From Rhodovulum sulfidophilum DSM 1374 (GTDB lineage Bacteria; Pseudomonadota; Alphaproteobacteria; Rhodobacterales; Rhodobacteraceae): a stretch of 64,000 nucleotides of DNA. Below, in pieces: positions 1 to 64,000 of the stretch. The notes under the pieces were generated by a model, which was not told the origin of the DNA, ran no database searches, and saw only the letters and a program-made list of their open reading frames with translations. Every line of letters starts with the position of its first letter. Position 1 is the stretch's first letter. The stretch covers positions 1,612,001 to 1,676,000 of the forward strand of contig NZ_CP015418.1 of the NCBI RefSeq assembly GCF_001633165.1, read 5' to 3'. Both the position numbers and the translations under genes were made by a program.

Positions 1-768
1 AGCCCACTTCTTCCAGAGCGCCCTGCCGAGGTGCCGCGTGGCGCGCAGGATCTCGTTGCGCCCCAATGCTGCGGGGCAGTCTTCTTTCCAGGCGCGGCCG
101 TTCCGGGGGATGGGTATGACGGCATCCGCGCCGCGCGCGATGATGGCAGTGTGGCATCGCCGCCTGTCGTATGCGCCGTCCGCGGTGACGGTGGCACTCT
201 CTTCATCCTCGGGAATGTGCGACAGCAGGTCGGGCAGCAGGGGACTGTCGCCCTGGCGGCGCGAGGTGAACTCGACCGAGCGTATGTCGCCGGTCTCCGT
301 GTCCATTGCGATGTGGACCTTGCGCCATTGCCTGCGACGCGACGGACCATGCTTGCGGGCCAGCCATTCGCCATCGCCATCGCCACGGAACTTGATACCG
401 GTGCTGTCGACAAGGAGGGGCAAGGGCATGCCTGAGCGGCGATAGCGTATCTGCACGCCGATCCGCGCCTGGCGTCGGCACAGCGTCGAATAGTCCGGCA
501 CCGGCCAGTCGAGCCCAGCCATCCGGATCAGGCTCTCGACCAGCCCGACCGTCTGCCGCAGTGGAAGGCCGAACAGGACCTTCAGCGTCAGGCAGGTTTG
601 GATCGCGGCATCCGAGAACGTCTCGGGCCGCCCCCGCTTGCCGGTCTTTCCGGCGTGCCAGACAGTGTCGGGATCGAACCAAACCGAGAGCGCCCCCCGC
701 TGGCGGAGCGCGGCGTTGTAGTCGGACCAGTTCGTCGTGCGATAGCGGGTGGGAGAGGGCTTCGGCAT
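1..768 (-). CDS. IS5-family transposase (partial, C-terminus off the window)
   Basis: This DDE transposase mobilises the surrounding IS. An uninterrupted minus-strand frame of 256 codons starts at the ATG at 768 with MPKPSPTRYRTTNWSDYNAA, a typical IS5-family N-terminus (the TNWxxYNxAL block is common to the IS903 group). The first catalytic Asp is in the LLVDSTGIKF motif and the second in TADGAYDRRR. The catalytic Glu of the C-terminal Y(2)R(3)E(6)K block would lie past base 1. No frameshift or stop is visible, so the copy may be intact, but this cannot be confirmed here. Confidence 0.85.
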   Translation of the reverse strand, partial: MPKPSPTRYRTTNWSDYNAALRQRGALSVWFDPDTVWHAGKTGKRGRPETFSDAAIQTCLTLKVLFGLPLRQTVGLVESLIRMAGLDWPVPDYSTLCRRQARIGVQIRYRRSGMPLPLLVDSTGIKFRGDGDGEWLARKHGPSRRRQWRKVHIAMDTETGDIRSVEFTSRRQGDSPLLPDLLSHIPEDEESATVTADGAYDRRRCHTAIIARGADAVIPIPRNGRAWKEDCPAALGRNEILRATRHLGRALWKKWA

Positions 769-832
769 GGCATCGATCTAAAGCACGGGATGCGCGCAAT
801 GAATCCTCCTTACCGCTTTGTGCAACAAGCCC
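1..832 (-). mobile_element. IS5-family insertion sequence, truncated by window edge
   Basis: The segment holds an IS5-family transposase gene on the minus strand. It ends at about 832 in a sequence that, read into the element, begins GGGCTTGTTGCACAAAGCGG, the style of terminal repeat found in the IS903 group of IS5. The other end lies outside the window, so the inverted-repeat pair and target duplication cannot be checked. It sits about 20 bp beyond the stop codon of the DUF2927 lipoprotein gene, so it does not visibly break that gene. Confidence 0.8.
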
Positions 833-853
833 GGCTGAGGAGCGAACCGAAGT

Positions 854-1795
854 TCAACTCTCGCCCGCCATCAGCTCGGCCACGATGTCCTCGACGATGG
901 GCCGGGCCTCGGCCGGGCGCATGCCGGGCCGGAGGCGGCGGTCGTAGAGGATCTTCAGCAGCAATTCGTCATGCGGGGTCAGCAGCGCGAATTCCTCGTC
1001 ATCGTTGAAGATCGAGGGGCGCGCGGCGGGACTGTCATTGGCCAGGCCCAGCCCCTGGGCCAGCTCCTCATGGATGCAGGACTGGCGCAACCGGTCGGGA
1101 TGCTCGCCCCGGATGACCGCGACCGCGCTGGAATAGGTGCTGGCATCGCCCTCCGAGAAGGCCAGCACCAGGCAGAAGGTCGAGCGGGGCATCACCGCGA
1201 TGGTGCTTTCGGCGGCGATGTCGATGCCGGGGATCAGGCGGTGCAGCTCGGGGCCGATGCGGCGGCGTTCGTCCTCGTTGACGACGAAGATCTGGAAATT
1301 GGCCTGTTCGGGGGCGGTGATCCGCATCGACAGCCCGGTCAGCCGGGACAGCCGGCCCACATATTCCGCTATTTCGGCCCGGTCGACGGCGCGCTGTCCG
1401 GGCGGGATGGTGTCGCCGAAGACAAGGCCGAAGCGCACCGGCTGTTCCCAACGGCGCAGGCGGCTTTGGGTCTCGCGCGCGACCAGATGCCCGTCCCGGG
1501 TGACGTATTCGTCGAACAGCGCGACCCGGATGAAATCCTCGACCAGCGCGTGGCGGGTGAAGGGCACGTCGGCCTCGCCGCCATCGGTGCGCAGGAGCCC
1601 GCGCGCCAGAAGGTCGTTCTGAACCCGGGCGTAATGCCGGGCGATGATCTCGCTGTCGGCCGAGCGCGGCCGGGTTTCGGCCCCGTCGGGGCGGGCGACT
1701 GGCCGGGTCTCGGGCGGCGCGGGCGCGAGCTGGCACCCGGCCAGCACCCCGAGCAGGACCCCCGACTGAAAGAGACGGCGCAGCTTGGGCGTCAC
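854..1795 (-). CDS. DUF2927 domain lipoprotein
   Basis: A predicted lipoprotein of 313 residues and unknown function. The N-terminus is a lipoprotein signal peptide with a lipobox near residues 18-21 (L-A-G-C), so the mature protein should be anchored in the envelope. The body matches DUF2927, found widely in Rhodobacterales. A conserved HEELAQGLGLAND block, typical of this family, resembles a metallopeptidase HExx-type helix, but activity has not been established from sequence. The gene runs opposite to the adjacent IS and ends about 20 bp from it. Seven bases separate its start from the telA stop upstream, so it may be the last gene of the xpaC-telA transcription unit. Confidence 0.85.
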   Translation of the reverse strand: MTPKLRRLFQSGVLLGVLAGCQLAPAPPETRPVARPDGAETRPRSADSEIIARHYARVQNDLLARGLLRTDGGEADVPFTRHALVEDFIRVALFDEYVTRDGHLVARETQSRLRRWEQPVRFGLVFGDTIPPGQRAVDRAEIAEYVGRLSRLTGLSMRITAPEQANFQIFVVNEDERRRIGPELHRLIPGIDIAAESTIAVMPRSTFCLVLAFSEGDASTYSSAVAVIRGEHPDRLRQSCIHEELAQGLGLANDSPAARPSIFNDDEEFALLTPHDELLLKILYDRRLRPGMRPAEARPIVEDIVAELMAGES

Positions 1796-1802
1796 GATGC
1801 GC

Positions 1803-2984
1803 TCAGACCCCCGTTGCGGCGCCGGCGCCCGGCGCCCGCGACTTGGCAGAGGCCAGCGTGTCGCGCAGCTCGGCCTCCATCTTGTCGAGTTCCTCCTCGG
1901 CCTGCGCGCGCCGGGCCTTGCCCTCGTCGGCGATGGTCAGGCTTTCCTGGATGGTCGCGACCAGATCGGCATTGGCCTTCTTCACCGCCTCGATGTCGAA
2001 CGCGCCGCGCTCCATCTCCTCGCGCACTGTCTTGTTGGCCTGGCGCAGATTGGCGGCATTGGCGGTCAGCAGCTCGTTGGTCAGGTCGTTGGCCCCGCGG
2101 ACCGCCTCGGCCGCCTCCTTCGAGCGCTGGATGGTGACCGCCTGCGCCAGCTGGGTTTCCCAGAGCGGCACGGTATTGACCAGCGTCGAGTTGATCTTGC
2201 TGACCAGCGACTTGTCGTTTTCCTGCACCAGCCGGATCGAGGGCAGCGACTGCATCGTCACCTGCCGCGTCAGCCTGAGGTCGTGCACCCGGCGTTCCAG
2301 ATCGTCGCGCGCGGCGCGCAGGTCGCGCAGCTCCTGCGCCCGGATCACCTGATCGGCCTCGGGCGCGGCGGCGATTTCGGCCTCCTTGGCGGGAATGTCC
2401 CGGGTGTCGAGCTGGGTCAGCTTCTGTTCGCCGGCGGCGATGTAAAGCGCGAGTTCGTCATAGAAGTCGAGCGTCTTCTCATAGAGCTTGTCCAGCGACT
2501 TGATGTCTTTCAGAAGCCTGTGCTCATGCGTCAGAAGCCGGTCGGTGATCGAGTCGATCTGGCCCTGAACCATTTCGAATCTCGCGACGAATTTGGCGAA
2601 GGGCGCGGTGCGGCCCATCAGCTTTTCCCACCAGCTCGCCTCGCGGCGCACGTCGAGTTCGGACACCGAGAAGCCGCGGATCGTGGTCACGATCTCGCGC
2701 AGCGAGTCGCCCGCGGGTCCGACATCCTTGTTGCGCACATCGGCCAGCATCGCCTGACTGATGGTCTGCAGCTCGGATTGCGCGGCCGAGCCGAAGCCGA
2801 TGATCGAATTGCTGTCGCTCATGTCGAGCTCGGCCATGCGAGAACGGATCGCGTCGGCCACCGGCGGGTCGGCGCGGTCGAGCGCCACCAGATCCTGCGC
2901 CGGTTCGGGCAAGGCCGTGGCTGTCACTTTTTCAACTTCGGCGATATCCTGCGCCGCCATGTGGCGACTGCTGTCCGAGGTCAT
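1803..2984 (-). CDS. telA: TelA/KlaA-type toxic anion resistance family protein
   Basis: A 393-residue cytoplasmic, largely alpha-helical protein of the TelA family, named for plasmid tellurite resistance; the molecular role is still unclear. The family-typical WWEKLMGR and FVARFEMVQGQIDSI segments lie near residues 120-150. A long charged coiled-coil region covers most of the C-terminal half. The start codon overlaps the stop of xpaC (ATGA at 2981-2984), which indicates translational coupling. XpaC-TelA pairs are common, so a joint envelope-stress or anion-resistance role is likely, though the substrate is not evident. Tellurite resistance itself should not be assumed. Confidence 0.85.
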   Translation of the reverse strand: MTSDSSRHMAAQDIAEVEKVTATALPEPAQDLVALDRADPPVADAIRSRMAELDMSDSNSIIGFGSAAQSELQTISQAMLADVRNKDVGPAGDSLREIVTTIRGFSVSELDVRREASWWEKLMGRTAPFAKFVARFEMVQGQIDSITDRLLTHEHRLLKDIKSLDKLYEKTLDFYDELALYIAAGEQKLTQLDTRDIPAKEAEIAAAPEADQVIRAQELRDLRAARDDLERRVHDLRLTRQVTMQSLPSIRLVQENDKSLVSKINSTLVNTVPLWETQLAQAVTIQRSKEAAEAVRGANDLTNELLTANAANLRQANKTVREEMERGAFDIEAVKKANADLVATIQESLTIADEGKARRAQAEEELDKMEAELRDTLASAKSRAPGAGAATGV

Positions 2985-3892
2985 GCGGTTTCTCCCGTTT
3001 TGGGCGTGACGGGCACCGGGGCGATGCCTTCACGGTGCAATCTGTCGCGCAGAACTTCGATTTCCACGTCGAGATCGGTCCGGTCGTCCTGCATCAGCGC
3101 CCGGGTCCGGGCGGCGAAATGGGTTTCGAGATCGGCCAGAAGCGTCTCGTAGTCCTTCCGGGCCGAGGCATCGCGGCTGCGCGGATAGAGATCGGCGAAC
3201 TTGACCGTCGCGTCGCGCGCCCCCATCAGATAGACCACCAGATAGCGGCGCGCGGCGGTCAGGTCGCGGGGATCTTCCTCGACCGTGCGCAGCATCTCGC
3301 GCACGGTGGCCTGAAACCGCTCGACCCGGTCAACGAGACTGCGCTCGCCGGTATGCCGGATCGCCTCTGACATCGTTGCGAGATGCTTCTCGGCTTCCTC
3401 CACGGCCCGGGCGACGCGGGAATTCTGGAAGCTGTCGATGCCCTCCATGCCCTTGTCGGAAAGCGGGTCGATCCCGAAGGCCAGGCTGTGCAGCACGAGG
3501 CCGAGCGCGCCGAAGATCACCGGAGCGGCGCCCTCGCCGCCGATCCCGGCCAGGAAAAGCCCGGCCCCGGTCAGGACCGAGCCGAGGATCTTGCGCGGCA
3601 CCGCCGGGCGGCGGGCGATCTTGCGCGCGGCCCAGGCATCCTCGGCGCGCAGCCCTTCGCGGGTCAGCCAGGCGGCAAGCATCAGAAGGCCGAAGGCGCT
3701 CAGCGACAGCGCCAGTCCGGCCGGGTCCGAGAAGAAGGCCCGCGGCACAAGCGGCAGCGGTGCCAAGAACATCGCATTGGCGCGCCCCGCCGCCCGGGCC
3801 GGACGCCGCCCCTGGAACGGGTGGCGCGGCGGCGCGGGCTCTGCGGGTGCGGGCCTGCCGGGGCTGTAGCGGCCGCCGAACCGATGCGCCAT
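2981..3892 (-). CDS. XpaC-like (5-bromo-4-chloroindolyl phosphate hydrolysis family) protein
   Basis: A 303-residue protein of the XpaC family, which was named from an indirect phosphatase phenotype in Bacillus. A basic, Pro-rich N-terminus (about residues 1-40) is followed by hydrophobic segments near 45-75 and 105-140, then a soluble helical C-terminal domain (about 150-290). This suggests a membrane-anchored partner of TelA. Its start codon overlaps the stop of a preceding 27-residue membrane peptide gene, and its stop overlaps the telA start, so three genes are translationally coupled. The enzymatic name is historical and is not evidence of hydrolase activity. Confidence 0.8.
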   Translation of the reverse strand: MAHRFGGRYSPGRPAPAEPAPPRHPFQGRRPARAAGRANAMFLAPLPLVPRAFFSDPAGLALSLSAFGLLMLAAWLTREGLRAEDAWAARKIARRPAVPRKILGSVLTGAGLFLAGIGGEGAAPVIFGALGLVLHSLAFGIDPLSDKGMEGIDSFQNSRVARAVEEAEKHLATMSEAIRHTGERSLVDRVERFQATVREMLRTVEEDPRDLTAARRYLVVYLMGARDATVKFADLYPRSRDASARKDYETLLADLETHFAARTRALMQDDRTDLDVEIEVLRDRLHREGIAPVPVTPKTGETA

Positions 3893-3975
3893 CAGGCGCC
3901 CCCCATGAAGGCGACGTAAACAACCAGCGCGATCAGCAGGAAGAACGACAATTTCTGCAACCCGGTGCCCGACAT
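3892..3975 (-). CDS. 27-residue single-pass membrane peptide heading the xpaC-telA operon
   Basis: A short frame of 27 codons plus stop, starting MSGTGLQKLSFFLLIALVVY and ending AFMGGA. One hydrophobic helix occupies roughly residues 9-23. A good ribosome-binding site (GGAG, 5 bases upstream) precedes the ATG, and the TGA overlaps the xpaC ATG by one base. This layout is the usual sign of coupled translation. The function is unknown. The position suggests a small membrane subunit or regulator of the XpaC-TelA pair. It is easily missed because of its size. Confidence 0.65.
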   Translation of the reverse strand: MSGTGLQKLSFFLLIALVVYVAFMGGA

Positions 3976-4057
3976 GATCTCCTCAATCCTCGCGATCCAC
4001 GCCTATACATGGGATGCGACGGCGTCGTTAAAAGCAAGTGTCGGCCGGTTTTGCGTT

Positions 4058-4957
4058 TCAACCGGGCGGGGCCTTGCCGCGTCGCGCTCCGCGTGGGGGC
4101 GATGCGGGGCCCGGGCCGGGCCCGCGGGGCGGTTTCCGGGCGGGCCGGGGCTCGGGTGCCTCGGCGGGCCGGTTGCGGAGCTTGCGGCGGGTCGGTTTCG
4201 GCTTTGCGGTGGCTTCGCCCTCGGGGGCGGCAAGCCCGAGCTGGTCGCGCAGCACCCGGCCGCGCAATTCCTCGACCTCGCCCGGCTTCAGGTCGCCCAG
4301 CTGGAACGGGCCGTAGCTGATCCGGATCAGCCGGTTCACGACCAGCCCGACCGCCTCCATGGTCCGGCGGATCTCGCGGTTCCGACCCTCGCGCAGGCCG
4401 ACGGTCAGCCAGGCATTGGCGCCCTGCTGGCGGTCGAGCGTGACCTCCATCGGCCGGAAGGTCTCTCCGGCGATGACGAGCCCCGTGCGCAGCGGCGCCA
4501 GCGTCGCGTCTTCGGGCGTGCCCTTGACCCGCACCCGGTATTTTCTGAGCCATCCCGTGGAGGGCAGTTCGAGCCGCCGCTTGATCGCGCCGTCATTGGT
4601 CAGCAGAAGCAGGCCCTCGGAATTGAGGTCGAGGCGGCCGACCGGCATCACCCGGGGCATGTCCTCGGGCAGCTTGTCGAAGACGGTCTCGCGGCCCTTT
4701 TCGTCCCTGGCAGTGGTCACCAGCCCGGCGGGCTTGTGATAGAGCCAGAGCCGCGGCCGGTCGGGAGCCGCGACGGCGGCGCCGTCGACGGCGATCCGGT
4801 CGGCGGGGCCGACATTGAGCGCGGGGCTCGCGATGCGGCGGCCGTTCACCGTCACCCGCCCGGCCTCGATCAGCCGCTCGGCCTCGCGGCGCGAGGCGAT
4901 GCCCGCCCGTGCCAGTACCTTGGCGATCCGCTCGCCCTCTTGTCCGGTCTTGTCCAT
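4058..4957 (-). CDS. rluB: RluB/RsuA-family rRNA pseudouridine synthase
   Basis: Isomerises a specific uridine of ribosomal RNA to pseudouridine. The start chosen at 4957 gives 299 residues beginning MDKTGQEGERIAKVLARAGI. An S4 RNA-binding domain (about residues 8-55) precedes the synthase domain, whose catalytic Asp lies in the VGRLDLNSEGLLLLTNDG motif. A basic Pro/Arg-rich tail of roughly 60 residues follows, common for alphaproteobacterial RluB and probably RNA-binding. The frame stays open upstream into the divergent tadA gene, but the S4 domain start and that overlap make the internal ATG the better choice. RluB (23S) is preferred over RsuA (16S) by overall similarity; the exact target site is inferred. 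Confidence 0.85.
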   Translation of the reverse strand: MDKTGQEGERIAKVLARAGIASRREAERLIEAGRVTVNGRRIASPALNVGPADRIAVDGAAVAAPDRPRLWLYHKPAGLVTTARDEKGRETVFDKLPEDMPRVMPVGRLDLNSEGLLLLTNDGAIKRRLELPSTGWLRKYRVRVKGTPEDATLAPLRTGLVIAGETFRPMEVTLDRQQGANAWLTVGLREGRNREIRRTMEAVGLVVNRLIRISYGPFQLGDLKPGEVEELRGRVLRDQLGLAAPEGEATAKPKPTRRKLRNRPAEAPEPRPARKPPRGPGPGPASPPRGARRGKAPPG

Positions 4958-5035
4958 GGGACCGGGTTTACGCCGGATCGCGGGGCGGGGGAAGCGGCTT
5001 GCGCAGGGCACGACGGCACGGCAAGAGAGGATGCG

Positions 5036-5488
5036 ATGAGCCCGTTTCGCAGTCATATGGACCAGGCCCTGGCCGAGGCCCGCGCTGCCGCCGACCGCGA
5101 CGAGGTGCCGGTCGGCGCGGTGGTGGTCGCGGCCGATGGCCGGGTGGTGGCTGCGGCGGGCAACCGGACCCGCGAGCTGAGCGATCCGACCGCTCATGCC
5201 GAGATCCTGGCGCTGCGCGCGGCCTGTTCGGCCGCCGGGTCCGAGCGTCTGCCGGGCTTTGATCTCTATGTCACGCTCGAACCCTGTGCGATGTGCGCCT
5301 CGGCGATCGGACAGGCGAGGATCGCGCGGCTCTATTACGGGGCGGCGGATCCGAAATCGGGCGGCGTCGCGCATGGCGCGCAGGTGTTCCGGCACCCGCA
5401 GAGCCATCACGTTCCCGAGATCTACGACGGTATCGGCGCCTCCGAGGCCGAGGCGTTGCTGCGGGCCTTCTTCGCCGGGCGACGCTGA
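5036..5488 (+). CDS. tadA: tRNA(Arg) adenosine(34) deaminase
   Basis: Deaminates A34 to inosine in tRNA-Arg(ACG), allowing it to read CGU, CGC and CGA codons. The 150-residue protein carries the cytidine-deaminase-fold zinc site: His54 and catalytic Glu56 in the HAE motif, and Cys84/Cys87 in PCAMC. The start at 5036 was chosen because it places the fold at the usual distance; an in-frame ATG at 5057 is the alternative. It diverges from the pseudouridine synthase gene with only 78 bases between starts, a pairing of two RNA-modification genes that is common in this order. Confidence 0.93.
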   Translation: MSPFRSHMDQALAEARAAADRDEVPVGAVVVAADGRVVAAAGNRTRELSDPTAHAEILALRAACSAAGSERLPGFDLYVTLEPCAMCASAIGQARIARLYYGAADPKSGGVAHGAQVFRHPQSHHVPEIYDGIGASEAEALLRAFFAGRR

Positions 5489-5558
5489 ACGGGCTGGCGG
5501 GCCGCGCGCGATTTTTCGTCGAAAAATCGGGCCTCGGGCCCGGGCCGGTGCGGGTGGT

Positions 5559-6251
5559 TCAGATCTCGATCGGGACCAGCACCTCGGGTTCGATCACCCG
5601 GACGCCGGGCAGGTCCTGTTTCAACGCTTCCGCCGATTGTTCGAGCAGCGGGAAGGTCCGGTAATGGCAGGGGATCACCGTCTTGAAGTTGAAGAAGGTC
5701 CGCGCCGCGTAGGCCGCACGCTTCATGTCCATGGTGAAATGCCCGCCCGCGCAGAGCAGCCCGATATCGGGCGCATGCAGGTCGTTGAAGATTTCCATGT
5801 CGGCCATCACGTCGGTATCGCCGCTGACATAGATCACATGGCCTTCGCCCGCGATCATGTATCCCGATTCGGTTCCGCCATAGACCGGTCCGTCCGGCCC
5901 CTGGATCGAGGAGGAATGGGTGGCGTTGACCATCGTGACCGAGACATTGCCAAGCCGGACGGTCCCGCCCTTGTTGAACCCGATCACCGAGATTCCCTCC
6001 CGGCTTTCCCACCAGCTCATCAGGTCGAAAATGCCGACTGTCGGTATCGACAATTCGCGGGCGATGGCGATGGTGTCGGCGGCATGGTCGAAATGCCCGT
6101 GAGTGACGAGCACATGGGTGGCGTCGCCGATCGCCTCGGCCCGCCGTTCCTCGGGGAAGAGCGGGTTGCCCGCCAGCCACGGGTCGATCAGCAGAACCTG
6201 ATCCTCGATTTCGATCCGGAACCCGGAATGCCCCAGCCAGACGATCTTCAT
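5559..6251 (-). CDS. UPF0173-family metal-dependent hydrolase (metallo-beta-lactamase fold)
   Basis: A 230-residue cytoplasmic protein of the metallo-beta-lactamase superfamily, UPF0173 group, starting MKIVWLGHSGFRIEIED. Metal ligands include the THGHFDHAAD motif (HxHxDH, about residues 53-62), the Asp of YVSGDTDVMAD and the His of IPCHYRTFPLL. A clear ribosome-binding site (AAGGGAG) precedes the ATG at 6251; upstream in-frame codons lack one. No substrate is known for this family. It faces tadA tail to tail and is divergent from the ceramidase-like gene. Confidence 0.85.
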   Translation of the reverse strand: MKIVWLGHSGFRIEIEDQVLLIDPWLAGNPLFPEERRAEAIGDATHVLVTHGHFDHAADTIAIARELSIPTVGIFDLMSWWESREGISVIGFNKGGTVRLGNVSVTMVNATHSSSIQGPDGPVYGGTESGYMIAGEGHVIYVSGDTDVMADMEIFNDLHAPDIGLLCAGGHFTMDMKRAAYAARTFFNFKTVIPCHYRTFPLLEQSAEALKQDLPGVRVIEPEVLVPIEI

Positions 6252-6340
6252 GTCGGTCTCCCTTCTGCTGCGGGCCTTGCCGCACCGCCCGCCTGCCCCA
6301 AGATCTGCCACAAGGCTAACAGAGCGGGACGGGCATTCCC

Positions 6341-6994
6341 ATGGACTGGACGCGACAGATCGACGCCTATTGCGAACGCACCGATCCGGCCTTCTGGTCC
6401 GAGCCGGTCAACGCCGCGACCAACGCCGCCTTTCTGCTGGCGGCGGTGATCATGTGGCGGCGAACCGGCGGGCTGCCGCTGGGACGGGCGCTTGCCGCCG
6501 TTCTGGGGCTCATCGGCATCGGCAGCTTTCTCTTTCACACCCTGGCGACGGAATGGGCGTCGGTGGCGGATGTGGGGCCGATTCTCGGTTTCATCCTGCT
6601 CTATATCTTCGTCGCCAACCGCGCCTATTGGGGGCTGGGGCTCTGGCCGTCGCTGGGTCTGACGGCGCTGTTCATTCCCTATGCCGTCATCGCCGGTTCG
6701 CTTTTCGCGCGCCTCGACTGGCTCGGGAGCTCGGCCGGCTACGCGCCGGTGGCGTTGCTGATCCTCATCTATGCCCTGGCGCTCGCCCGGCGCCTGCCGC
6801 AGGTCGCTGCGGGGCTTGGGATCGGCGTCGGGTTGCTGGCGATATCGCTTGCGTTCCGTATGCTGGACCAGCCGCTCTGCGCGGCCTTGCCGCTTGGCAC
6901 GCATTTCCTCTGGCATCTGCTGAATGCCGCGATGCTGGGATGGATGATCGAGGTCTATCGTCGACATGAAGCCGGGCGCCGGTCCTCGATCTGA
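6341..6994 (+). CDS. Ceramidase-domain (alkaline ceramidase-like) membrane protein
   Basis: An integral membrane protein of 217 residues with about seven predicted hydrophobic helices, matching the ceramidase/PAQR-like superfamily. The metal-site signature is visible: GIGSFLFH in the second helix region, an Asp in ASVADVGPI, and the C-terminal pair of histidines in GTHFLWHLLNA. Eukaryotic members hydrolyse the amide bond of ceramides. In this group of bacteria, which usually lack canonical sphingolipids, the real substrate is uncertain and may be another acylated lipid. It is transcribed divergently from the UPF0173 hydrolase with about 90 bases between starts. Confidence 0.8.
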   Translation: MDWTRQIDAYCERTDPAFWSEPVNAATNAAFLLAAVIMWRRTGGLPLGRALAAVLGLIGIGSFLFHTLATEWASVADVGPILGFILLYIFVANRAYWGLGLWPSLGLTALFIPYAVIAGSLFARLDWLGSSAGYAPVALLILIYALALARRLPQVAAGLGIGVGLLAISLAFRMLDQPLCAALPLGTHFLWHLLNAAMLGWMIEVYRRHEAGRRSSI

Positions 6995-7061
6995 CTTGGA
7001 GTGTCCGGCCGAGCCGGTTCCGTCGTGACGGGACATCGGCCCCGGCCGATTCTGCCCCCGG

Positions 7062-7298
7062 TCAGGGGCTGTGGCGGGTTTTGTGGCCGGGCCAGGGCGG
7101 GCAGGCCAAGGCCCGTTGGTCTTGTCCTTCGAGATAGCGCGCGATCCGGCTTTCCTGCAGAAAGCGCAGGGCCTGCGACCCTTTGAGGGCGGCGGCGATC
7201 TCGGCTTCGGGAACGTCGGCCTCGATCGCTATGATCGCAAGGGGAATCCGGCAGCCCCTGATCTGTTCGACCACATCCATGTCCGGACGTTCCTCCAT
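7062..7298 (-). CDS. Small hypothetical protein
   Basis: A 78-residue frame beginning MEERPDMDVVEQIRGCRIPL. Residues about 8-55 have the composition of a compact helical domain (alternating acidic, hydrophobic and Ala residues), while the C-terminal 15 residues look unstructured. No strong ribosome-binding site is visible, and an internal ATG (MDVVEQ) is an alternative start. No family was recognised. Codon usage resembles neighbouring real genes more than the opposite strand does, which is the main reason to list it. Confidence 0.4.
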   Translation of the reverse strand: MEERPDMDVVEQIRGCRIPLAIIAIEADVPEAEIAAALKGSQALRFLQESRIARYLEGQDQRALACPPWPGHKTRHSP

Positions 7299-7752
7299 TG
7301 CGAGACTGCATAAATAATGAAATGGGTTTGGGTCTAATTAAAATGCGGCAATTTCCCGGAAGATAGGGTCTGAGAAGATTAAGTGCCGCCTTGGTGGTCT
7401 TTGGTTGTTTTCATTTAAAATGAAGGCATGGTCGGATACCGCAAGTCCGGTATTCCCGAATGACGCAGAAGACCCACGGAAATGTTTGAAAATTTTAATT
7501 GAACGGACCGCGTTGCGGCCGGCAATTGAAAGGAACGATATTGGCAGGCTGCTGATATAACGCCGTCACGGCGCGATTTTCGCCCATTTCGTCATCTCTC
7601 GCGGAGCGCTCGGGGCGGGGCAGCGCTAAGAGAGCGACTCGGAATGGAGCGCTCTGATGCCTGCGCGGGGCGCTTCTCCAGCCGCCCGATAGGGGCCGAA
7701 ATTCCCCCGGCCGGACTGAGCCGGACGGGGGCAGGGGGCGGCCTTGCCCGGG
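7299..7752. other. AT-rich intergenic gap
   Basis: About 450 bases that are clearly richer in A+T than the surrounding DNA, particularly 7310-7560. There is a perfect inverted repeat with 7-base arms (TTCATTT/AAATGAA) at 7410-7424. The longest plausible frame is 46 codons (7420-7560, plus strand) with no ribosome-binding site, so it is not called. The right end holds GC-rich dyads just past the purU stop. The gap may hold a promoter region, a small RNA or foreign remnant DNA; nothing specific can be proven. Confidence 0.5.
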
Positions 7753-8613
7753 TCAGCCGGGCATGAAGACCACGGTCTTGTGCCCGTTCAATAGTACCCG
7801 GCGTTGCAGATGCAGCCGCACGGCGCGGGCCAGGACCCGGCTTTCAATGTCGCGGCCCACGGCCACGTAATCCTCGGCCGAGAGCGCATGGTTCACCCGC
7901 TCGGTTTCCTGTTCGATGATCGGCCCCTCGTCGAGATCCGCCGTCACGAAATGCGCCGTCGCGCCGATCAGCTTGACGCCGCGCTCATGGGCCTGGTGAT
8001 AGGGCTTGGCGCCCTTGAAGGAGGGCAGGAAGGAGTGGTGGATGTTGATGACCCGGCCTTCCAGCGCCCGGCTCAGCTTGTCCGAGAGCACCTGCATGTA
8101 ACGGGCGAGGACCACCAGCTCGGCGCCGGTCTCCTCGACCAGGGCGAGCACTTGTTTTTCCTGCTCGGCCTTGGTCTCCTTCGTCACCGGCCAGCAGTAA
8201 TAGGGAATGCCCGCTGCCTCGGCGGTGGCGCGGCTGTCCTCGTGGTTCGAGACCACGGCGGCGACCTCGGCCTCCATCCAGCCGACCCGGATCTGGTAGA
8301 GGATATGCAGCAGCGCATGGTCGAATTTCGACACCATCAGGATGATCTTCGGCCGGCGCGCGGCATCGACTACCTCGGCATCCATGCCATAGCCGTTGAT
8401 CGCGGGGGCGAGCCGGGCGCGGACGGCCTCGGCCTCGGCGGGCGCGGCGGTGTGGAAGGCCACGCGCATGAAGAAGAGATTGCTTTCGGGGTCGCGGAAC
8501 TGGGCGCTGTCTTGGATGTTCCCGCCCAGTGCGGTGACGGCATTTGCGACGGTGGCGACGATCCCGGGCTGGTCGTCGCAGGTGAGCGTCAGGATGAAAT
8601 CGGTCGAGGCCAT
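7753..8613 (-). CDS. purU: Formyltetrahydrofolate deformylase
   Basis: Hydrolyses 10-formyl-tetrahydrofolate to formate and tetrahydrofolate, balancing the one-carbon pool and feeding formate to purine synthesis. The 286-residue protein starts at 8613 (MASTDFILTLTCDDQPG). An N-terminal ACT domain (about residues 6-80) is followed by a formyltransferase-fold domain (about 90-280) with the NIHHSFLPSF catalytic segment and an Asp in ADLDEGP. The frame is open further upstream, but the ACT domain begins at this ATG. It stands alone, divergent from gatC. Confidence 0.93.
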   Translation of the reverse strand: MASTDFILTLTCDDQPGIVATVANAVTALGGNIQDSAQFRDPESNLFFMRVAFHTAAPAEAEAVRARLAPAINGYGMDAEVVDAARRPKIILMVSKFDHALLHILYQIRVGWMEAEVAAVVSNHEDSRATAEAAGIPYYCWPVTKETKAEQEKQVLALVEETGAELVVLARYMQVLSDKLSRALEGRVINIHHSFLPSFKGAKPYHQAHERGVKLIGATAHFVTADLDEGPIIEQETERVNHALSAEDYVAVGRDIESRVLARAVRLHLQRRVLLNGHKTVVFMPG

Positions 8614-8825
8614 GGGCGGGATCCTTGCCTGAATGTCGTGAACGCGCGTTTCGGCGCCTTGCGTTATGGAGAAAGGCCCGGCGCGAGTGCAAGCGCCATT
8701 CCGGTGCCGCCGCTTTGGGACCCGGTCGCGACATCGCCCTGCCGCCGGCCGGGCGCGCTCTTGCAGCATGCGCGGCAGGGGGCTAAACGCGGGGACGGAT
8801 TTCAAGAGCACGGAAAGGCGGCCCC

Positions 8826-9113
8826 ATGTCCATCGACATCGACACCGCGCGGCGGGTGGCGCACCTCGCCCGGATCGCCGTTCAGGAAGACGACCTGCCG
8901 GCGCTGGCGCAGGAGCTGTCGGGCATCCTGACCTTCATGGAAGAGCTGAACGAGGTCGACGTGACCGGCATCGAGCCGATGACCGGGGTCACGCCGATGC
9001 GGCTGAAACGGCGCGCGGATGTCGTGACCGATGGCGAGATGCAGGACCGCATCCTGTCGAATGCGCCCGATGCGCGCGAGGGCTTCTTCGCGGTTCCCAA
9101 GGTGGTGGAGTAA
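8826..9113 (+). CDS. gatC: Asp-tRNA(Asn)/Glu-tRNA(Gln) amidotransferase subunit C
   Basis: The small subunit that clamps GatA to GatB in the GatCAB amidotransferase, which converts misacylated Glu-tRNA(Gln) and Asp-tRNA(Asn) to their amide forms. The 95-residue length and the N-terminal helical [19 protein letters not shown] segment are typical. It is followed after 4 bases by gatA. GatB is not in this window. Confidence 0.95.
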
Positions 9114-9117
9114 CGCC

Positions 9118-10599
9118 ATGAGCGATCTGACCAGGCTGACCATTGCCGAGGCGCGCGAGGCGCTGCGCAAGGGCGAGACCACTTCGGTGGCGCTGACAGA
9201 GGCCTATCTCTCGGCCATCGACGGTGCGGATGCGCTGAACGCCTTCGTCCACAAGACCCCCGAGATCGCGCTGGAACAGGCCAAGGCCGCCGATGCCCGG
9301 ATCGCGGCGGGCGATGCGCCCGCGCTTTGCGGCATGCCGCTGGGGATCAAGGATCTCTTCTGCACCAGGGGCGTGGCCTCGCAGGCCGCCTCGAAGATCC
9401 TCGACGGCTTCAGGCCCGAATATGAATCGACCGTCAGCCAGAACCTCTGGGATGCGGGCGCGGTCATGCTGGGCAAGCTCAACATGGACGAATTCGCCAT
9501 GGGCTCGTCGAACGAGACCAGCACCTATGGCAATGCGGTCAACCCCTGGAAGGTCGACGACCGGCAACTGACCCCGGGCGGGTCCTCGGGCGGGTCGGCC
9601 TCGGCGGTGGCGGCCGATCTGTGCATGGCCGCGACCGGCACCGATACCGGCGGCTCGATCCGCCAGCCCGCGGCCTTCACCGGCATCGTCGGCATCAAGC
9701 CCACCTACGGGCGCTGCTCGCGTTGGGGGATCGTGGCCTTCGCCTCGTCGCTGGATCAGGCCGGGCCGATGACCAGGACGGTCCGCGACGCGGCGATCAT
9801 GCTGGGCGCGATGTCGGGCCATGACCCGAAGGATTCGACCAGCGCCGACATTCCGGTGCCGGATTTCGAGGCGATGCTGACCGGCGATATCCGCGGCAAG
9901 ACCATTGGTATCCCCAAGGAATACCGCATGGAGGGCATGCCCGCCGAGATCGAGAAGCTGTGGTCGGACGGCGCCGAGATGCTGAGGGATGCGGGTGCCG
10001 AGATCGTCGAGATCAGCCTGCCGCACACGAAATACGCGCTGCCCGCCTATTACGTGATCGCACCGGCCGAGGCTTCGTCGAACCTCGCGCGTTATGACGG
10101 TGTGCGCTACGGCCGCCGGGCCCGGCTGGGGCAGGGCGACGGCATCGTCGAGATGTACGAGAAGACCCGCGCCGAGGGCTTCGGCAAGGAGGTCCAGCGC
10201 CGGGTGATGATCGGCACCTATGTGCTGTCGGCCGGCTTCTACGACGCCTATTACAACCGCGCCCGCAAGGTCCGCGCGCTGATCAAGCGCGATTTCGACG
10301 AGGTCTTCGCCGCAGGGGTCGATGCGATCCTGACCCCCGCGACGCCCTCGGCGGCCTTCGGTCTGGGCGAGATGGCCGATGCCGATCCGGTGGCGATGTA
10401 TCTCAACGACGTCTTCACCGTGACCGTCAACCTTGCCGGCCTGCCGGGGATCTCGGTGCCGGCCGGGCTCGATGCCCAGGGGCTGCCGCTGGGGCTTCAG
10501 CTGATCGGCCAGCCCTGGGGTGAAGGCGAGTTGCTGAACACCGCACATGTTCTTGAGCGGGCCGCGGGATTTGTTTCCAAGCCCGCGAAATGGTGGTAA
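9118..10599 (+). CDS. gatA: Asp-tRNA(Asn)/Glu-tRNA(Gln) amidotransferase subunit A
   Basis: The glutaminase subunit of GatCAB; it releases ammonia from glutamine and channels it to GatB. The 493-residue protein is an amidase-signature enzyme with the Ser-cisSer-Lys triad: Lys in LGIKDLFCT, and the two serines in [14 protein letters not shown] and [14 protein letters not shown]. The ATG at 9118 follows the gatC stop by 4 bases, giving a coupled operon. Length and domain order are normal. Because GatCAB can make Asn-tRNA, the AspRS at 41951-43726 may be of the non-discriminating type, but that is not tested here. Confidence 0.96.
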
Positions 10600-10645
10600 G
10601 GCGCGCCGGATCACTGGGATTGACACCACGAACAGGATGGACCCG

Positions 10646-11299
10646 ATGCGTGCCGTGACTTCCGCGATTGCGGTTCTTGCGCTGGCCGCGTGCAATACGC
10701 AGCTGCCCGATTCCGCGGCCGGAGAGGGCTTCGACAGTTACGCCGATTACAGCACCCATCGCGAAGGCGTCCTGCAGGGCGCGGTCTCGGCCGAGCCGAT
10801 CACCGCGGCGCCCTCGCAGGATGTCGTGACCGAGGTGACCGGCGCGCCGATCTCGGCGGTCGAGAGCTCCGATGGCGCCGAGCCCCCCGGCGCGCAGGCT
10901 GAAAACCATGCCGGGATCTCGGACGAGCAGAGCTTTGCCGCCGTCACCGCCCGCGAGACCATCGCCAGCGACCGCGAGCGGCTGGAACAGCAGCGCGAGC
11001 AATACACCGTGATCCCGCCCGAGCCGCTGCCCCCGCGTCCGGGCGGCGATGGCGCCGGCATCATCGAATATGCGCTGAGCACCACCAATCCGCTTGGCCA
11101 GCAGGTCTACAAGCGCGGCCGGGCCGTTGCGCCCGAAACGCTGGCCCGGCGCTGCGCCAAATACGGTTCGGACGATCACGCGCAGGAAGCCTTCCTCAAG
11201 AATGGCGGGCCCGAGCGCGACCGGTTCGGGATCGACCCCGATGGCGACGGCTTCGCCTGCTACTGGGACCCCTCGCCGTTCCGTCTTGCCGAACGCTAG
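10646..11299 (+). CDS. Lipoprotein with C-terminal excalibur-like calcium-binding motif
   Basis: An envelope lipoprotein of 217 residues. Residues 1-18 form a signal peptide ending in a lipobox (L-A-A-C). The middle is acidic, low-complexity and probably disordered. The last 50 residues contain a KYGSDDHAQEAFLKNGGP segment and then IDPDGDGFACYWDPSPFR, which matches the excalibur pattern DxDxDGxxC. In other proteins that pattern binds calcium in extracellular nuclease-like settings. An ATG 9 bases upstream (10637) is possible; the AGGA spacing favours 10646. It lies between gatA and a cell-wall amidase, so a wall-related role is possible but unproven. Confidence 0.75.
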   Translation: MRAVTSAIAVLALAACNTQLPDSAAGEGFDSYADYSTHREGVLQGAVSAEPITAAPSQDVVTEVTGAPISAVESSDGAEPPGAQAENHAGISDEQSFAAVTARETIASDRERLEQQREQYTVIPPEPLPPRPGGDGAGIIEYALSTTNPLGQQVYKRGRAVAPETLARRCAKYGSDDHAQEAFLKNGGPERDRFGIDPDGDGFACYWDPSPFRLAER

Positions 11300-11303
11300 G
11301 GAC

Positions 11304-11999
11304 GTGACGCCGCTCTGGCGTCCCTCGCCCAATTGCGGGGCAAGGCGCGGCGGGGCGCGGCCCGACATGGTCGTGCTGCATTTCACCGCCATGACCGATT
11401 CCGCCTCGGCGCTGGACCGGCTTTGCGACCCGGCGGCCGGGGTGTCGGCGCATTACCTGATCGCCCGTGACGGGCGGGTTTTCCAGCTTGTCGACGAGGC
11501 CGGGCGGGCCTGGCATGCCGGGGCCGGATGCTGGGGCGGGGTCGAGGACGTCAATTCCCGCTCGATCGGCATCGAACTCGACAATCCGGGCGACCGGCCG
11601 TTCTCGGCGCCGCTGATGGCCGCGCTCGAGGCGCTGTTGCCCGGCATCCTTGCACGCTGGTCGATCCGGCCCGAGCGGGTGATCGGCCATTCCGACATGG
11701 CGCCCGACCGCAAATGGGACCCTGGTCCGCGGTTCGACTGGCGAAGGCTGGCACGGCAGGGGTTGGCGGTCTGGCCCGAGGTCCGGAGCTCTGCCGGTCC
11801 CGCGCCCGACGAGACGGCCTTTCGCAAGGCGGCCACGGCCTTCGGCTATGGCGCGGGCTGGGACACGGGCCACGTGCTCGATGCGTTGCGCCAGCGGTTC
11901 CGGCCCTGGGCCACGGGGCCGCTTGCGGTCGCCGACATGGCCGTCATCGCCGATCTTGCCCGCCGCTTCCCCGTTGACCCCGGCCCCGCGGGCGCCTAG
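11304..11999 (+). CDS. AmpD-type N-acetylmuramoyl-L-alanine amidase
   Basis: Cleaves the bond between N-acetylmuramic acid and the stem peptide, recycling muropeptides. No signal peptide is visible, which fits a cytoplasmic AmpD role. The start is taken as the GTG at 11304 (231 residues), 4 bases after the preceding stop; longer frames run inside the upstream gene. Zinc ligands are visible as the His of VVLHFTAM, the His of VIGHSDMAP and the Asp of DRKWDPGPRF. Residues about 165-225 form a C-terminal peptidoglycan-binding-like helical region. The RNase P RNA gene begins about 10 bases past the stop. Confidence 0.85.
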   Translation: MTPLWRPSPNCGARRGGARPDMVVLHFTAMTDSASALDRLCDPAAGVSAHYLIARDGRVFQLVDEAGRAWHAGAGCWGGVEDVNSRSIGIELDNPGDRPFSAPLMAALEALLPGILARWSIRPERVIGHSDMAPDRKWDPGPRFDWRRLARQGLAVWPEVRSSAGPAPDETAFRKAATAFGYGAGWDTGHVLDALRQRFRPWATGPLAVADMAVIADLARRFPVDPGPAGA

Positions 12000-12007
12000 A
12001 TCGGGCC

Positions 12008-12390
12008 TCGCGCGGATGGCTGGATGGCCGCGGGGGTGCACGCCCTCGAGGAAAGTCCGGACTCCACGAGGCAACGGTGCCGGGTAACGCCCGGCGGGGG
12101 AAACCCCAGGGAAAGCGCCACAGAGAACAGACCGCCTCCGCTTGCCGGAGGTAAGGGTGAAACGGTGGGGTAAGAGCCCACCGCGGGACTGGCAACAGGA
12201 CCGGCAAGGCAAGCCCCACCGGGAGCAATGCCGAATAGGGACCCCGCGCAGGCCAGACCTGCAGGGCGGCTTCGGCCCAGGGGTCCGGGTTGGCAGCTTG
12301 AGCGTATCGGTAACGGTACGCCCAGAGGAATGGTCATCCAGGGGGCCTCGCGCCCCCGGACAGAATCCGGCTTACAGGCCGTCCGCGCAT
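12008..12390 (+). ncRNA. rnpB: RNase P RNA, bacterial class A
   Basis: The catalytic RNA that removes 5' leaders from precursor tRNAs. Signature segments are present in order: GAGGAAAGTCCGGACTCCAC (CR-I, near 12048), GGTAAGGGTGAAACGGTG near 12150, the GTAAGAGCCCACCG segment near 12171, and the closing CAGAATCCGGCTTACAGGCC near 12361. The 5' GCGCGGATGGCT and the 3' GGCCGTCCGCGC pair as helix P1, which sets the ends to within a few bases. It begins almost directly after the amidase gene, so its promoter must lie inside that gene or it is processed from a longer transcript. Confidence 0.97.
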
Positions 12391-12548
12391 ATCCTGCCTG
12401 TGTTTCTTCCTGCCCCCATCCCCGAAATGCCTCCGCTTGGGGCCGCGAGGCGCGGTTTCGGGCCTTGGCCAGCCCCCGAAAGCCTCTAGGTTGCGATCCT
12501 GGAAGCGCGCTGCCCCGGAAAGGGGATAGCAGAGGGACGGAAGACCGG

Positions 12549-13265
12549 ATGAGTTTTGTCAGGACGATGGCCACCCTTGCCGTGGGCTTTGCGGCGGCCA
12601 GGGGGCTCGAGACGTTCCAGAAGATGGGCGGCGGCGCGGGAATTGCCGATTCGGTGAAATCGGCCGCAACGCGGGTCGGGATCGGCAGCCAGATCGGGCC
12701 GCTGCTCGAGCGGATGCAGGTTCCGGGCGGCGCGGCGGCGCTGAAGACCAACGCCAAATGGCTGGGCGCGAAGGGGCGCGAGACCGGAGATCATGCGCTG
12801 GTCGGTCTTGGCGGGCTGATGGCGGCGCTGGGCGGCGCCGCCTGGGCGGGATCGGTCAATGCCAGGGACATCCTGAACGCGATGGGCGAGGTCGCGCCGC
12901 CCGATGTCTCGATGGAGAAGAACGCGCGGCTTCTGATCCGCTCGATGGTGATGGCGGCGAAATCCGATGGCGAGATCGACGCGGCCGAGCGCGCCGCGAT
13001 CTTCGATGTGCTGGGCGATGCCACCGAGGAAGAGCGCGCCTTCGTCGAGGCCGAGATGGCGCGGCCCATCGATATCGAGGCGCTTGCGGCCGAGACCGGC
13101 ACGCACCAGCGCACCGCCGTCTATGCCGCGGGGGTGGTGACGACCAGGCTCGACAGCCCGGCCGAGATCGCGCATCTTGATCGCCTGGCCGATGCGCTGC
13201 ATCTGGGCCGCGCCGCGCGCCAGCGGATCCACAAGGCGATGCGGCTGCCGCAGGTGCTGGCCTGA
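12549..13265 (+). CDS. DUF533 / TerB-like domain protein
   Basis: A 238-residue protein starting MSFVRTMATLAVGFAAARGL. The N-terminus is a hydrophobic, Ala/Gly-rich segment, and a second such segment (LVGLGGLMAALGGAAWAG) lies near residues 80-100. The C-terminal half (about 125-235) is a TerB-like helical domain with the KSDGEIDAAERAAIFDVLGD motif, which in TerB proteins contributes acidic metal-binding residues. DUF533 proteins are inner-membrane-associated and of unknown function. It sits alone between rnpB and rpmG. Confidence 0.8.
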   Translation: MSFVRTMATLAVGFAAARGLETFQKMGGGAGIADSVKSAATRVGIGSQIGPLLERMQVPGGAAALKTNAKWLGAKGRETGDHALVGLGGLMAALGGAAWAGSVNARDILNAMGEVAPPDVSMEKNARLLIRSMVMAAKSDGEIDAAERAAIFDVLGDATEEERAFVEAEMARPIDIEALAAETGTHQRTAVYAAGVVTTRLDSPAEIAHLDRLADALHLGRAARQRIHKAMRLPQVLA

Positions 13266-13330
13266 AGCGCGCGCCTCCGGGCGGCGGGCAGTCGGCTTGG
13301 TCTGCTTGGCTTTGCGGGGCCAGAACCTGC

Positions 13331-13358
13331 TTGACTCGGGGGCGCGGATCGCTAAAAC
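13331..13358 (+). promoter_or_regulatory. Candidate sigma70-type promoter of rpmG
   Basis: TTGACT at 13331-13336 and TAAAAC at 13353-13358 are separated by 16 bases and lie about 55 bases before the rpmG ATG. The hexamers are close to consensus and stand out in very GC-rich DNA. Prediction by eye only. Confidence 0.4.
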
Positions 13359-13412
13359 GCGGGCTTCAAGAACTTCACGGGCGCGATGCCGCCCGCGCGA
13401 CGGAGATGAGAC

Positions 13413-13580
13413 ATGGCGAAGCCGACAACCATCAAGATCCGCCTGAACTCGACCGCGGGCACCGGCCATTTCTACGTGACCAAGAAAAACGCCCGCACCA
13501 TGACCGAGAAAATGGTGGTCAAGAAATATGACCCGGTCGTGCGTCAGCACGTCGAATACAAGGAAGGCAAGATCAAGTGA
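13413..13580 (+). CDS. rpmG: 50S ribosomal protein L33
   Basis: A 55-residue ribosomal protein, [20 protein letters not shown] at the N-terminus and EYKEGKIK at the C-terminus, with the [20 protein letters not shown] core of the family. It lacks the CxxC pairs, so it is the zinc-independent (C-minus) form. A GGAGATGAG sequence upstream serves as the ribosome-binding site. A GC hairpin with a T-rich tail follows, so the gene is monocistronic. Confidence 0.96.
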
Positions 13581-13621
13581 TCTAGCCGCCTCCGGGGTTT
13601 CCCCGGGAAGGGTCAGACCGG

Positions 13622-13652
13622 GGCCGCGCCGCAAGGGGCGGCCTTTCGTTTT
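13622..13652 (+). terminator. Rho-independent terminator after rpmG
   Basis: Perfect 6-bp stem GGCCGC/GCGGCC (13622-13627 with 13638-13643) and a 10-base loop, followed by TTTCGTTTT, 41 bases past the rpmG stop. Confidence 0.75.
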
Positions 13653-14689
13653 GCGCAGGCCCCGCATTTTCGGGCGCTGTCCCGTGTCCGGGCGGCCGCA
13701 TCACCGGCTGGTCTGGGGACGGGCCGGTCACGACCTGGCCCTCGCGCCCGAACGTTGCCTTAGTGTTGCCGTCGTGAGCCTCTCTTCGGGGCGTCGCGCG
13801 TGAGCCTGCCTTCCAGCGCGACCGGTCGGCATGGCGCGGTGCGAGGTTCAGTGCGTGCAGCACCATCCTTCGGTACCATGACAATGGCCGTGCCGAGGCT
13901 CTGGCTCAGGTCGGTGGACGGTTCGGCGCCCATATCCGATGCGCGATCTCGGGCAAGAGATGGGCTCGACGGCCGGGGGCTCGGCGGTGCCGGTGGCTGC
14001 CGGGACCAGCGTTCCCGCAGTCCGTGATCCAGCTCGGCAGCATGGATTGGCCGCAGGCAGATCCGGCCGGGCGGCAGCGCTCAGGTCAGCCCGTCAACGG
14101 GGCGCTCCAGTGACGGGTCGGAAGATCGCGGACCGCGGTGGCTCGTCGTCCCATATCATCAATTGTCCCCGGCAGTACCGCCGAGGCGTATTCCATGGCG
14201 CGTTCGATAACCGCGCGCTTGGCTACGATTTCCGCGGCAGTCCGGCATCGGGGCCGACCCTGCGCGATAGCGATCTCGGCTCTGCATATCTCTCGGGCGG
14301 CTCGGACCGGGCGGCGCCCGGGCCAAACGGGACATCCTTGCCAATGACACCGCCTTCGAGCCGGAGCGCAGCCCGGGCCCGCCGGGTGTCGGGTTGTCGC
14401 AAGATGGCGCGCAGTCGACCGGCCGGAAACAAGGCGGCGCTGGGCATCGGCTGGACCGATTGGCCCCCAATCGCGGCGCCGGGCGCCGGTTTCCGCCGGG
14501 CGTCGGTCGCCCGACAGGACGTGTCCCAAGATGCCTTTTACGAAGGGAATTGGCCTGAGCGTTTTACTAGGGTATTGTGCCTGCGGTCGTGCTGTGGTTC
14601 TTTGCCGGCGATCTCTCAAGCCAGTTACGGGTCGCTCCCGCCGCCAGAGAACAGATCGACTCAATGGATCTCAGGGAATGGAGCGCTCG
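13653..14689. other. About 1 kb without a convincing gene
   Basis: Open frames exist on both strands, the longest being 192 codons on the minus strand (14086-14664). Their translations are Arg/Pro/Gly-rich, with no recognisable domain and no ribosome-binding site. The last 44 codons of the minus frame (about 14090-14220) look more protein-like than the rest and could be a gene remnant. The 3' end must contain the promoter of the secreted-protein/ExbB/ExbD/TonB operon. Confidence 0.5.
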
Positions 14690-15118
14690 ATGGGCATCTC
14701 TCACCTTGGCGCCGCAGTTGCGGCTGGCCTTCTCGTCTCATCCCTCGGCGCCGCTGCGCAGGAGGCCGGGCCGCATCTCTCGATCGAGCTGAATGCGGTC
14801 GCGCCGGCCGAGACCGGTTGCCTGATCAGCTTTCTGGCCCGGAACGGCTATGAGACCGGCATCGACCGGGCGGTTTTCGAAACCGTGCTGATCGACGATA
14901 AGGGCCAGGTCGAGCGTCTGACCCTGTTCGATTTCGGGGCGTTGCCCGCCGGGCGGCCGCGGATGCGGCAATTCTCCGTTCCCGGGCTCGATTGCGGCGA
15001 TCTGGGGCAGATCCTGATCAATGGCACGACGGCCTGCGAGGCCGAGGCGCTTGACGAGGAAGCCTGCGCCGAGGGGCTCGGGCTGAGCAGCCGTACAGAT
15101 GTGGAGCTGATCGGATGA
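14690..15118 (+). CDS. Secreted protein heading the ExbB-ExbD-TonB operon
   Basis: A 142-residue periplasmic protein starting MGISHLGAAVAAGLLVSSLG, with a signal peptide cleaved after about residue 23 (AAAQ). The mature part is acidic and contains four cysteines (in TGCLISF, GLDCGDLGQ, TTACEAE, EEACAEG), suggesting two disulfides. The ATG at 14690 has a GGAGCG ribosome-binding site; the in-frame ATG at 14678 does not. Its stop overlaps the exbB start (ATGA at 15115), so it belongs to the operon. No named family was recognised. It may be a periplasmic partner of the energy-transduction complex. Confidence 0.75.
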   Translation: MGISHLGAAVAAGLLVSSLGAAAQEAGPHLSIELNAVAPAETGCLISFLARNGYETGIDRAVFETVLIDDKGQVERLTLFDFGALPAGRPRMRQFSVPGLDCGDLGQILINGTTACEAEALDEEACAEGLGLSSRTDVELIG

Positions 15119-15771
15119 TCGGCGCGGTGATCGAGCTTTTGCGCCGGGTGGCCGATCTTGGCGGGCCGGTGGTTCTGATCCTGATCGGGATTTCGGTGCT
15201 GACGGTGGCGGTGGTGCTTTACAAGCTGTGGCAATTCGCGGCCTCGGGCGTCGGGCGGCACCGGGCCCTGTCGGAGGCCGTCGCGCATTGGGACCGGGGC
15301 GAGCGGGCCCGGGCGCGGGCCGCGCTCGAACGCTCGCGCAGCTATCTGCGCCCGGTGCTCGACCTCGCCATGTCGGGTCAGACCGATTCCGAACGGCTGG
15401 AGGCCGAGGCCGAGGCCCGCTTCGCCCGGCTGGAACGCGGCTTCCGGCTGCTTGATTCGGTGGCGCAGCTCTCGCCGCTGCTGGGTCTGTTCGGCACCGT
15501 TCTGGGCATGATCGCGGCCTTCCAGGCGCTGCAGGCGGCGGGCACGCAGGTCGACCCCTCGATCCTCGCGGGCGGCATCTGGGTGGCGCTTCTGACCACG
15601 GCGGTCGGCCTGGCGGTGGCGATGCCGACGGCGTTGATCCTGAGCTGGTTCGAAAGCCGGATGGAGGCCGAGCGGGTCTTGGCCGAAACCGCGATTCATA
15701 CCGTGCTGGCCCCAGGAAATGCGCTTGGCGAGGACCGTCCGGTCGTGTCGGGCGGTCGGGATCATGGCTAG
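15115..15771 (+). CDS. exbB: MotA/TolQ/ExbB proton channel family protein
   Basis: The 218-residue ion-channel subunit that, with ExbD, uses the proton gradient to energise TonB. One transmembrane helix lies near residues 15-38. The conserved pair of helices in the MotA_ExbB domain follows, with LSPLLGLFGTVLGMIAAFQA (about 120-140) and GGIWVALLTTAVGLAVAMPT (about 155-175). The start overlaps the preceding stop by 4 bases and the stop overlaps the next start, giving strict coupling with the other operon members. Confidence 0.92.
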   Translation: MIGAVIELLRRVADLGGPVVLILIGISVLTVAVVLYKLWQFAASGVGRHRALSEAVAHWDRGERARARAALERSRSYLRPVLDLAMSGQTDSERLEAEAEARFARLERGFRLLDSVAQLSPLLGLFGTVLGMIAAFQALQAAGTQVDPSILAGGIWVALLTTAVGLAVAMPTALILSWFESRMEAERVLAETAIHTVLAPGNALGEDRPVVSGGRDHG

Positions 15772-16138
15772 GCCGCGTCGGCGGCGGCTGTCGCTCACGC
15801 CGCTGGTCGACGTGATCTTTCTGCTGCTGCTCTTCTTCATGCTGAGCTCGACCTTCACCCGCTTTTCCGAGGTCGATCTGGTGGCGGCCGGGCAGGGCGG
15901 GGCGCCGGCTGCTCCCGATGCGCGGCCGCTGTTCCTGCAGCTCGAACCCGACCGGCTGCGGCTGAACGGCCGCGAGCTTGCGCTTGACGGGCTGGCCGAG
16001 GGGCTTGATCCGGTCGAGCCGGGGCAGGTTGTTCTGGTGGCGCTGCGCGGCGCGGTCACGGCGCAGCGGCTGACCGATCTCCTGGTCGCGCTTCGCGCGA
16101 TACCGGGGCTGGGCGTGACTGTGCTGGGGGCGACATGA
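15764..16138 (+). CDS. exbD: ExbD/TolR family protein with canonical membrane aspartate
   Basis: A 124-residue single-pass inner-membrane protein. A basic N-terminus (MARPRRRRLSLTPL) is followed by the transmembrane helix LVDVIFLLLLFFMLSS; the Asp in this helix is the proton-carrying residue of the ExbD/TolR/MotB family. A periplasmic domain of about 90 residues follows. The ATG at 15764 overlaps the exbB end by 8 bases. This is the first of two consecutive ExbD genes. Confidence 0.92.
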   Translation: MARPRRRRLSLTPLVDVIFLLLLFFMLSSTFTRFSEVDLVAAGQGGAPAAPDARPLFLQLEPDRLRLNGRELALDGLAEGLDPVEPGQVVLVALRGAVTAQRLTDLLVALRAIPGLGVTVLGAT

Positions 16139-16551
16139 CGGCCAGAAAAGCAGCCATCAGGGCCGAGAAGGTGCGCCGCGCCGGGCGCGAGCCGACCATC
16201 GCGCTGATCAACATCGTCTTCCTGCTGCTGATCTTCTTCCTCGTGGCGGGCACGCTGGCGGCGCCGCTCGACGCGACCCTGAAGCTTGTCGATACCGAGG
16301 GGCTGGAAGGGGCCTCGCCCGCCGAGGCGCTGGTTCTGCATGCCGATGGCCGGATGACGCTGCAGGAGCAGGAGACGACGCCCGAAGCCTTCGTTGCCGG
16401 GCTCGAGGGCACGGAGGAGGAGGCCGCAACAGTCGCCCGGGTCGTGCCCGACCGCGACGTCCCCGCTGCCGATCTGGTGGCGCTTGGACAGGCATTGCGG
16501 GCGGCCGGGGCCGAGCGGGTGGTGATCGTGACCGAACGGGGGCTGAAATGA
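16135..16551 (+). CDS. Second ExbD-like protein, membrane aspartate replaced by Asn
   Basis: A 138-residue ExbD/TolR-like protein. Its membrane helix reads ALINIVFLLLIFFLVAGTL: the position that is Asp in the adjacent ExbD (LVDVIF) is Asn here. It therefore probably cannot carry protons itself and may be a structural or regulatory partner in a mixed ExbD dimer. The periplasmic part (about 45-138) keeps the ExbD-like alternation of strands and helices. The start overlaps the first exbD stop and the stop overlaps the tonB start, each by 4 bases. Confidence 0.85.
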   Translation: MTARKAAIRAEKVRRAGREPTIALINIVFLLLIFFLVAGTLAAPLDATLKLVDTEGLEGASPAEALVLHADGRMTLQEQETTPEAFVAGLEGTEEEAATVARVVPDRDVPAADLVALGQALRAAGAERVVIVTERGLK

Positions 16552-17306
16552 CGATACCGAGTTCCCGCCTTGGCAAGGTGCTGGCCTTGGGCCTTGCGCT
16601 CGGTGCGCATAGCGCGCTTGCCCTGGTTCTCGTGCCCCAGACCGAGACCCGGATGGAAGGGCGCAGCGGGGCGGCCGAGGCGGCGATCGGCTCGAGCTTT
16701 GCCGAGATGGCGGCCGGACGCATCAGCGCCGAAAGCGTCGAGGATGTGGTCGAGCCCGAAGCGCCCGTCGAGCCGGTCCGGCCCGATATGCCCGAGCCGG
16801 TCGAGACCGTCGTGCCGGATCCCGCCGAGGCATTGGCGCCGGTGCCCGAGCCGGAGGTGGCGGAGCAGCCCGAACCCGAGACGGTGACCGCCGAGCCCGA
16901 ACCGGAGCCCGAGCCGAAACCAGAACCGAAGCCGGTGACCAGAGGCAATTCCGATCGCAATGCCCGTGTCGGTCAGGCGGCCGGCAGCGAGCGGGCGCAG
17001 GCGGCCAGCAGCGGCCGGGGCGGGGCCAGCGCCGAGTCGGGCAATGCCGAAAGCTCGAACTATCCGGGGCTGGTGATGAGGGCGCTGTCGCGGGTTCCGA
17101 AGCCGAGGATCCGCGCCCGCGGTGCCACGGTGGTGGCGTTCCGGGTCGCGACGGATGGTCGTCTGGCCTCGGCGTCGGTGGCGCGCAGTTCGGGCTCGAC
17201 CGCGCTTGACCGCGCGGCCTTGCGCATCGTCGAACGCGCCGCGCCCTTCCCGGCCCCCCCGCGCGGTGCCCAGCGGAGCTTCTCGATCCGGATCGAGGGC
17301 CGGTAG
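16548..17306 (+). CDS. tonB: TonB-family energy transducer
   Basis: A 252-residue periplasm-spanning protein. An N-terminal membrane anchor (about residues 10-30) is followed by a long Pro/Glu/Lys-rich stretch (about 65-130, with PEPEPKPEPK-type repeats) that can reach across the periplasm. The C-terminal TonB domain (about 165-252) contains YPGLVMRALSRVPKPRIRAR. TonB couples ExbB/ExbD to outer-membrane receptors. No TonB-dependent receptor is encoded next to it, so the substrate served by this operon cannot be read from context. Confidence 0.9.
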   Translation: MTIPSSRLGKVLALGLALGAHSALALVLVPQTETRMEGRSGAAEAAIGSSFAEMAAGRISAESVEDVVEPEAPVEPVRPDMPEPVETVVPDPAEALAPVPEPEVAEQPEPETVTAEPEPEPEPKPEPKPVTRGNSDRNARVGQAAGSERAQAASSGRGGASAESGNAESSNYPGLVMRALSRVPKPRIRARGATVVAFRVATDGRLASASVARSSGSTALDRAALRIVERAAPFPAPPRGAQRSFSIRIEGR

Positions 17307-17472
17307 CTGCGCGCGCTCCCGATCCGGGCGCGCGACCTGCCGCCTATTGCGGCCCATTGCTGCTTTTCAGGGCGAATGGTCGCGGCCCGCCTGGCTGGGC
17401 GCAAGCAGCGATTGCCGGCGTGGGACGCGCTATGTAGCCTTGGCTCCGGTCGCAACGCGGCAGGAGGCCCGA

Positions 17473-17997
17473 ATGACCGAGACCGGCGACGAGGCGGCGT
17501 TTCGTGTGGCCGCGATCCCGCTTTCACCAGAGCAGACCGTCGACGCTTTGCTGGCGACGGTCGAGGCGACGCTTCGGGCGGAGGGCGTCCGGCTCGCGGG
17601 ATTTCGGCAGCGCCGCGGCGCCGATGGCGGCATGGCGGTCGAGGATCTGACCGGCGGCGGCGTCTTTTCGATCTCTCAGCAGCTGGGGGCCGGGTCGCAG
17701 GGCTGCAGGCTCGACCCGCAGGGTCTGGCCGAGGCCGCCTGCGCCGCGCTCGCCGCGCTGGAGACCGGCCCCGATCTGTTGATCCTGCCGCGCTTCGGCA
17801 AGGCCGAGGTCGAGGGGCACGGGTTTCGCGCTGTCATCGAGCGCGCCTGCGAGCGGCAGGTGCCGGTGCTGGTCGCGGTCAAACCCGATTGCGTCGCGGC
17901 CTGGGAGGCGTTCACCGGTGGGGCTGCCGACCGGCTTGATCCCGACCGGGGCGCTCTGCTTGAGTGGTGCCGGGCAGGGCTGCGCGCCCGCGCCTGA
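17473..17997 (+). CDS. DUF2478 domain protein of the molybdenum locus
   Basis: A 174-residue cytoplasmic protein of the DUF2478 family. The family is repeatedly found beside molybdate transport and ModE genes and is sometimes annotated as NTPase-like. Blocks seen include VRLAGFRQRRGADGGMAVED (about 40-60), DLLILPRFGKAEVEGHGFR and VLVAVKPDCVAAWEAFTGG. No Walker A motif was identified. It faces modE tail to tail with about 10 bases between stops. A GGAGG ribosome-binding site precedes the ATG at 17473. A role in molybdenum homeostasis is inferred from context only. Confidence 0.8.
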   Translation: MTETGDEAAFRVAAIPLSPEQTVDALLATVEATLRAEGVRLAGFRQRRGADGGMAVEDLTGGGVFSISQQLGAGSQGCRLDPQGLAEAACAALAALETGPDLLILPRFGKAEVEGHGFRAVIERACERQVPVLVAVKPDCVAAWEAFTGGAADRLDPDRGALLEWCRAGLRARA

Positions 17998-18006
17998 AGG
18001 CGGGGC

Positions 18007-18792
18007 CTAGGGCAGCGCCAGGATCACATGGCTCGACTTGATCAGCGCGGTGGCGCTGTCGCCCGGGGCCAGCGCCAGCGCCTCGGCGCTTTCGCGGGTG
18101 ATGGTTGCCGCGAGCGTCTTGTCGCCGCCGAGGTCGAGCACGATCTCGCTGTTCACGGGCCCGTCGGTGCGGCCGGTGACGGTGCCGCTCAGCCGGTTGC
18201 GCACCGAGAGCGCGCCGAGCTCCTCGCCCCGGGCGAGGATCACGAAACTCGACTTGACCAGGGCGAAGACCTCGATGCCGGGGGCAAGCCCCATCCCGGC
18301 GGCGCTCTGGCCGGTGATGACCGAGGTCAGTGTCTGGCCGCCGCCGATATCCATCCGCACCTCGGCGCTGACAGGGCTTTCGGTGACCGCGGTCACGGTG
18401 GCGCGGTAGGTGTTGCGGGCCGAGGTCTTCATCATCAGGCTCCAGAGAATATCGCCGGGGTCGAGATCGATCTGATTGTCGAGCGAGGAAACCACCCGTT
18501 CCAGCCCCTCCTGGATCGCGGTGAAGGCGGCGATAACCTTTTCGCCGGCAGGCGTCAGTGTGGCGCCGCCGCCCGCACGTCCGCCGGGGGCGGCGCTGAC
18601 AAGCGGGCTGGCGAAGATGTTGTTCATCGCCTGTACCCCGTCCCAGGCGGCCTTGTAGGACAGGCCCACCTCGCGCGCGGCCGCCGAGATCGAGCCGGTG
18701 CGGCCGACCGCGGCCAGAAGCGCCACCCGGTCGGCGCCCATCCGCGCTCCGGGTCGTTCCAGCGTCAGCGCGCTGCGCAATCCTACCGGCAT
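18007..18792 (-). CDS. modE: Molybdate-responsive transcriptional regulator ModE (MopA/MopB type)
   Basis: Senses molybdate and controls molybdenum genes. The 261-residue protein has a LysR-type winged helix N-terminus (about 20-85, with GSISAAAREVGLSYKAAWDG) and two TOBE/Mop domains (about 128-190 and 197-260). Each Mop domain begins with a block like the stand-alone Mop protein nearby (SARNTYRATVTAV and SVRNRLSGTVTG). The start at 18792 has a strong AAGGAG site; an upstream extension lacks one. Two candidate ModE boxes lie at 19241-19265 and 20193-20217, in front of trmO and mop. Confidence 0.94.
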   Translation of the reverse strand: MPVGLRSALTLERPGARMGADRVALLAAVGRTGSISAAAREVGLSYKAAWDGVQAMNNIFASPLVSAAPGGRAGGGATLTPAGEKVIAAFTAIQEGLERVVSSLDNQIDLDPGDILWSLMMKTSARNTYRATVTAVTESPVSAEVRMDIGGGQTLTSVITGQSAAGMGLAPGIEVFALVKSSFVILARGEELGALSVRNRLSGTVTGRTDGPVNSEIVLDLGGDKTLAATITRESAEALALAPGDSATALIKSSHVILALP

Positions 18793-18957
18793 CGCCGTCC
18801 TGCTCCTTCCGCCGAGATTGTCCTGTCTTAGCGCGAAGCCGGTCGGCCCGCCACCGCCGAGTGCCGCGCCCGCCCATGGCGGGCAGCACGCAGCAAGGTC
18901 ATGTCGGAGGCAGGCCCGTGCCAACTCGGGAAAGTTTCGGGGATGAGGAGGGCCCGC

Positions 18958-19112
18958 CTAACAGGCCGCTGAAAAACGTCTTGCGGCGACCATTGTCGTC
19001 AAATTCACCGGCCCCCAGCACGATGAGCACCGTGCAACGCAACGAGAGAAACCGTGAATGGGGTGTTCTGATACCAACGCCTTCGTCGCATGACTTTTCA
19101 GCGGCCTGCTAA
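18958..19112. mobile_element. MITE-like element, 147 bp, with CTAA flanking repeats
   Basis: Terminal inverted repeats CAGGCCGCTGAAAA (18962-18975) and TTTTCAGCGGCCTG (19095-19108) are identical over 14 bases. They are directly flanked on both sides by CTAA (18958-18961 and 19109-19112), a 4-bp direct repeat of the YTAR form that some IS5-type transposases produce. The interior has no transposase gene. Length, repeats and target duplication fit a non-autonomous miniature element. It lies between modE and the trmO promoter region. Confidence 0.7.
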
Positions 19113-19240
19113 GCGAGGTCAGTCGTTGCGCCAGGCTGCGGGCTGTGGAGTGGAGCCCGACGCTTTCCTGTGCGGCGGCGGTGGGCCCAGCCGGAAACAC
19201 GGCGGTCCCCGTGCGGCGGGCCGGGCGCGCGCTTGTCTCA

Positions 19241-19265
19241 CGTTATGTTATTCGGCACTATAACG
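19241..19265 (+). promoter_or_regulatory. Candidate ModE box upstream of trmO
   Basis: CGTTATG, 11 bases, TATAACG: a 25-bp dyad that fits the known ModE recognition layout (CGxTATA...TATAACG with 10-11 bases between the 7-mers). It ends 49 bases before the trmO ATG, in promoter position. The spacing is identical to the site in front of mop. Confidence 0.6.
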
Positions 19266-19314
19266 GATGAACCGCCGCCGCCGATCCGCGCGGCCCGGAA
19301 CGAAAGGAAACGGC

Positions 19315-19785
19315 ATGGAAAAGGTCATCGCCGCGATCAGGCCCGGCGAGGTCTGCACCGCTGTTCCAGAGCGAAACGATGCCGCGCTCTGGTTCGTCGG
19401 ACGGCTGCGGACGCCCTGGCAGAACCCGCGCGACTGTCCGCGGCAGGGCGATGCCGTGGCCGGGCCGGTCTGCCGGATCGAGATCGATCCGCGTTGGACC
19501 GAGGCGCTGGCGGGGATCGAGCGCAAGGAGCGGCTGTTGCTGCTGTACTGGATGGATGGCGCACGGCGCGACCTGGTCCGGCAGAGCCCGCGCAATGACG
19601 GTGCGACCACGGGCACGTTCTCGCTGCGCTCGCCGAACAGGCCCAATCCGGTGGCGTCTTCCGTGGTGACGCTGCTGGGGCGCGAGGGCGATGTGCTGCT
19701 GGTGCGGGGGCTCGATTGCGTCGACGGAACGCCGCTGATCGATCTCAAGCCCGATTACGGCGGGCGGCCCTGTCCTGAACACTGA
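19315..19785 (+). CDS. trmO: TrmO/TsaA-family protein (tRNA t6A37 N6-methyltransferase-like)
   Basis: A 156-residue protein of the TsaA/YaeB beta-barrel family. E. coli TrmO methylates N6 of t6A37 in tRNA-Thr using S-adenosylmethionine. Key segments are ATTGTFSLRSPNRPNPVASS (about 108-127) and the C-terminal PLIDLKPDYGG. It is shorter than E. coli TrmO (about 235 residues) and lacks the C-terminal extension, so tRNA methylation is less certain. The ATG at 19315 has a GAAAGGAAA site. It sits between ModE and Mop with a candidate ModE box upstream, so its expression is probably molybdate-responsive. Confidence 0.75.
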   Translation: MEKVIAAIRPGEVCTAVPERNDAALWFVGRLRTPWQNPRDCPRQGDAVAGPVCRIEIDPRWTEALAGIERKERLLLLYWMDGARRDLVRQSPRNDGATTGTFSLRSPNRPNPVASSVVTLLGREGDVLLVRGLDCVDGTPLIDLKPDYGGRPCPEH

Positions 19786-19894
19786 GCCTTCGCGACATCC
19801 GGGCTGGCGGTCGCCGAAGGCGGGGCGGCGGCAGAGCAGGGGGCGGCGGTCGCAACCGGCCCGCCCCGCCCCGCCCCGCCGCGCGGGTGCGGGA

Positions 19895-20101
19895 TCAGTC
19901 CTTGCCGACCAGAACGTCGGACGACTTGATGATGGCGCTGGCCTTGTCGCCGACCTTCAGGTCCAGATCCGTCGCGGCCTCATTGGTGATCGAGGCGGTG
20001 ACGGTGGCGCCGCCGATATCGATCTTGACATGGGTGGTGACGGTTCCGGTTTCGACCGCGCTCACGGTCCCCTCGAGGATGTTTCTTGCACTGAGTTTCA
20101 T
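19895..20101 (-). CDS. mop: Mop molybdenum-binding protein (molbindin)
   Basis: A 68-residue single TOBE/Mop-domain protein that stores molybdate as a hexamer in related bacteria. The sequence MKLSARNILEGTVSAVETGT and the C-terminal VGDKASAIIKSSDVLVGKD are diagnostic and resemble the two Mop repeats of the nearby ModE. It is transcribed towards trmO. A dyad matching the ModE box pattern lies 92-116 bases upstream of the start, consistent with control by molybdate. Confidence 0.95.
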   Translation of the reverse strand: MKLSARNILEGTVSAVETGTVTTHVKIDIGGATVTASITNEAATDLDLKVGDKASAIIKSSDVLVGKD

Positions 20102-20192
20102 CTTTACGTCCTTTCAAATACATGGCGCCATTTGCGGCGGCCTGGCCGGCAGGACGCCGGCGCCCCACGATCATCCTCGTCAAGTCGCTTTG

Positions 20193-20217
20193 CAATATGA
20201 GAAAAAACTACATAACG
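20193..20217 (-). promoter_or_regulatory. Candidate ModE box upstream of mop
   Basis: CAATATG, 11 bases, CATAACG: the same 7-11-7 arrangement as the site at 19241-19265, with one half (CATAACG) close to consensus and the other weaker. It lies upstream of the divergent-facing mop gene. R. capsulatus mop genes are known ModE (MopA/MopB) targets. Confidence 0.5.
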
Positions 20218-20620
20218 GGGGATGACGGCAGAGCGCACCTGCGGAAGGGCCAGCGCTGGGTGCGATTTCGGTCTCTGGTCTTCATGTCATTGAGTTCCAC
20301 TTTTCGGGACGCGCGCCAGCAGCCCCTCCCGGCGGCGATCCGGGATCGATGTTCCTCGATCCGGTTCGCGCGCCACGCGACCGCCTTGCGTGTCGCGTCA
20401 GTCAGGTTCGGCGCCATGTCGGCCGGTACCGTGAGCCGGTCGCGAGCTTGAACCTCTCGGTCGCTTGCAGCCGGGCGGATCGTCGTCAGCCTAGCCGCGG
20501 TGGCAATCGCTCGCCTTTCCGCGCCGTTCCCTCACACCGGCCCGGGCAGGTCCACGGATGGCCAAGCTGCGGGAATACGGGGGAATACCGGGCCGGGCAG
20601 ATTTCCGGCAAGGCTGCGGC
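20218..20620. other. Intergenic gap between mop and the amidohydrolase
   Basis: About 400 bases with no credible gene; translations on both strands are Arg-rich and lack start signals. The right end is the region just past the amidohydrolase stop. No hairpin with a T-tract was found. Confidence 0.5.
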
Positions 20621-21982
20621 TCAGCGGGGCCGGGCGGCTTCGGCCCGGGCGCGGTCCCAAAGCGCGGCTGCGGCGGCCTCGGCGGCCTCGAGCACCGCCA
20701 TGCGGTCGACCCGCAGGGGCTCGCCGCCCTCGATCACGACCTCGCCGCCGACGATCACCGTTTCCACGTCGCGCCCCTGCCCGGTATGGACCAGCGTTCC
20801 CAGCACGTTGGTCAGCGGGCGCAGATGCGGGCGGCGGAAGTCGAACAGCACCAGATCGGCGCGCTTGCCGGTCTCGATCGAGCCGATCTCGGCCTCGAGC
20901 CCCAGCGCCCGCGCGCCGCCCATGGTGGCGGCCTCGAACATCGCGGCGGGCTGCCAGCTCTCGCTGACGCCACCTTCCTGCAAACGGCCGGTGGCCAGCG
21001 CCCAGCGCATCACCTCGACCATGTCGGCATGCATGTTGTCGGTGGCCAGCGCCAGGTTCATGCCCGCCTGGCGCAGCTTTGCCGTCGGCGCGAGGCAGCC
21101 ATGGGTCTGGTTGCCCTTGGCGACATGGGCGAGGGTCGCCCGTCCCCGGCCCAGCCGGGCGATGTCGTCTTCGGTCAGATGGATGCAATGGGCCCCGATC
21201 AGGCTTTCGTCCAGAAGGCCGACCTCGTCCAGCAACTGGGGCGGGGTCATGCCGTCGCGCTCGCGGATGAAATCGACCTCGACCCGGCTTTGCGAGACAT
21301 GGGTGTTGATCTTCAGACCATGCGCGTCGCGCAGCTCGCGCACCCGGCCCAGGAGCGTGCGCGAGCAGGTATCGGGCGCATGGGGGGCAAGCACGACGCC
21401 GGTCCTGAGGCCCTCGGGGTCGTGGAAGGCCGCGATCAGATCCGAGGCAAGCCCCAGCGTCCAGTCGCCGATGGCATCGTCATGGCGCCATTCGCCGAGA
21501 TGCACGCGGGTGAAATCGACATCATGGATGCGGCCGCAGCCGAAGGCGCGCAGACCTGTCCCGGCCATGGCCGGGAGCGCGATCTCCTGATGGGTGAAGC
21601 TGTCATTGATGAGGGTCGAGCCGAAAGAGAGCGCCTCGAGCGCGCCGAGCTGCGCCAGCGCATGAGCCTCGTCGGGATGCACATCATGGCCATGGGGCAC
21701 GCCCATCGTATAGGCGGGGGCAAAGCCCATATCCTCGGCCACGCCGCGCACCATGCTGAGGATCGCATGGGTGTGGACATTGACGAAACCGGGCGTCAGC
21801 ACCCGGCCCTCGCCGGGCACGATGCGGGTCGCGGGGTCGATGCGCTCGGGGCGGGTGTCGCGGATGGCGGTGATGCGTCCGGCCGTGACCTCGACCCAGC
21901 CGGTCTTCAGGAAGGGCCGGGCCGGGTCCGAGGTCAGGATCGAGGCGCCATCGACGAGGAGGTCGGGGGAGGGATGCGTCAT
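20621..21982 (-). CDS. Amidohydrolase of the cytosine deaminase/TRZ-ATZ family
   Basis: A 453-residue metal-dependent hydrolase or deaminase. Metal ligands are HTH in GFVNVHTHAILSMVRG (about residues 65-67), the His of INTHVSQSR and the Asp of LATDNMHADM. The catalytic His pair is in IGAHCIHLTEDD. It starts at 21982, two bases past the dctM stop, as the last gene of the racemase-TRAP operon. An open frame continuing upstream only overlaps dctM in another frame and is not part of the protein. The substrate is probably the compound imported by the TRAP system, for example an aminated heterocycle or N-substituted acid; it cannot be named from sequence. Confidence 0.85.
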   Translation of the reverse strand: MTHPSPDLLVDGASILTSDPARPFLKTGWVEVTAGRITAIRDTRPERIDPATRIVPGEGRVLTPGFVNVHTHAILSMVRGVAEDMGFAPAYTMGVPHGHDVHPDEAHALAQLGALEALSFGSTLINDSFTHQEIALPAMAGTGLRAFGCGRIHDVDFTRVHLGEWRHDDAIGDWTLGLASDLIAAFHDPEGLRTGVVLAPHAPDTCSRTLLGRVRELRDAHGLKINTHVSQSRVEVDFIRERDGMTPPQLLDEVGLLDESLIGAHCIHLTEDDIARLGRGRATLAHVAKGNQTHGCLAPTAKLRQAGMNLALATDNMHADMVEVMRWALATGRLQEGGVSESWQPAAMFEAATMGGARALGLEAEIGSIETGKRADLVLFDFRRPHLRPLTNVLGTLVHTGQGRDVETVIVGGEVVIEGGEPLRVDRMAVLEAAEAAAAALWDRARAEAARPR

Positions 21983-21984
21983 TT

Positions 21985-23265
21985 TCAGAATCCGAACAGC
22001 GAGGGCAGCCAGAGCACGAGCGGCGGAAAGGCGACGCAGAGCGCCAGCACCCCGAATTGCAGCGCCACGAAGGGCGCGACCTCGCGGGTGAGCTGTGCCA
22101 TGGGCACCCGGGTGATCCCGCTCATGACGAAGAGCAGCACGCCCACCGGCGGCGTCATCATGCCGACCACGAGGTTGTACATGAACAGGAAGCCGAAAAA
22201 GAGCGGGTCGATGCCGTAGCTGATCGCCATCGGCGCAAACAGCGGTACCAGCATGATATAGGCCGCGTTCGACTCGATCAGCATGCCGACGACCAGCAGC
22301 ATCGCCATCACCAGCAGGATGAAGGTCATCGGGTCCGAGGTCAGGTCGCGGATCCAGGAGGACAGCCGCATCGGCACCAGATCTAGCGTGAAGACGAAGG
22401 TCACGACCGAGGCGAAGGCGATCAGCGCGCCGACCATGGCGGCCATCACCGCGGCCCGGAACAGGCAGCCGGGCAGATCGGCGACGCGCAGCCTGCGGGT
22501 GACGAAGAGCCCGACCACCAGCGCATAGACGACCGCGATGGCCGCGCCCTCGGTGGCTGTGAAGATGCCGCCGACGATGCCGCCCACGACGATCACCGGC
22601 ATCATCAGGATCAGGCCCGCGCGGCGGGTCTCGATCAGGGCGTTCCGGACCGAAAAGGGGGTGCCGCTGAGAGCATAGCCGCGGCGTTTCGCGATCAGCG
22701 TGGCCAGCGCCATGAACCCGAGCGCGAGGATGATGCCGGGCACGATCCCGGCCATGAACATGCCGCCGACCGAGACCGAGGAGCCGGCCATCAGCGCATA
22801 GACGATCATCGCGTTCGAGGGCGGGATCACCGGCCCCAGATTGGCGGCCGAGGCGATCACTGCGCTGGAATAGCCGTCGGGATAGGTCTTGCGCAGGGCC
22901 GGCACCAGGGTCGATCCCAGCGCGCTGGCCGAGGCCACGGCCGCGCCGCTGACCGAGGCGAAGACCATGCCCGCGACGATCGTCACATGGGCAACGCCGC
23001 CCGGAACCCGGCCGACCAGCGAATTGGCAAAGCTGACCAGACGGTCGACGATGCCCGCCTTCACCATCAGCTCGCCCGCCAGCATGAACAGCGGGATCGC
23101 CATCAGCGGGAAGGAATTGACCGCGAACATCATCCGCTGCGGCAGCACCACCAGGTCGAACCCGCCCATGTAAAGCGCCGCGACCGCGCCCAGCCCGATG
23201 GCAAAGGCCAAGGGCGCGCCGATCAGGGCAAGAACGGCAAAGACAGAGACGGCAAGGGCGCTCAT
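21985..23265 (-). CDS. dctM: TRAP transporter large permease (DctM type)
   Basis: The 426-residue integral membrane subunit, with about 12 hydrophobic segments, that moves the substrate with sodium. Typical blocks are FPLMAIPLFMLAGELMVKAG (about 47-66), GAAVASASALGSTLVPALRK and ANLGPVIPPSNAMIVYALMA. The start overlaps the dctQ stop by 4 bases (ATGA, 23262-23265). Gene order in transcription is racemase, dctP, dctQ, dctM, amidohydrolase. Confidence 0.94.
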   Translation of the reverse strand: MSALAVSVFAVLALIGAPLAFAIGLGAVAALYMGGFDLVVLPQRMMFAVNSFPLMAIPLFMLAGELMVKAGIVDRLVSFANSLVGRVPGGVAHVTIVAGMVFASVSGAAVASASALGSTLVPALRKTYPDGYSSAVIASAANLGPVIPPSNAMIVYALMAGSSVSVGGMFMAGIVPGIILALGFMALATLIAKRRGYALSGTPFSVRNALIETRRAGLILMMPVIVVGGIVGGIFTATEGAAIAVVYALVVGLFVTRRLRVADLPGCLFRAAVMAAMVGALIAFASVVTFVFTLDLVPMRLSSWIRDLTSDPMTFILLVMAMLLVVGMLIESNAAYIMLVPLFAPMAISYGIDPLFFGFLFMYNLVVGMMTPPVGVLLFVMSGITRVPMAQLTREVAPFVALQFGVLALCVAFPPLVLWLPSLFGF

Positions 23266-23813
23266 GAGGCGGTTTCCTTCCAGGCATCGTCGCCCCAGAT
23301 TTCGGGGCCGCCAAGGGCGAACAGCAGCAGATGCAGGGCCGAATGCAGGGCGCAGATGCAGACCGGGATGTAGTAAAGCGCGGCGGTCACCGGCAGCGTC
23401 GGCATCAGCTCGCCCCATTTGTCCCCGGCGGCGCCGAGCGCGGTGACGAAGACCACCGCCATCAGCAAGAGCCCGGCCAGGGCCGAGGCGCGTTGCAGCA
23501 GGTCCTGGGCCCGGCCCGGCATCAGGCGCAGCACGATGTCGATGCCGACATGCACGCCGCGGCGGATGCCATGCGGAATGGCCAGGAAGATCGACCAGAC
23601 GAAGAACAGGCGCGACAGCTCGTCGGCGGCGTCGATGGACGAACTCAGGACATAGCGATGGAACACCTGCGCCGAGATCAGAAGTGTCATGGCGGCCATC
23701 GCGGCCACGATGATCCAGCGCGACAGGGCGTCGGTCAGATCGACCGCCCTGCGCAGCAGCGCCAGCGGGCCGGCGGATGCCGGCCCGGGCGAGGGATGCC
23801 CCGGATAGCTCAC
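23262..23813 (-). CDS. dctQ: TRAP transporter small permease (DctQ type)
   Basis: A 183-residue membrane protein with four predicted helices, a partner of DctM. The family block SSSIDAADELSRLFFVWSIF (about residues 55-75) with HGIRRGVHVGIDI following is clear. It overlaps dctP at its start (23810-23813) and dctM at its stop. Confidence 0.92.
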   Translation of the reverse strand: MSYPGHPSPGPASAGPLALLRRAVDLTDALSRWIIVAAMAAMTLLISAQVFHRYVLSSSIDAADELSRLFFVWSIFLAIPHGIRRGVHVGIDIVLRLMPGRAQDLLQRASALAGLLLMAVVFVTALGAAGDKWGELMPTLPVTAALYYIPVCICALHSALHLLLFALGGPEIWGDDAWKETAS

Positions 23814-24799
23814 TGCGCGGCCTGTTCCAGCACGAGATCGATCACCTCGGGATCGACCCGTTCCTTCAGGCTTTCGGCGATGGAGGCGGTCGCCTCGCGC
23901 AGCCGGGCGCGTTCCGCGGCCGGGATCTCGTCGAACTGCATGCCCTCTGCCACCAGCTTCTCGCGGAATTCAAGATCGACCCGTGCCGCCTCGGCCCGCT
24001 GCCATTCGATGGCGCTGCGCATCGCGCTCCGCACCGCCTCCTGGTTGTCGGGGCTCAGCGCGTCGAAGGCGTCCTTGTTGGCCACGACATTGATGAAATC
24101 GAAGAAGTGGCCGGTATCCGACAGGTATTTCTGCACCTCGAAGAAGCGCCGGGTATAGATGATGTTGTAGGGGTTTTCCTCGCCGTCCAGCACCTTTTGT
24201 TGCAACGCCGAGTAAAGCTCGGAGATATCCAGCGATTGCGGATTGGCGCCAAGCGCGCGGAAGGTTTCCAGATGGACCTCGTTCGGCTGCAGGCGGATCT
24301 TGAGGCCCTGGAAATCCTCGAGACGGGTCAGCGGCCGGACGCTGTTGGTGACATGGCGGAAGCCGAGCTCGCCATAGCCGAGATTAACGAAACCCTGTTC
24401 CAGTAACGCCTTGTCCATCAGCTTGCCGACGGGGCCGTCCATCACCTCGAAGGCCTTCTCGCGGCTGTCGAACAGGAATGGCAGGCTGACCGCTTCGAGT
24501 TCGGGCACCGAGCGGGTGAAATAGGCGATCGAGGTGAATACCGCGAAGATCGCGCCCGACCGCACCTGGTCGACGTTTTCCTGCGCGCCGCCCAGTTGCA
24601 TGGCCGGGAAGTTCTGGACCACGAGATCGCCGCCCGATAGGCGCTCGACCTCTTCCTTGAAGACGTTCATGGCCCCGGTGGCGCTGTGCTCTTCGGGGAA
24701 GTTGCCGGCGACGCGCAGCACGGTCTGGGCCGAAGCCGCGCCAGCCAGAAGCGACAGGCCGAGGCAGAGCCCGAAGGCCCGCGGAAGGAGGGGTTTCAT
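23810..24799 (-). CDS. dctP: TRAP transporter periplasmic substrate-binding protein (DctP type)
   Basis: A 329-residue solute receptor. The signal peptide covers residues 1-24 (cleavage near ASAQ). The carboxylate-binding Arg is expected in the LKIRLQPNEVHLETFRALGA block (about 165-185), where DctP proteins bind organic acids. The DGEENPYNIIYTRRFFEVQKY segment (about 205-225) is also typical. It is the first transport gene after the racemase-like gene. The ligand is probably an organic acid, consistent with the conserved Arg; its identity is unknown. Confidence 0.93.
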   Translation of the reverse strand: MKPLLPRAFGLCLGLSLLAGAASAQTVLRVAGNFPEEHSATGAMNVFKEEVERLSGGDLVVQNFPAMQLGGAQENVDQVRSGAIFAVFTSIAYFTRSVPELEAVSLPFLFDSREKAFEVMDGPVGKLMDKALLEQGFVNLGYGELGFRHVTNSVRPLTRLEDFQGLKIRLQPNEVHLETFRALGANPQSLDISELYSALQQKVLDGEENPYNIIYTRRFFEVQKYLSDTGHFFDFINVVANKDAFDALSPDNQEAVRSAMRSAIEWQRAEAARVDLEFREKLVAEGMQFDEIPAAERARLREATASIAESLKERVDPEVIDLVLEQAAQ

Positions 24800-24876
24800 G
24801 TGGCAGATCCTTTCCCTGTTGATCCGATTATGAGGGTGTCCGGGGGGCGTTGGGCCGAAATGCCTGCCGGGGCAGG

Positions 24877-25620
24877 TCAGCCGCAGGCGAATTGGCGCGT
24901 CAGCGCGGGGGGCAGGCCGGTTGCCGTCTTGGGCAGCGGTTTCGATGCGCGTCCGGCGAAGCCCGCCTGAGGCGCCAGCACCGCCAGGGCCTGCGCCTGC
25001 AACGTGGCCGCGCTGATCGGGTCGACGACCGGGGCCTCGACCTCGCCGCGGATCTCGGGTGCAAGCCCGGCCAGCGGAGCGCCGCCCAGCACGACGACAT
25101 CGGCCCCGTCCTCACGGACGGTGCGGTTGCACAGCCGGATCAGGTCTTCGCGCAGGGAGTGTTGCACATCGCCCAGGTCGGGCGCATGGCCGTCGGGGGT
25201 GCGGACGCCCGCGAACCGCGCGCTCAGGCCCGCGTCGCGGACCGAATCCAGATACCAGCGCCGCATCACCGGCGAGAAGGTGACGATCGAGATCCGCTCG
25301 CCCAGCATCGCCGCAGAGACCAGTGCCGCCTCGGCCATGCCGACCACGGGCAGATCGAAAAGCTCGCGCGCGCCGGCCAGGCCGGGATCGCCGAAGGCCG
25401 CGATGATCGCGGCATCAGCGCCCTCGGCATGATCGGCGATCATTTCGCAGGCCAGTGCGCCGCCGATCTGGGCCTCGGCGCGTGAGGCGATATAGGGAAA
25501 GCCGCGACCGGCGGTCAGCGGAACGATCTCGGTCCCGGGGGAGGCCACGTCACGCGCGATACCGGCCATTCGGTCGGTCATCGCCCCGGTCATGTTCGGG
25601 TTCACCAATAATAGTCGCAT
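24877..25620 (-). CDS. Asp/Glu/hydantoin racemase-family protein lacking both catalytic cysteines
   Basis: A 247-residue protein of the hydantoin racemase family, starting MRLLLVNPNMTGAMTDRMAG. Known racemases use two cysteines, in the ACFGDPGL and LGCAGM contexts. Here the equivalents are Ala75 (AAFGDPGL) and Gly180 (VLGGAPLAGL), so the classical two-base racemisation should be impossible. The protein may be a decarboxylase, isomerase or binding protein of unknown specificity. The start at 25620 was chosen because the frame upstream runs through the operator. It leads the TRAP/amidohydrolase operon, about 75 bases before dctP. Confidence 0.82.
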   Translation of the reverse strand: MRLLLVNPNMTGAMTDRMAGIARDVASPGTEIVPLTAGRGFPYIASRAEAQIGGALACEMIADHAEGADAAIIAAFGDPGLAGARELFDLPVVGMAEAALVSAAMLGERISIVTFSPVMRRWYLDSVRDAGLSARFAGVRTPDGHAPDLGDVQHSLREDLIRLCNRTVREDGADVVVLGGAPLAGLAPEIRGEVEAPVVDPISAATLQAQALAVLAPQAGFAGRASKPLPKTATGLPPALTRQFACG

Positions 25621-25683
25621 CGTCCCGCCAAGCTGTTCTTCGTCCTGTCCGACGATAGGAGAAGACGGGGCGAGGGGTGAAAA

Positions 25684-25716
25684 ATGGCATGCCATCTGGA
25701 GAAAATGGCATGCCAT
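25684..25716 (-). promoter_or_regulatory. Twin 12-bp palindromic operator for the GntR regulator
   Basis: Two perfect copies of ATGGCATGCCAT at 25684-25695 and 25705-25716, 21 bases apart start to start (two helical turns), lie between the GntR gene and the racemase-like gene. The TGGCATGCCA core resembles sites known for FCD-type GntR regulators. The position suits control of the downstream operon. Confidence 0.7.
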
Positions 25717-25796
25717 TTGCCCGTCCGCCCTGAATATGGGCGATCCATATCGGTGCCTGCGTGGAATTCGAGCGAGATTGAGGAGCGATCCGGGGC

Positions 25797-26462
25797 CTAG
25801 CCGCGCTGGCGTCGCAGCGTCTCGGCGACCGATTCGCCGCTATGGCGGAGATGCTGCCGCCAGATCCGCGCCGCGGCGGCGGTATCGCGGGCGCGGAAGG
25901 CGGCCATGACGCCCTCATGCTCTTCGACCGACTGGCGCCAGCGTTCGGCATCGAAGATCGCCATGAACCGTCCGCGCCGGGCCCGCACCGCGATCCGCCG
26001 GTGACTGTCGATCAGAACCGGGTTGCCCGCCTCGCGCACGATGCTGTCATGGATTTCGGTATTGGTGTCGAAATAGGCCGAGGCCTCGCGCGCGGCATAT
26101 TGCTTCAGCATGCGCTCGTGCAATGTCTCGAGCCGCGCCAGAACCTCGGCCCCGATGTGCCCGGCCAGCCGTTCTGCGGCGAGGCTTTCGATCGCCGCGA
26201 TCAGGTCGAACAGGTTCTCTGCCTCCTCGGCGGTATAGGCCAAAACCTGTGCCCCCCGGTGCAGCGAGATCTCGACCAGGCCGTCGGCGCGCAGCAGTTT
26301 CAGCGCCTCCCGGATCGGCGTGCGCGACACGTTCAACTCGGCCGAGAGCCTGCGCTCGACCAGCCGCGATCCGGGCGGACATTCGCCCTTGACGATCCGG
26401 TCGCGGAGGCAGTCTGCCACCCGTTCGGCGGAGGCTTGGATGTCGAGCGAGGTGTCGGACAT
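25797..26462 (-). CDS. GntR-family transcriptional regulator, FCD subfamily
   Basis: A 221-residue ligand-responsive repressor or activator. The N-terminal winged helix (about 10-75) contains LSAELNVSRTPIREALKLLR, characteristic of GntR. The C-terminal FCD domain (about 85-210) carries the usual metal-binding Asp/His residues, for example in YFDTNTEIHDSI and VEEHEGVMAAFRARD. It lies immediately upstream of the racemase-TRAP-amidohydrolase operon on the same strand. The twin palindrome at 25684-25716 is its likely target. Confidence 0.92.
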   Translation of the reverse strand: MSDTSLDIQASAERVADCLRDRIVKGECPPGSRLVERRLSAELNVSRTPIREALKLLRADGLVEISLHRGAQVLAYTAEEAENLFDLIAAIESLAAERLAGHIGAEVLARLETLHERMLKQYAAREASAYFDTNTEIHDSIVREAGNPVLIDSHRRIAVRARRGRFMAIFDAERWRQSVEEHEGVMAAFRARDTAAAARIWRQHLRHSGESVAETLRRQRG

Positions 26463-26559
26463 GGCGGGGCCTGCCTTGCAAGTGAAAACTGCGCTTGGGC
26501 CATTATTGCCGCCGCGGGGGCCAGAGACAATTCGCCTTTGGCGCCCGCGACCTTGTTGC

Positions 26560-27010
26560 AGGTACCGTTTCGGCGCGGCTCAGGTCCGGTCGGGCGGGGC
26601 CGACAATGCCTTGCTGTTGCCGTCGGTTGCGGACGAGCGCGACACTGGCATTGCCCCGGGGCAGCGGGCAATAGCGGCCCCTCCATCGGATCGTTGTCTT
26701 CCGCTTTCGCAGAGCACGGTCCCGGGGTTCAGATTGAGTGTGCTGCGGTCGATCTTGATCGAGGCCCCGGTCGGGTCGCGCCCGTCTTGCACCCGCATCG
26801 GGTTGCACCCCGTCAGCTCGGAAGGCGCGACGCGGCTTGTCGCAGATCGGCCGGATTGCCGGGGCCCCAATTTGCGAAAGCTCCTGCGCCAGGGCGGCGT
26901 CGGCGGTAAGCCGGGTGATCACCGACCCCACCGTCACGTCGAGCCCGGCGTCGCGAAGCGCCGAAATACTGCGCCGCACCCTGGCCGCCACATCCGAAGT
27001 CCCGACCATG
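26560..27010 (-). pseudogene. Possible decayed DSD1-type D-amino-acid aldolase/dehydratase gene
   Basis: Minus-strand frames contain scattered fragments resembling the C-terminal half of the alanine-racemase-fold DSD1/D-threonine aldolase family. In order of transcription these are AARVRRSISALRDAGLDVTV (near 26990), a stretch with LNPGTVLCESGRQ (near 26730), and DGNSKALSAPPD (near 26620), similar to the family's DAGSKALSSD motif. The fragments lie in different frames, so at least one frameshift is present and no intact start remains. The assignment rests on short motifs recognised by eye and is tentative. Confidence 0.3.
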
Positions 27011-27772
27011 TCGCGGTTCGATGCGGCATCGCGCGTGTCGAGGCTACAGGCGAGTCGTACGGTTCGGGCTTCGGATAGCTCTGATGCCCGCGCCGCCGCC
27101 TTTCCAGCCCTCCCTTGCTTTCACGCTCGGTCACCTTTCGCTCTCCGGCGGGCACGTGGCCGGGAGCGTTGACGACGGTTTGGTTGCATAAATCCGGGGC
27201 TGAGCGATCTTGCCCTTTCCCCGGGCGGATTGGGCCTGCTAGTTTTGCGATCGGTATGGCGGCCGGGCGCTGCAACGTGGAGCTGGGGTTCCGCCTGCCG
27301 ATCAAAACCCCGCACCGTCACGGATTTCCGAGGAAACATCTACTGGCTCCCAGATAGGTGCTCACCGCCTTTTTTGAGCAAGTTCAGAATGGCCTTGTAG
27401 AGTGCCTCGAGGGCCGAATGAGTGGTGAACTGCGTAATAAAGCCGTGTTGCGGAACTTGGCTTATGCGGGTGGGGTGATCGCCGTATGAGCCATCGACGC
27501 CAAAATCGCTCGCCCACACTTTTCCGGGAGTGGCAAGCCTCGGTTGGCGAAGCGTTGGCACTGACTAGGGTAATCTTCTGCCCAACTCCGCTACGCGAGA
27601 TGAAAACTCCGTACGGCGGTAGAATATTCTATCTGCGAGGATCGATCTGAACAACCGTCAGGTTAGGCACGCCTCTGGATGATGGTTAAGCGGCAGATCA
27701 AAAAGCAATGTTATTTGCCGCAGTGGCTAAGGATGCCCCCGCCTAAGACGGTGGGGCCCGCGCAGGCTGGTC
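27011..27772. other. Gene-poor, compositionally mixed gap
   Basis: No convincing gene. A plus-strand frame of 54 codons (27486-27650) lacks a clear ribosome-binding site. The bases 27177-27200 read GGTTTGGTTGCATAAATCCG, like the end of an IS903-group element, but no transposase follows. The part from about 27360 to 27700 is less GC-rich than its neighbours. It looks like a graveyard of transferred or decayed DNA next to the chemoreceptor gene. Confidence 0.45.
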
Positions 27773-30091
27773 TCAGAACTCGGTCCAGCCTGCAGAGATC
27801 GGTGGTTGTGGGGCAGGCCGCTCGTTCAGGGCCCGTTCCAGAGCGTCGGGAGCGGAGGGGCGGCGGGGCTTCGCCGCTGTTGTTGCGATGACGTCGTCAC
27901 CGAGCCGGAACCGGGCCACAAGGGTAAGGAGCTTGTCGGCCTCCTGTTTGAGGGTGACACAGGCAGCTGTCGCCTCCTCGACCATCGCGGCGTTCTGCTG
28001 GGTGACCTTGTCGAGCTGAGTCACGCCGACGTTGATTTCGCCAAGCCCGACGGACTGTTCCTGCGCCCCGGTGGCAATGCCCTCGATATGTTCGGAAATT
28101 CGGCTCACCCGCGAGGCGATGTCCTGCAGGGCGGCCCCCGTGCGGTTGACGAGCGAGACGCCGGTTTCGACCTGGGTCGAACTCGTATCGATCAGCGTCT
28201 TGATTTCCTTGGCGGCTTCGGAGGAACGCTGGGCGAGGGCCCGGACCTCGGAGGCGACGACAGCGAAGCCTCGGCCCGCCTCGCCCGCGCGCGCGGCCTC
28301 GACGCCTGCATTGAGCGCCAGCAGGTTGGTCTGGAAGGCGATGTCGTCGATCACGCCGATGATCTGGGTGATGCCTTCGGATGAACGCTGGATCTCGGAC
28401 ATTGCGCCGGTCGCCTCGTCGACGACCTGACCGCTTTGCTGTGCCCGGTTCTGCGCCTCGCCGACATAACGCGAGACCTCGGTTGCGCCCTCGGCGGTTG
28501 AGCTGACGCTGGTGGTCAATTCGTCCATTGCCGCGGCGGTTTCCTCCAGCGTTGCGGCCTGGCTTTCGGTGCGCCGGGCGAGGTTCTCGGACGAATCGCT
28601 GATTTCTTCGGAAAGCTTCTGGACAGCGCGGGCATTGACCTGAACCGCTCCGATAAGGTCGCCCATCGTCGCCATCGAGCTGTTGAAGTCGTGTCGGAGT
28701 GCCTCGTATTCGTCGGGGAATTTCTCCTGCACGGTTTCTGTCAGATCTCCGTCGGCCAGGGCGCGGATCGCGCTGCCCAGCCGGTCGACGACCTTTTTCT
28801 GCTCTGCGCGACGTTCTTCCTGTTCTTGCGAAAGGCGGTCGGCCTCTGCCAGCCGATCCCGGAAGGCAGAGAGATCACGTCCCATCGCCCCGATCTCGTC
28901 CAGGCGGTCGGCCACATCGATCTTCTTGGCGTAATTGCCGGCTGAGACCTCATTCATCGAGGCGATGAAGCCCTTGAGCGGGGTTGTGATCGTGCGGGCG
29001 GCCAGCACGCTGACGCCGAGGCCGGCGGCGAGCCCGATCAGCAGGAAGACAATCACGCTGTTCCGGAACGCGATCAGCGCGGCGAGGAATTCGGAGCGGT
29101 CGAGTTCGACGACCAGGGTCCAGTCGGCAAAATCGACCCCGACCGGCGTGGTGAAGACGATGCTGTCGGTGCCGGTGATGCCTTCGACCGGTGAAAAAAG
29201 CCCGCTCTGGCCGGTCTCGAGCGCGGTGATGAAGGGGCGTTCGGGCAGCGGGCTCAGGACGTCGAAACGGTTTTCATAACGCGAATAGGTGCGGGCACGG
29301 CCATCGCCGCCGACGATATACATGTCGCCGGATCGGCCGAGGGCGGAGGCCATCGTGACCATGGCCGAGAGCTTGCCGATCGGCACCTGGATCGCGATGA
29401 CGCCGAGCCGGGTGCCATCCTCGGCAAAGACCGGCGCGGCCATGAAGGCGGCCGGGGCATTGGCGCTGGGCGCATATTCCTCGATGTCGGAGACGACGGA
29501 TGTGCCGGCCGGGGCCTTGTTGGCGCGCTGGAATACCTTGCCCAAAGCCGTTCCCGAATAGCGGCCGGTGCCGACATCCTCGCCGAAATCGGCCTCCTTG
29601 ACGACCGAGTAGATTACCTGCCCGTCAGGGGCGATGAGGAAGACATCGTAAAAGCCGAAAGACTCGAGCATCCGCTCGAAACCGGGATGGATCCGGGCAT
29701 GGATGCGGCTGTAATCCGAGCCGTCTCCGGCATCGGCCAGCTTCTGACCTTCGCCGGACGGATAGGGGTTGTCGCTGCCATAGGCCGCGAGAACCGGGGC
29801 AAAGCCATCCGGTGCCGCCTCGAGAGAGGCGTGAAATTCGCTGAGCGCGCGGGCGATGGAGGGGTTGGCTGCCTGTGCCGCAAGCGCGTGTTGCTGGTCG
29901 GCGAACCACTCGCTGACGCGGGTGGCCTGGTCGCGGGCCATCCCCTCGAGATCGGTGACCGCGTTATTATAGCTCGATTCATAAGCGCGGTTGTAGAGGA
30001 AGCCCCCCATGCTTGACATGGACACGACCATGATGGCGGCGATCATCATGGTGAGACGCGGCCCGATTGGCATCTGCAGAATTCGTTTCAT
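27773..30091 (-). CDS. Methyl-accepting chemotaxis protein with dCache sensor and CheR-tether
   Basis: A 772-residue transmembrane chemoreceptor. A membrane helix at about 13-35 is followed by a large periplasmic dCache-type domain (about 36-340) and a second helix (about 345-368). HAMP and linker regions (about 370-500) follow, then a signalling domain (about 520-700) with the highly conserved hairpin tip (about residues 585-620: [20 protein letters not shown], then [20 protein letters not shown]). The protein ends in GWTEF, matching the xWxxF pentapeptide that recruits CheR/CheB. The ligand is unknown. It is monocistronic and has no che genes beside it. Confidence 0.94.
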
Positions 30092-30253
30092 CGTCCCCTT
30101 GGCCTGTCTGTGCTGGAAGCTGCGACGCAGCGGCTGGGGGCATTGGGTCGCAAAGCCGCAAAGAATCCCTTACCCCGGTTGCGAAAGACCGGGGCCGCAT
30201 GCAGGAAAACCCGTCGGATTTTATCCAGGCGGCAGTATGGCCGGGTATGGGTT

Positions 30254-30874
30254 TTACGGTGTCCGGCAGAGGGCGGGATCGGCGCAACCCTCGGCGCGAA
30301 ACGGCTGTCGGCGCGCGGGCGGCAGGCCGAGCGCCGACAGATCGTCGTCCATCCGGGCCAGATCGGCAGCGCTCAGCAGGGCGGGATGAACCGTACAGCG
30401 CAGATCGGCGGCAACGCCGCTGTCGCGTAGCAGGCCGAGGCTTTCGCGCGCCTTTGCGCCGCTGCCGGGCGCGCCGGTGATCCGGTCATAGGCGTCGAAG
30501 GGGGCCTTGACGTCGAAACCGATCCAGTCGAGCAGCGGCAGGACGCGGGCGAAGCGCGCGGGATAGGCGCCGCCGGTATGCAACCCGGTGCGAAAGCCCA
30601 TCGCCCGAAGCTCCGCAAGCGCCTCGGGCAGGCCCTTCTGCAACAAGGGTTCCCCGCCCGAGATCACCACGCCGTCGAGCAGCCCGCGCCGGCGGTCGAG
30701 AAAGGCCAGGACCGTGTCCCAGCCGATCCGGCCCGGCCCCGCCGCCAGCAGCTCGGTGTTGTGGCAATAGCGGCAGGCCCAGGGACAGCCCTGGCAGAAG
30801 ACCGTCGCCACCAGTTCGCCCGGCCAGTCGACGCTCGAATGCCGGACCAGCCCGGAGATCGCAAGCTCAGCCAA
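30254..30874 (-). CDS. nrdG: Anaerobic ribonucleotide reductase activating enzyme
   Basis: A radical SAM enzyme of 206 residues that makes the glycyl radical on NrdD. The iron-sulfur cluster motif CxxxCxxC is seen in GCPWACRYCHN (about residues 30-40), and the GGEP motif in VVISGGEPLLQKG (about 70-82). It starts inside the end of the preceding small gene (8-base overlap), so it is coupled to the glycyl-radical-domain peptide it presumably acts on. Confidence 0.93.
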   Translation of the reverse strand: MAELAISGLVRHSSVDWPGELVATVFCQGCPWACRYCHNTELLAAGPGRIGWDTVLAFLDRRRGLLDGVVISGGEPLLQKGLPEALAELRAMGFRTGLHTGGAYPARFARVLPLLDWIGFDVKAPFDAYDRITGAPGSGAKARESLGLLRDSGVAADLRCTVHPALLSAADLARMDDDLSALGLPPARRQPFRAEGCADPALCRTP

Positions 30875-31058
30875 GCTGTGCCTTCGCCTCGTCGAAATAG
30901 ACCCGTTCGGCGGCCTCGCCCTTCTTGCCGGTATTGAAGGACGCCATCGGGCGGTGATAGCCCATCACCCTGGTCCAGACCTCGCAGCGGGTGCGCTCTT
31001 CGTCCGTCAGGACGATTTCGGCATCGCGGGTCGTCATGTCCTTGTCGATCATGGTCAT
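30867..31058 (-). CDS. Stand-alone glycyl-radical domain of anaerobic ribonucleotide reductase
   Basis: A 63-residue protein equivalent to the extreme C-terminus of class III NrdD. It contains RCEVWTRVMGYHRPMASFN followed by TGKKGE; in NrdD the RVxGYxxP motif carries the glycyl radical, here Gly33. The preceding nrdD frame stops after its zinc-binding CPKC region and lacks this motif. A full ribosome-binding site (AAGGAG, 8 bases before the ATG) overlaps the nrdD stop, so this is a real separate gene and not a sequencing frameshift. It should associate in trans with NrdD and be activated by NrdG, whose gene it overlaps. Confidence 0.85.
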   Translation of the reverse strand: MTMIDKDMTTRDAEIVLTDEERTRCEVWTRVMGYHRPMASFNTGKKGEAAERVYFDEAKAQLG

Positions 31059-31070
31059 CGGATCACTCCT

Positions 31071-33077
31071 TCAGCTGGCTTTCGCGCGCTTCGCCGCAAT
31101 CAGCTCGGCGTCGCATTTGGGGCAGAATTCGTGCTCGCCCGCGAGATACCCGTGTTTCGGGCAGATCGAGAAGGTGGGCGTCACGGTGATATAGGGCAGG
31201 CGGAACGAGGACAGCGACCGGCGGACCAGCTTCTTGCAGGCCTCGGCCGAGGAGATCCGTTCGCCCATGTAAAGGTGCAGGACCGTGCCGCCGGTATAGC
31301 GGGCCTGCAGCGGCTCCTGATGTTCCAGCGCCTCGAACGGATCGGAGGTATACCCGACCGGAAGCTGGGTCGAGTTGGTGTAATAGGGCTGATCGTCGGT
31401 GCCCGCCTGCAGGATGCCCGGGAAGCGCTTGCGGTCCTCGCGGGCGAAGCGGTAGGTCGTGCCCTCGGCGGGCGTCGCCTCGAGATTGTACATGTGCCCG
31501 GTCTCTTCCTGGTATTCGACCATCCGGGCGCGCAGGTGGTCCATCAGCCGGATCGCAAGCCCCTGACCGGCCTCGGTCGAGATGTCCTCGCGGTCGTCGG
31601 TGAAGTTCCGGATCATCTCGTTCACGCCATTCACGCCCAGCGTCGAGAAATGGTTTCGGAGCGTGCCGAGATAGCGCTTGGTATAGGGGAAAAGCCCGGC
31701 CTCGATATGGCGCTCGATCACCTTGCGCTTGAGTTCCAGACTTGTGCGCGCGATAGCCGCCAGCCGGTCGAGCGCGGCCAGAAGCCCCGCCTCGTCGCCC
31801 TTGTGCAGATGGCCGAGCCGGGCGCAGTTGATGGTGACGACGCCAAGGCTGCCGGTCTGCTCGGCCGAGCCGAACAGCCCGTTGCCGCGTTTCAAGAGCT
31901 CGGTCAGGTCAAGCTGCAAGCGGCAGCACATCGACCGGACCATATGCGGCTCAAGCTCGGAATTCACGAAGTTCTGGAAATAGGGCAGCCCGTATTTCGC
32001 CGTCATCTCGAAGAGATAACCGGCATTTTCGCTCTCCCACGGAAAATCGGGAGTGATGTTGTAGGTCGGGATCGGGAAGGTGAAGACCCGACCCTTGGCA
32101 TCGCCCGCGGTCATCACCTCCATATAGGCGCGGTTGATCATGTCCATCTCGGACTGCAACGCGCCATAGGCGAAATCGGCCTCGCGCCCGCCGATCACCG
32201 GCACCTGGTCCTTCAGGTCATCCGGGCAGGTCCAGTCGAAGGTCAGGTTGGTGAAGGGCGTCTGGGTGCCCCAGCGCGAGGGCACGTTGAGATTGTAGAT
32301 GAATTCCTGCATCGCCTGACGGACGGCGGCGTAATCCAGCCCGTCGATCCGCACATAGGGCGCCAGATAGGTGTCGAACGAGCTGAAAGCCTGGGCGCCC
32401 GCCCATTCGTTCTGCAGAGTGCCGAGGAAATTGACGATCTGGCCGAGCGCGCTGGTCAGGTGCATCGGCGGACCGGATTCGATGCTGCCGGGCACCCCGT
32501 TCAGCCCCTCGCGCAACAGCGTCCTCAGCGACCAGCCCGCGCAATAGCCCGCGAACATGTCGAGATCGTGGATATGGATGTCGCCGTCGCGATGCGCCTG
32601 GCCGACTTCCGGCGGGTAGATATGGCTCAGCCAGTAATTCGCCGTCACCTTGCCCGAGGTGTTCAGGATCATGCCGCCCAGCGAATAGCCCTGATTGGCA
32701 TTGGCATTCACCCGCCAGTCCGAGCGGTCGAGATATTCGTTGATCGAGCTTTCGACATCGACCAGCACCTGCCGGTCCTCGCGCAGCCGCGCATGCTGGG
32801 CGCGATAGACGGCGTAGGCGCGCACCGTCGCGATCCGGTTGGCGCCGATCAGGGCCTGTTCGACGGCATCCTGGATTTCCTCGATATCGGGCGTGCCATC
32901 CGCGTGGCGGAAGCTCAGCACCCGCACCACCTGGGCGGTGAGATGGGCGGCCTCCTCGGCGCCGAATTCGCCGGTGGCCTCGCCCGCACGGGCGATGGCC
33001 CGGGCGATCCGGCCGGCGTCGAAGGGAACGATCTGGCCGTCGCGGTTGGCGACGGAACGGGGCGAGGGGGCGGTCAT
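31071..33077 (-). CDS. nrdD: Class III (anaerobic) ribonucleoside-triphosphate reductase, catalytic part without glycyl-radical motif
   Basis: Reduces ribonucleotides to deoxyribonucleotides without oxygen or B12. The 668-residue protein begins MTAPSPRSVANRDGQIVPFD. It has an N-terminal ATP-cone (about 5-95), the glycyl-radical-enzyme barrel with the loop Cys in VVTINCARLGHL, and a C-terminal zinc region (ICPKHGYLAGEHEFCPKC, about 640-658). It ends there; the glycyl-radical segment is encoded by the next gene 12 bases downstream. The start at 33077 is chosen over an upstream extension because the ATP-cone begins here. A cobalamin riboswitch lies in the 5' leader. Confidence 0.93.
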   Translation of the reverse strand: MTAPSPRSVANRDGQIVPFDAGRIARAIARAGEATGEFGAEEAAHLTAQVVRVLSFRHADGTPDIEEIQDAVEQALIGANRIATVRAYAVYRAQHARLREDRQVLVDVESSINEYLDRSDWRVNANANQGYSLGGMILNTSGKVTANYWLSHIYPPEVGQAHRDGDIHIHDLDMFAGYCAGWSLRTLLREGLNGVPGSIESGPPMHLTSALGQIVNFLGTLQNEWAGAQAFSSFDTYLAPYVRIDGLDYAAVRQAMQEFIYNLNVPSRWGTQTPFTNLTFDWTCPDDLKDQVPVIGGREADFAYGALQSEMDMINRAYMEVMTAGDAKGRVFTFPIPTYNITPDFPWESENAGYLFEMTAKYGLPYFQNFVNSELEPHMVRSMCCRLQLDLTELLKRGNGLFGSAEQTGSLGVVTINCARLGHLHKGDEAGLLAALDRLAAIARTSLELKRKVIERHIEAGLFPYTKRYLGTLRNHFSTLGVNGVNEMIRNFTDDREDISTEAGQGLAIRLMDHLRARMVEYQEETGHMYNLEATPAEGTTYRFAREDRKRFPGILQAGTDDQPYYTNSTQLPVGYTSDPFEALEHQEPLQARYTGGTVLHLYMGERISSAEACKKLVRRSLSSFRLPYITVTPTFSICPKHGYLAGEHEFCPKCDAELIAAKRAKAS

Positions 33078-33179
33078 GGCGGTTCGCTTTCGGTTCTGGT
33101 CAGGGGCGGCACGCAGGGAGGCACGCGGACCCGCCGGTCCGACGCACGCACCCGAGCCCACCGCTCGCGGTCGTTCGGT

Positions 33180-33350
33180 CCGCTCTGGCAGGTCTCCTGA
33201 CTTCGCGGCTCGGACGCCCTGGCCCTCCTTCCCGGCGTCTTGCGCCAGTGGATCAAGGGGCCGCGGCTTGCCGCTGACAGTTGCGGGGGCAGTGCCGGAC
33301 TCTCACCGGCTTCCCTCTTCGCCCACGGCGCAAACCGCGGGAACCAAAGC
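33180..33350 (-). ncRNA. Cobalamin (B12) riboswitch controlling nrdD
   Basis: Read on the minus strand, the leader has the class hallmarks in order: GGTTCCCGCGG near 33345, then GAAGCCGGTGAGAGTCCGGC, ACTGCCCCCGCAACTGTCAG, and GTCAGGAGACCTGCCAGAG near 33190. These correspond to the B12-box core and flanking helices. The element lies about 100 bases before the nrdD start. Riboswitches of this class lower expression when cobalamin is present. The expression platform was not resolved by eye. Confidence 0.95.
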
Positions 33351-33356
33351 AACAGT

Positions 33357-33386
33357 ATATTGATGTTTGCGGGGGCGTATTGTCAA
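33357..33386 (-). promoter_or_regulatory. Candidate promoter of the nrdD operon
   Basis: On the minus strand, TTGACA (33386-33381) and CAATAT (33362-33357) are 18 bases apart, just upstream of the riboswitch. The ATAT-centred dyad around the -10 (ACAGTATATTGATGT on the plus strand, 33352-33366) weakly resembles an NrdR box, which would fit a ribonucleotide reductase operon. Confidence 0.45.
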
Positions 33387-33591
33387 CATGTAGCGGGTGC
33401 GACCTTCGCGCACCCCCCGGGCCCTGTCATCGGGCCGGGTCACTGACAGTCGCGCGGCAATGCGGGATACGGGTCTCTTTGCCGGGGTCCTCGCACCGCC
33501 ATCCCGGCTCTGGTGGGCGGGGTAGGCGATCGGCGCTGTCGCCGCAAGCTGAAGCCGCTATGCTGGCGCCGATCTGCCGGAGGGGAAAGCG

Positions 33592-34956
33592 ATGGAACAT
33601 ATGGAATGGCAAGGGCTTCTGACGAAGGCTCGGCACGAGCAGCGCGAGCCTGCCCCGGATGAGGCCGAAACGCGCGCGGCGCGCGATAGGCGGCGTCCGG
33701 CGTTTCTGGCCGATCTCGACCGGGTGATCTTCTCGCAGCCGTTCCGGCGCCTGGCCAACAAGACCCAGGTGCATCCGCTTTACGAGAACGACCACCTGCA
33801 TCACCGGATGATCCACAGCCTCGAGACCAGCAGCGTGGGCCGCTCGCTTGGGTTCGAGGTCGGGCAGGCGCTGGCCGCGAAGAGCATCCTGCTCGACGGC
33901 GCCGGGCACGACCTGTCCTATATCCTGCAGGCGGCCTGTGCCGCCCATGACATCGGCAACCCGCCCTTCGGCCATGCGGGCGAGGATGCGATTTCGGAAT
34001 GGTTCGAGATGCGAAAGCCCTTCGGTGCGGATCTGAGTGAGGGCCAGCGCCGCGAGTTCGAGCATTTCGAGGGCAATGCCCAGGGCTTTCGGATCCTGAC
34101 CCGGCTGGAGATGTCCCGGCGCGAGGGCGGCATGCGGCTGACCCACGCTGTTTTGGGGGCCTTCACGAAGTATCCCTGTCTCGCGCGCGACGGCGCGCTG
34201 GGTAAGGCGGCGCCCTATATCGGACGCAAGAAGTTCGGCGCCTTCGAGGCCGAGGCTGCGCATCTGGAGGAGATGGCGCGAAGCACCGGTCTGATCCCGC
34301 AGGACGGCGGCTGGGTGCGCCATCCGCTGGCCTTCCTGGTCGAGGCGGCCGACAATATCTGCTATAATATCCTCGATCTCGAGGACGCCTTCACCAGCGG
34401 CGTGCTGCCCTTCGGCGAGGTTGAGACGCTTCTGCGGGGACTGATCGAGAAAGATGTCCAGCGGGAGGAGGGGGCCGCCGATGCCCGGTACGACGCCGAA
34501 CATGTGGGCAAGCTGCGGGCTGACGCCGTGGGCGCGCTGATCCGCGCCAGCGTCGCGGCCTTTCTCGATCACCATGACGAGATCCTGGCAGGCCGGTTCT
34601 CGACCGAGCTGACGGATGTCTTCGCGCTGAAAGAGGCCTTCGCGGCGATTTCCGAGGTCGCGAATGACCGGATCTTCCCCTCGTCGCGCAAGATCGAGCT
34701 GGAAGTGGCGGGGCGCGACCTGATCTTCGCGCTGCTCGACCGCTTCCATGCGGTGATCGAGGGGCTGGCCGATCACGGCTGGGATGCCGCGGCGATGGCC
34801 GAGAAGAAACCCTATCTGCGCAAGCTGGTCACCTCGGCCGGGATGGATCTGCGCGATGTCTGCGACCCCTATTCGGGGCTTCATGCCCTGACCGATTTCG
34901 TCTCGGGCATGACCGACCGCTATGCGGTGAAGATGGCGCGGCCGCTGGGGCTCTGA
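33592..34956 (+). CDS. dgt: Deoxyguanosinetriphosphate triphosphohydrolase
   Basis: Hydrolyses dGTP (and often other dNTPs) to the nucleoside and tripolyphosphate. The 454-residue HD-domain enzyme has the first metal His in HRMIHSLETSSVGRSLG (about 72-80), the HD pair in AAHDIGNPPFGHAG (about 117) and a downstream Asp in VEAADNICYNILDLEDAF. Two in-frame ATGs (33592 and 33601) are possible, with GGGAAAG before the first. It is divergent from the nrdD operon, so a dNTP-consuming and a dNTP-producing system share one control region. Confidence 0.92.
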   Translation: MEHMEWQGLLTKARHEQREPAPDEAETRAARDRRRPAFLADLDRVIFSQPFRRLANKTQVHPLYENDHLHHRMIHSLETSSVGRSLGFEVGQALAAKSILLDGAGHDLSYILQAACAAHDIGNPPFGHAGEDAISEWFEMRKPFGADLSEGQRREFEHFEGNAQGFRILTRLEMSRREGGMRLTHAVLGAFTKYPCLARDGALGKAAPYIGRKKFGAFEAEAAHLEEMARSTGLIPQDGGWVRHPLAFLVEAADNICYNILDLEDAFTSGVLPFGEVETLLRGLIEKDVQREEGAADARYDAEHVGKLRADAVGALIRASVAAFLDHHDEILAGRFSTELTDVFALKEAFAAISEVANDRIFPSSRKIELEVAGRDLIFALLDRFHAVIEGLADHGWDAAAMAEKKPYLRKLVTSAGMDLRDVCDPYSGLHALTDFVSGMTDRYAVKMARPLGL

Positions 34957-34972
34957 GCCCGAAAGACAGGAC

Positions 34973-34995
34973 GCCCGGGCAGTGGCTGCCCGGGC
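34973..34995. terminator. Hairpin between convergent dgt and carB
   Basis: Perfect 9-bp stem GCCCGGGCA/TGCCCGGGC with a 5-base loop, between the stops of dgt and carB. No T-tract, so it may act bidirectionally or as an mRNA 3' end structure. Confidence 0.5.
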
Positions 34996-35019
34996 GCCGG
35001 ATCGTCAGGCGGCGGCGGA

Positions 35020-38313
<3,294 letters not shown>

Positions 38314-38609
38314 GTCCCGCTCTCAGTTTTGGCAAATTGATGGGGGTTATAGCCAAGCGGCCTTGGGGCGCAAGGGCGGGCGAGGGAAAATCGGCGCGGG
38401 CATCTGCGGGGCGGAGGGAACCGGCGCAGGCCCTACCGCATTTGTGAACGATCTGCCCGCATGCTGACGGAACGTTGCCCCGGCGCGGCCCGGCTTTTCT
38501 GCCATTCTGGAAGGCCGGATGCCCGGCCCCTCCGCCTGTCCGGCGGGCGAAGCCGCGCCGCCTCGGGATAGTGGGCCCGGGAAAGAAGGCCCGGGAGAGG
38601 AGAAGAGAC

Positions 38610-39287
38610 ATGGCCTGGACGCTCGATCTCGCACTGGAACGCCGCATGCCCCGACGCGGCAGGCTTTGGGGCGAATTGGTGCTGTTCTATGTCTGCACGC
38701 CGCTTGCCATCGCGGTGTTCATGCCGCCCCAGGCGCTGTTTCCGGTGCTGCTGAGCCTGACCGCGGTCGGGCTTGGGCTGCTGTCTCATACCGAGGGCTT
38801 TCGCTGGTCCGAGCTGATCCGCGGCCTGCGCGGGATCGATCCATGGCTGGTGCTGGGCTTTGCCGTGGTGACCACGGTGATCGTCGGCACGCTGACGGTT
38901 CTGGTGGTGCCGCAGGACGCGCTGGCGCTGGTGCGCGGCAATCCGCTTTTGCTGGCCTCGATTCTCCTTCTCTATCCGCCGCTTTCGGCGCTGCCGCAGG
39001 AAATCGTGTTCCGGGTCCTGTTCTTCCGCCGCTACGGGCCGATCCTGCCGGGGCTGCGCACCGCGATCGTGATGAATGCCGCGCTCTTCTCGCTGGCCCA
39101 TCTGATGTACTGGAACGCGGTCGTCTGCGGGCTGACCTTCCTCGGGGGGCTCGTTTTCGCCTGGGCCTGCGAGGCGCGCCGGAATTTTCCGCTGGCGGTT
39201 ATCCTGCATGCGGTGGCGGGATGGATCCTGTTCACCGGAGGGCTTGGGGTCCTGTTTCACGCGGGCAATGCGGTGCGCCCGTTCTAG
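38610..39287 (+). CDS. CPBP-family intramembrane protease-like protein
   Basis: A membrane protein of 225 residues with about 7-8 hydrophobic helices. It matches the CPBP (CAAX protease and bacteriocin-processing) family. Motif 1 is usually EExxxR; here it is Q130-E131-I-V-F-R, so the first Glu is replaced. Motif 2 (FSLAH) and motif 3 (a helical His in ILHAVAG) are present. The start at 38610 has a GGAGAGGAGAAGAG site; upstream in-frame codons are weaker. Proteolytic activity is uncertain given the substitution. It lies between carB and bchE without an obvious link to either. Confidence 0.8.
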
Positions 39288-39341
39288 GCCGTGCCCTGTC
39301 CCCGCCTGTCCTTGGGCAGGGCGCAGCCCGGCGGCGGCGAT

Positions 39342-39355
39342 TTGACTTGTGTCAA
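39342..39355 (+). promoter_or_regulatory. Candidate FnrL box upstream of bchE
   Basis: TTGAC, TTGT, GTCAA: a perfect dyad with the FNR-type spacing (TTGAN-N4-NTCAA), 55 bases before the bchE ATG. bchE is a known FnrL-dependent gene in Rhodobacter. Confidence 0.6.
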
Positions 39356-39367
39356 GTCAGATTGACA
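39350..39367 (+). promoter_or_regulatory. Candidate PpsR/CrtJ site upstream of bchE
   Basis: TGT, 12 bases, ACA: the consensus of the aerobic photosynthesis repressor PpsR/CrtJ. It overlaps the right half of the FnrL-like dyad and a TTGACA hexamer. The motif is short, so chance occurrence is possible. Confidence 0.45.
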
Positions 39368-39409
39368 GCGGATATGTCATGTTCCCCGCGAAACACGGGG
39401 AGTCGATCC

Positions 39410-41047
39410 ATGCGCATTGTCTTTATTCATCCCAACTACAAGTCCGGCGGTGCCGAGATCGCGGGTAACTGGCCGCCGGCTTGGGTGGCCTATCTCACCG
39501 GGTCGCTGCGGGTTGCGGGATATGACGACATCACGTTCATCGACGCGATGACCAACGACATTTCCGAGGACGAGGTCCGCAAGCAACTGAAGGCGCTGCA
39601 GCCCGACGTCATCGCGACCACCTCGATCACGCCCTCGATCTACGCGGCCGAGCGGCTGATGGAGATCGCCAAGGAAGAGGTGCCGAACGCGGTCCGTGTC
39701 CTCGGCGGCATCCACGCGACCTTCATGTTCAAGCAGGTCCTGTCCGAGGCGCCCTGGATCGACGTCATCGTGCGCGGCGAGGGCGAAGAGATCGTGGTCA
39801 ACCTGATGAACGCGATCCGCGACGGCAAATGGCCGGAAAGCCGCCGCGACATCAAGGGGCTCGCCTTCCTCGACGGTGACGAGATCGTGGCGACCGCCGC
39901 CGCGCCCACCATCAAGGATGTCGATTCGATCAAGCCCGACTGGACCATCCTCGAGTGGGAAAAATACATCTACATCCCGCTGAACTGCCGGGTCGCGATC
40001 CCGAACATGGCGCGGGGCTGCCCGTTCACCTGTTCGTTCTGCTCGCAATGGAAATTCTGGCGCGACTACCGGATCCGCGACCCCAAGAAGGTGGTCGACG
40101 AGATCGAGGATCTGGTCGAGAATCACAAGGTGGGCTTCTTCATCCTCGCCGACGAGGAACCGACCATCAACCGCAAGAAGTTCATCGCCTTCTGTCAGGA
40201 GCTGATCGACCGCGGCCTGCCCGACAAGGTCAAATGGGGCATAAACACCCGGGTGACCGACATCCTGCGCGACGAGGAGCTTCTGCCCTTCTACCGCCAG
40301 GCGGGGCTCGTCCATATCTCGCTAGGGACCGAGGCGGCCGCCCAGCTCAAGCTCGACCAGTTCAACAAGGAAACCCGGGTCGAGGACAACAAGCGCGCGA
40401 TCCAGCTTCTGCGCGAGGCCGATATCCTGACCGAGGCCCAGTTCATCGTCGGCATGGACAACGAGACCGAGGAAACCCTGGAAGAGACCTTCCAGCTCTG
40501 CTGGGACTGGCAGCCCGATCTGGCCAACTGGGCGATGTACACGCCCTGGCCCTTCACGCCGCTCTTCCAGGAGCTGCATAACAAGGTCGAGGTCTTCGAT
40601 TACAGCCGCTACAACTTCGTGAACCCGATCATGAAGCCCGAGGCGATGGACCGTGCCCAGCTTCTGGACCGGGTGATGCACAACTATCGCCGGTTCTACA
40701 TGCGCAAGGCGCTGTTCCATTACCCCTGGCGCGGCAACGGCTTCCGCCGTCGGTACCTGCTGGGCTGCCTGAAGGCGTTCCTGAAGGCGGGTGTGGGCCG
40801 GTCCTTCTACGATCTGGGCAAGAACAACTACTGGGGCCCGCAATCGAAGGACAAGGTGCATTTCGATTTCGACATGTCCCGCAAACCTGCCGCCGCGCAG
40901 ATCGAGGACTGGGAATCGAATGCCGACCGTGCCGCCCAGGCTGCGGCCCGGCGCAAGTCCAAGGACACCAGCTTCAAGATGCCCGCCGACGATCCCTCGC
41001 AGGTGAAGGCCTGCGGTGGCGGCGATCAGCAAATGGAAGAAGTCTGA
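39410..41047 (+). CDS. bchE: Anaerobic Mg-protoporphyrin IX monomethyl ester oxidative cyclase
   Basis: Forms the fifth (isocyclic) ring of bacteriochlorophyll without oxygen, using a radical SAM reaction with water-derived oxygen and cobalamin. The 545-residue protein has an N-terminal B12-binding-like domain (about 1-140, with the GGIHATFMF segment) and the radical SAM CxxxCxxC in [20 protein letters not shown] (about 200-215). The ATG at 39410 sits 4 bases after a GGGGAG ribosome-binding site. bchJ starts 2 bases after the stop. FnrL-like and PpsR-like sites upstream fit expression only when oxygen is low. Confidence 0.97.
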
Positions 41048-41048
41048 C

Positions 41049-41645
41049 ATGAAGGACGACCTGTCCGGCCGCGCGGGCCGGATCGGACCGAATGCCGTTC
41101 TCCAGCTTCTCCCTGTGCTGGAGGCGGCGGGCGGAGCGGCGCTTCGCGACGAGATGCTTGATGCGGCGGGCCTGTCGACGCCTCCGTCCGATACCGGCCT
41201 GATGGACGAGGGACCGGCCGCTGCCATGCATCGCGCGCTGCGCCGCCGCCTTCCCGGCCGCGCGCCCGACCTTCTGCGGGAGGCCGGCGCGCGGACCGGG
41301 GATTACATCCTTGCCCATCGCATCCCGGCAATGGCGCAGCGGGTGCTGAAGCTGCTGCCGCCCGCGCTGGCGGCGCCGATTCTCGCCAAGGCCATCGCCA
41401 AGCACAGCTGGACGTTCGCCGGGTCGGGCGCGTTCCGGGTGGTCTCGACCCGCCCGCTGGTGTTCGAACTGACCGACAATCCGCTGATCCGCGGCGAAAC
41501 AGCGCCGCATCCGATCTGCGTCTGGCATGAGGCGGTGTTCGACCGGCTGTTCCAGACCCTTGTCGACCGCCGCCTGCGCACCCGCGAACAAAGCTGCTCG
41601 GCCAGCGGCGGAGCGGTCTGCCGGTTCGAGATCGCCCGAAGCTGA
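41049..41645 (+). CDS. bchJ: BchJ, V4R-domain bacteriochlorophyll synthesis protein
   Basis: A 198-residue V4R-domain protein. BchJ was first called 4-vinyl reductase, but later work indicates an accessory, probably substrate-binding, role in bacteriochlorophyll synthesis. The V4R region (about 60-190) contains RETAPHPICVWHEAVFDRLF, with Cys and His that could bind metal or tetrapyrrole. It is co-transcribed with bchE (2-base gap). A terminator-like hairpin follows, so this is a two-gene unit; no other photosynthesis genes are in the window. Confidence 0.9.
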   Translation: MKDDLSGRAGRIGPNAVLQLLPVLEAAGGAALRDEMLDAAGLSTPPSDTGLMDEGPAAAMHRALRRRLPGRAPDLLREAGARTGDYILAHRIPAMAQRVLKLLPPALAAPILAKAIAKHSWTFAGSGAFRVVSTRPLVFELTDNPLIRGETAPHPICVWHEAVFDRLFQTLVDRRLRTREQSCSASGGAVCRFEIARS

Positions 41646-41673
41646 GCACTGCGGCGGATCTGCTTGCCAGCCC

Positions 41674-41717
41674 CCGCCCGGGCCCTCGATGGGTTCTGGG
41701 CGGGCCTTTTGCGTTTC
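41674..41717 (+). terminator. Terminator of the bchEJ unit
   Basis: A long GC hairpin formed by CCCGCCCGGGCCC and GGGTTCTGGGCGGG (with one bulge and two G-T pairs) is followed by CCTTTTGCGTTT, starting about 30 bases past the bchJ stop. Confidence 0.65.
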
Positions 41718-41950
41718 ACGGCCGCGCTGCCGCCGCACGAAGCATGTGCGGGGCGGTGCGGTAGTGGCGCTGCACTCGACCCCGTCAGGCCGGGCTGGGC
41801 ACAGTGCCGCGCTTCGACCGGGCGTTCCGGGGCCGCCTTCGGCGGCAAAGCTGCGGGCGATGGCCGCCGCTCTCGTCGCTCCCCTTGACTTCGCGGGCCA
41901 TCGGGGGTGTATCGGCCGGAACCGAAGACACGAGCCCCGAGGATCGTCCG

Positions 41951-43726
41951 ATGCACGCCTATCGCAGCCATACCTGCGCCGACCTGAACAAGTCCCATGT
42001 GGGCGAGACCGTGCGCCTGTCGGGCTGGGTTCATCGCGTCCGCGACCATGGCGGTATTCTCTTCATCGACCTGCGCGACCATTACGGCATCACCCAGGTG
42101 CTGGCCGATCCCGACAGCCCGGCCTTCGCCGATGTCGAGAAGGTGCGCTCGGAATGGTGCATCCGCATCGACGGGGTGGTGAAGGCGCGCTCGGACGATC
42201 TGGTGAACCCGAAGCTGCCCACCGGCGAGATCGAGGTCTTCGTCCGCGAACTCGAGGTGCTGGGCACCGCCGAGGAACTGCCGCTGATGGTCTTCGGCGA
42301 TCAGGAATACCCCGAGGAAACCCGGCTGCGGTACCGCTATCTCGACCTGCGCCGCGAGGCGATGCAGGCCAACATGACCCTGCGCTCGGACGTCGTGGCC
42401 TCAATCCGGCGGCGGATGTGGGACAAGGGCTTCCGCGAATACCAGACCCCGATCATCACCGCCTCCAGCCCCGAAGGCGCGCGCGACTTCCTGGTGCCCT
42501 CGCGGCTGCATCCGGGCAAGTTCTACGCGCTGCCGCAGGCGCCGCAGATCTTCAAGCAGCTGATCATGGTCTCGGGCTTCGACCGCTATTTCCAGATCGC
42601 GCCCTGTTTCCGCGACGAGGATCCGCGCGCCGACCGCTCGCCCACCGATTTCTACCAGCTCGACATGGAGATGAGCTTCGTCCAGCAGCAGGACGTGTTC
42701 GACACCGTCCAGCCGGTGATTGCGGGCATCTTCGAGGAATTCGGCGGTGGCCGTAAGGTCGATGCCGACTGGCCGCAGATCGCCTATGCCGATGCGATGA
42801 AATGGTACGGCACCGACAAGCCGGACCTGCGCAACCCGATCAGGATGCAGGACGTGTCCGAGCATTTCCGCGGCTCGGGCTTCGCGATCTTCGCCAAGCT
42901 GCTGGAACAGGACGGCACCGAGATCCGCGCGATTCCCGCGCCCAAGGGCGGCAGCCGCAAGTTCTGCGACCGGATGAATTCGTTTGCCCAGAGGGAGGGG
43001 CTGCCGGGGATGGGCTACATCTTCTGGCGCGACAAGGGTGGCGAGACCGAGGCCGCAGGCCCGCTTGCCAAGAATATCGGCCCCGAGCGGACCGAGGCGA
43101 TCCGCCAGCAGCTTGGCCTTGGTGTCGGCGACGCGGCCTTCTTCCTCGGCGGCAAGGCCTCGTCCTTCCAGACCGTCGCGGGCAAGGCGCGCACCGTCAT
43201 CGGCGAGGAGCTGGGCCTGACCGAGACCGACCGCTTCGCCTTCTGCTGGATCGTCGATTTCCCGATGTACGAGAAAGACGCAGAGACCGGTGCCGTCGAT
43301 TTCGAACACAACCCCTTCTCGATGCCGCAGGGCGGCATGGAGGCGCTCGACGGCGATCCGCTGACCGTCAAGGGCTTCCAGTACGATCTGGCCTGCAATG
43401 GCTACGAGCTGGTTTCGGGCGCGATCCGGAACCACCGGCTGGACATCATGTTCAAGGCCTTCTCGCTGGCGGGCTATTCCGAGGACGAGGTGCGCAGGCG
43501 CTTCCCCAGCCTTGTCAACGCCTTCCGCTTCGGCCCGCCGCCCCACGGCGGCTGCGCGGCCGGGATCGACCGGATCGTGATGCTGCTGGCCGACCAGCAG
43601 AACATCCGCGAGGTCATCATGTTCCCGATGAACCAGCGCGCCGAGGACCTGATGATGGGCGCGCCCTCCGAGCCCGGCAATGACCAGCTTCGCGAACTCT
43701 CTCTGCGTGTGATCCTGCAGGAGTGA
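41951..43726 (+). CDS. aspS: Aspartyl-tRNA synthetase
   Basis: Charges tRNA-Asp and, where GatCAB exists, sometimes tRNA-Asn. The 591-residue bacterial-type enzyme has an N-terminal OB-fold anticodon-binding domain (about 1-105), the class II core with motif 2 [19 protein letters not shown] (about 218-235), a GAD insertion domain (about 290-415), and motif 3 [19 protein letters not shown] near 535-553. The frame is open upstream, but [13 protein letters not shown] at 41951 is the usual start. A strong terminator follows. Confidence 0.97.
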
Positions 43727-43745
43727 GGCCCTTCGGGGCCGATCG

Positions 43746-43785
43746 AAAAGGCCCTGGCGGATCCTGCCGGGGCCTTTTCTTTTTC
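43746..43785 (+). terminator. Rho-independent terminator after aspS
   Basis: AAAAGGCC (43746-43753) pairs with GGCCTTTT (43771-43778), with further G-C pairs inside, followed by CTTTTTC. It lies 20 bases past the aspS stop. Confidence 0.85.
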
Positions 43786-44232
43786 GTGAGTGGTGTGTCG
43801 GGACTTGGGGCTGGCCGCCCCGGGGGGGAGGCAGAGCGGCCAGGGAGTGCCGATGACGGCCACGGGGAAGGACCGTGGCGCCGCCTCAGGAAATGGTCCG
43901 GCCTATCGGCTTCCCGGGGCATGCGGTCATCATGACCTTATTCTGGCAGACCAATCGTTACCAAATCGATAACGGACGACTGCAGCGAGACGCGGGCAGC
44001 GCTTTCCGCGGGGCAGGGCGTTTCCGCGTCGTGCGCCCTGTCTGTGAAACAGGGCCAACGGGATGACCCCGCCTTCAGGCGGTTTGCGGTTGTCATGTCA
44101 TACCGTGATGGCTCGCCGCGCGACCTTTATGGCAGAGACGTGGAGGGGCCCCAGGCGAAACCAGCGCTTCCGTCTTCATGCTGGGCGTTACGGATGGACA
44201 AACCCTGCAAGCGCCCCGTCACGGGGCGGAGC
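43786..44232. other. Intergenic gap after aspS
   Basis: About 450 bases with no supported gene. Short plus-strand frames lack ribosome-binding sites and recognisable content. A less GC-rich patch at 43930-43975 (around ACCAATCGTTACCAAATCGA) is the only standout and could be a promoter; no function is assigned. Confidence 0.5.
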
Positions 44233-44538
44233 CTAGCTGCAATAGGCTGCGGCAGTTTCGCCGAAAAGCTTGTAGCGGCGCCAGAATTCGGCGTCGCGCC
44301 GACGGTCGGACTGGCGCACCACCTGAGCCTGATGCGGATCGCGGAAGAAACCGGCTGCGCGGCTTTGGTCGCCGCGGGTCAGGGTGATGTCGGCGGCATG
44401 CTGGATGCAGCCGCACAGTCCCCGCGTTACGCCGGGGCGGTCCGACGAGAGGCAGGCGCGCTCGATCTGGCCTGCCTGGGCTGTCATTGCGGAAAGACCG
44501 GCCAGAACGGCCGCGGTCGCGAAAAGCTTCACTGTCAT
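44233..44538 (-). CDS. Small secreted cysteine-containing protein
   Basis: A 101-residue protein starting MTVKLFATAAVLAGLSAMTA, with a signal peptide of about 22 residues. The mature part has four cysteines (ACLSSD, GLCGCIQ and C-terminal AYCS) and a conserved-looking C-terminal block RRRDAEFWRRYKLFGETAAA. Similar small proteins are common in Rhodobacteraceae, where some are mislabelled arginine transporter; no transporter features are present. A GGAGAGCGAC site precedes the ATG. The function is unknown. Confidence 0.8.
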   Translation of the reverse strand: MTVKLFATAAVLAGLSAMTAQAGQIERACLSSDRPGVTRGLCGCIQHAADITLTRGDQSRAAGFFRDPHQAQVVRQSDRRRDAEFWRRYKLFGETAAAYCS

Positions 44539-44670
44539 CTGTCGCTCTCCCGGGCCGGATGCCGGACTGCTCTTCCGATTCCGGCCGCATGTGTTTGCGC
44601 GACAGTAGCCCAGGGCGGAGCATCCCCGCAACCGGGCCGATGCAGATGTGAAGAGGGGCTTGGCCGTTGT

Positions 44671-45324
44671 TCAGGCGGTCTGGACGACATGGGTGGTGAT
44701 GGCCGCGAAGAACAGCATGCTGGCGATCAGGACGAAGACATGCCAGATCGTGTTGTGATAGGGTAGCCTTTCCCAGAGATAGAAGATCATTCCCACGGAG
44801 TAGAGCGCGCCGCCCGCGATCGCGAGGCCCAGCACCGGGGCCGAGAGCGAGGCGAACATGCTCCAGCCCGCGACCACGCCGGCCCAGCCCATCATCGGGT
44901 AAAGCACGAGGTTGACGATCCGGAACCTGTAGGGCGCCAGGACCCGGAGCCCGGTGCCCGCCATCGCGGCGGCCCAAAGCCCGGCCAGCAGCGCCGCGCC
45001 ATGGCCCGAGAGCAGGGTGAAGGGCGTGTAGGTGCCCGCGATCTTCCAGTAGATCGCGGAATGGTCGAGGCGTCGGAAGATCGGCGTCCAGTTCGGGTGG
45101 CGTACCATGTGGTAAAGCGCCGAAAACCCGATCATGGCGCAGAGCGCGACGCCGTAGACGGTGATGCCGAGGATCGCGGGCGTGTCGCCCCTGATCAGGA
45201 TCGCGAGAACGACCAGGGTCGGAACGCCGATGGCCACGGCGGCCAGCCCGGTGACATGCACGATCGCGTCCGAAAAGCGTTCGGTCGGTGAGTAATCGCG
45301 AGGATGTTCCGGCACCCGTTGCAT
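44671..45324 (-). CDS. Hemolysin III/PAQR-family membrane protein
   Basis: A 217-residue protein with seven hydrophobic helices of the hemolysin III (YqfA/TrhA) group, related to PAQR receptors and possibly metal-dependent lipid hydrolases. The conserved metal-site residues are visible: a Ser/His pair in FSALYHMVRH, the LDHSAIYWKIAGTYTPF block, and the C-terminal HNTIWHVFVL. The ATG at 45324 has a perfect GGAGG site; a TTG 12 bases earlier is less likely. A hemolytic role should not be inferred from the name. Confidence 0.85.
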   Translation of the reverse strand: MQRVPEHPRDYSPTERFSDAIVHVTGLAAVAIGVPTLVVLAILIRGDTPAILGITVYGVALCAMIGFSALYHMVRHPNWTPIFRRLDHSAIYWKIAGTYTPFTLLSGHGAALLAGLWAAAMAGTGLRVLAPYRFRIVNLVLYPMMGWAGVVAGWSMFASLSAPVLGLAIAGGALYSVGMIFYLWERLPYHNTIWHVFVLIASMLFFAAITTHVVQTA

Positions 45325-45441
45325 GGCGGCCTCCAAACCTTGTCCTCCTTCATGTTCAACGCAAATTTAAGCGAATGTGAGTTAACACTGCGTCAAAACC
45401 ACGCAGCTCGCAGCGTTTTTCTTTCCGGCAGGCCCGGCAGG

Positions 45442-45720
45442 TCAGCGCGAAATGCGGAAACCGGCTTCTGCGGGCCAGTCGCCCGGCGTGGTCTCGACGG
45501 TCTCGACCCGCGCCGGGGCGGGGCCCTCCTGCAGCGCGTCGAGCATCCCCGCCACCCGGTCCTCCGGCCCTGCGAGCAGGGCCAGAACGGCTCCGTCGGC
45601 TTCGTTCCGCACCCAACCCGACTGGCCCAACGCCGCCGCCTGCGCCTCGGTCCATGCGCGGAAGCCCACGCCCTGCACCCGGCCCGCGATACGGACCCGG
45701 ATCGCGATCCGGTCGGTCAT
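45442..45720 (-). CDS. acyP: Acylphosphatase
   Basis: A 92-residue enzyme that hydrolyses acyl phosphates such as carbamoyl and acetyl phosphate. The catalytic Arg is in GRVQGVGFRAWT (about residues 14-25) and the catalytic Asn in WVRNEADGAV (about 42). The start at 45720 (MTDRIAIRVRI) is chosen over upstream ATGs because the fold begins here. Confidence 0.92.
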   Translation of the reverse strand: MTDRIAIRVRIAGRVQGVGFRAWTEAQAAALGQSGWVRNEADGAVLALLAGPEDRVAGMLDALQEGPAPARVETVETTPGDWPAEAGFRISR

Positions 45721-45788
45721 CGGCATCTCCGTTGTTCCACGGAACACATATAACACCTAGGAACGAGGGCGCAGGTTTCGAGAGCCCT

Positions 45789-47243
45789 TCAGGAAATGAG
45801 CGAAATTCCAAGACCTGCAAGACTGACAAATATCCCGATGACCTCTCCCCGCGTCATGCCCAGGCGTGCGGCCACGGCGTCCAGCGCCTCGGTCGAGCTT
45901 CGCAGGATGATCGACATTCTCGAGACCCGGCCGAAGATACGGGTGGCAGGATCGGCTCCGGGCAGTTTCGGCGCCCAGTCCGGCACCGGACCGATGGCGT
46001 CGTTGACAAGCTCAGGAATATCCTCGCGAAACTGATCCGCGAGGTCATCCTCGGAAATCGCGGTCAGGACCGGCAGGGCCGCCTCGACGGCGGCTTTGCC
46101 CTCGGGCGTCATCTCCTTCCAGGCCTGCCGCGACAGGATCCGGCGGTTTTCGGCAATCTCGGGATGCGTGGCGCGAACCGCCCGCGCCCCCTCTTCGCAG
46201 GCAGCCTGCAGGGCCAGGTTCTCTTCGCTCGGCGGCAGGTCTTCCGATACGATCTGGCGGGTCAGGGCGGCATGGACGGTCGTCAGGTCCATCTCGATCC
46301 GCTGAGGATCGTTGCCGTATTTCGCGACGGTCCGGCGCAGGACACGCGCCTCGCGCGACCGGTCCGAGAGGCCGTTCGACGGGTTTGCCAGGGCATCGTC
46401 GAGAGCATCCGAGACCTGCGACAGCGACGCCTCGAGCAGACCCGGGTTGCTGGCCGGGACAGGAACCGCCCGGAAACGTGCCGTCTCGGGCACGAATTCG
46501 ATCCGTTCGGCCTGTGGTGTCTTTTCCGCCAGATAGTGCGCCTGAAGACCGGAGATCCTTTCCGCAATTCGCCCCGGTCCCGCCTTCCAATCGCCGTTGG
46601 GCAGCAGAATGACCTGCCGCAAGAAGTCCCAGTCTACTGGACGGCCCGCCAGCATGTCCTCGTACCAGCTCTGCCAGAAGGCCCAGACGGGCGCTTCTGC
46701 CTGCCAGAATGAACACAGTTTTTCATATTCTTCTGCGAGCCCATTGGGAAGAAGGCTAAGCGGCCAGAGGGGGAGAAAAAACACCGCCTTTGGATCGCCA
46801 ATTGACAAAATGTCCGCGTCAAGGTCAGCAGCGGCATATACTGAGGAACGATGGGTGGCGCGGGCAGCGTTGGAAGCGTCACGAGCTGCATTGGCTGCTT
46901 TGAAAGCACTGCCTGCAGCACTCGCGGTGGCTTGAACAGCGTTAGCAGCAGCGCTCGCCGCGGGATACGCTCCGCTGCCACGAGCCGTGTTAGCTGCTCT
47001 TTCAACTTCGACTTCGACGTTTTCTAGGGCGCTTTTGACTTCAGGAGTTTGGCATTTGTCTTTAACACCTGAAGCTAGGATGGCGCGCAGCACTGGCAGT
47101 GAAATCTCGCGAAGCATCTCATCCCCAGCACGCACGGCTGCGGGAAATGCGCGCAAGGCACAACGCATCGCGAAAGCGGCCCTAACGTCGCGCGACTGGT
47201 CCTTCAGCCAAAGCTCGGAACTAGCTCGACCGTGTATTCTCAT
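45789..47243 (-). CDS. Uncharacterised 484-residue Ala-rich protein with C-terminal membrane helix
   Basis: No named family. Three regions are visible. Residues 1-65 are helical ([20 protein letters not shown]). Residues about 75-135 are an Ala-rich, low-complexity stretch ([20 protein letters not shown]). Residues 160-235 contain [20 protein letters not shown] and [20 protein letters not shown]. This resembles a group of uncharacterised accessory proteins in Rhodobacteraceae and Rhizobiales that share a WYEDxLxGR and DWxxxxxVxLIPDxxWxxGP pattern. A helical region (about 250-440) and a hydrophobic tail ([19 protein letters not shown]) follow. DNA of the Ala-rich part is less GC-rich than its surroundings, hinting at transfer. 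Confidence 0.7.
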
Positions 47244-47512
47244 TCCGCCCCAACTGGCACCGCCCTACCCCACGCAGTCTGAGGCTCCCCTTCAGCCCGA
47301 TCAAGTCAGGGAAGCGCGGCCTTTGCGTCAGGCTCCGCGCCATGCACCTGCCCCCACCCCAAATCGCCCGCGTGCGTTTCCGCCGAGACGTGGTATATCT
47401 GGCCTTCGCACCGTGTCTCTCACCGGCCCCGGCCCGCCCGGAGGGCCGCCCCGAAACAGCCCCCCGAAACAGCCCATTGACCGGCTACGAAAAGCACCGC
47501 ATATCCGCCCGC

Positions 47513-49315
47513 ATGACCGAGCTCAAATATATCCGCAACTTCTCGATCGTGGCCCATATCGACCACGGGAAATCGACGCTTGCCGACCGGCTGATCCAGC
47601 TGACCGGCACCGTTGCCGAACGCGACATGAAGGAGCAGATGCTCGACGCGATGGATATCGAGCGCGAGCGCGGCATCACCATCAAGGCCAATACCGTCCG
47701 GATCGAGTATCCCGCGCAGGACGGCCACACTTACGTTCTGAACCTGATCGATACCCCCGGCCATGTCGACTTCGCCTATGAAGTGTCGCGCTCGATGCGC
47801 GCGGTCGAGGGCTCGCTGCTGGTCGTCGATGCGACGCAGGGGGTCGAGGCGCAGACGCTGGCCAATGTCTATACCGCCATCGACGCCGATCACGAGATCG
47901 TGCCGGTCCTCAACAAGATCGACCTGCCCGCGGCCGAACCCGACCGCGTCAAGGAACAGATCGAGGACGTGATCGGCATCGACGCCTCCGAGGCGATCGA
48001 GATCAGCGCCAAGACGGGCCTGGGCATTCCCGATGTGCTGGAGGCCATCGTCAAGCACCTGCCGCAGCCGCATGAGGGCGAGCGGGACAAGCCGCTGAAG
48101 GCGCTGCTGGTCGACAGTTATTACGACCCCTATCTGGGCGTGGTGGTTCTGGTGCGGATCATCGACGGCGTGCTGAAGAAGGGCGACCGGATCCGGATGA
48201 TGAGGACGGGCGGGGTCTATCCCGTCGACCGGATCGGCGTGTTCCGCCCCGCGATGCAGAATGTGGACGAGCTGGGCCCGGGCGAGATCGGCTTCCTGAC
48301 CGCCTCGATCAAGCAGGTCCGCGACACCCGCGTCGGCGATACGGTGACGACCGAGAAGAAGGGCTGCGAGGCGCCGCTTCCGGGCTTCAAGCCCAGCCAG
48401 CCGGTGGTGTTCTGCGGGCTTTTCCCGGTCGATACCAACGATTTCGACGATCTGCGCGACGCCATCGAAAAGCTGGCGCTGAATGACGCCTCCTTCACCT
48501 ACGAGATGGAGACCTCGGCCGCGCTGGGCTTCGGCTTCCGCTGCGGGTTCCTCGGGCTTCTGCATCTGGAGGTCGTGCGCGACCGGCTCGAGCGCGAATA
48601 CGGGATCGACCTGATCACCACCGCGCCCTCGGTGATCTACAAGATCCACATGAAGGATGGCGAGGTGCGCGAGCTGCACAACCCCGCCGACATGCCCGAC
48701 CTGACCTATGTCGACCATATCGAGGAACCGCGGATCAAGGCGACGATCCTCGTGCCCGACGAATATCTGGGCGACGTGCTGAAGCTGTGCCAGGACCGCC
48801 GCGGCGAGCAGCTGGACCTGACCTATGCCGGCTCGCGCGCGATGGCGGTCTACGATCTGCCGCTGAACGAGGTGGTGTTCGACTTCTACGACCGGCTCAA
48901 ATCGGTGACCAAGGGCTATGCCAGCTTCGACTACCAGATCTCGGGCTATCGCACGGATTTCCTCGTCAAGATGCAGATCCTCGTCAATGACGAGCCGGTC
49001 GATGCGCTGTCGGTCATGGTCCATCGCGACCGCGCCGAGATGCGGGGCCGGGCGATGTGCGAGAAGCTGAAAGAGCTGATCCCGCGCCACATGTTCAAGA
49101 TCCCGATCCAGGCGGCCATCGGCGGCCGGGTCGTCGCGCGCGAGACGCTGGCGGCGCTGCGCAAGGACGTGACCGCCAAATGCTATGGCGGTGACGCGAC
49201 GCGGAAGAAGAAGCTTCTGGAAAAGCAGAAGGCCGGGAAGAAGAAGATGCGCCAGTTCGGCAAGGTCGAGATCCCGCAGCAGGCCTTCATCAACGCGCTC
49301 AAGATGGACGACTGA
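47513..49315 (+). CDS. lepA: Elongation factor 4 (LepA), ribosome-associated GTPase
   Basis: A 600-residue translational GTPase that assists ribosome assembly or translation under stress. G1 is [14 protein letters not shown] (about 15-28), G3 is DTPGHVDF (about 82), and G4 is NKID (about 136). EF-G-like domains 2, 3 and 5 follow, and the LepA-specific basic C-terminus (about 520-600) ends [17 protein letters not shown]. The ATG at 47513 places G1 at the family-normal distance; the open frame upstream is not conserved-looking. Confidence 0.97.
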
Positions 49316-49556
49316 GCCTGCCGGCGAGGTCCCGTTCTTCGGGGCCATGCTTCGCGGTGCGATTCGGCGCGGCCGGGACCGGGCGCCGGGATCGGGCTGG
49401 CCGCGGCGGCTTTCGGGCGGCGGTTTTGCGGCCCTTCGGTGGCGCGGGATGGCCATTGCGGGGCGGGACGGTCGCGACTGCGTGAGACCCCGCCCTCGCT
49501 CTGGACCTCGGCGCCGAGTTGGGTCATACCAACTCGAAACCGGTCAGGAGGGGCGC

Positions 49557-49940
49557 ATGGGCGTGGTCGACAGTTTTCTCAGCTATGTGACCTGGTGGAA
49601 CGGCCAGACCGTGAACATGCGGCTCTGGACCGCGCGCAATGGCCAGAAGGTCGGCGAGGACGCGCAGGGAAACGTGTTCTACCGGTCGAAGGACGGCAAG
49701 CGCCGCTGGGTGATTTACAATGGCGAGATCGAGGCAAGCCGGATCTCGCCCGACTGGCATGGCTGGCTGCACCATACCTATGACGCGCCGCCGACCGAGG
49801 CGCCGCTGCCGCACCGGGCCTGGGAAAAGCCGCATCAGGAAAACCTGACCGGCACGCCCTTGGCCTATGCGCCTCCGGGCTCGATCCGCAGGCCCGAGCC
49901 CGCGCCGCGGCGCGATTACGAGGCCTGGCAACCGGAATAA
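49557..49940 (+). CDS. NDUFA12-family complex I accessory protein
   Basis: A 127-residue homologue of the mitochondrial complex I subunit NDUFA12 (B17.2), found as a supernumerary subunit in alphaproteobacterial NADH dehydrogenase. The family core (about residues 34-74) runs from [20 protein letters not shown] through [34 protein letters not shown] site precedes the ATG. It is away from any nuo cluster, as is usual in this order, and 2 bases ahead of mlaD. Confidence 0.93.
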
Positions 49941-49942
49941 CC

Positions 49943-50443
49943 ATGGCAGAGAACAGTCCGACCGAAATCCTCACCGGTGCCGCCGTCCTGGCCTTGGCTG
50001 CCGGCTTCTTCGTCTATGCCTCGAACGCGACCGGCATGATCGGCGGCGCCGGACAGCAGCATTACGAGCTGAGCGCGAGCTTCCGTTCGGCCGAGGGCGT
50101 CAATCTCGGCACCGATGTCCGGCTGGCCGGTGTCAAGGTCGGCACCGTGACCGGGCTCGAGCTCAACCCGCAGACCTTCCGGGCCGATACCCGCTTCACC
50201 GTCCGCAACGGCATCGAGATCCCCGATGACAGCACCGCATCGGTCAGTTCCGAGGGTCTTCTGGGCGGCACCTTCCTCGAGCTGGTGCCGGGCGGCTCGC
50301 CCTTCAATCTCGAGCCGGGGGCCGAGGTGATCGACACCCAGGGCGCGGTCGGCCTGATCTCGCTGCTGATGAAATTCGTCGGCGGCGGTGGCGATGGCGG
50401 CGGCTCGGATGTCGGAACGGGCGGCGGGGACGATACGAAATGA
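49943..50443 (+). CDS. mlaD: MlaD-type phospholipid-binding protein of the Mla pathway
   Basis: A 166-residue inner-membrane-anchored MCE protein that forms the periplasmic hexamer of the MlaFEDB lipid transporter. It has an N-terminal membrane helix (about 8-28), an MCE domain (about 38-118, with GVNLGTDVRLAGVKVGTVTG and EGLLGGTFLELVPGG), and a Gly/Asp-rich tail. The other mla genes are not adjacent. The start is 2 bases after the NDUFA12 gene; the stop overlaps the next start by 4 bases. Confidence 0.93.
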   Translation: MAENSPTEILTGAAVLALAAGFFVYASNATGMIGGAGQQHYELSASFRSAEGVNLGTDVRLAGVKVGTVTGLELNPQTFRADTRFTVRNGIEIPDDSTASVSSEGLLGGTFLELVPGGSPFNLEPGAEVIDTQGAVGLISLLMKFVGGGGDGGGSDVGTGGGDDTK

Positions 50444-50991
50444 TCCGCGCGGCGCTGGCCCTGGCGCTGATCGCGACCCCGCTTCTGGCGCAACAGCAAT
50501 GGAGCCCTGAAGGCTGGACCCCGGATGGCTGGGAGGTCGCGCCGCTCGAGGAAATGCCCCGCGCCGAAGAGATGATGGATGCGCTGGGGCTTGGCGACAC
50601 GACGCTGGCGGACCGCCCGCTGCCTCTGGTGTCGCGGCCCGACCCGCTGGAGCTGCAGGAACACCGGACCGAGATCCGGAGCGCGGCCGTGACCGAGACG
50701 GCGCCTCAGGGGGCGGTGCTGCGCGGGCTCGACAAGCTGTCGGGCGATACGGTCGATCTCACGCTTGCCCCGGGCGAGACCGGCCAGGTCTGGCGGCTGA
50801 AGGTGACGCTGGACGAATGCCGTTTCCCGGCCGACAACCCGGCCTCGGACGCCTTCGCTCATCTTGATATTTCCGACCCGAGCCGCGGCAGCCACCTGTT
50901 CTCGGGCTGGATGATCGCGTCGAGCCCGGCACTGAACCCGCTCGACAATGCCCGCTACGACGTCTGGGTGCTGCGCTGCAGAAGCAGCTGA
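50440..50991 (+). CDS. DUF2155 secreted protein
   Basis: A 183-residue periplasmic protein with a signal peptide (about 1-17, ALALALIATPLLAQ). The DUF2155 domain (about 88-180) includes AVLRGLDKLSGDTVDLTLAP, then TLDECRFPADNPASDAFAHL and a final ALNPLDNARYDVWVLRC. The Cys pair (LDECRFP and VLRCR) could form a disulfide. The function is unknown. It is translationally coupled to mlaD, suggesting an envelope role. Its last 37 bases overlap the convergent aat gene. Confidence 0.85.
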   Translation: MIRAALALALIATPLLAQQQWSPEGWTPDGWEVAPLEEMPRAEEMMDALGLGDTTLADRPLPLVSRPDPLELQEHRTEIRSAAVTETAPQGAVLRGLDKLSGDTVDLTLAPGETGQVWRLKVTLDECRFPADNPASDAFAHLDISDPSRGSHLFSGWMIASSPALNPLDNARYDVWVLRCRSS

Positions 50992-51602
50992 GGCTCCGGG
51001 ATAGGCCATGCCCGGTCGAAGTTCGCGTCCCTGTTTACCGCCCGTTCCAGCCGTGAAAGATAGTCCTCGCGCTCGATCTCGATGGCGCCGAGGCTGGCCA
51101 GATGGTCGGTCAGGAACTGGGTGTCGAAAAGCGTGAAGCCGCCGATCCGGAGCCGGTCGACCAGATAGGCCAGGGCCACCTTCGAGGCGTCGGTGCGGCG
51201 CGAGAACATGCTTTCGCCGAAGAAGGCGCTGCCAAGCGTGACGCCGTAGACCCCGCCCGCCAGGATGTCGTCCTGCCAGACCTCGATCGAATGGGCATGG
51301 CCGAGATCGAAGAGCTGGCGGTAGAGCCGGAAGATCTCGGCATTGATCCAGGTCTCGGGCCGGTCGGCGCAGCACTCCACGACATGCTCGAAAGCGCTAT
51401 CGGTGCAGATCCTGAACCGGCCGCGGCGGATCGTGCGGGCGAGGCTTTTCGAGATGTGGAAGCCTTCGAGCGGGAAGATGCCGCGTTTGCGCGGATTGAC
51501 CCAGAAGATCCGCGGGTCATGGCGCGACTCGGCCATGGGGAAGATCCCCATGGCATAGGCCCTGAGCAGGGTCAGCGGCGTGAGCCGTTCGGCATCCATC
51601 AT
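50955..51602 (-). CDS. aat: Leucyl/phenylalanyl-tRNA--protein transferase
   Basis: Adds Leu or Phe to N-terminal Arg/Lys of proteins, marking them for ClpAP (N-degron pathway). The 215-residue protein has LLRAYAMGIFPMAESRHDPR (about 13-33), FWVNPRKRGIFPLEGFHISK, and the GGVYGVTLGSAFFGESMFSR active-site block (about 116-135). The C-terminal end overlaps the DUF2155 gene on the other strand. Confidence 0.95.
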   Translation of the reverse strand: MMDAERLTPLTLLRAYAMGIFPMAESRHDPRIFWVNPRKRGIFPLEGFHISKSLARTIRRGRFRICTDSAFEHVVECCADRPETWINAEIFRLYRQLFDLGHAHSIEVWQDDILAGGVYGVTLGSAFFGESMFSRRTDASKVALAYLVDRLRIGGFTLFDTQFLTDHLASLGAIEIEREDYLSRLERAVNRDANFDRAWPIPEPQLLLQRSTQTS

Positions 51603-51630
51603 CGCGCTCCCGTGGCCGGGGGCGCGCCGG

Positions 51631-52980
51631 TCAGAGTTCGGGGTCGGACTCCAGCCAGCGTTCCAGCCAGTGGATATTGTAATTGCCGCGCTGGATGTCC
51701 GGTTCCCTCAGCAGTGCCCGGAACAGCGGCGCGGTGGTCTCGATCCCGTCGACGATCAGCTCGCCCAGAGCCCGGTCCAGACGGGCCAGAGCCTCGGTCC
51801 GGTCGCGGCCATGCACGATCAGCTTGCCGATCAGGCTGTCGTAATAGGGCGGGATGGAATAGCCGTCGTAAAGGGCCGAATCCATTCGGACGCCCAGCCC
51901 GCCGGGCGCATGATAGGCGCTGATCTTGCCGGGGCAGGGCGCGAAATTCGGCAACCGCTCGGCATTGATCCGGACCTCGAGGGCATGACCGTTCAGCTGC
52001 AGCTCGTCCTGTGCGAAGGAGAGCGGCAGGCCCTCGGCCACCCGGATCTGCTCGCGCACCAGATCGACCCCGAAGATCGCCTCGGTGACCGGATGCTCGA
52101 CCTGCAGGCGGGTGTTCATCTCGATGAAGTAGAACTCGCCATCCTCGTAAAGGAATTCGATGGTGCCGGCGCCGGCATAGCCGATCCGGGCCACCGCGTC
52201 GGCGCAGACCTTGCCGATACGGGCGCGGGTCTCGGCGTCGATCACCGGGCCGGGCGCCTCTTCCAGCACCTTCTGGTGGCGGCGCTGCAGCGAGCAGTCG
52301 CGTTCGCCCAGATGCACGGCATTGCCCTTGCCGTCGCCGAAGACCTGGATCTCGATATGGCGCGGGCGGCCGAGATATTTCTCGATATAGACCTCGTCAT
52401 TGCCGAAGGCCGATTTCGCCTCGCTCCGCGCGGTCTGGAACGCCTGTTCCAGATCCTCCGGGGTCTTTGCCAGCTTCATGCCGCGCCCGCCGCCGCCGGC
52501 GGTGGCCTTGATGATGACCGGATAGCCGATCCCGGCCGCGACCGTCTTGGCCGTCTCGAGATCGGGCACGCCACCGTCAGAGCCCGGCACGCAGGGCACG
52601 CCCAGCGCCCTCATGGTCTCCTTGGCGGTGATCTTGTCGCCCATCATCCGGATATGCTCGGCCGAGGGGCCGATGAAGGTCAGGCCGTGATCTTCGACGA
52701 TCTGCACGAAACGGGCATTTTCCGAGAGGAAGCCGTAGCCGGGATGGATCGCCTGGGCCCCGGTGATCTCGCAGGCCGAGATGATCGAGGGGATCGACAG
52801 GTAGCTTTCGGTGCCCGAAGGCGGGCCGATGCACACGCTTTCGTCGGCCATTCGGACATGCATGGCATCGGCATCGGCGGTGGAATGGACCGCGACCGAA
52901 TGGATGCCCATTTCGCGGCAGGCGCGGATCACGCGAAGCGCGATCTCTCCGCGGTTGGCGATGAGGATCTTGTCGAACAT
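51631..52980 (-). CDS. accC: Acetyl-CoA carboxylase biotin carboxylase subunit
   Basis: Carboxylates the biotin on AccB using ATP and bicarbonate, the first step of fatty acid synthesis. The 449-residue ATP-grasp enzyme contains [20 protein letters not shown] (about 159-178), [20 protein letters not shown] (about 222-241) and the [20 protein letters not shown] motif (about 288-307). It is downstream of accB with 13 bases between. Confidence 0.97.
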
Positions 52981-52993
52981 GACCCGCCGCGCC

Positions 52994-53503
52994 TTATTCG
53001 AGGATCATCAGCGGCGTGCCGTATTCGACCGGCGAAGCGTCCTCGACGAGGATGCGCTTGACGGTCCCGGCGCGCGGGGCGGGGATGTGGTTCATCGTCT
53101 TCATGGCCTCGACGATCAACAGCGTCTGGCCCTCGGTCACGCTGTCGCCGACCTTGACGAAGGCATCAGACCCGGGCTCGGGCTGCAGATAGGCGGTGCC
53201 GACCATCGGCGAGGTCACGGCGCCCGGGTGCTGGGCGGGGTCCTCGACGCCGGCCTCGGCATTGGTGCCGGGGGCGGGCGCGCCGCCGCCCGCGGCAGGG
53301 GCCGGGGCATAGGCGGGGATCTGCATCGTCGTCGGGGCCTGTGCGACGACGGATGCCGGCTGCGAGCGCGATACCCGCACGTCCAGCGAGTCGTCCTCGC
53401 CGTATTCACGCTTGACCTGCAACTCGGTCAGGTCGTGTTCGCGCAGAAGTTCGGCCAGCGCCTGGATGAAGGCGACATCCGCCTCGTGGGAAGTCTTGGT
53501 CAT
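52994..53503 (-). CDS. accB: Biotin carboxyl carrier protein of acetyl-CoA carboxylase
   Basis: Carries biotin between the carboxylase and transferase subunits. The 169-residue protein has an N-terminal helical segment, an Ala/Pro-rich linker (about 55-90), and a C-terminal biotinyl domain (about 93-169). The biotinylated Lys135 is in [12 protein letters not shown]. The start at 53503 ([12 protein letters not shown]) is favoured; the longer frame upstream is a GC artefact. It is first in the accBC operon. Confidence 0.95.
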
Positions 53504-53876
53504 GCCTGTCCTCGATCGGTCGCGCGGCCCCGCGCCGGAGCGCAGGGCCGCGGTAAGAATTGGGGCGCTTATACGCGAGGGGCAACCCCATGGAAAGGCG
53601 GTGCGGCCGGTTTTCGCGGCGCGGCCAGGCCGGGGCTCGCCGGGCCGTGAACGAGGCCGCAGGTCAGGGCCGAGACCCGGGCACGCGGCGAGACGGGGCC
53701 GCCGTCCCGCGCGGGGGGCGTGCATTGCCGCTTTTCGCCGGTTGCCCTTTCCCTGGGCGCCCGCGCGCCCCGGAACGGTCCGGATCTGCGGCAAACCGGC
53801 CCGCAGGATATTTACCTTTTGATAAAACAAGGCCCTGTGGCAGGCTCGATGGAAGACGAGACCAGGGAGAGCCGGA
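53504..53876. other. Divergent control region between accB and preT
   Basis: About 370 bases without a gene, separating the divergent accBC and pyrimidine-degradation operons. A less GC-rich patch at 53810-53832 (ATATTTACCTTTTGATAAAA) lies about 50 bases before preT and is a likely promoter or operator zone. The well-defined RutR-like dyad seen elsewhere in the cluster was not found here. Confidence 0.5.
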
Positions 53877-55217
53877 ATGGCCAATTCGCCACTGAGCCCG
53901 GGCGTGGTTCCCGGGCGTCTGAAGCCAGAAGACTATATCCGGAACTTTGCCGACAAGGCGCCGCCGCTGAGTGCCCATGAGGCCGCGGTGGCGGCGGAAC
54001 GCTGTTATTTCTGCCATGATGCGCCCTGCGTCACGGCCTGTCCGACCGCCATCGACATTCCGCTTTTCATCCGCGAGATCGCGACCGGGGCGCCCGCGGC
54101 GGCGGCGCGGACGATCTTCGAACAGAACATCCTGGGCGGCATGTGCGCGCGGGTCTGTCCGACCGAACAGCTTTGCGAAGAGGCCTGCGTGCGGATGACG
54201 TCCGAGGCGCGTCCGGTCGAGATCGGCCGGTTGCAGCGCTTTGCCACCGACACGCTGATGCGCCGCGAAGGCCACCCCTTTCTCCGCGCGGCACCGACGG
54301 GGCGACGGATCGCGGTGGTGGGGGCGGGCCCCGCAGGACTGGCCTGTGCCCATCGGCTGGCGATGAAGGGCCATGAGGTGCAGCTATTCGACGCACGACC
54401 CAAGGCGGGCGGGCTGAACGAATATGGCATCGCCGCCTACAAGACCGTCGACGATTATGCCCAGGCCGAGGTCGCCTGGCTGCTGCGGATCGGTGGAATC
54501 GCGGTGACCAATGGCAAGGCGCTGGGGCGCGACATGACGCTGGACACGCTGCGCGCGGGCCATGACGGGGTGTTCCTCGCGATCGGGCTTGGCGGCGTCA
54601 ATGCGCTTCGGGCCGAGGGCGAGGAGAAGGCGCAGGTGGTGGATGCGGTCGATTTCATCGCCCGTCTGCGCCAGTCCGACGATCTGTCTGCCATTCCGGT
54701 CGGGCGCCATGTGGTGGTGATCGGCGGCGGCATGACGGCGGTCGATGCGGCGGTGCAGTCGAAGCTTCTGGGGGCGGAATCCGTCACCATGGTCTATCGC
54801 CGCGGCCGCGCGGCGATGGGCGCCTCGGAAGAGGAACAGCATCTGGCCAGCTCCAAGGGCGTGCGGATCGTCACCGGCGCAGCACCGCTGCGTCTGCTGG
54901 GTGATGGCGCAGTCGAGGCGGTGGAATTCGCCTATACCCGCGAGACCGGGGCCGGGCTGGAGCTGACCGACGAGACCTTCCGGCTTCGGGCCGATCAGGT
55001 CTTCAAGGCCATCGGGCAGAAGCTCGAGGGCGCGCCCGAGGGGATCGCCCTTGCCGGCCGCAAGATCGCGGTGACCGGGCCGGGGCGGACCTCGCTTGCC
55101 GGGGTCTGGGCCGGGGGCGACTGCGCTTCGGGCGGCGACGACCTGACGGTGACGGCGGTGGCCGAGGGTCGCGATGCCGCCGAGGACATTCACGCAACGC
55201 TGATGGCGGAGGGCTGA
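53877..55217 (+). CDS. preT: NAD-dependent dihydropyrimidine dehydrogenase, subunit PreT
   Basis: The electron-input subunit of bacterial dihydropyrimidine dehydrogenase (uracil/thymine reduction). The 446-residue protein has an N-terminal iron-sulfur domain with CYFCHDAPCVTACP (about 43-56) and CARVCPTEQLCEEACV. An FAD site follows (VVGAGPAGLACAHRL, about 147), then an NAD site (VVVIGGGMTAVDAAV) and the C-terminal flavoprotein signature GVWAGGDCASGG. PreA starts 3 bases after its stop. Confidence 0.94.
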   Translation: MANSPLSPGVVPGRLKPEDYIRNFADKAPPLSAHEAAVAAERCYFCHDAPCVTACPTAIDIPLFIREIATGAPAAAARTIFEQNILGGMCARVCPTEQLCEEACVRMTSEARPVEIGRLQRFATDTLMRREGHPFLRAAPTGRRIAVVGAGPAGLACAHRLAMKGHEVQLFDARPKAGGLNEYGIAAYKTVDDYAQAEVAWLLRIGGIAVTNGKALGRDMTLDTLRAGHDGVFLAIGLGGVNALRAEGEEKAQVVDAVDFIARLRQSDDLSAIPVGRHVVVIGGGMTAVDAAVQSKLLGAESVTMVYRRGRAAMGASEEEQHLASSKGVRIVTGAAPLRLLGDGAVEAVEFAYTRETGAGLELTDETFRLRADQVFKAIGQKLEGAPEGIALAGRKIAVTGPGRTSLAGVWAGGDCASGGDDLTVTAVAEGRDAAEDIHATLMAEG

Positions 55218-55220
55218 TCC

Positions 55221-56540
55221 ATGGCCGATCTTTCCTGCGATTTCGTGGGCATCAAAAGCCCGAACCCGTTCTGGCTGGCCTCGGCGCCGCCGACCGACAA
55301 GGAATACAATGTCCGCCGTGCCTTTCAGGCGGGCTGGGGCGGCGTGGTCTGGAAGACGCTGGGCGAGGACGGCGCGCCGGTCGTCAATGTCAACGGTCCC
55401 CGCTATGGCGCGATCTACGGCGCCGACCGGCGGCTTCTGGGGCTGAACAATATCGAGCTGATCACCGACCGGCCGCTCGAGGTGAATCTGCGCGAGATCA
55501 CGACGGTCAAGCGCGACTATCCCGACCGGGCTCTGGTCGTCTCGCTGATGGTGCCCTGCGAGGAGGAGGCCTGGAAGCGCATTCTTGCCCGGGTCGAGGA
55601 GACCGGCGCCGACGGGGTCGAGCTGAATTTCGGCTGTCCGCACGGGATGAGCGAACGCGGCATGGGGGCCGCGGTGGGGCAGGTGCCCGATTATGTCGAA
55701 ATGGTCACCCGCTGGTGCAAGCAGAACACCCGGATGCCGGTGATCGTGAAGCTGACGCCCAACATCACCGATATCCGTCTGGCCAGCCGCGCCGCCCACA
55801 AGGGCGGGGCCGATGCGGTCAGCCTGATCAACACCATCAACTCGATCACCTCGGTCGATCTGGACCTGATGGCGCCCGAGCCGACCATCGACGGCAAGGG
55901 CACCCATGGCGGCTATTGCGGCCCGGCCGTGAAGCCCATCGCGCTGAACATGGTGGCCGAGATCGCCCGCGATCCGGCGACCCGGGGCCTGCCGATTTCG
56001 GGCATCGGCGGCGTGACGACCTGGAAGGATGCGGCCGAGTTCATGGCGCTGGGGGCGGGCAATGTGCAGGTCTGCACGGCGGCGATGACCTATGGCTTTC
56101 GGATCGTGCAGGAGATGATCTCGGGGCTGTCGGACTGGATGGACCGCAAGGGCCATGCGCGCCCGGAGGATTTCGTCGGCAAGGCGGTGCCCAATGTGAC
56201 CGACTGGCAGTATCTGAACCTCAACTACATCGCCAAGGCGCGGATCGACCCCGAAACCTGCATCAAATGCGGCCGCTGTTATGCCGCCTGCGAGGATACC
56301 AGCCATCAGGCCATCGAGATGACGGCGGACCGGTCGTTTCTGGTCAGGGACGAAGACTGCGTGGCGTGCAATCTTTGCGTGGATGTTTGTCCGGTCGAGG
56401 GATGTATCGACATGCGCAGGCTTTCCCCGGGCGAGGTCGATCCTCGCACGGGAAAGGAGGTGCCCGCCAATTACGGGAACTGGACGACCCACCCCAACAA
56501 TCCCGGACGGAAAAGCGCCGCGGAACAGGGGTTGGAGTAG
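55221..56540 (+). CDS. preA: NAD-dependent dihydropyrimidine dehydrogenase, subunit PreA
   Basis: The catalytic FMN subunit that reduces uracil and thymine to 5,6-dihydro forms. The 439-residue protein has a dihydroorotate-dehydrogenase-like barrel (about 5-325) with ELNFGCPHGMSERGMGAAVG (the active-site loop) and GGKGTHGGYCGPAVKPIAL-type phosphate-binding residues. Two C-terminal 4Fe-4S clusters are seen in CIKCGRCYAACED and CVACNLCVDVCPVEGC. It is coupled to preT and opens the reductive pyrimidine pathway completed by genes further right. Confidence 0.95.
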   Translation: MADLSCDFVGIKSPNPFWLASAPPTDKEYNVRRAFQAGWGGVVWKTLGEDGAPVVNVNGPRYGAIYGADRRLLGLNNIELITDRPLEVNLREITTVKRDYPDRALVVSLMVPCEEEAWKRILARVEETGADGVELNFGCPHGMSERGMGAAVGQVPDYVEMVTRWCKQNTRMPVIVKLTPNITDIRLASRAAHKGGADAVSLINTINSITSVDLDLMAPEPTIDGKGTHGGYCGPAVKPIALNMVAEIARDPATRGLPISGIGGVTTWKDAAEFMALGAGNVQVCTAAMTYGFRIVQEMISGLSDWMDRKGHARPEDFVGKAVPNVTDWQYLNLNYIAKARIDPETCIKCGRCYAACEDTSHQAIEMTADRSFLVRDEDCVACNLCVDVCPVEGCIDMRRLSPGEVDPRTGKEVPANYGNWTTHPNNPGRKSAAEQGLE

Positions 56541-56541
56541 G

Positions 56542-56880
56542 TCAGATTTCGATGTCGAGCTGGCGCGGGGCCGGCTCGGCAGAGCCCGCAGTCATTTCGA
56601 CCCGCCAGAAGACCGAGGCCTCGTTCACGCGCCGTTCCGCTTCGAGTTGAAGCGGCGTCGTGTCGAAGGCCGGAGGCGGTCCGGCGGGGCGGTCGGGATC
56701 GGGCGCGGGGAATTCCTGACGCGTTTGCGACTGGCCGCGTTGTCCGGTCTCGGCACGGGTCTGGGTTGCACCGCCACCGGATTGGGCAGCGGCAACGGGC
56801 GCCGTCGGCGCCGCAGGGGCGACGGTAGTTGGCGCCACATCGTGCACGCCACCCACCGAAACGGGAGCGATAATTTGCAT
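56542..56880 (-). CDS. Small hypothetical low-complexity protein
   Basis: A 112-residue frame starting MQIIAPVSVGGVHDVAPTTV, with Ala/Pro/Gln-rich sequence to about residue 70 and a more structured end (PPAFDTTPLQLEAERRVNEASVFWRVE). GGAGCTTGGGTGAA precedes the ATG; a TTG 9 bases earlier is the alternative. It converges on preA with only one base between stops. No family was recognised and no link to pyrimidine metabolism is visible. Confidence 0.5.
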   Translation of the reverse strand: MQIIAPVSVGGVHDVAPTTVAPAAPTAPVAAAQSGGGATQTRAETGQRGQSQTRQEFPAPDPDRPAGPPPAFDTTPLQLEAERRVNEASVFWRVEMTAGSAEPAPRQLDIEI

Positions 56881-57007
56881 TTCACCCAAGCTCCAGCTCA
56901 GGCCCCCACCACCAATGAGAAATATGCACCCAAAGGGCGGGGTTGAGAAGGGTCAACCTCCGATTTTCTGGTGTCGAGGTTAATGAACTCTGAGCGGAGG
57001 CCGGAGA

Positions 57008-57622
57008 TCAGGGGGCGAGCAGGCGGCGGAACAGCATCGCCAGATGGCGGTCGGCGCCCTCGAACGGATCCTCATTGTCCTCGCCCAGAACGGTCCGCAC
57101 CTGAACGTCGAAATCGGCATAATGCTGGGTCAGCGCCCAGATCGAGAAGATCAGATGATAGGGGTCGACCGGCGCGATACGGCCCGCGCGGGCCCAGCCC
57201 GCGATCACCGCGGCGGTCTCGTCGACAAGGCTTTTCAGCTCGCCTTCGAGGGTCGGCCGGATGCGCTCGGCGCCTTGCAGGATCTCATTGGCGAACAACC
57301 GGCTTTCGCGAGGGAAATCACGGCTCATCAAAAGCTTGCGGTGGACGTATCCCAGGATCTCGTCCAGCGGCTCGCCCTCCGGGTCGAGCGCGCGCAGCGG
57401 CGCGAGCCAGGTGTCGAGCAATCCCGCCATCAGCGTTTCGTGCATCGCCTCCTTGGAGGGGAAGTAGTAAAGCAGGTTCGGCTTCGACAGCCCGGCTTTC
57501 CGGGCGATCTGGTCGAGCGTCGCGCCGCGGAAGCCCTGTTGCGAGAAAACGTCCAGCGCGGCCTCGAGGATGGTCTCGCGATTTCGGCGCTGAATGCGGG
57601 TGCGGGGGTGTGAAGGTTTCAT
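57008..57622 (-). CDS. rutR: TetR-family regulator, RutR-like
   Basis: A 204-residue repressor closely resembling E. coli RutR, which senses uracil/thymine. The helix-turn-helix (about 15-60) has GATLDQIARKAGLSKPNLLYY. The C-terminal domain carries the RutR-type blocks LDTWLAPLRALDPEGEPLDE and PVDPYHLIFSIWALTQHYAD. It is divergent from the aminotransferase gene, and a dyad of the RutR type (TGACC-N4-GGTCA) lies in the space between them. Control of the surrounding pyrimidine-degradation genes is the obvious inference. Confidence 0.85.
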   Translation of the reverse strand: MKPSHPRTRIQRRNRETILEAALDVFSQQGFRGATLDQIARKAGLSKPNLLYYFPSKEAMHETLMAGLLDTWLAPLRALDPEGEPLDEILGYVHRKLLMSRDFPRESRLFANEILQGAERIRPTLEGELKSLVDETAAVIAGWARAGRIAPVDPYHLIFSIWALTQHYADFDVQVRTVLGEDNEDPFEGADRHLAMLFRRLLAP

Positions 57623-57679
57623 GCGGTGCTCCGGAAATGGGCGCGTCGGTGAATTTCACTTTCCTTCGATTGCGCAAAA

Positions 57680-57700
57680 TTCCATCATTCGATGGTGGAA
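57680..57700. promoter_or_regulatory. Dyad element near the rutR promoter
   Basis: CCATC-N4-GATGG (57682-57695) nested within TTCCA...TGGAA (57680-57700) forms an imperfect palindrome about 60 bases upstream of rutR. It does not match the RutR consensus, so a second regulator is possible. Confidence 0.35.
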
Positions 57701-57789
57701 ACCGCCACTCGGTCGGACACCCTGAAATCGACTCGGGCCGGGACCGGGGCCGTTATATTGACTGGCCTTCGGCCTCTGCTAGCGTGCTC

Positions 57790-57805
57790 CTGACCGCTTG
57801 GTCAA
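57790..57805 (+). promoter_or_regulatory. Candidate RutR operator upstream of the omega-aminotransferase
   Basis: CTGACCGCTTGGTCAA: TGACC and GGTCA arms with a 4-base spacer, matching the RutR consensus (TTGACCAnnTGGTCAA) at most positions. It lies 57 bases before the aminotransferase ATG in the divergent region shared with rutR. Confidence 0.65.
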
Positions 57806-57861
57806 ATGTTTTGGACCCTTCGCCTTTGCGCTGGCGGAGGGAGAAATTCGGGGGGACACCC

Positions 57862-59190
57862 ATGGCGCTCGATCGTAATTCCAGTCCCAATGACCTGTCG
57901 GCCTTCTGGATGCCGTTCACCGCGAACCGGCAGTTCAAGGCGGCGCCCAGGATGCTCGTGGGGGCGGAGGGCATGTATTACCGCACCGCGGACGGTCGCC
58001 AGGTGCTGGACGGCACGGCGGGGCTGTGGTGCTGCAATGCGGGCCATTGCCGGCCGAAGATCACCGAGGCGGTGCAGAAGCAGGTGGCCGAGCTCGATTA
58101 TGCGCCCGCCTTTCAGATGGGCCATCCCAAGGCCTTCGAGCTGGCCAGCGCGCTGCGCGACATGGCACCCGAGGGGATGGAGCATGTCTTCTTCACCAAT
58201 TCCGGCTCGGAATCCGTCGAGACCGCGCTGAAGATCGCCATCGCCTATCACCGGGCGCGGGGCGAGGGCGCGCGCACCCGTCTGATCGGGCGCGAGCGCG
58301 GCTATCACGGGGTGAATTTCGGCGGCATCTCGGTCGGCGGCATCGGTCCCAACCGCAAGATGTTCGGGTCGCTCCTGACCGGGGTCGATCATCTGCCCCA
58401 TACCCATCTGCCCGATCAGAACGCCTTCACCCGCGGCCAGCCCGAGCATGGCGCCAATCTGGCCGATGATCTGGAACGGCTGGTCGCGCTTCATGGCGCC
58501 GACACCATCGCGGCGGTGATCGTCGAGCCGATGTCGGGCTCGACCGGGGTGCTTTTGCCGCCGAAGGGTTATCTGGAGCGGCTGCGCGAGATCACGAGGA
58601 AACACGGCATCCTCCTGATCTTCGACGAGGTCATCACCGGCTTCGGGCGGCTGGGCTCGTCCTTCGCGGCCGAGCATTTCGGGGTGCTTCCCGATCTGAT
58701 GACCACCGCCAAGGGCCTGACCAACGGGGTGATCCCGATGGGCGCGGTGCTGACCACGGCCGGGGTGCATGACGCCTTCATGCAGGGCCCCGAGCACATG
58801 ATCGAGTTCTTCCACGGCTATACCTATTCCGGCAACCCGATTGCCTCGGCCGCCGGGCTCGCGACGCTCGAGACCTATCGCGAGGAGGGGCTGTTCGAGA
58901 ATGCCGCGGCACTCGCCCCCTATTGGGAAGAGGCGCTGCATTCGCTGAAAGGGCTGCCGCATGTGATCGACATCCGCAACATGGGCCTGATCGGCGCGGT
59001 CGAGCTGGAGCCGATCGCGGGCGAGCCGACCAAGCGCGCTTTCACCGCCTTCCTGAATGCCTTCGAGAAGGACCTGATGATCCGGACCACCGGCGACATC
59101 ATCGCCATGTCGCCGCCGCTGATGATCAACAAGGCGCAGATCGACGAACTTTTCGGCAAGCTCACCGATGTTCTCAGGGCGCTGGACTAA
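57862..59190 (+). CDS. Omega-amino acid (beta-alanine):pyruvate aminotransferase
   Basis: A class III PLP-dependent aminotransferase of 442 residues. It probably transfers the amino group of beta-alanine (from uracil) or 3-aminoisobutyrate (from thymine) to pyruvate. Motifs are FTNSGSESVETALKIAIAYH (PLP phosphate binding, about 111-130), LIFDEVITGFGRLGS (about 253-267) and the PLP Lys in MTTAKGLTNGVIPM (about 283). The N-terminal DLSAFWMPFTANRQFKAAPR is typical of beta-alanine-pyruvate transaminases. The context (preTA, dihydropyrimidinase, ureidopropionase) supports the substrate. Confidence 0.92.
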   Translation: MALDRNSSPNDLSAFWMPFTANRQFKAAPRMLVGAEGMYYRTADGRQVLDGTAGLWCCNAGHCRPKITEAVQKQVAELDYAPAFQMGHPKAFELASALRDMAPEGMEHVFFTNSGSESVETALKIAIAYHRARGEGARTRLIGRERGYHGVNFGGISVGGIGPNRKMFGSLLTGVDHLPHTHLPDQNAFTRGQPEHGANLADDLERLVALHGADTIAAVIVEPMSGSTGVLLPPKGYLERLREITRKHGILLIFDEVITGFGRLGSSFAAEHFGVLPDLMTTAKGLTNGVIPMGAVLTTAGVHDAFMQGPEHMIEFFHGYTYSGNPIASAAGLATLETYREEGLFENAAALAPYWEEALHSLKGLPHVIDIRNMGLIGAVELEPIAGEPTKRAFTAFLNAFEKDLMIRTTGDIIAMSPPLMINKAQIDELFGKLTDVLRALD

Positions 59191-59653
59191 GCTCTGTTTG
59201 CAGCGCGCCCGCCGGATCGGACCGGCGGGCGCGGATCCGGCCTCATCCGCTCTGGCCATGCGACGGGCCGGGGATGACCTGTTCGGCCGGGGGCCCGGTC
59301 TCGGCAAGACCGCCTCCCGCAGGCGGCGCCAATATGGTGTTCGCGACCGTTGCCGGGGCTTTCGGCCTTGCGCTGGGCCGGTTCGGCCGGTGGCCGATCC
59401 GGGGGGCGCTGGTGAGGCCCGGACGGCCTTCGGCCCGGTTCTTCGGAATTTCCGGGATTATGCCTTCCCCGGAGGAGGCCTGCGCGCCGGGCGGCTGTCC
59501 GGCAAGATGAGGATCCGCCCCGCCTGCGCGGGACGCCCGGACGGAACTGCGGGAAAGTTCAGGAACATTCTCCCCGAGCTTGCGGATGCGCGCGCCGGGG
59601 CCGGGGCGCCGACAAGGCCCTGACGAACAATAAATAACGACAGGTGAGGTAAG
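59191..59653. other. Intergenic gap within the pyrimidine cluster
   Basis: About 460 bases between the aminotransferase and the ureidopropionase, with no gene. It ends with AACAATAAATAACGACAGGTGAGG, an AT-rich patch and likely ribosome-binding site of the next gene. Just past the aminotransferase stop, GCGCCCGCCGGATCGGACCGGCGGGCGC is a strong hairpin without a T-tract. Confidence 0.5.
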
Positions 59654-60907
59654 ATGATGACAAGCCCGGGAGAGAATCTGCGGATCAATGGCGACCGGCT
59701 CTGGGACAGCCTGATGGAAATGGCGAAGATCGGACCGGGCGTCGCGGGCGGCAACAACCGCCAGACCCTGACCGATGCCGATGCCGAGGGGCGCGCCCTG
59801 TTCAGCCGTTGGTGCGACGAGGCCGGGCTGTCGATGGGCGTCGACCAGATGGGGACGATGTTCGCGACCCGTCCGGGCGAGGATCCCGACGCGCTGCCGG
59901 TCTATGTCGGCAGCCATCTCGACACCCAGCCCACCGGCGGCAAATATGACGGGGTGCTGGGGGTTCTGGGCGCGCTGGAGGCGGTGCGCACGATGAACGA
60001 TCTGGGCATCCGCACCAGGCACCCCATCGTCGTGACCAACTGGGCCAATGAAGAGGGCGCGCGCTTTGCCCCCGCCATGCTGGCCTCGGGCGTCTTCGCG
60101 GGCGTGCACAGCCTGGATTATGCCTATTCGCGCCAGGATCTGGAGGGGCTCAGCTATGGCGACGAGCTTGCCCGGATCGGCTGGAAGGGCGAGGAAGAGG
60201 TCGGCGCCCGCAAGATGCATGCCTATTACGAGCTGCATATCGAGCAGGGTCCGATCCTCGAGGCCGAGGGCAAGGAGATCGGGGTCGTCACCCATTGCCA
60301 GGGGCTGTGGTGGCTGGAATTCACCCTGACCGGGCGCGAGGCGCATACCGGCTCGACGCCGATGGCGATGCGGGTGAATGCGGGGCTGGCGGCGGCGCGC
60401 ATCTTCGAGATGGTGCAGGAGGTCGCTATGGCGGCCCAGCCCAATGCCGTGGGCGGCGTGGGGCAGATGCAGTTCTCGCCCAATTCCCGCAACGTGTTGC
60501 CCGGCACCGTCGTCTTCACCGTCGATATCCGCACCCCCGATCAGGCCAAGCTCGACCGGATGCGGGCCGAGATCGAGACCCGCGCGGCGGCGATCTGCGC
60601 CGATCTGGGCGTCGGCTGTTCCGTCGAACCGGTGGGCCATTTCGACCCCGTGACCTTCACGCCCGATCTGGTGGGCGCGGTCCGGAACGCGGCCGGGAAA
60701 CTCGGCTATTCGCATATGGATATCGTGTCCGGAGCGGGCCACGACGCCTGCTGGGCCGCCAAGGTCGCGCCCACCACCATGGTCATGTGCCCCTGTGTCG
60801 GTGGGCTGTCCCATAACGAGGCCGAGGAAATCTCGAAGGACTGGGCCGCGGCGGGGGCCGATGTGCTCTGCCACGCGGTGCTGGAGACGGCCGGGATCGT
60901 CGACTGA
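59654..60907 (+). CDS. Beta-ureidopropionase / N-carbamoyl-amino-acid hydrolase (M20 family)
   Basis: A 417-residue zinc-dependent amidohydrolase of the hydantoinase/carbamoylase family. It removes the carbamoyl group of N-carbamoyl-beta-alanine, releasing CO2 and ammonia. Metal ligands are seen in VGSHLDTQPTGGKYDG (about 91-106), NWANEEGARFAPAMLASG (about 131) and ELHIEQGPILEAEG (about 195). The dimer-domain residues and the terminal GAGHDACWAAKVAP block are also normal. Two adjacent ATGs (59654, 59657) are possible. Dihydropyrimidinase follows. Confidence 0.92.
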   Translation: MMTSPGENLRINGDRLWDSLMEMAKIGPGVAGGNNRQTLTDADAEGRALFSRWCDEAGLSMGVDQMGTMFATRPGEDPDALPVYVGSHLDTQPTGGKYDGVLGVLGALEAVRTMNDLGIRTRHPIVVTNWANEEGARFAPAMLASGVFAGVHSLDYAYSRQDLEGLSYGDELARIGWKGEEEVGARKMHAYYELHIEQGPILEAEGKEIGVVTHCQGLWWLEFTLTGREAHTGSTPMAMRVNAGLAAARIFEMVQEVAMAAQPNAVGGVGQMQFSPNSRNVLPGTVVFTVDIRTPDQAKLDRMRAEIETRAAAICADLGVGCSVEPVGHFDPVTFTPDLVGAVRNAAGKLGYSHMDIVSGAGHDACWAAKVAPTTMVMCPCVGGLSHNEAEEISKDWAAAGADVLCHAVLETAGIVD

Positions 60908-61021
60908 GCTCGGCGGTTGCGGCAAGGCCGGGGGGCCAGCCCCCCCCGACCCTGGAATGCCCCCCTCGGGGGGTATTTATGCCAAGAAGAAAGGGCCGGA
61001 GAGCCCGTCAGGGAGAAAGAC

Positions 61022-62476
61022 ATGACCACAGTCATCAAGAACGGCACCATTGTGACCGCCGATCTGAGCTATGAGGCGGATGTGTTGATCGAGGGCGGGA
61101 AGATCGCCGCCATCGGCCCCGGTCTTTCGGGCGACGAGGTTCTGGACGCCACCGGCTGCTATGTGATGCCGGGCGGGATCGACCCGCATACCCATCTGGA
61201 GATGCCCTTCATGGGCACCTACTCCTCGGACGATTTCGAATCCGGCACCCGGGCGGCGCTGGCGGGCGGCACCACCATGGTGGTCGATTTCGCGCTGCCC
61301 TCGCCGGGTCAGGGGCTGCTGGATGCGCTGAAGATGTGGGACAACAAGTCGACCCGCGCGCATTGCGACTATTCCTTCCACATGGCGATCACCTGGTGGG
61401 ACAGGCAGGTCTTCGACGAGATGGAAACCGTCGTGAAGGAACGCGGCATCACCACCTTCAAGCATTTCATGGCCTACAAGGGCTCGCTGATGGTGAATGA
61501 TGACGAGATGTTCGCCTCGTTCCGGCGCTGCGCCGAGCTGGGGGCCATTCCGCTGGTCCATGCCGAGAATGGCGATGTGGTGGCCGAGCTGTCGGCGAAG
61601 CTTCTGGCCGAGGGCAATACCGGCCCCGAGGCCCATGCCTATTCCCGCCCGCCCCAGGTCGAGGGCGAGGCCACCAACCGCGCGATCATGATCGCCGACA
61701 TGGCAGGGGTGCCGCTTTACGTGGTGCATGTCTCCTGCGAGGAGAGCCACGAGGCGATCCGGCGCGCGCGGATGCAGGGCAAGCGGGTCTGGGGCGAGCC
61801 GCTGATCCAGCATCTGACGCTCGATGAAAGCGAATATTTCAATGCCGACTGGGACCATGCGGCGCGCCGCGTGATGTCGCCGCCCTTTCGCAACCGCCAG
61901 CATCAGGACAGTCTCTGGGCGGGACTGGCCTCGGGCTCGCTCTCCTGCGTCGCGACCGACCATTGCGCGTTCTCGACCGATCAGAAATGCTATGGCATCG
62001 GCGATTTCACCAAGATCCCGAACGGGACCGGCGGGCTCGAGGACCGGCTGCCGATGCTCTGGACCCATGGGGTGGGTACCGGGCGGATCACGCCGAACGA
62101 ATTCGTGGCGGTGACCTCGACCAATATCGCCAAGATCCTGAACCTCTATCCCCGGAAGGGCGCGGTGCTGGTCGGCTCGGATGCCGATCTGGTGGTCTGG
62201 GATCCGGAGAAAACAAAAACGATTAGCGCCACGGGTCAGCAATCGGCCATCGATTACAACGTCTTCGAGGGCAAGAAGGTCAGGGGCCTGCCGCGCTACA
62301 CGCTGAGCCGTGGCCGCGTCGCCCTGGCCGATGGCGAGGTGACGCCTCAGGAAGGCTGGGGCGAATTCGTCAAGCGCTCGCCGAATGGCGCCGTCAACAA
62401 GGCGCTGTCGTCCTGGAAGGCGCTGACCGCGCCGCGGGCCATCGAGCGGGCGGGCATTCCGGCCAGCGGTGTCTGA
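61022..62476 (+). CDS. hydA: Dihydropyrimidinase
   Basis: Opens the ring of dihydrouracil or dihydrothymine to the N-carbamoyl amino acid. The 484-residue binuclear-zinc enzyme has HTH in GGIDPHTHLEMPFMG (about 57-61), the carboxylated Lys in FKHFMAYKGSLMVND (about 150), and further His/Asp ligands in VHAENGDVV, VVHVSCEESHEA and ATDHCAFSTDQK. The start at 61022 has an AGGGAGAAAG site. The next gene, a broken ABC transporter ATPase, overlaps its stop. Confidence 0.95.
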   Translation: MTTVIKNGTIVTADLSYEADVLIEGGKIAAIGPGLSGDEVLDATGCYVMPGGIDPHTHLEMPFMGTYSSDDFESGTRAALAGGTTMVVDFALPSPGQGLLDALKMWDNKSTRAHCDYSFHMAITWWDRQVFDEMETVVKERGITTFKHFMAYKGSLMVNDDEMFASFRRCAELGAIPLVHAENGDVVAELSAKLLAEGNTGPEAHAYSRPPQVEGEATNRAIMIADMAGVPLYVVHVSCEESHEAIRRARMQGKRVWGEPLIQHLTLDESEYFNADWDHAARRVMSPPFRNRQHQDSLWAGLASGSLSCVATDHCAFSTDQKCYGIGDFTKIPNGTGGLEDRLPMLWTHGVGTGRITPNEFVAVTSTNIAKILNLYPRKGAVLVGSDADLVVWDPEKTKTISATGQQSAIDYNVFEGKKVRGLPRYTLSRGRVALADGEVTPQEGWGEFVKRSPNGAVNKALSSWKALTAPRAIERAGIPASGV

Positions 62477-63138
62477 CGCCACGGCCCCCTTTGCAAAAGA
62501 GCGGGCGCGGGGGATCTTCGCGCTCGGGTTGGAATGGCGATGGACTTCGTGTCTCCTGCTGGCAAGGGATGTGAAGACACCGGACATCCAGGCAGAGAGC
62601 GTGGAACTGCTGTTCCAGACCGGCGACGGCTCCTGCAGGCGCTGAGCTACGCGTCGTCCGATGTCGGGTGCGCCGAATTCGTGAGCCTCATCGGCCCTTC
62701 GGGCTGCGGCAAGACCACCTTCCTGCGTCGCCGCGCTGGAACACCCAACCAGCGGCCGACCGAGCGTCAACGGGATGAGCCCCGACAATGCCCGCAAGGA
62801 ACGCAGCTACGGCTATGTGTTCCAGGCGGCGGGGCTCTACCCTTGGCAGACCATTGTCCGGAACATCAGGCTGGCTCTGGAGATCATGGGCTATCCGAAG
62901 GTCGAGCAGGCGGCGCGGATGCTGAACTGGTCGATCTGGTGGCTTGGGCAACAAGTATATTTGGCAGCTCTCGGGCGGCATGCAGCAGCGGGCCAGCATC
63001 GCCCCGCGCTGGCCTTCGATGTCGTTATACAGCTGATGGACGAGCCTTTCGGGGCGCTTGACGAGATCGTGCGCGATCACCTGAACGAACAGCTGTTGGC
63101 GCTTTGGGCGCGAACCGGCAAGATCTGCGATCTGCCTA
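62469..63138 (+). pseudogene. Decayed ABC transporter ATPase gene, multiply frameshifted and IS-terminated
   Basis: All core ATPase motifs are present but in different frames. Frame 1 encodes an N-terminal region (IQAESVELLFQTGDG) and stops at 62645. Frame 2 carries Walker A (FVSLIGPSGCGKTTFLR, near 62680-62730). Frame 1 again carries the Q-loop (YGYVFQAAGLYPWQTI) and later Walker B (QLMDEPFGALDEIVRD). Frame 3 carries the signature (WQLSGGMQQRASIA, near 62965). At least four frameshifts are needed, so it cannot make a working protein. The gene resembles nitrate/taurine/pyrimidine-type importer ATPases and begins over the hydA stop. An IS5-family element inserts at 63138; no permease genes are seen. 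Confidence 0.85.
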
Positions 63139-63201
63139 GGGTCAGGACCCATTGATTTGGTTGGGCGAGCGTGATTCACCGTTCGAAAACGAGCGGTGAA
63201 C

Positions 63202-63549
63202 ATGTCTGATCTTTTCTGGCTGAGCGATGCGCAGATGGCGCGTCTGGAGCCTTACTTCCCCAAGTCGCACGGCAAGCCCAGGGTTGATGACCGGCGTGTC
63301 CTGAGCGGGATTATCTTCATCAATCGCAATGGCTTGCGGTGGCGAGATGCGCCAAGGGAATACGGCCCGCACAAGACGCTCTACAACCGTTGGAAACGAT
63401 GGAGCGATAAGGGCGTCTTCGCCCGCATCATGGCGGGGCTGGCCGCCGAGCACGGCGAGGATACGACCGTGATGATCGACGCAACTCATCTGAAGGCCCA
63501 CCGTACGGCGTCCAGCCTGGGCGTCAAAAAAGGGGGCGTGGGCGTCTGA
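63202..63549 (+). CDS. IS5-family transposase, OrfA
   Basis: A 115-residue N-terminal half starting MSDLFWLSDAQMARLEPYFP. It contains the DNA-binding region and the first catalytic Asp (TTVMIDATHLKAHR). The run AAAAAAGGGGG at 63526-63536 is a typical -1 ribosomal frameshift site. Slippage there joins this frame to OrfB, giving a full transposase of about 250 residues. Without slippage translation ends at 63549. Confidence 0.9.
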   Translation: MSDLFWLSDAQMARLEPYFPKSHGKPRVDDRRVLSGIIFINRNGLRWRDAPREYGPHKTLYNRWKRWSDKGVFARIMAGLAAEHGEDTTVMIDATHLKAHRTASSLGVKKGGVGV

Positions 63550-63569
63550 TTGGCCGAACCAAAGGCGGC

Positions 63570-63959
63570 ATGAATACGAAGCTGCACGCCATCTGCGACA
63601 GCCAAGGCCGGCCCATCGACCTGTTCCTGACTGCCGGACCCGTCAGCGATTACATCGGGGCGCGTGCCCTGGTCAGCGGGTTGCCCAACGTGAAGTGGCT
63701 GCTCGGAGATCGTGGATATGATGCCGATTGGTTCAGAGAAGCCTTGCAGGACAAGAAGATACGTCCTTGCATCCCGGGCCGGAAGAAACGGAAAACGCCG
63801 GTCAAATACGACAAGCGCCGATACAAGCGGCGCAATCGCATCGAGATCATGTTCGGCAGGCTCAAGGACTGGAGGAGGGTTGCGACCCGGTATGACCGCT
63901 GCCCACAAACCTTCTTCTCAGCAATCGCACTCGCTGCGACCGTAATCTTCTGGCTTTGA
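63570..63959 (+). CDS. IS5-family transposase, OrfB (-1 frame)
   Basis: The C-terminal half, in the -1 frame relative to OrfA. It continues RLIGRTKGGMNTKLHAICDS and carries the second catalytic Asp (LLGDRGYDADWFRE) and the catalytic Glu (RNRIEIMFGRLKDWRR). The listed start is the first ATG (129 residues); the functional product is more likely the OrfA-OrfB fusion. No inactivating change is visible, so the copy may still be mobile. Confidence 0.88.
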   Translation: MNTKLHAICDSQGRPIDLFLTAGPVSDYIGARALVSGLPNVKWLLGDRGYDADWFREALQDKKIRPCIPGRKKRKTPVKYDKRRYKRRNRIEIMFGRLKDWRRVATRYDRCPQTFFSAIALAATVIFWL

Positions 63960-64000
63960 GAGAGAACGAGTCCTGAACCTAGCCCCATACGATTTCGTAT

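What the first reader, a model, noticed from the sequence alone, without database searches (positions are those of the whole stretch)
30867..33077. Anaerobic ribonucleotide reductase split: the glycyl-radical domain is a separate 63-residue gene
The 668-residue NrdD ends at its zinc-binding CPKC region and lacks the RVxGYxxP glycyl-radical motif. That motif (Gly33) is in the next gene, which has its own AAGGAG ribosome-binding site overlapping the nrdD stop and then overlaps nrdG. A glycyl-radical enzyme with its radical-bearing segment supplied in trans would be mechanistically unusual. The clean ribosome-binding site argues against a frameshift artefact.
Basis: partly seen in the sequence, partly recalled or inferred. 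Interest (0 to 1): 0.78.

Follow-up and report, generated by a model that had tools for sequence, protein, structure and literature searches.

The report
Anaerobic ribonucleotide reductase with detachable radical domain
In this bacterium and many relatives, the piece of the oxygen-sensitive DNA-precursor enzyme that carries the radical is made as a separate tiny protein, and many phages carry only that tiny piece, which suggests an exchangeable, perhaps oxygen-repairable, part of the enzyme.

Summary
The only class III ribonucleotide reductase found in this genome is split: NrdD (668 aa) stops after its zinc finger, and the glycyl-radical loop (RVMGYHRP, Gly33) is a 63-residue gene between nrdD and nrdG. 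Error and readthrough are rejected: in 77 distinct split loci the small gene lies in all three frames relative to nrdD, behind all three stop codons, with a Shine-Dalgarno match in 76. A database search found 2,939 related small proteins. A second NrdD lineage was split at the same boundary, two lineages look re-fused, and in some genomes the genes lie apart. The Cupriavidus necator nrdDG locus, cited as essential for complete denitrification, has the same split. Best reading: an obligate two-protein NrdD whose radical subunit docks in trans and is charged by NrdG (inferred); oxygen-damage replacement is only a hypothesis. Beyond the finding, uncultivated phage contigs encode the domain alone: 30 of 31 whole viral records searched showed no other part of NrdD. 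They are candidate viral spare parts for hosts' split reductases. Databases annotate these genes; ten paper searches found no description of the split. New variant of a known kind.

The parts
31071..33077 (-). nrdD large subunit, 668 aa: ATP-cone 9-96, NRDD barrel, finger loop M383-C384-C385-R386, zinc finger C639/H642/C652/C655; no glycyl-radical loop
31071..31073 (-). TGA stop of nrdD, in frame with the small gene
31066..31071 (-). AAGGAG Shine-Dalgarno sequence of the small gene, overlapping the nrdD stop
   Evidence: general test
30867..31058 (-). small subunit, 63 aa, separate glycyl-radical domain (Gly33 in RVMGYHRP) with the split-type element ERxxCEVW
30960..30962 (-). codon of the predicted radical glycine (Gly33 of the small subunit)
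   Evidence: structural register inferred
30254..30874 (-). nrdG2 radical-SAM activase (TIGR02495, 182.4 bits, cut-off 131.15), TTG start, 8-nt overlap with the small gene
33170..33363 (-). cobalamin riboswitch (RF00174, 131 bits) upstream of nrdD

Best explanation
It is an obligate two-protein class III ribonucleotide reductase. The large NrdD holds the ATP-cone, the barrel with its finger-loop cysteines and the complete zinc finger. The 63-residue subunit supplies the glycyl-radical loop in trans. It is probably unstructured alone and folds as it docks next to the zinc finger, where NrdG removes hydrogen from Gly33. The glycyl radical then makes the finger-loop cysteine a thiyl radical, and NTP reduction proceeds as in other NrdDs. 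Shown: gene anatomy, conservation, co-occurrence, separate translation signals. Inferred from models and homology: docking, activation, chemistry. Hypothesis only: because oxygen cleaves glycyl-radical chains at the glycine, the split leaves a cheap sacrificial part that can be replaced without remaking NrdD. Expression is probably repressed by vitamin B12 through the riboswitch while the genome's B12-dependent NrdJ works (inference).
For: The two proteins abut in the Pfam profile, positions 2-529 and 532-562. One NrdD and no fused copy was found in the genome. In 77 distinct split loci the frame offset to nrdD is 1, 0 or 2 in 34, 22 and 21, with stops TGA 48, TAA 22, TAG 7; 77 of 77 have a suitably placed ATG and 76 of 77 a Shine-Dalgarno match, against 1,218 of 8,722 background ATGs (14%). 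In the window's genus 5 of 16 genomes have the small gene, the same 5 that have NrdD. Of 398 genomes of the window's phylum, 13, its own included, have a separate gene of this type, each with a loop-less NrdD. An independent split exists in an E. coli-type NrdD, G334/G402. Fused rows L071 and L098 nest inside the split clade. The genes are unlinked in G351. In a linked-chain model the loop domain is placed with pLDDT about 79-94 and Gly706 falls at T4 580 and T. maritima 621, while the small protein alone gives a low-confidence model. The C. necator H16 pHG1 locus has this split, and its enzyme is cited as essential for complete denitrification (PMC2864759 passage).
Against: No biochemistry exists here: neither the complex nor the radical is shown. 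The model was a linked chain and 42 of the 58 rows of its alignment are fused homologues, so its placement of the loop is not an independent test of binding in trans. No deletion of the small gene alone was seen in what I read. One MAG (G441) shows a small gene without a large NrdD; it may be incomplete. To three more distant genus relatives the small gene has higher dN/dS (0.30-0.57) than nrdD (0.12-0.13). Oxygen repair is untested.
Confidence: 0.9

Rival explanations
1. Stop-codon readthrough: the TGA is read as an amino acid some of the time, giving a normal single-chain NrdD.
For: In the window and in L003, L005 and L006 the small ORF is in frame with nrdD, four codons after the TGA.
Against: 55 of 77 split loci are out of frame, among them L007 of the same genus; 22 of 77 in frame is near the one third expected by chance; 3 of those 22 have further in-frame stops. 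76 of 77 have a Shine-Dalgarno match before an ATG. In G351 the small gene is elsewhere.
Confidence: 0.03
2. Assembly error or decaying gene: nrdD is broken and the enzyme is dead.
For: The in-frame arrangement in the window is what a recent nonsense change would look like.
Against: The split is found in 2,939 small proteins and 77 distinct loci. dN/dS to the nearest relative is 0.10 for both genes. The C. necator enzyme with the same split is cited as essential for complete denitrification.
Confidence: 0.02
3. The small protein is only a repair cofactor like YfiD/GrcA, for a full-length NrdD.
For: Same principle; extra orphan copies exist in some genomes and on viral contigs.
Against: No full-length NrdD was found in the genome, and in the split genomes examined the large protein lacks the loop. 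So the operon copy must be a constitutive subunit, though extra copies may be spares.
Confidence: 0.04

Closest known systems
Single-chain class III ribonucleotide reductase (E. coli, phage T4, Thermotoga maritima, Prevotella copri NrdD)
   Same: Same barrel, zinc finger, glycyl loop and NrdG activase; the linked-chain model aligns with several solved NrdDs into the loop domain, up to model residue 711-733 depending on the chain.
   Different: There the glycyl loop is the covalent C-terminus; here it is another gene product. The zinc-finger-to-loop linker is 8 residues in 121 of 124 fused relatives collected.
YfiD/GrcA, autonomous glycyl radical cofactor of pyruvate formate-lyase (PMC8683613: abstract and first part of the Discussion read)
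   Same: A small separate glycyl-radical domain with a disordered N-terminus that works with a large enzyme in trans.
   Different: YfiD (of the PF01228 type, as recalled) replaces the loop of an enzyme that normally has its own and was cut by oxygen; the NrdD small subunit matches PF13597 and is the only loop its partner has.
Split class II reductase NrdJa/NrdJb of Pseudomonas aeruginosa (PMC4520616: abstract and outline read)
   Same: A ribonucleotide reductase alpha chain divided into two required polypeptides.
   Different: Class II, B12-dependent; the separated part mediates dithiol exchange, not the radical. [quoted passage not shown]
phrog_4132 (PHROGs, unknown function)
   Same: Matches the window's small protein (E 1.1e-10) and the three viral ones given.
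   Different: No function assigned there; its profile is 179 positions and the matches lie between about 104 and 155.

Membership tests
Class III ribonucleotide reductase (system level) | NRDD barrel and ATP-cone | tested here: met
   PF13597 586 bits, PF03477 71 bits; NCBIfam PRK08270 1,116 bits against a cut-off of 548
Class III ribonucleotide reductase (system level) | Active-site finger-loop cysteine and C-terminal zinc finger | tested here: met
   M383 C384 C385 R386 and C639/H642/C652/C655 invariant in the 58 rows of A2
Class III ribonucleotide reductase (system level) | Glycyl-radical loop RVxGY encoded in the system | tested here: met
   In the 63-aa gene, PF13597 positions 532-562
Class III ribonucleotide reductase (system level) | Dedicated radical-SAM activase NrdG | tested here: met
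   TIGR02495 182.4 bits against a cut-off of 131.15
Single-chain NrdD | Glycyl loop in the same polypeptide | tested here: not met
   TGA before the loop; separate gene
Class III ribonucleotide reductase (system level) | Glycyl radical by EPR and NTP reduction | not testable with these tools
   Needs anaerobic biochemistry
YfiD/GrcA autonomous glycyl radical cofactor | Gly_radical domain PF01228 (that YfiD bears it is recalled) | tested here: not met
   Only PF13597 matched the small protein at E<=1
YfiD/GrcA autonomous glycyl radical cofactor | Partner enzyme has its own glycyl loop | tested here: not met
   Large NrdD lacks it and no other NrdD was found
YfiD/GrcA autonomous glycyl radical cofactor | Binds the partner in trans and is activated when bound | not tested
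   Model hints only
Split NrdJab | Class II (B12-dependent) reductase | tested here: not met
   Best family is NrdD; the genome's NrdJ is a different gene

The most novel reading that the evidence does not exclude
Split NrdDs made the radical domain an exchangeable part, and phages and other mobile elements exploit it. They carry a stand-alone NrdD glycyl-radical subunit (mostly 42-75 residues), without nrdD or nrdG, that loads onto the host's split reductase during infection or lysogeny. It would restore or boost dNTP supply in micro-oxic or anoxic hosts at minimal coding cost. phrog_4132 would then be a viral radical cofactor protein.
Probability: 0.55. Interest if true: 0.87.

Novelty: new variant of a known kind. 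Interest (0 to 1): 0.75.

Why it matters
Class III reductases are described as single-chain glycyl-radical enzymes. An obligate two-protein form, apparently evolved at least twice at the same boundary, gives a natural system to separate radical installation from catalysis, to measure how a radical domain docks, and to test whether splitting is an answer to oxygen damage. It predicts that such NrdDs are inactive if expressed alone. If the viral copies work, they would be very small auxiliary metabolic proteins.

Tried and rejected
Readthrough and frameshift error were rejected on the frame, stop and Shine-Dalgarno counts. A radical loop inside the large subunit was not found: Pfam match 2-529 of 562. 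A fused second NrdD was not found in the genome. A solved relative of the small protein by sequence: three hits at E 0.48-0.73, taken as chance. Cultured phages (INPHARED): the same two weak hits with two queries, one in an annotated NrdD, so the viral copies rest on uncultivated IMG/VR contigs. Plasmids: 28 records with a match, mostly on or beside annotated nrdD or nrdG genes, one of three regions opened being fused. The fold of the 63-residue protein alone gave pLDDT 61.3 and pTM 0.31. Homology search with P0124 listed only proteins 98-100% identical to the Actinomyces query and added little. Papers: ten searches showed none describing a separate NrdD glycyl domain. But most subscription papers are not held, and Siedow 1999 (the C. 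necator nrdDG paper) and Wei 2014 (N. bacilliformis NrdD) could not be read, so earlier notice is possible. [quoted passage not shown] the examples shown there involve introns, inteins, endonucleases or unexplained breaks, not a stand-alone glycyl domain.

Full report
Anatomy. On the minus strand lie, in order, a cobalamin riboswitch (33363..33170, 131 bits), nrdD (33077..31071, 668 aa), a 63-aa gene (31058..30867) and nrdG (30874..30254). NrdD matches PF13597 over profile positions 2-529 and carries an ATP-cone; the small protein matches positions 532-562. NrdD belongs to NCBIfam PRK08270 (1,116 bits, cut-off 548) and NrdG to TIGR02495 (182.4 bits, cut-off 131.15). NrdD ends just after its zinc finger; C639, H642, C652 and C655 are invariant in the 58 rows of alignment A2, as is the finger loop M383-C384-C385-R386. 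So the zinc site is complete in the large chain and only the radical loop is separate. The small ORF is in the same frame as nrdD, four codons beyond the TGA.

Not readthrough, not an error. In 72 of these 80, nrdD lies directly upstream and nrdG directly downstream; one of the 72 (L071) is fused. In 2 nrdG is displaced. In 1 (L085) my motif missed the loop but BLAST shows nrdD, small gene and nrdG. In 5 (L030, L035, L049, L068, L088) no nrdD lies in the DNA held. Over 77 distinct split loci (6 from the window's genome and its relatives, 71 from this scan) the small gene is offset 1, 0 or 2 from the nrdD frame in 34, 22 and 21 cases, after TGA 48, TAA 22 and TAG 7; 3 of the 22 in-frame cases have further in-frame stops. 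That script dropped duplicates such as L034, and also L036, which one search shows as split in frame after TGA. All 77 have an ATG 45-170 nt before the motif, and in 76 at least one such ATG has a Shine-Dalgarno match, against 1,218 of 8,722 single background ATGs (14%). One genome of the window's own genus (L007) is out of frame. dN/dS of the small gene to the nearest relative is 0.10, as for nrdD. To three more distant relatives it is 0.30-0.57, where nrdD has 0.12-0.13; this count covers the whole small ORF with its variable N-terminus and leader codons.

Distribution. 2,939 proteins of 2,940 candidates match at E<=0.001; 120 were listed. In the window's genus 5 of 16 genomes hold the small gene, and the same 5 hold NrdD. 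Of 398 genomes of the window's phylum (unnamed; I take it as Pseudomonadota from the named relatives), 57 have a PF13597 match. The A1 profile finds 16: 13 separate genes, the window's included and all with a loop-less NrdD, and 3 fused (G066, G153, G417). Two further genomes of one genus, G334 and G402, show a second, independent split: an E. coli-type NrdD of 682 aa ends after its zinc finger, followed by TAG, 12 nt, and a 60-aa ATG gene with RRITGYLVG that overlaps nrdG. So 15 of the 57 are split. Against the pattern: G441, the MAG of L088, showed the small gene without a large NrdD; it may be incomplete.

Evolution. A quick maximum-likelihood tree of the large chain without the loop (56 rows) puts 12 fused rows, relatives of an alphaproteobacterial protein, in one starred clade. 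The fused Simkaniaceae (L071) and Actinomyces oris (L098) rows fall among split rows, inside a node starred at 96. The least number of fused/split changes is 4, with 2 forced by starred branches. Cautions: one of four outgroup rows (L099) fell beside L135, not with the other three; L130 and L135 are long branches and their places are unsure. In 121 of 124 fused proteins collected (the 120 best hits of one fused query, plus four from loci) the zinc-finger-to-loop linker is 8 residues; the exceptions are L071 (23), L098 (16) and P0125, which has no CxxC there. The element ERxxxE[VI]WTRVMGY marks split-type loops: 119 of 120 listed small proteins, 1 of 124 fused ones (L071). I read L071 and L098 as re-fusions, which is evidence that the parts work as one enzyme.

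Unlinked and extra genes. In G351 nrdD lies about 9 kb from the small gene, which sits directly upstream of nrdG. In two Holosporaceae MAGs nrdD is on one contig and the small gene with nrdG on another. Magnetospirillum fulvum has an operon copy plus one between a cobalamin riboswitch and class I nrdA and nrdB. BMS3Bbin13 has an operon copy plus one in a stretch with an nrdJ end, a RecT-like gene and ssb.

Function. The C. necator H16 megaplasmid has the same order: 676-aa NrdD, a 66-aa protein annotated nrdD, then NrdG. [quoted passage not shown] It lists CH34's genes as Rmet_5137 and Rmet_5139, skipping one, which I take to be the small gene (inference). The window's genome also has a B12-dependent NrdJ (PRK07562, 2,217 bits, cut-off 1,737), a second NrdJ-type protein and class Ib NrdE. 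So B12 repression of nrdD through the riboswitch makes sense (inference from known riboswitch logic). The riboswitch stands upstream of nrdD in 4 of 4 genus relatives scanned and was not found in three betaproteobacterial loci (L016, L062, L096) of the same call. The mechanism is as stated in the best explanation; the oxygen-repair step rests on analogy with YfiD, which rescues oxygen-cleaved PFL (PMC8683613, abstract and first part of the Discussion).

Viral stand-alone domains. A scan of IMG/VR matched 184 stretches, 130 confirmed, best 80 kept. In 79 of 80 no NrdD match (tblastn 1e-4) is found in the DNA held; L234 has NrdD and NrdG (L170 was tagged fused there but has no NrdD match). My ORF caller kept 71 of the 80; of these 58 have at least 1 kb upstream and 46 of 57 distinct ORFs are 75 residues or shorter. 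In 31 whole viral records that I chose from the 80 (15-212 kb), PF13597 found only the loop end of the profile in 30, and most of NrdD in one (that of L234); the records may be fragments. Neighbours that I chose from nine loci (20 proteins scanned, 15 matched) include endolysins, integrases, portal and head-tail proteins, tape measure, tail fibre, DNA polymerase, processivity factor and clamp loader. The split-type element is in 76 of 80 loci. Among 64 distinct DNA cores pN/pS is 0.32 over 89 pairs, which share rows and are partly saturated; WTRVMGY is invariant by my choice of motif, but R, R, N, K, E and R columns outside it are also 64 of 64. phrog_4132, of unknown function, matches the window's small protein and the three viral ones given. 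Cultured phages gave only two weak hits. No host assignment was made for the viral contigs.

Known or new. Databases already name many of these small genes 'anaerobic ribonucleoside-triphosphate reductase'. None of the papers that I saw describes the separation (ten searches; of the papers opened I saw passages, outlines, abstracts or one section). [quoted passage not shown] PMC3653736 mentions split RNR genes in some organisms without detail. I therefore rate it a new variant of a known kind, with the viral part the most novel reading.

Noticed in passing
window 33170-33363, minus strand; also L003, L005, L006, L007: Cobalamin riboswitch (RF00174) upstream of nrdD in the window and in 4 of 4 genus relatives scanned; the genome also has a B12-dependent NrdJ.
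   Followed up: partly
L030 3459-7275 (Magnetospirillum fulvum): A cobalamin riboswitch followed by an orphan NrdD-type glycyl-radical gene and class I nrdA and nrdB, apparently one B12-regulated unit.
   Followed up: partly
L165, L171, L172, L191, L203, L204, L235: Several viral glycyl domains carry a Cys-rich N-terminal extension with a GRxxPxDC-like pattern; function unknown.
   Followed up: no
   Followed up: partly
window 33592-34956, plus strand: A dGTP triphosphohydrolase gene (TIGR01353, 316 bits, cut-off 152) lies divergently beside the riboswitch and nrdD.
   Followed up: no
L130 (G250): A diverged split NrdD of a 0.9-Mb genome with SMGF in place of VMGY in the small protein.
   Followed up: no
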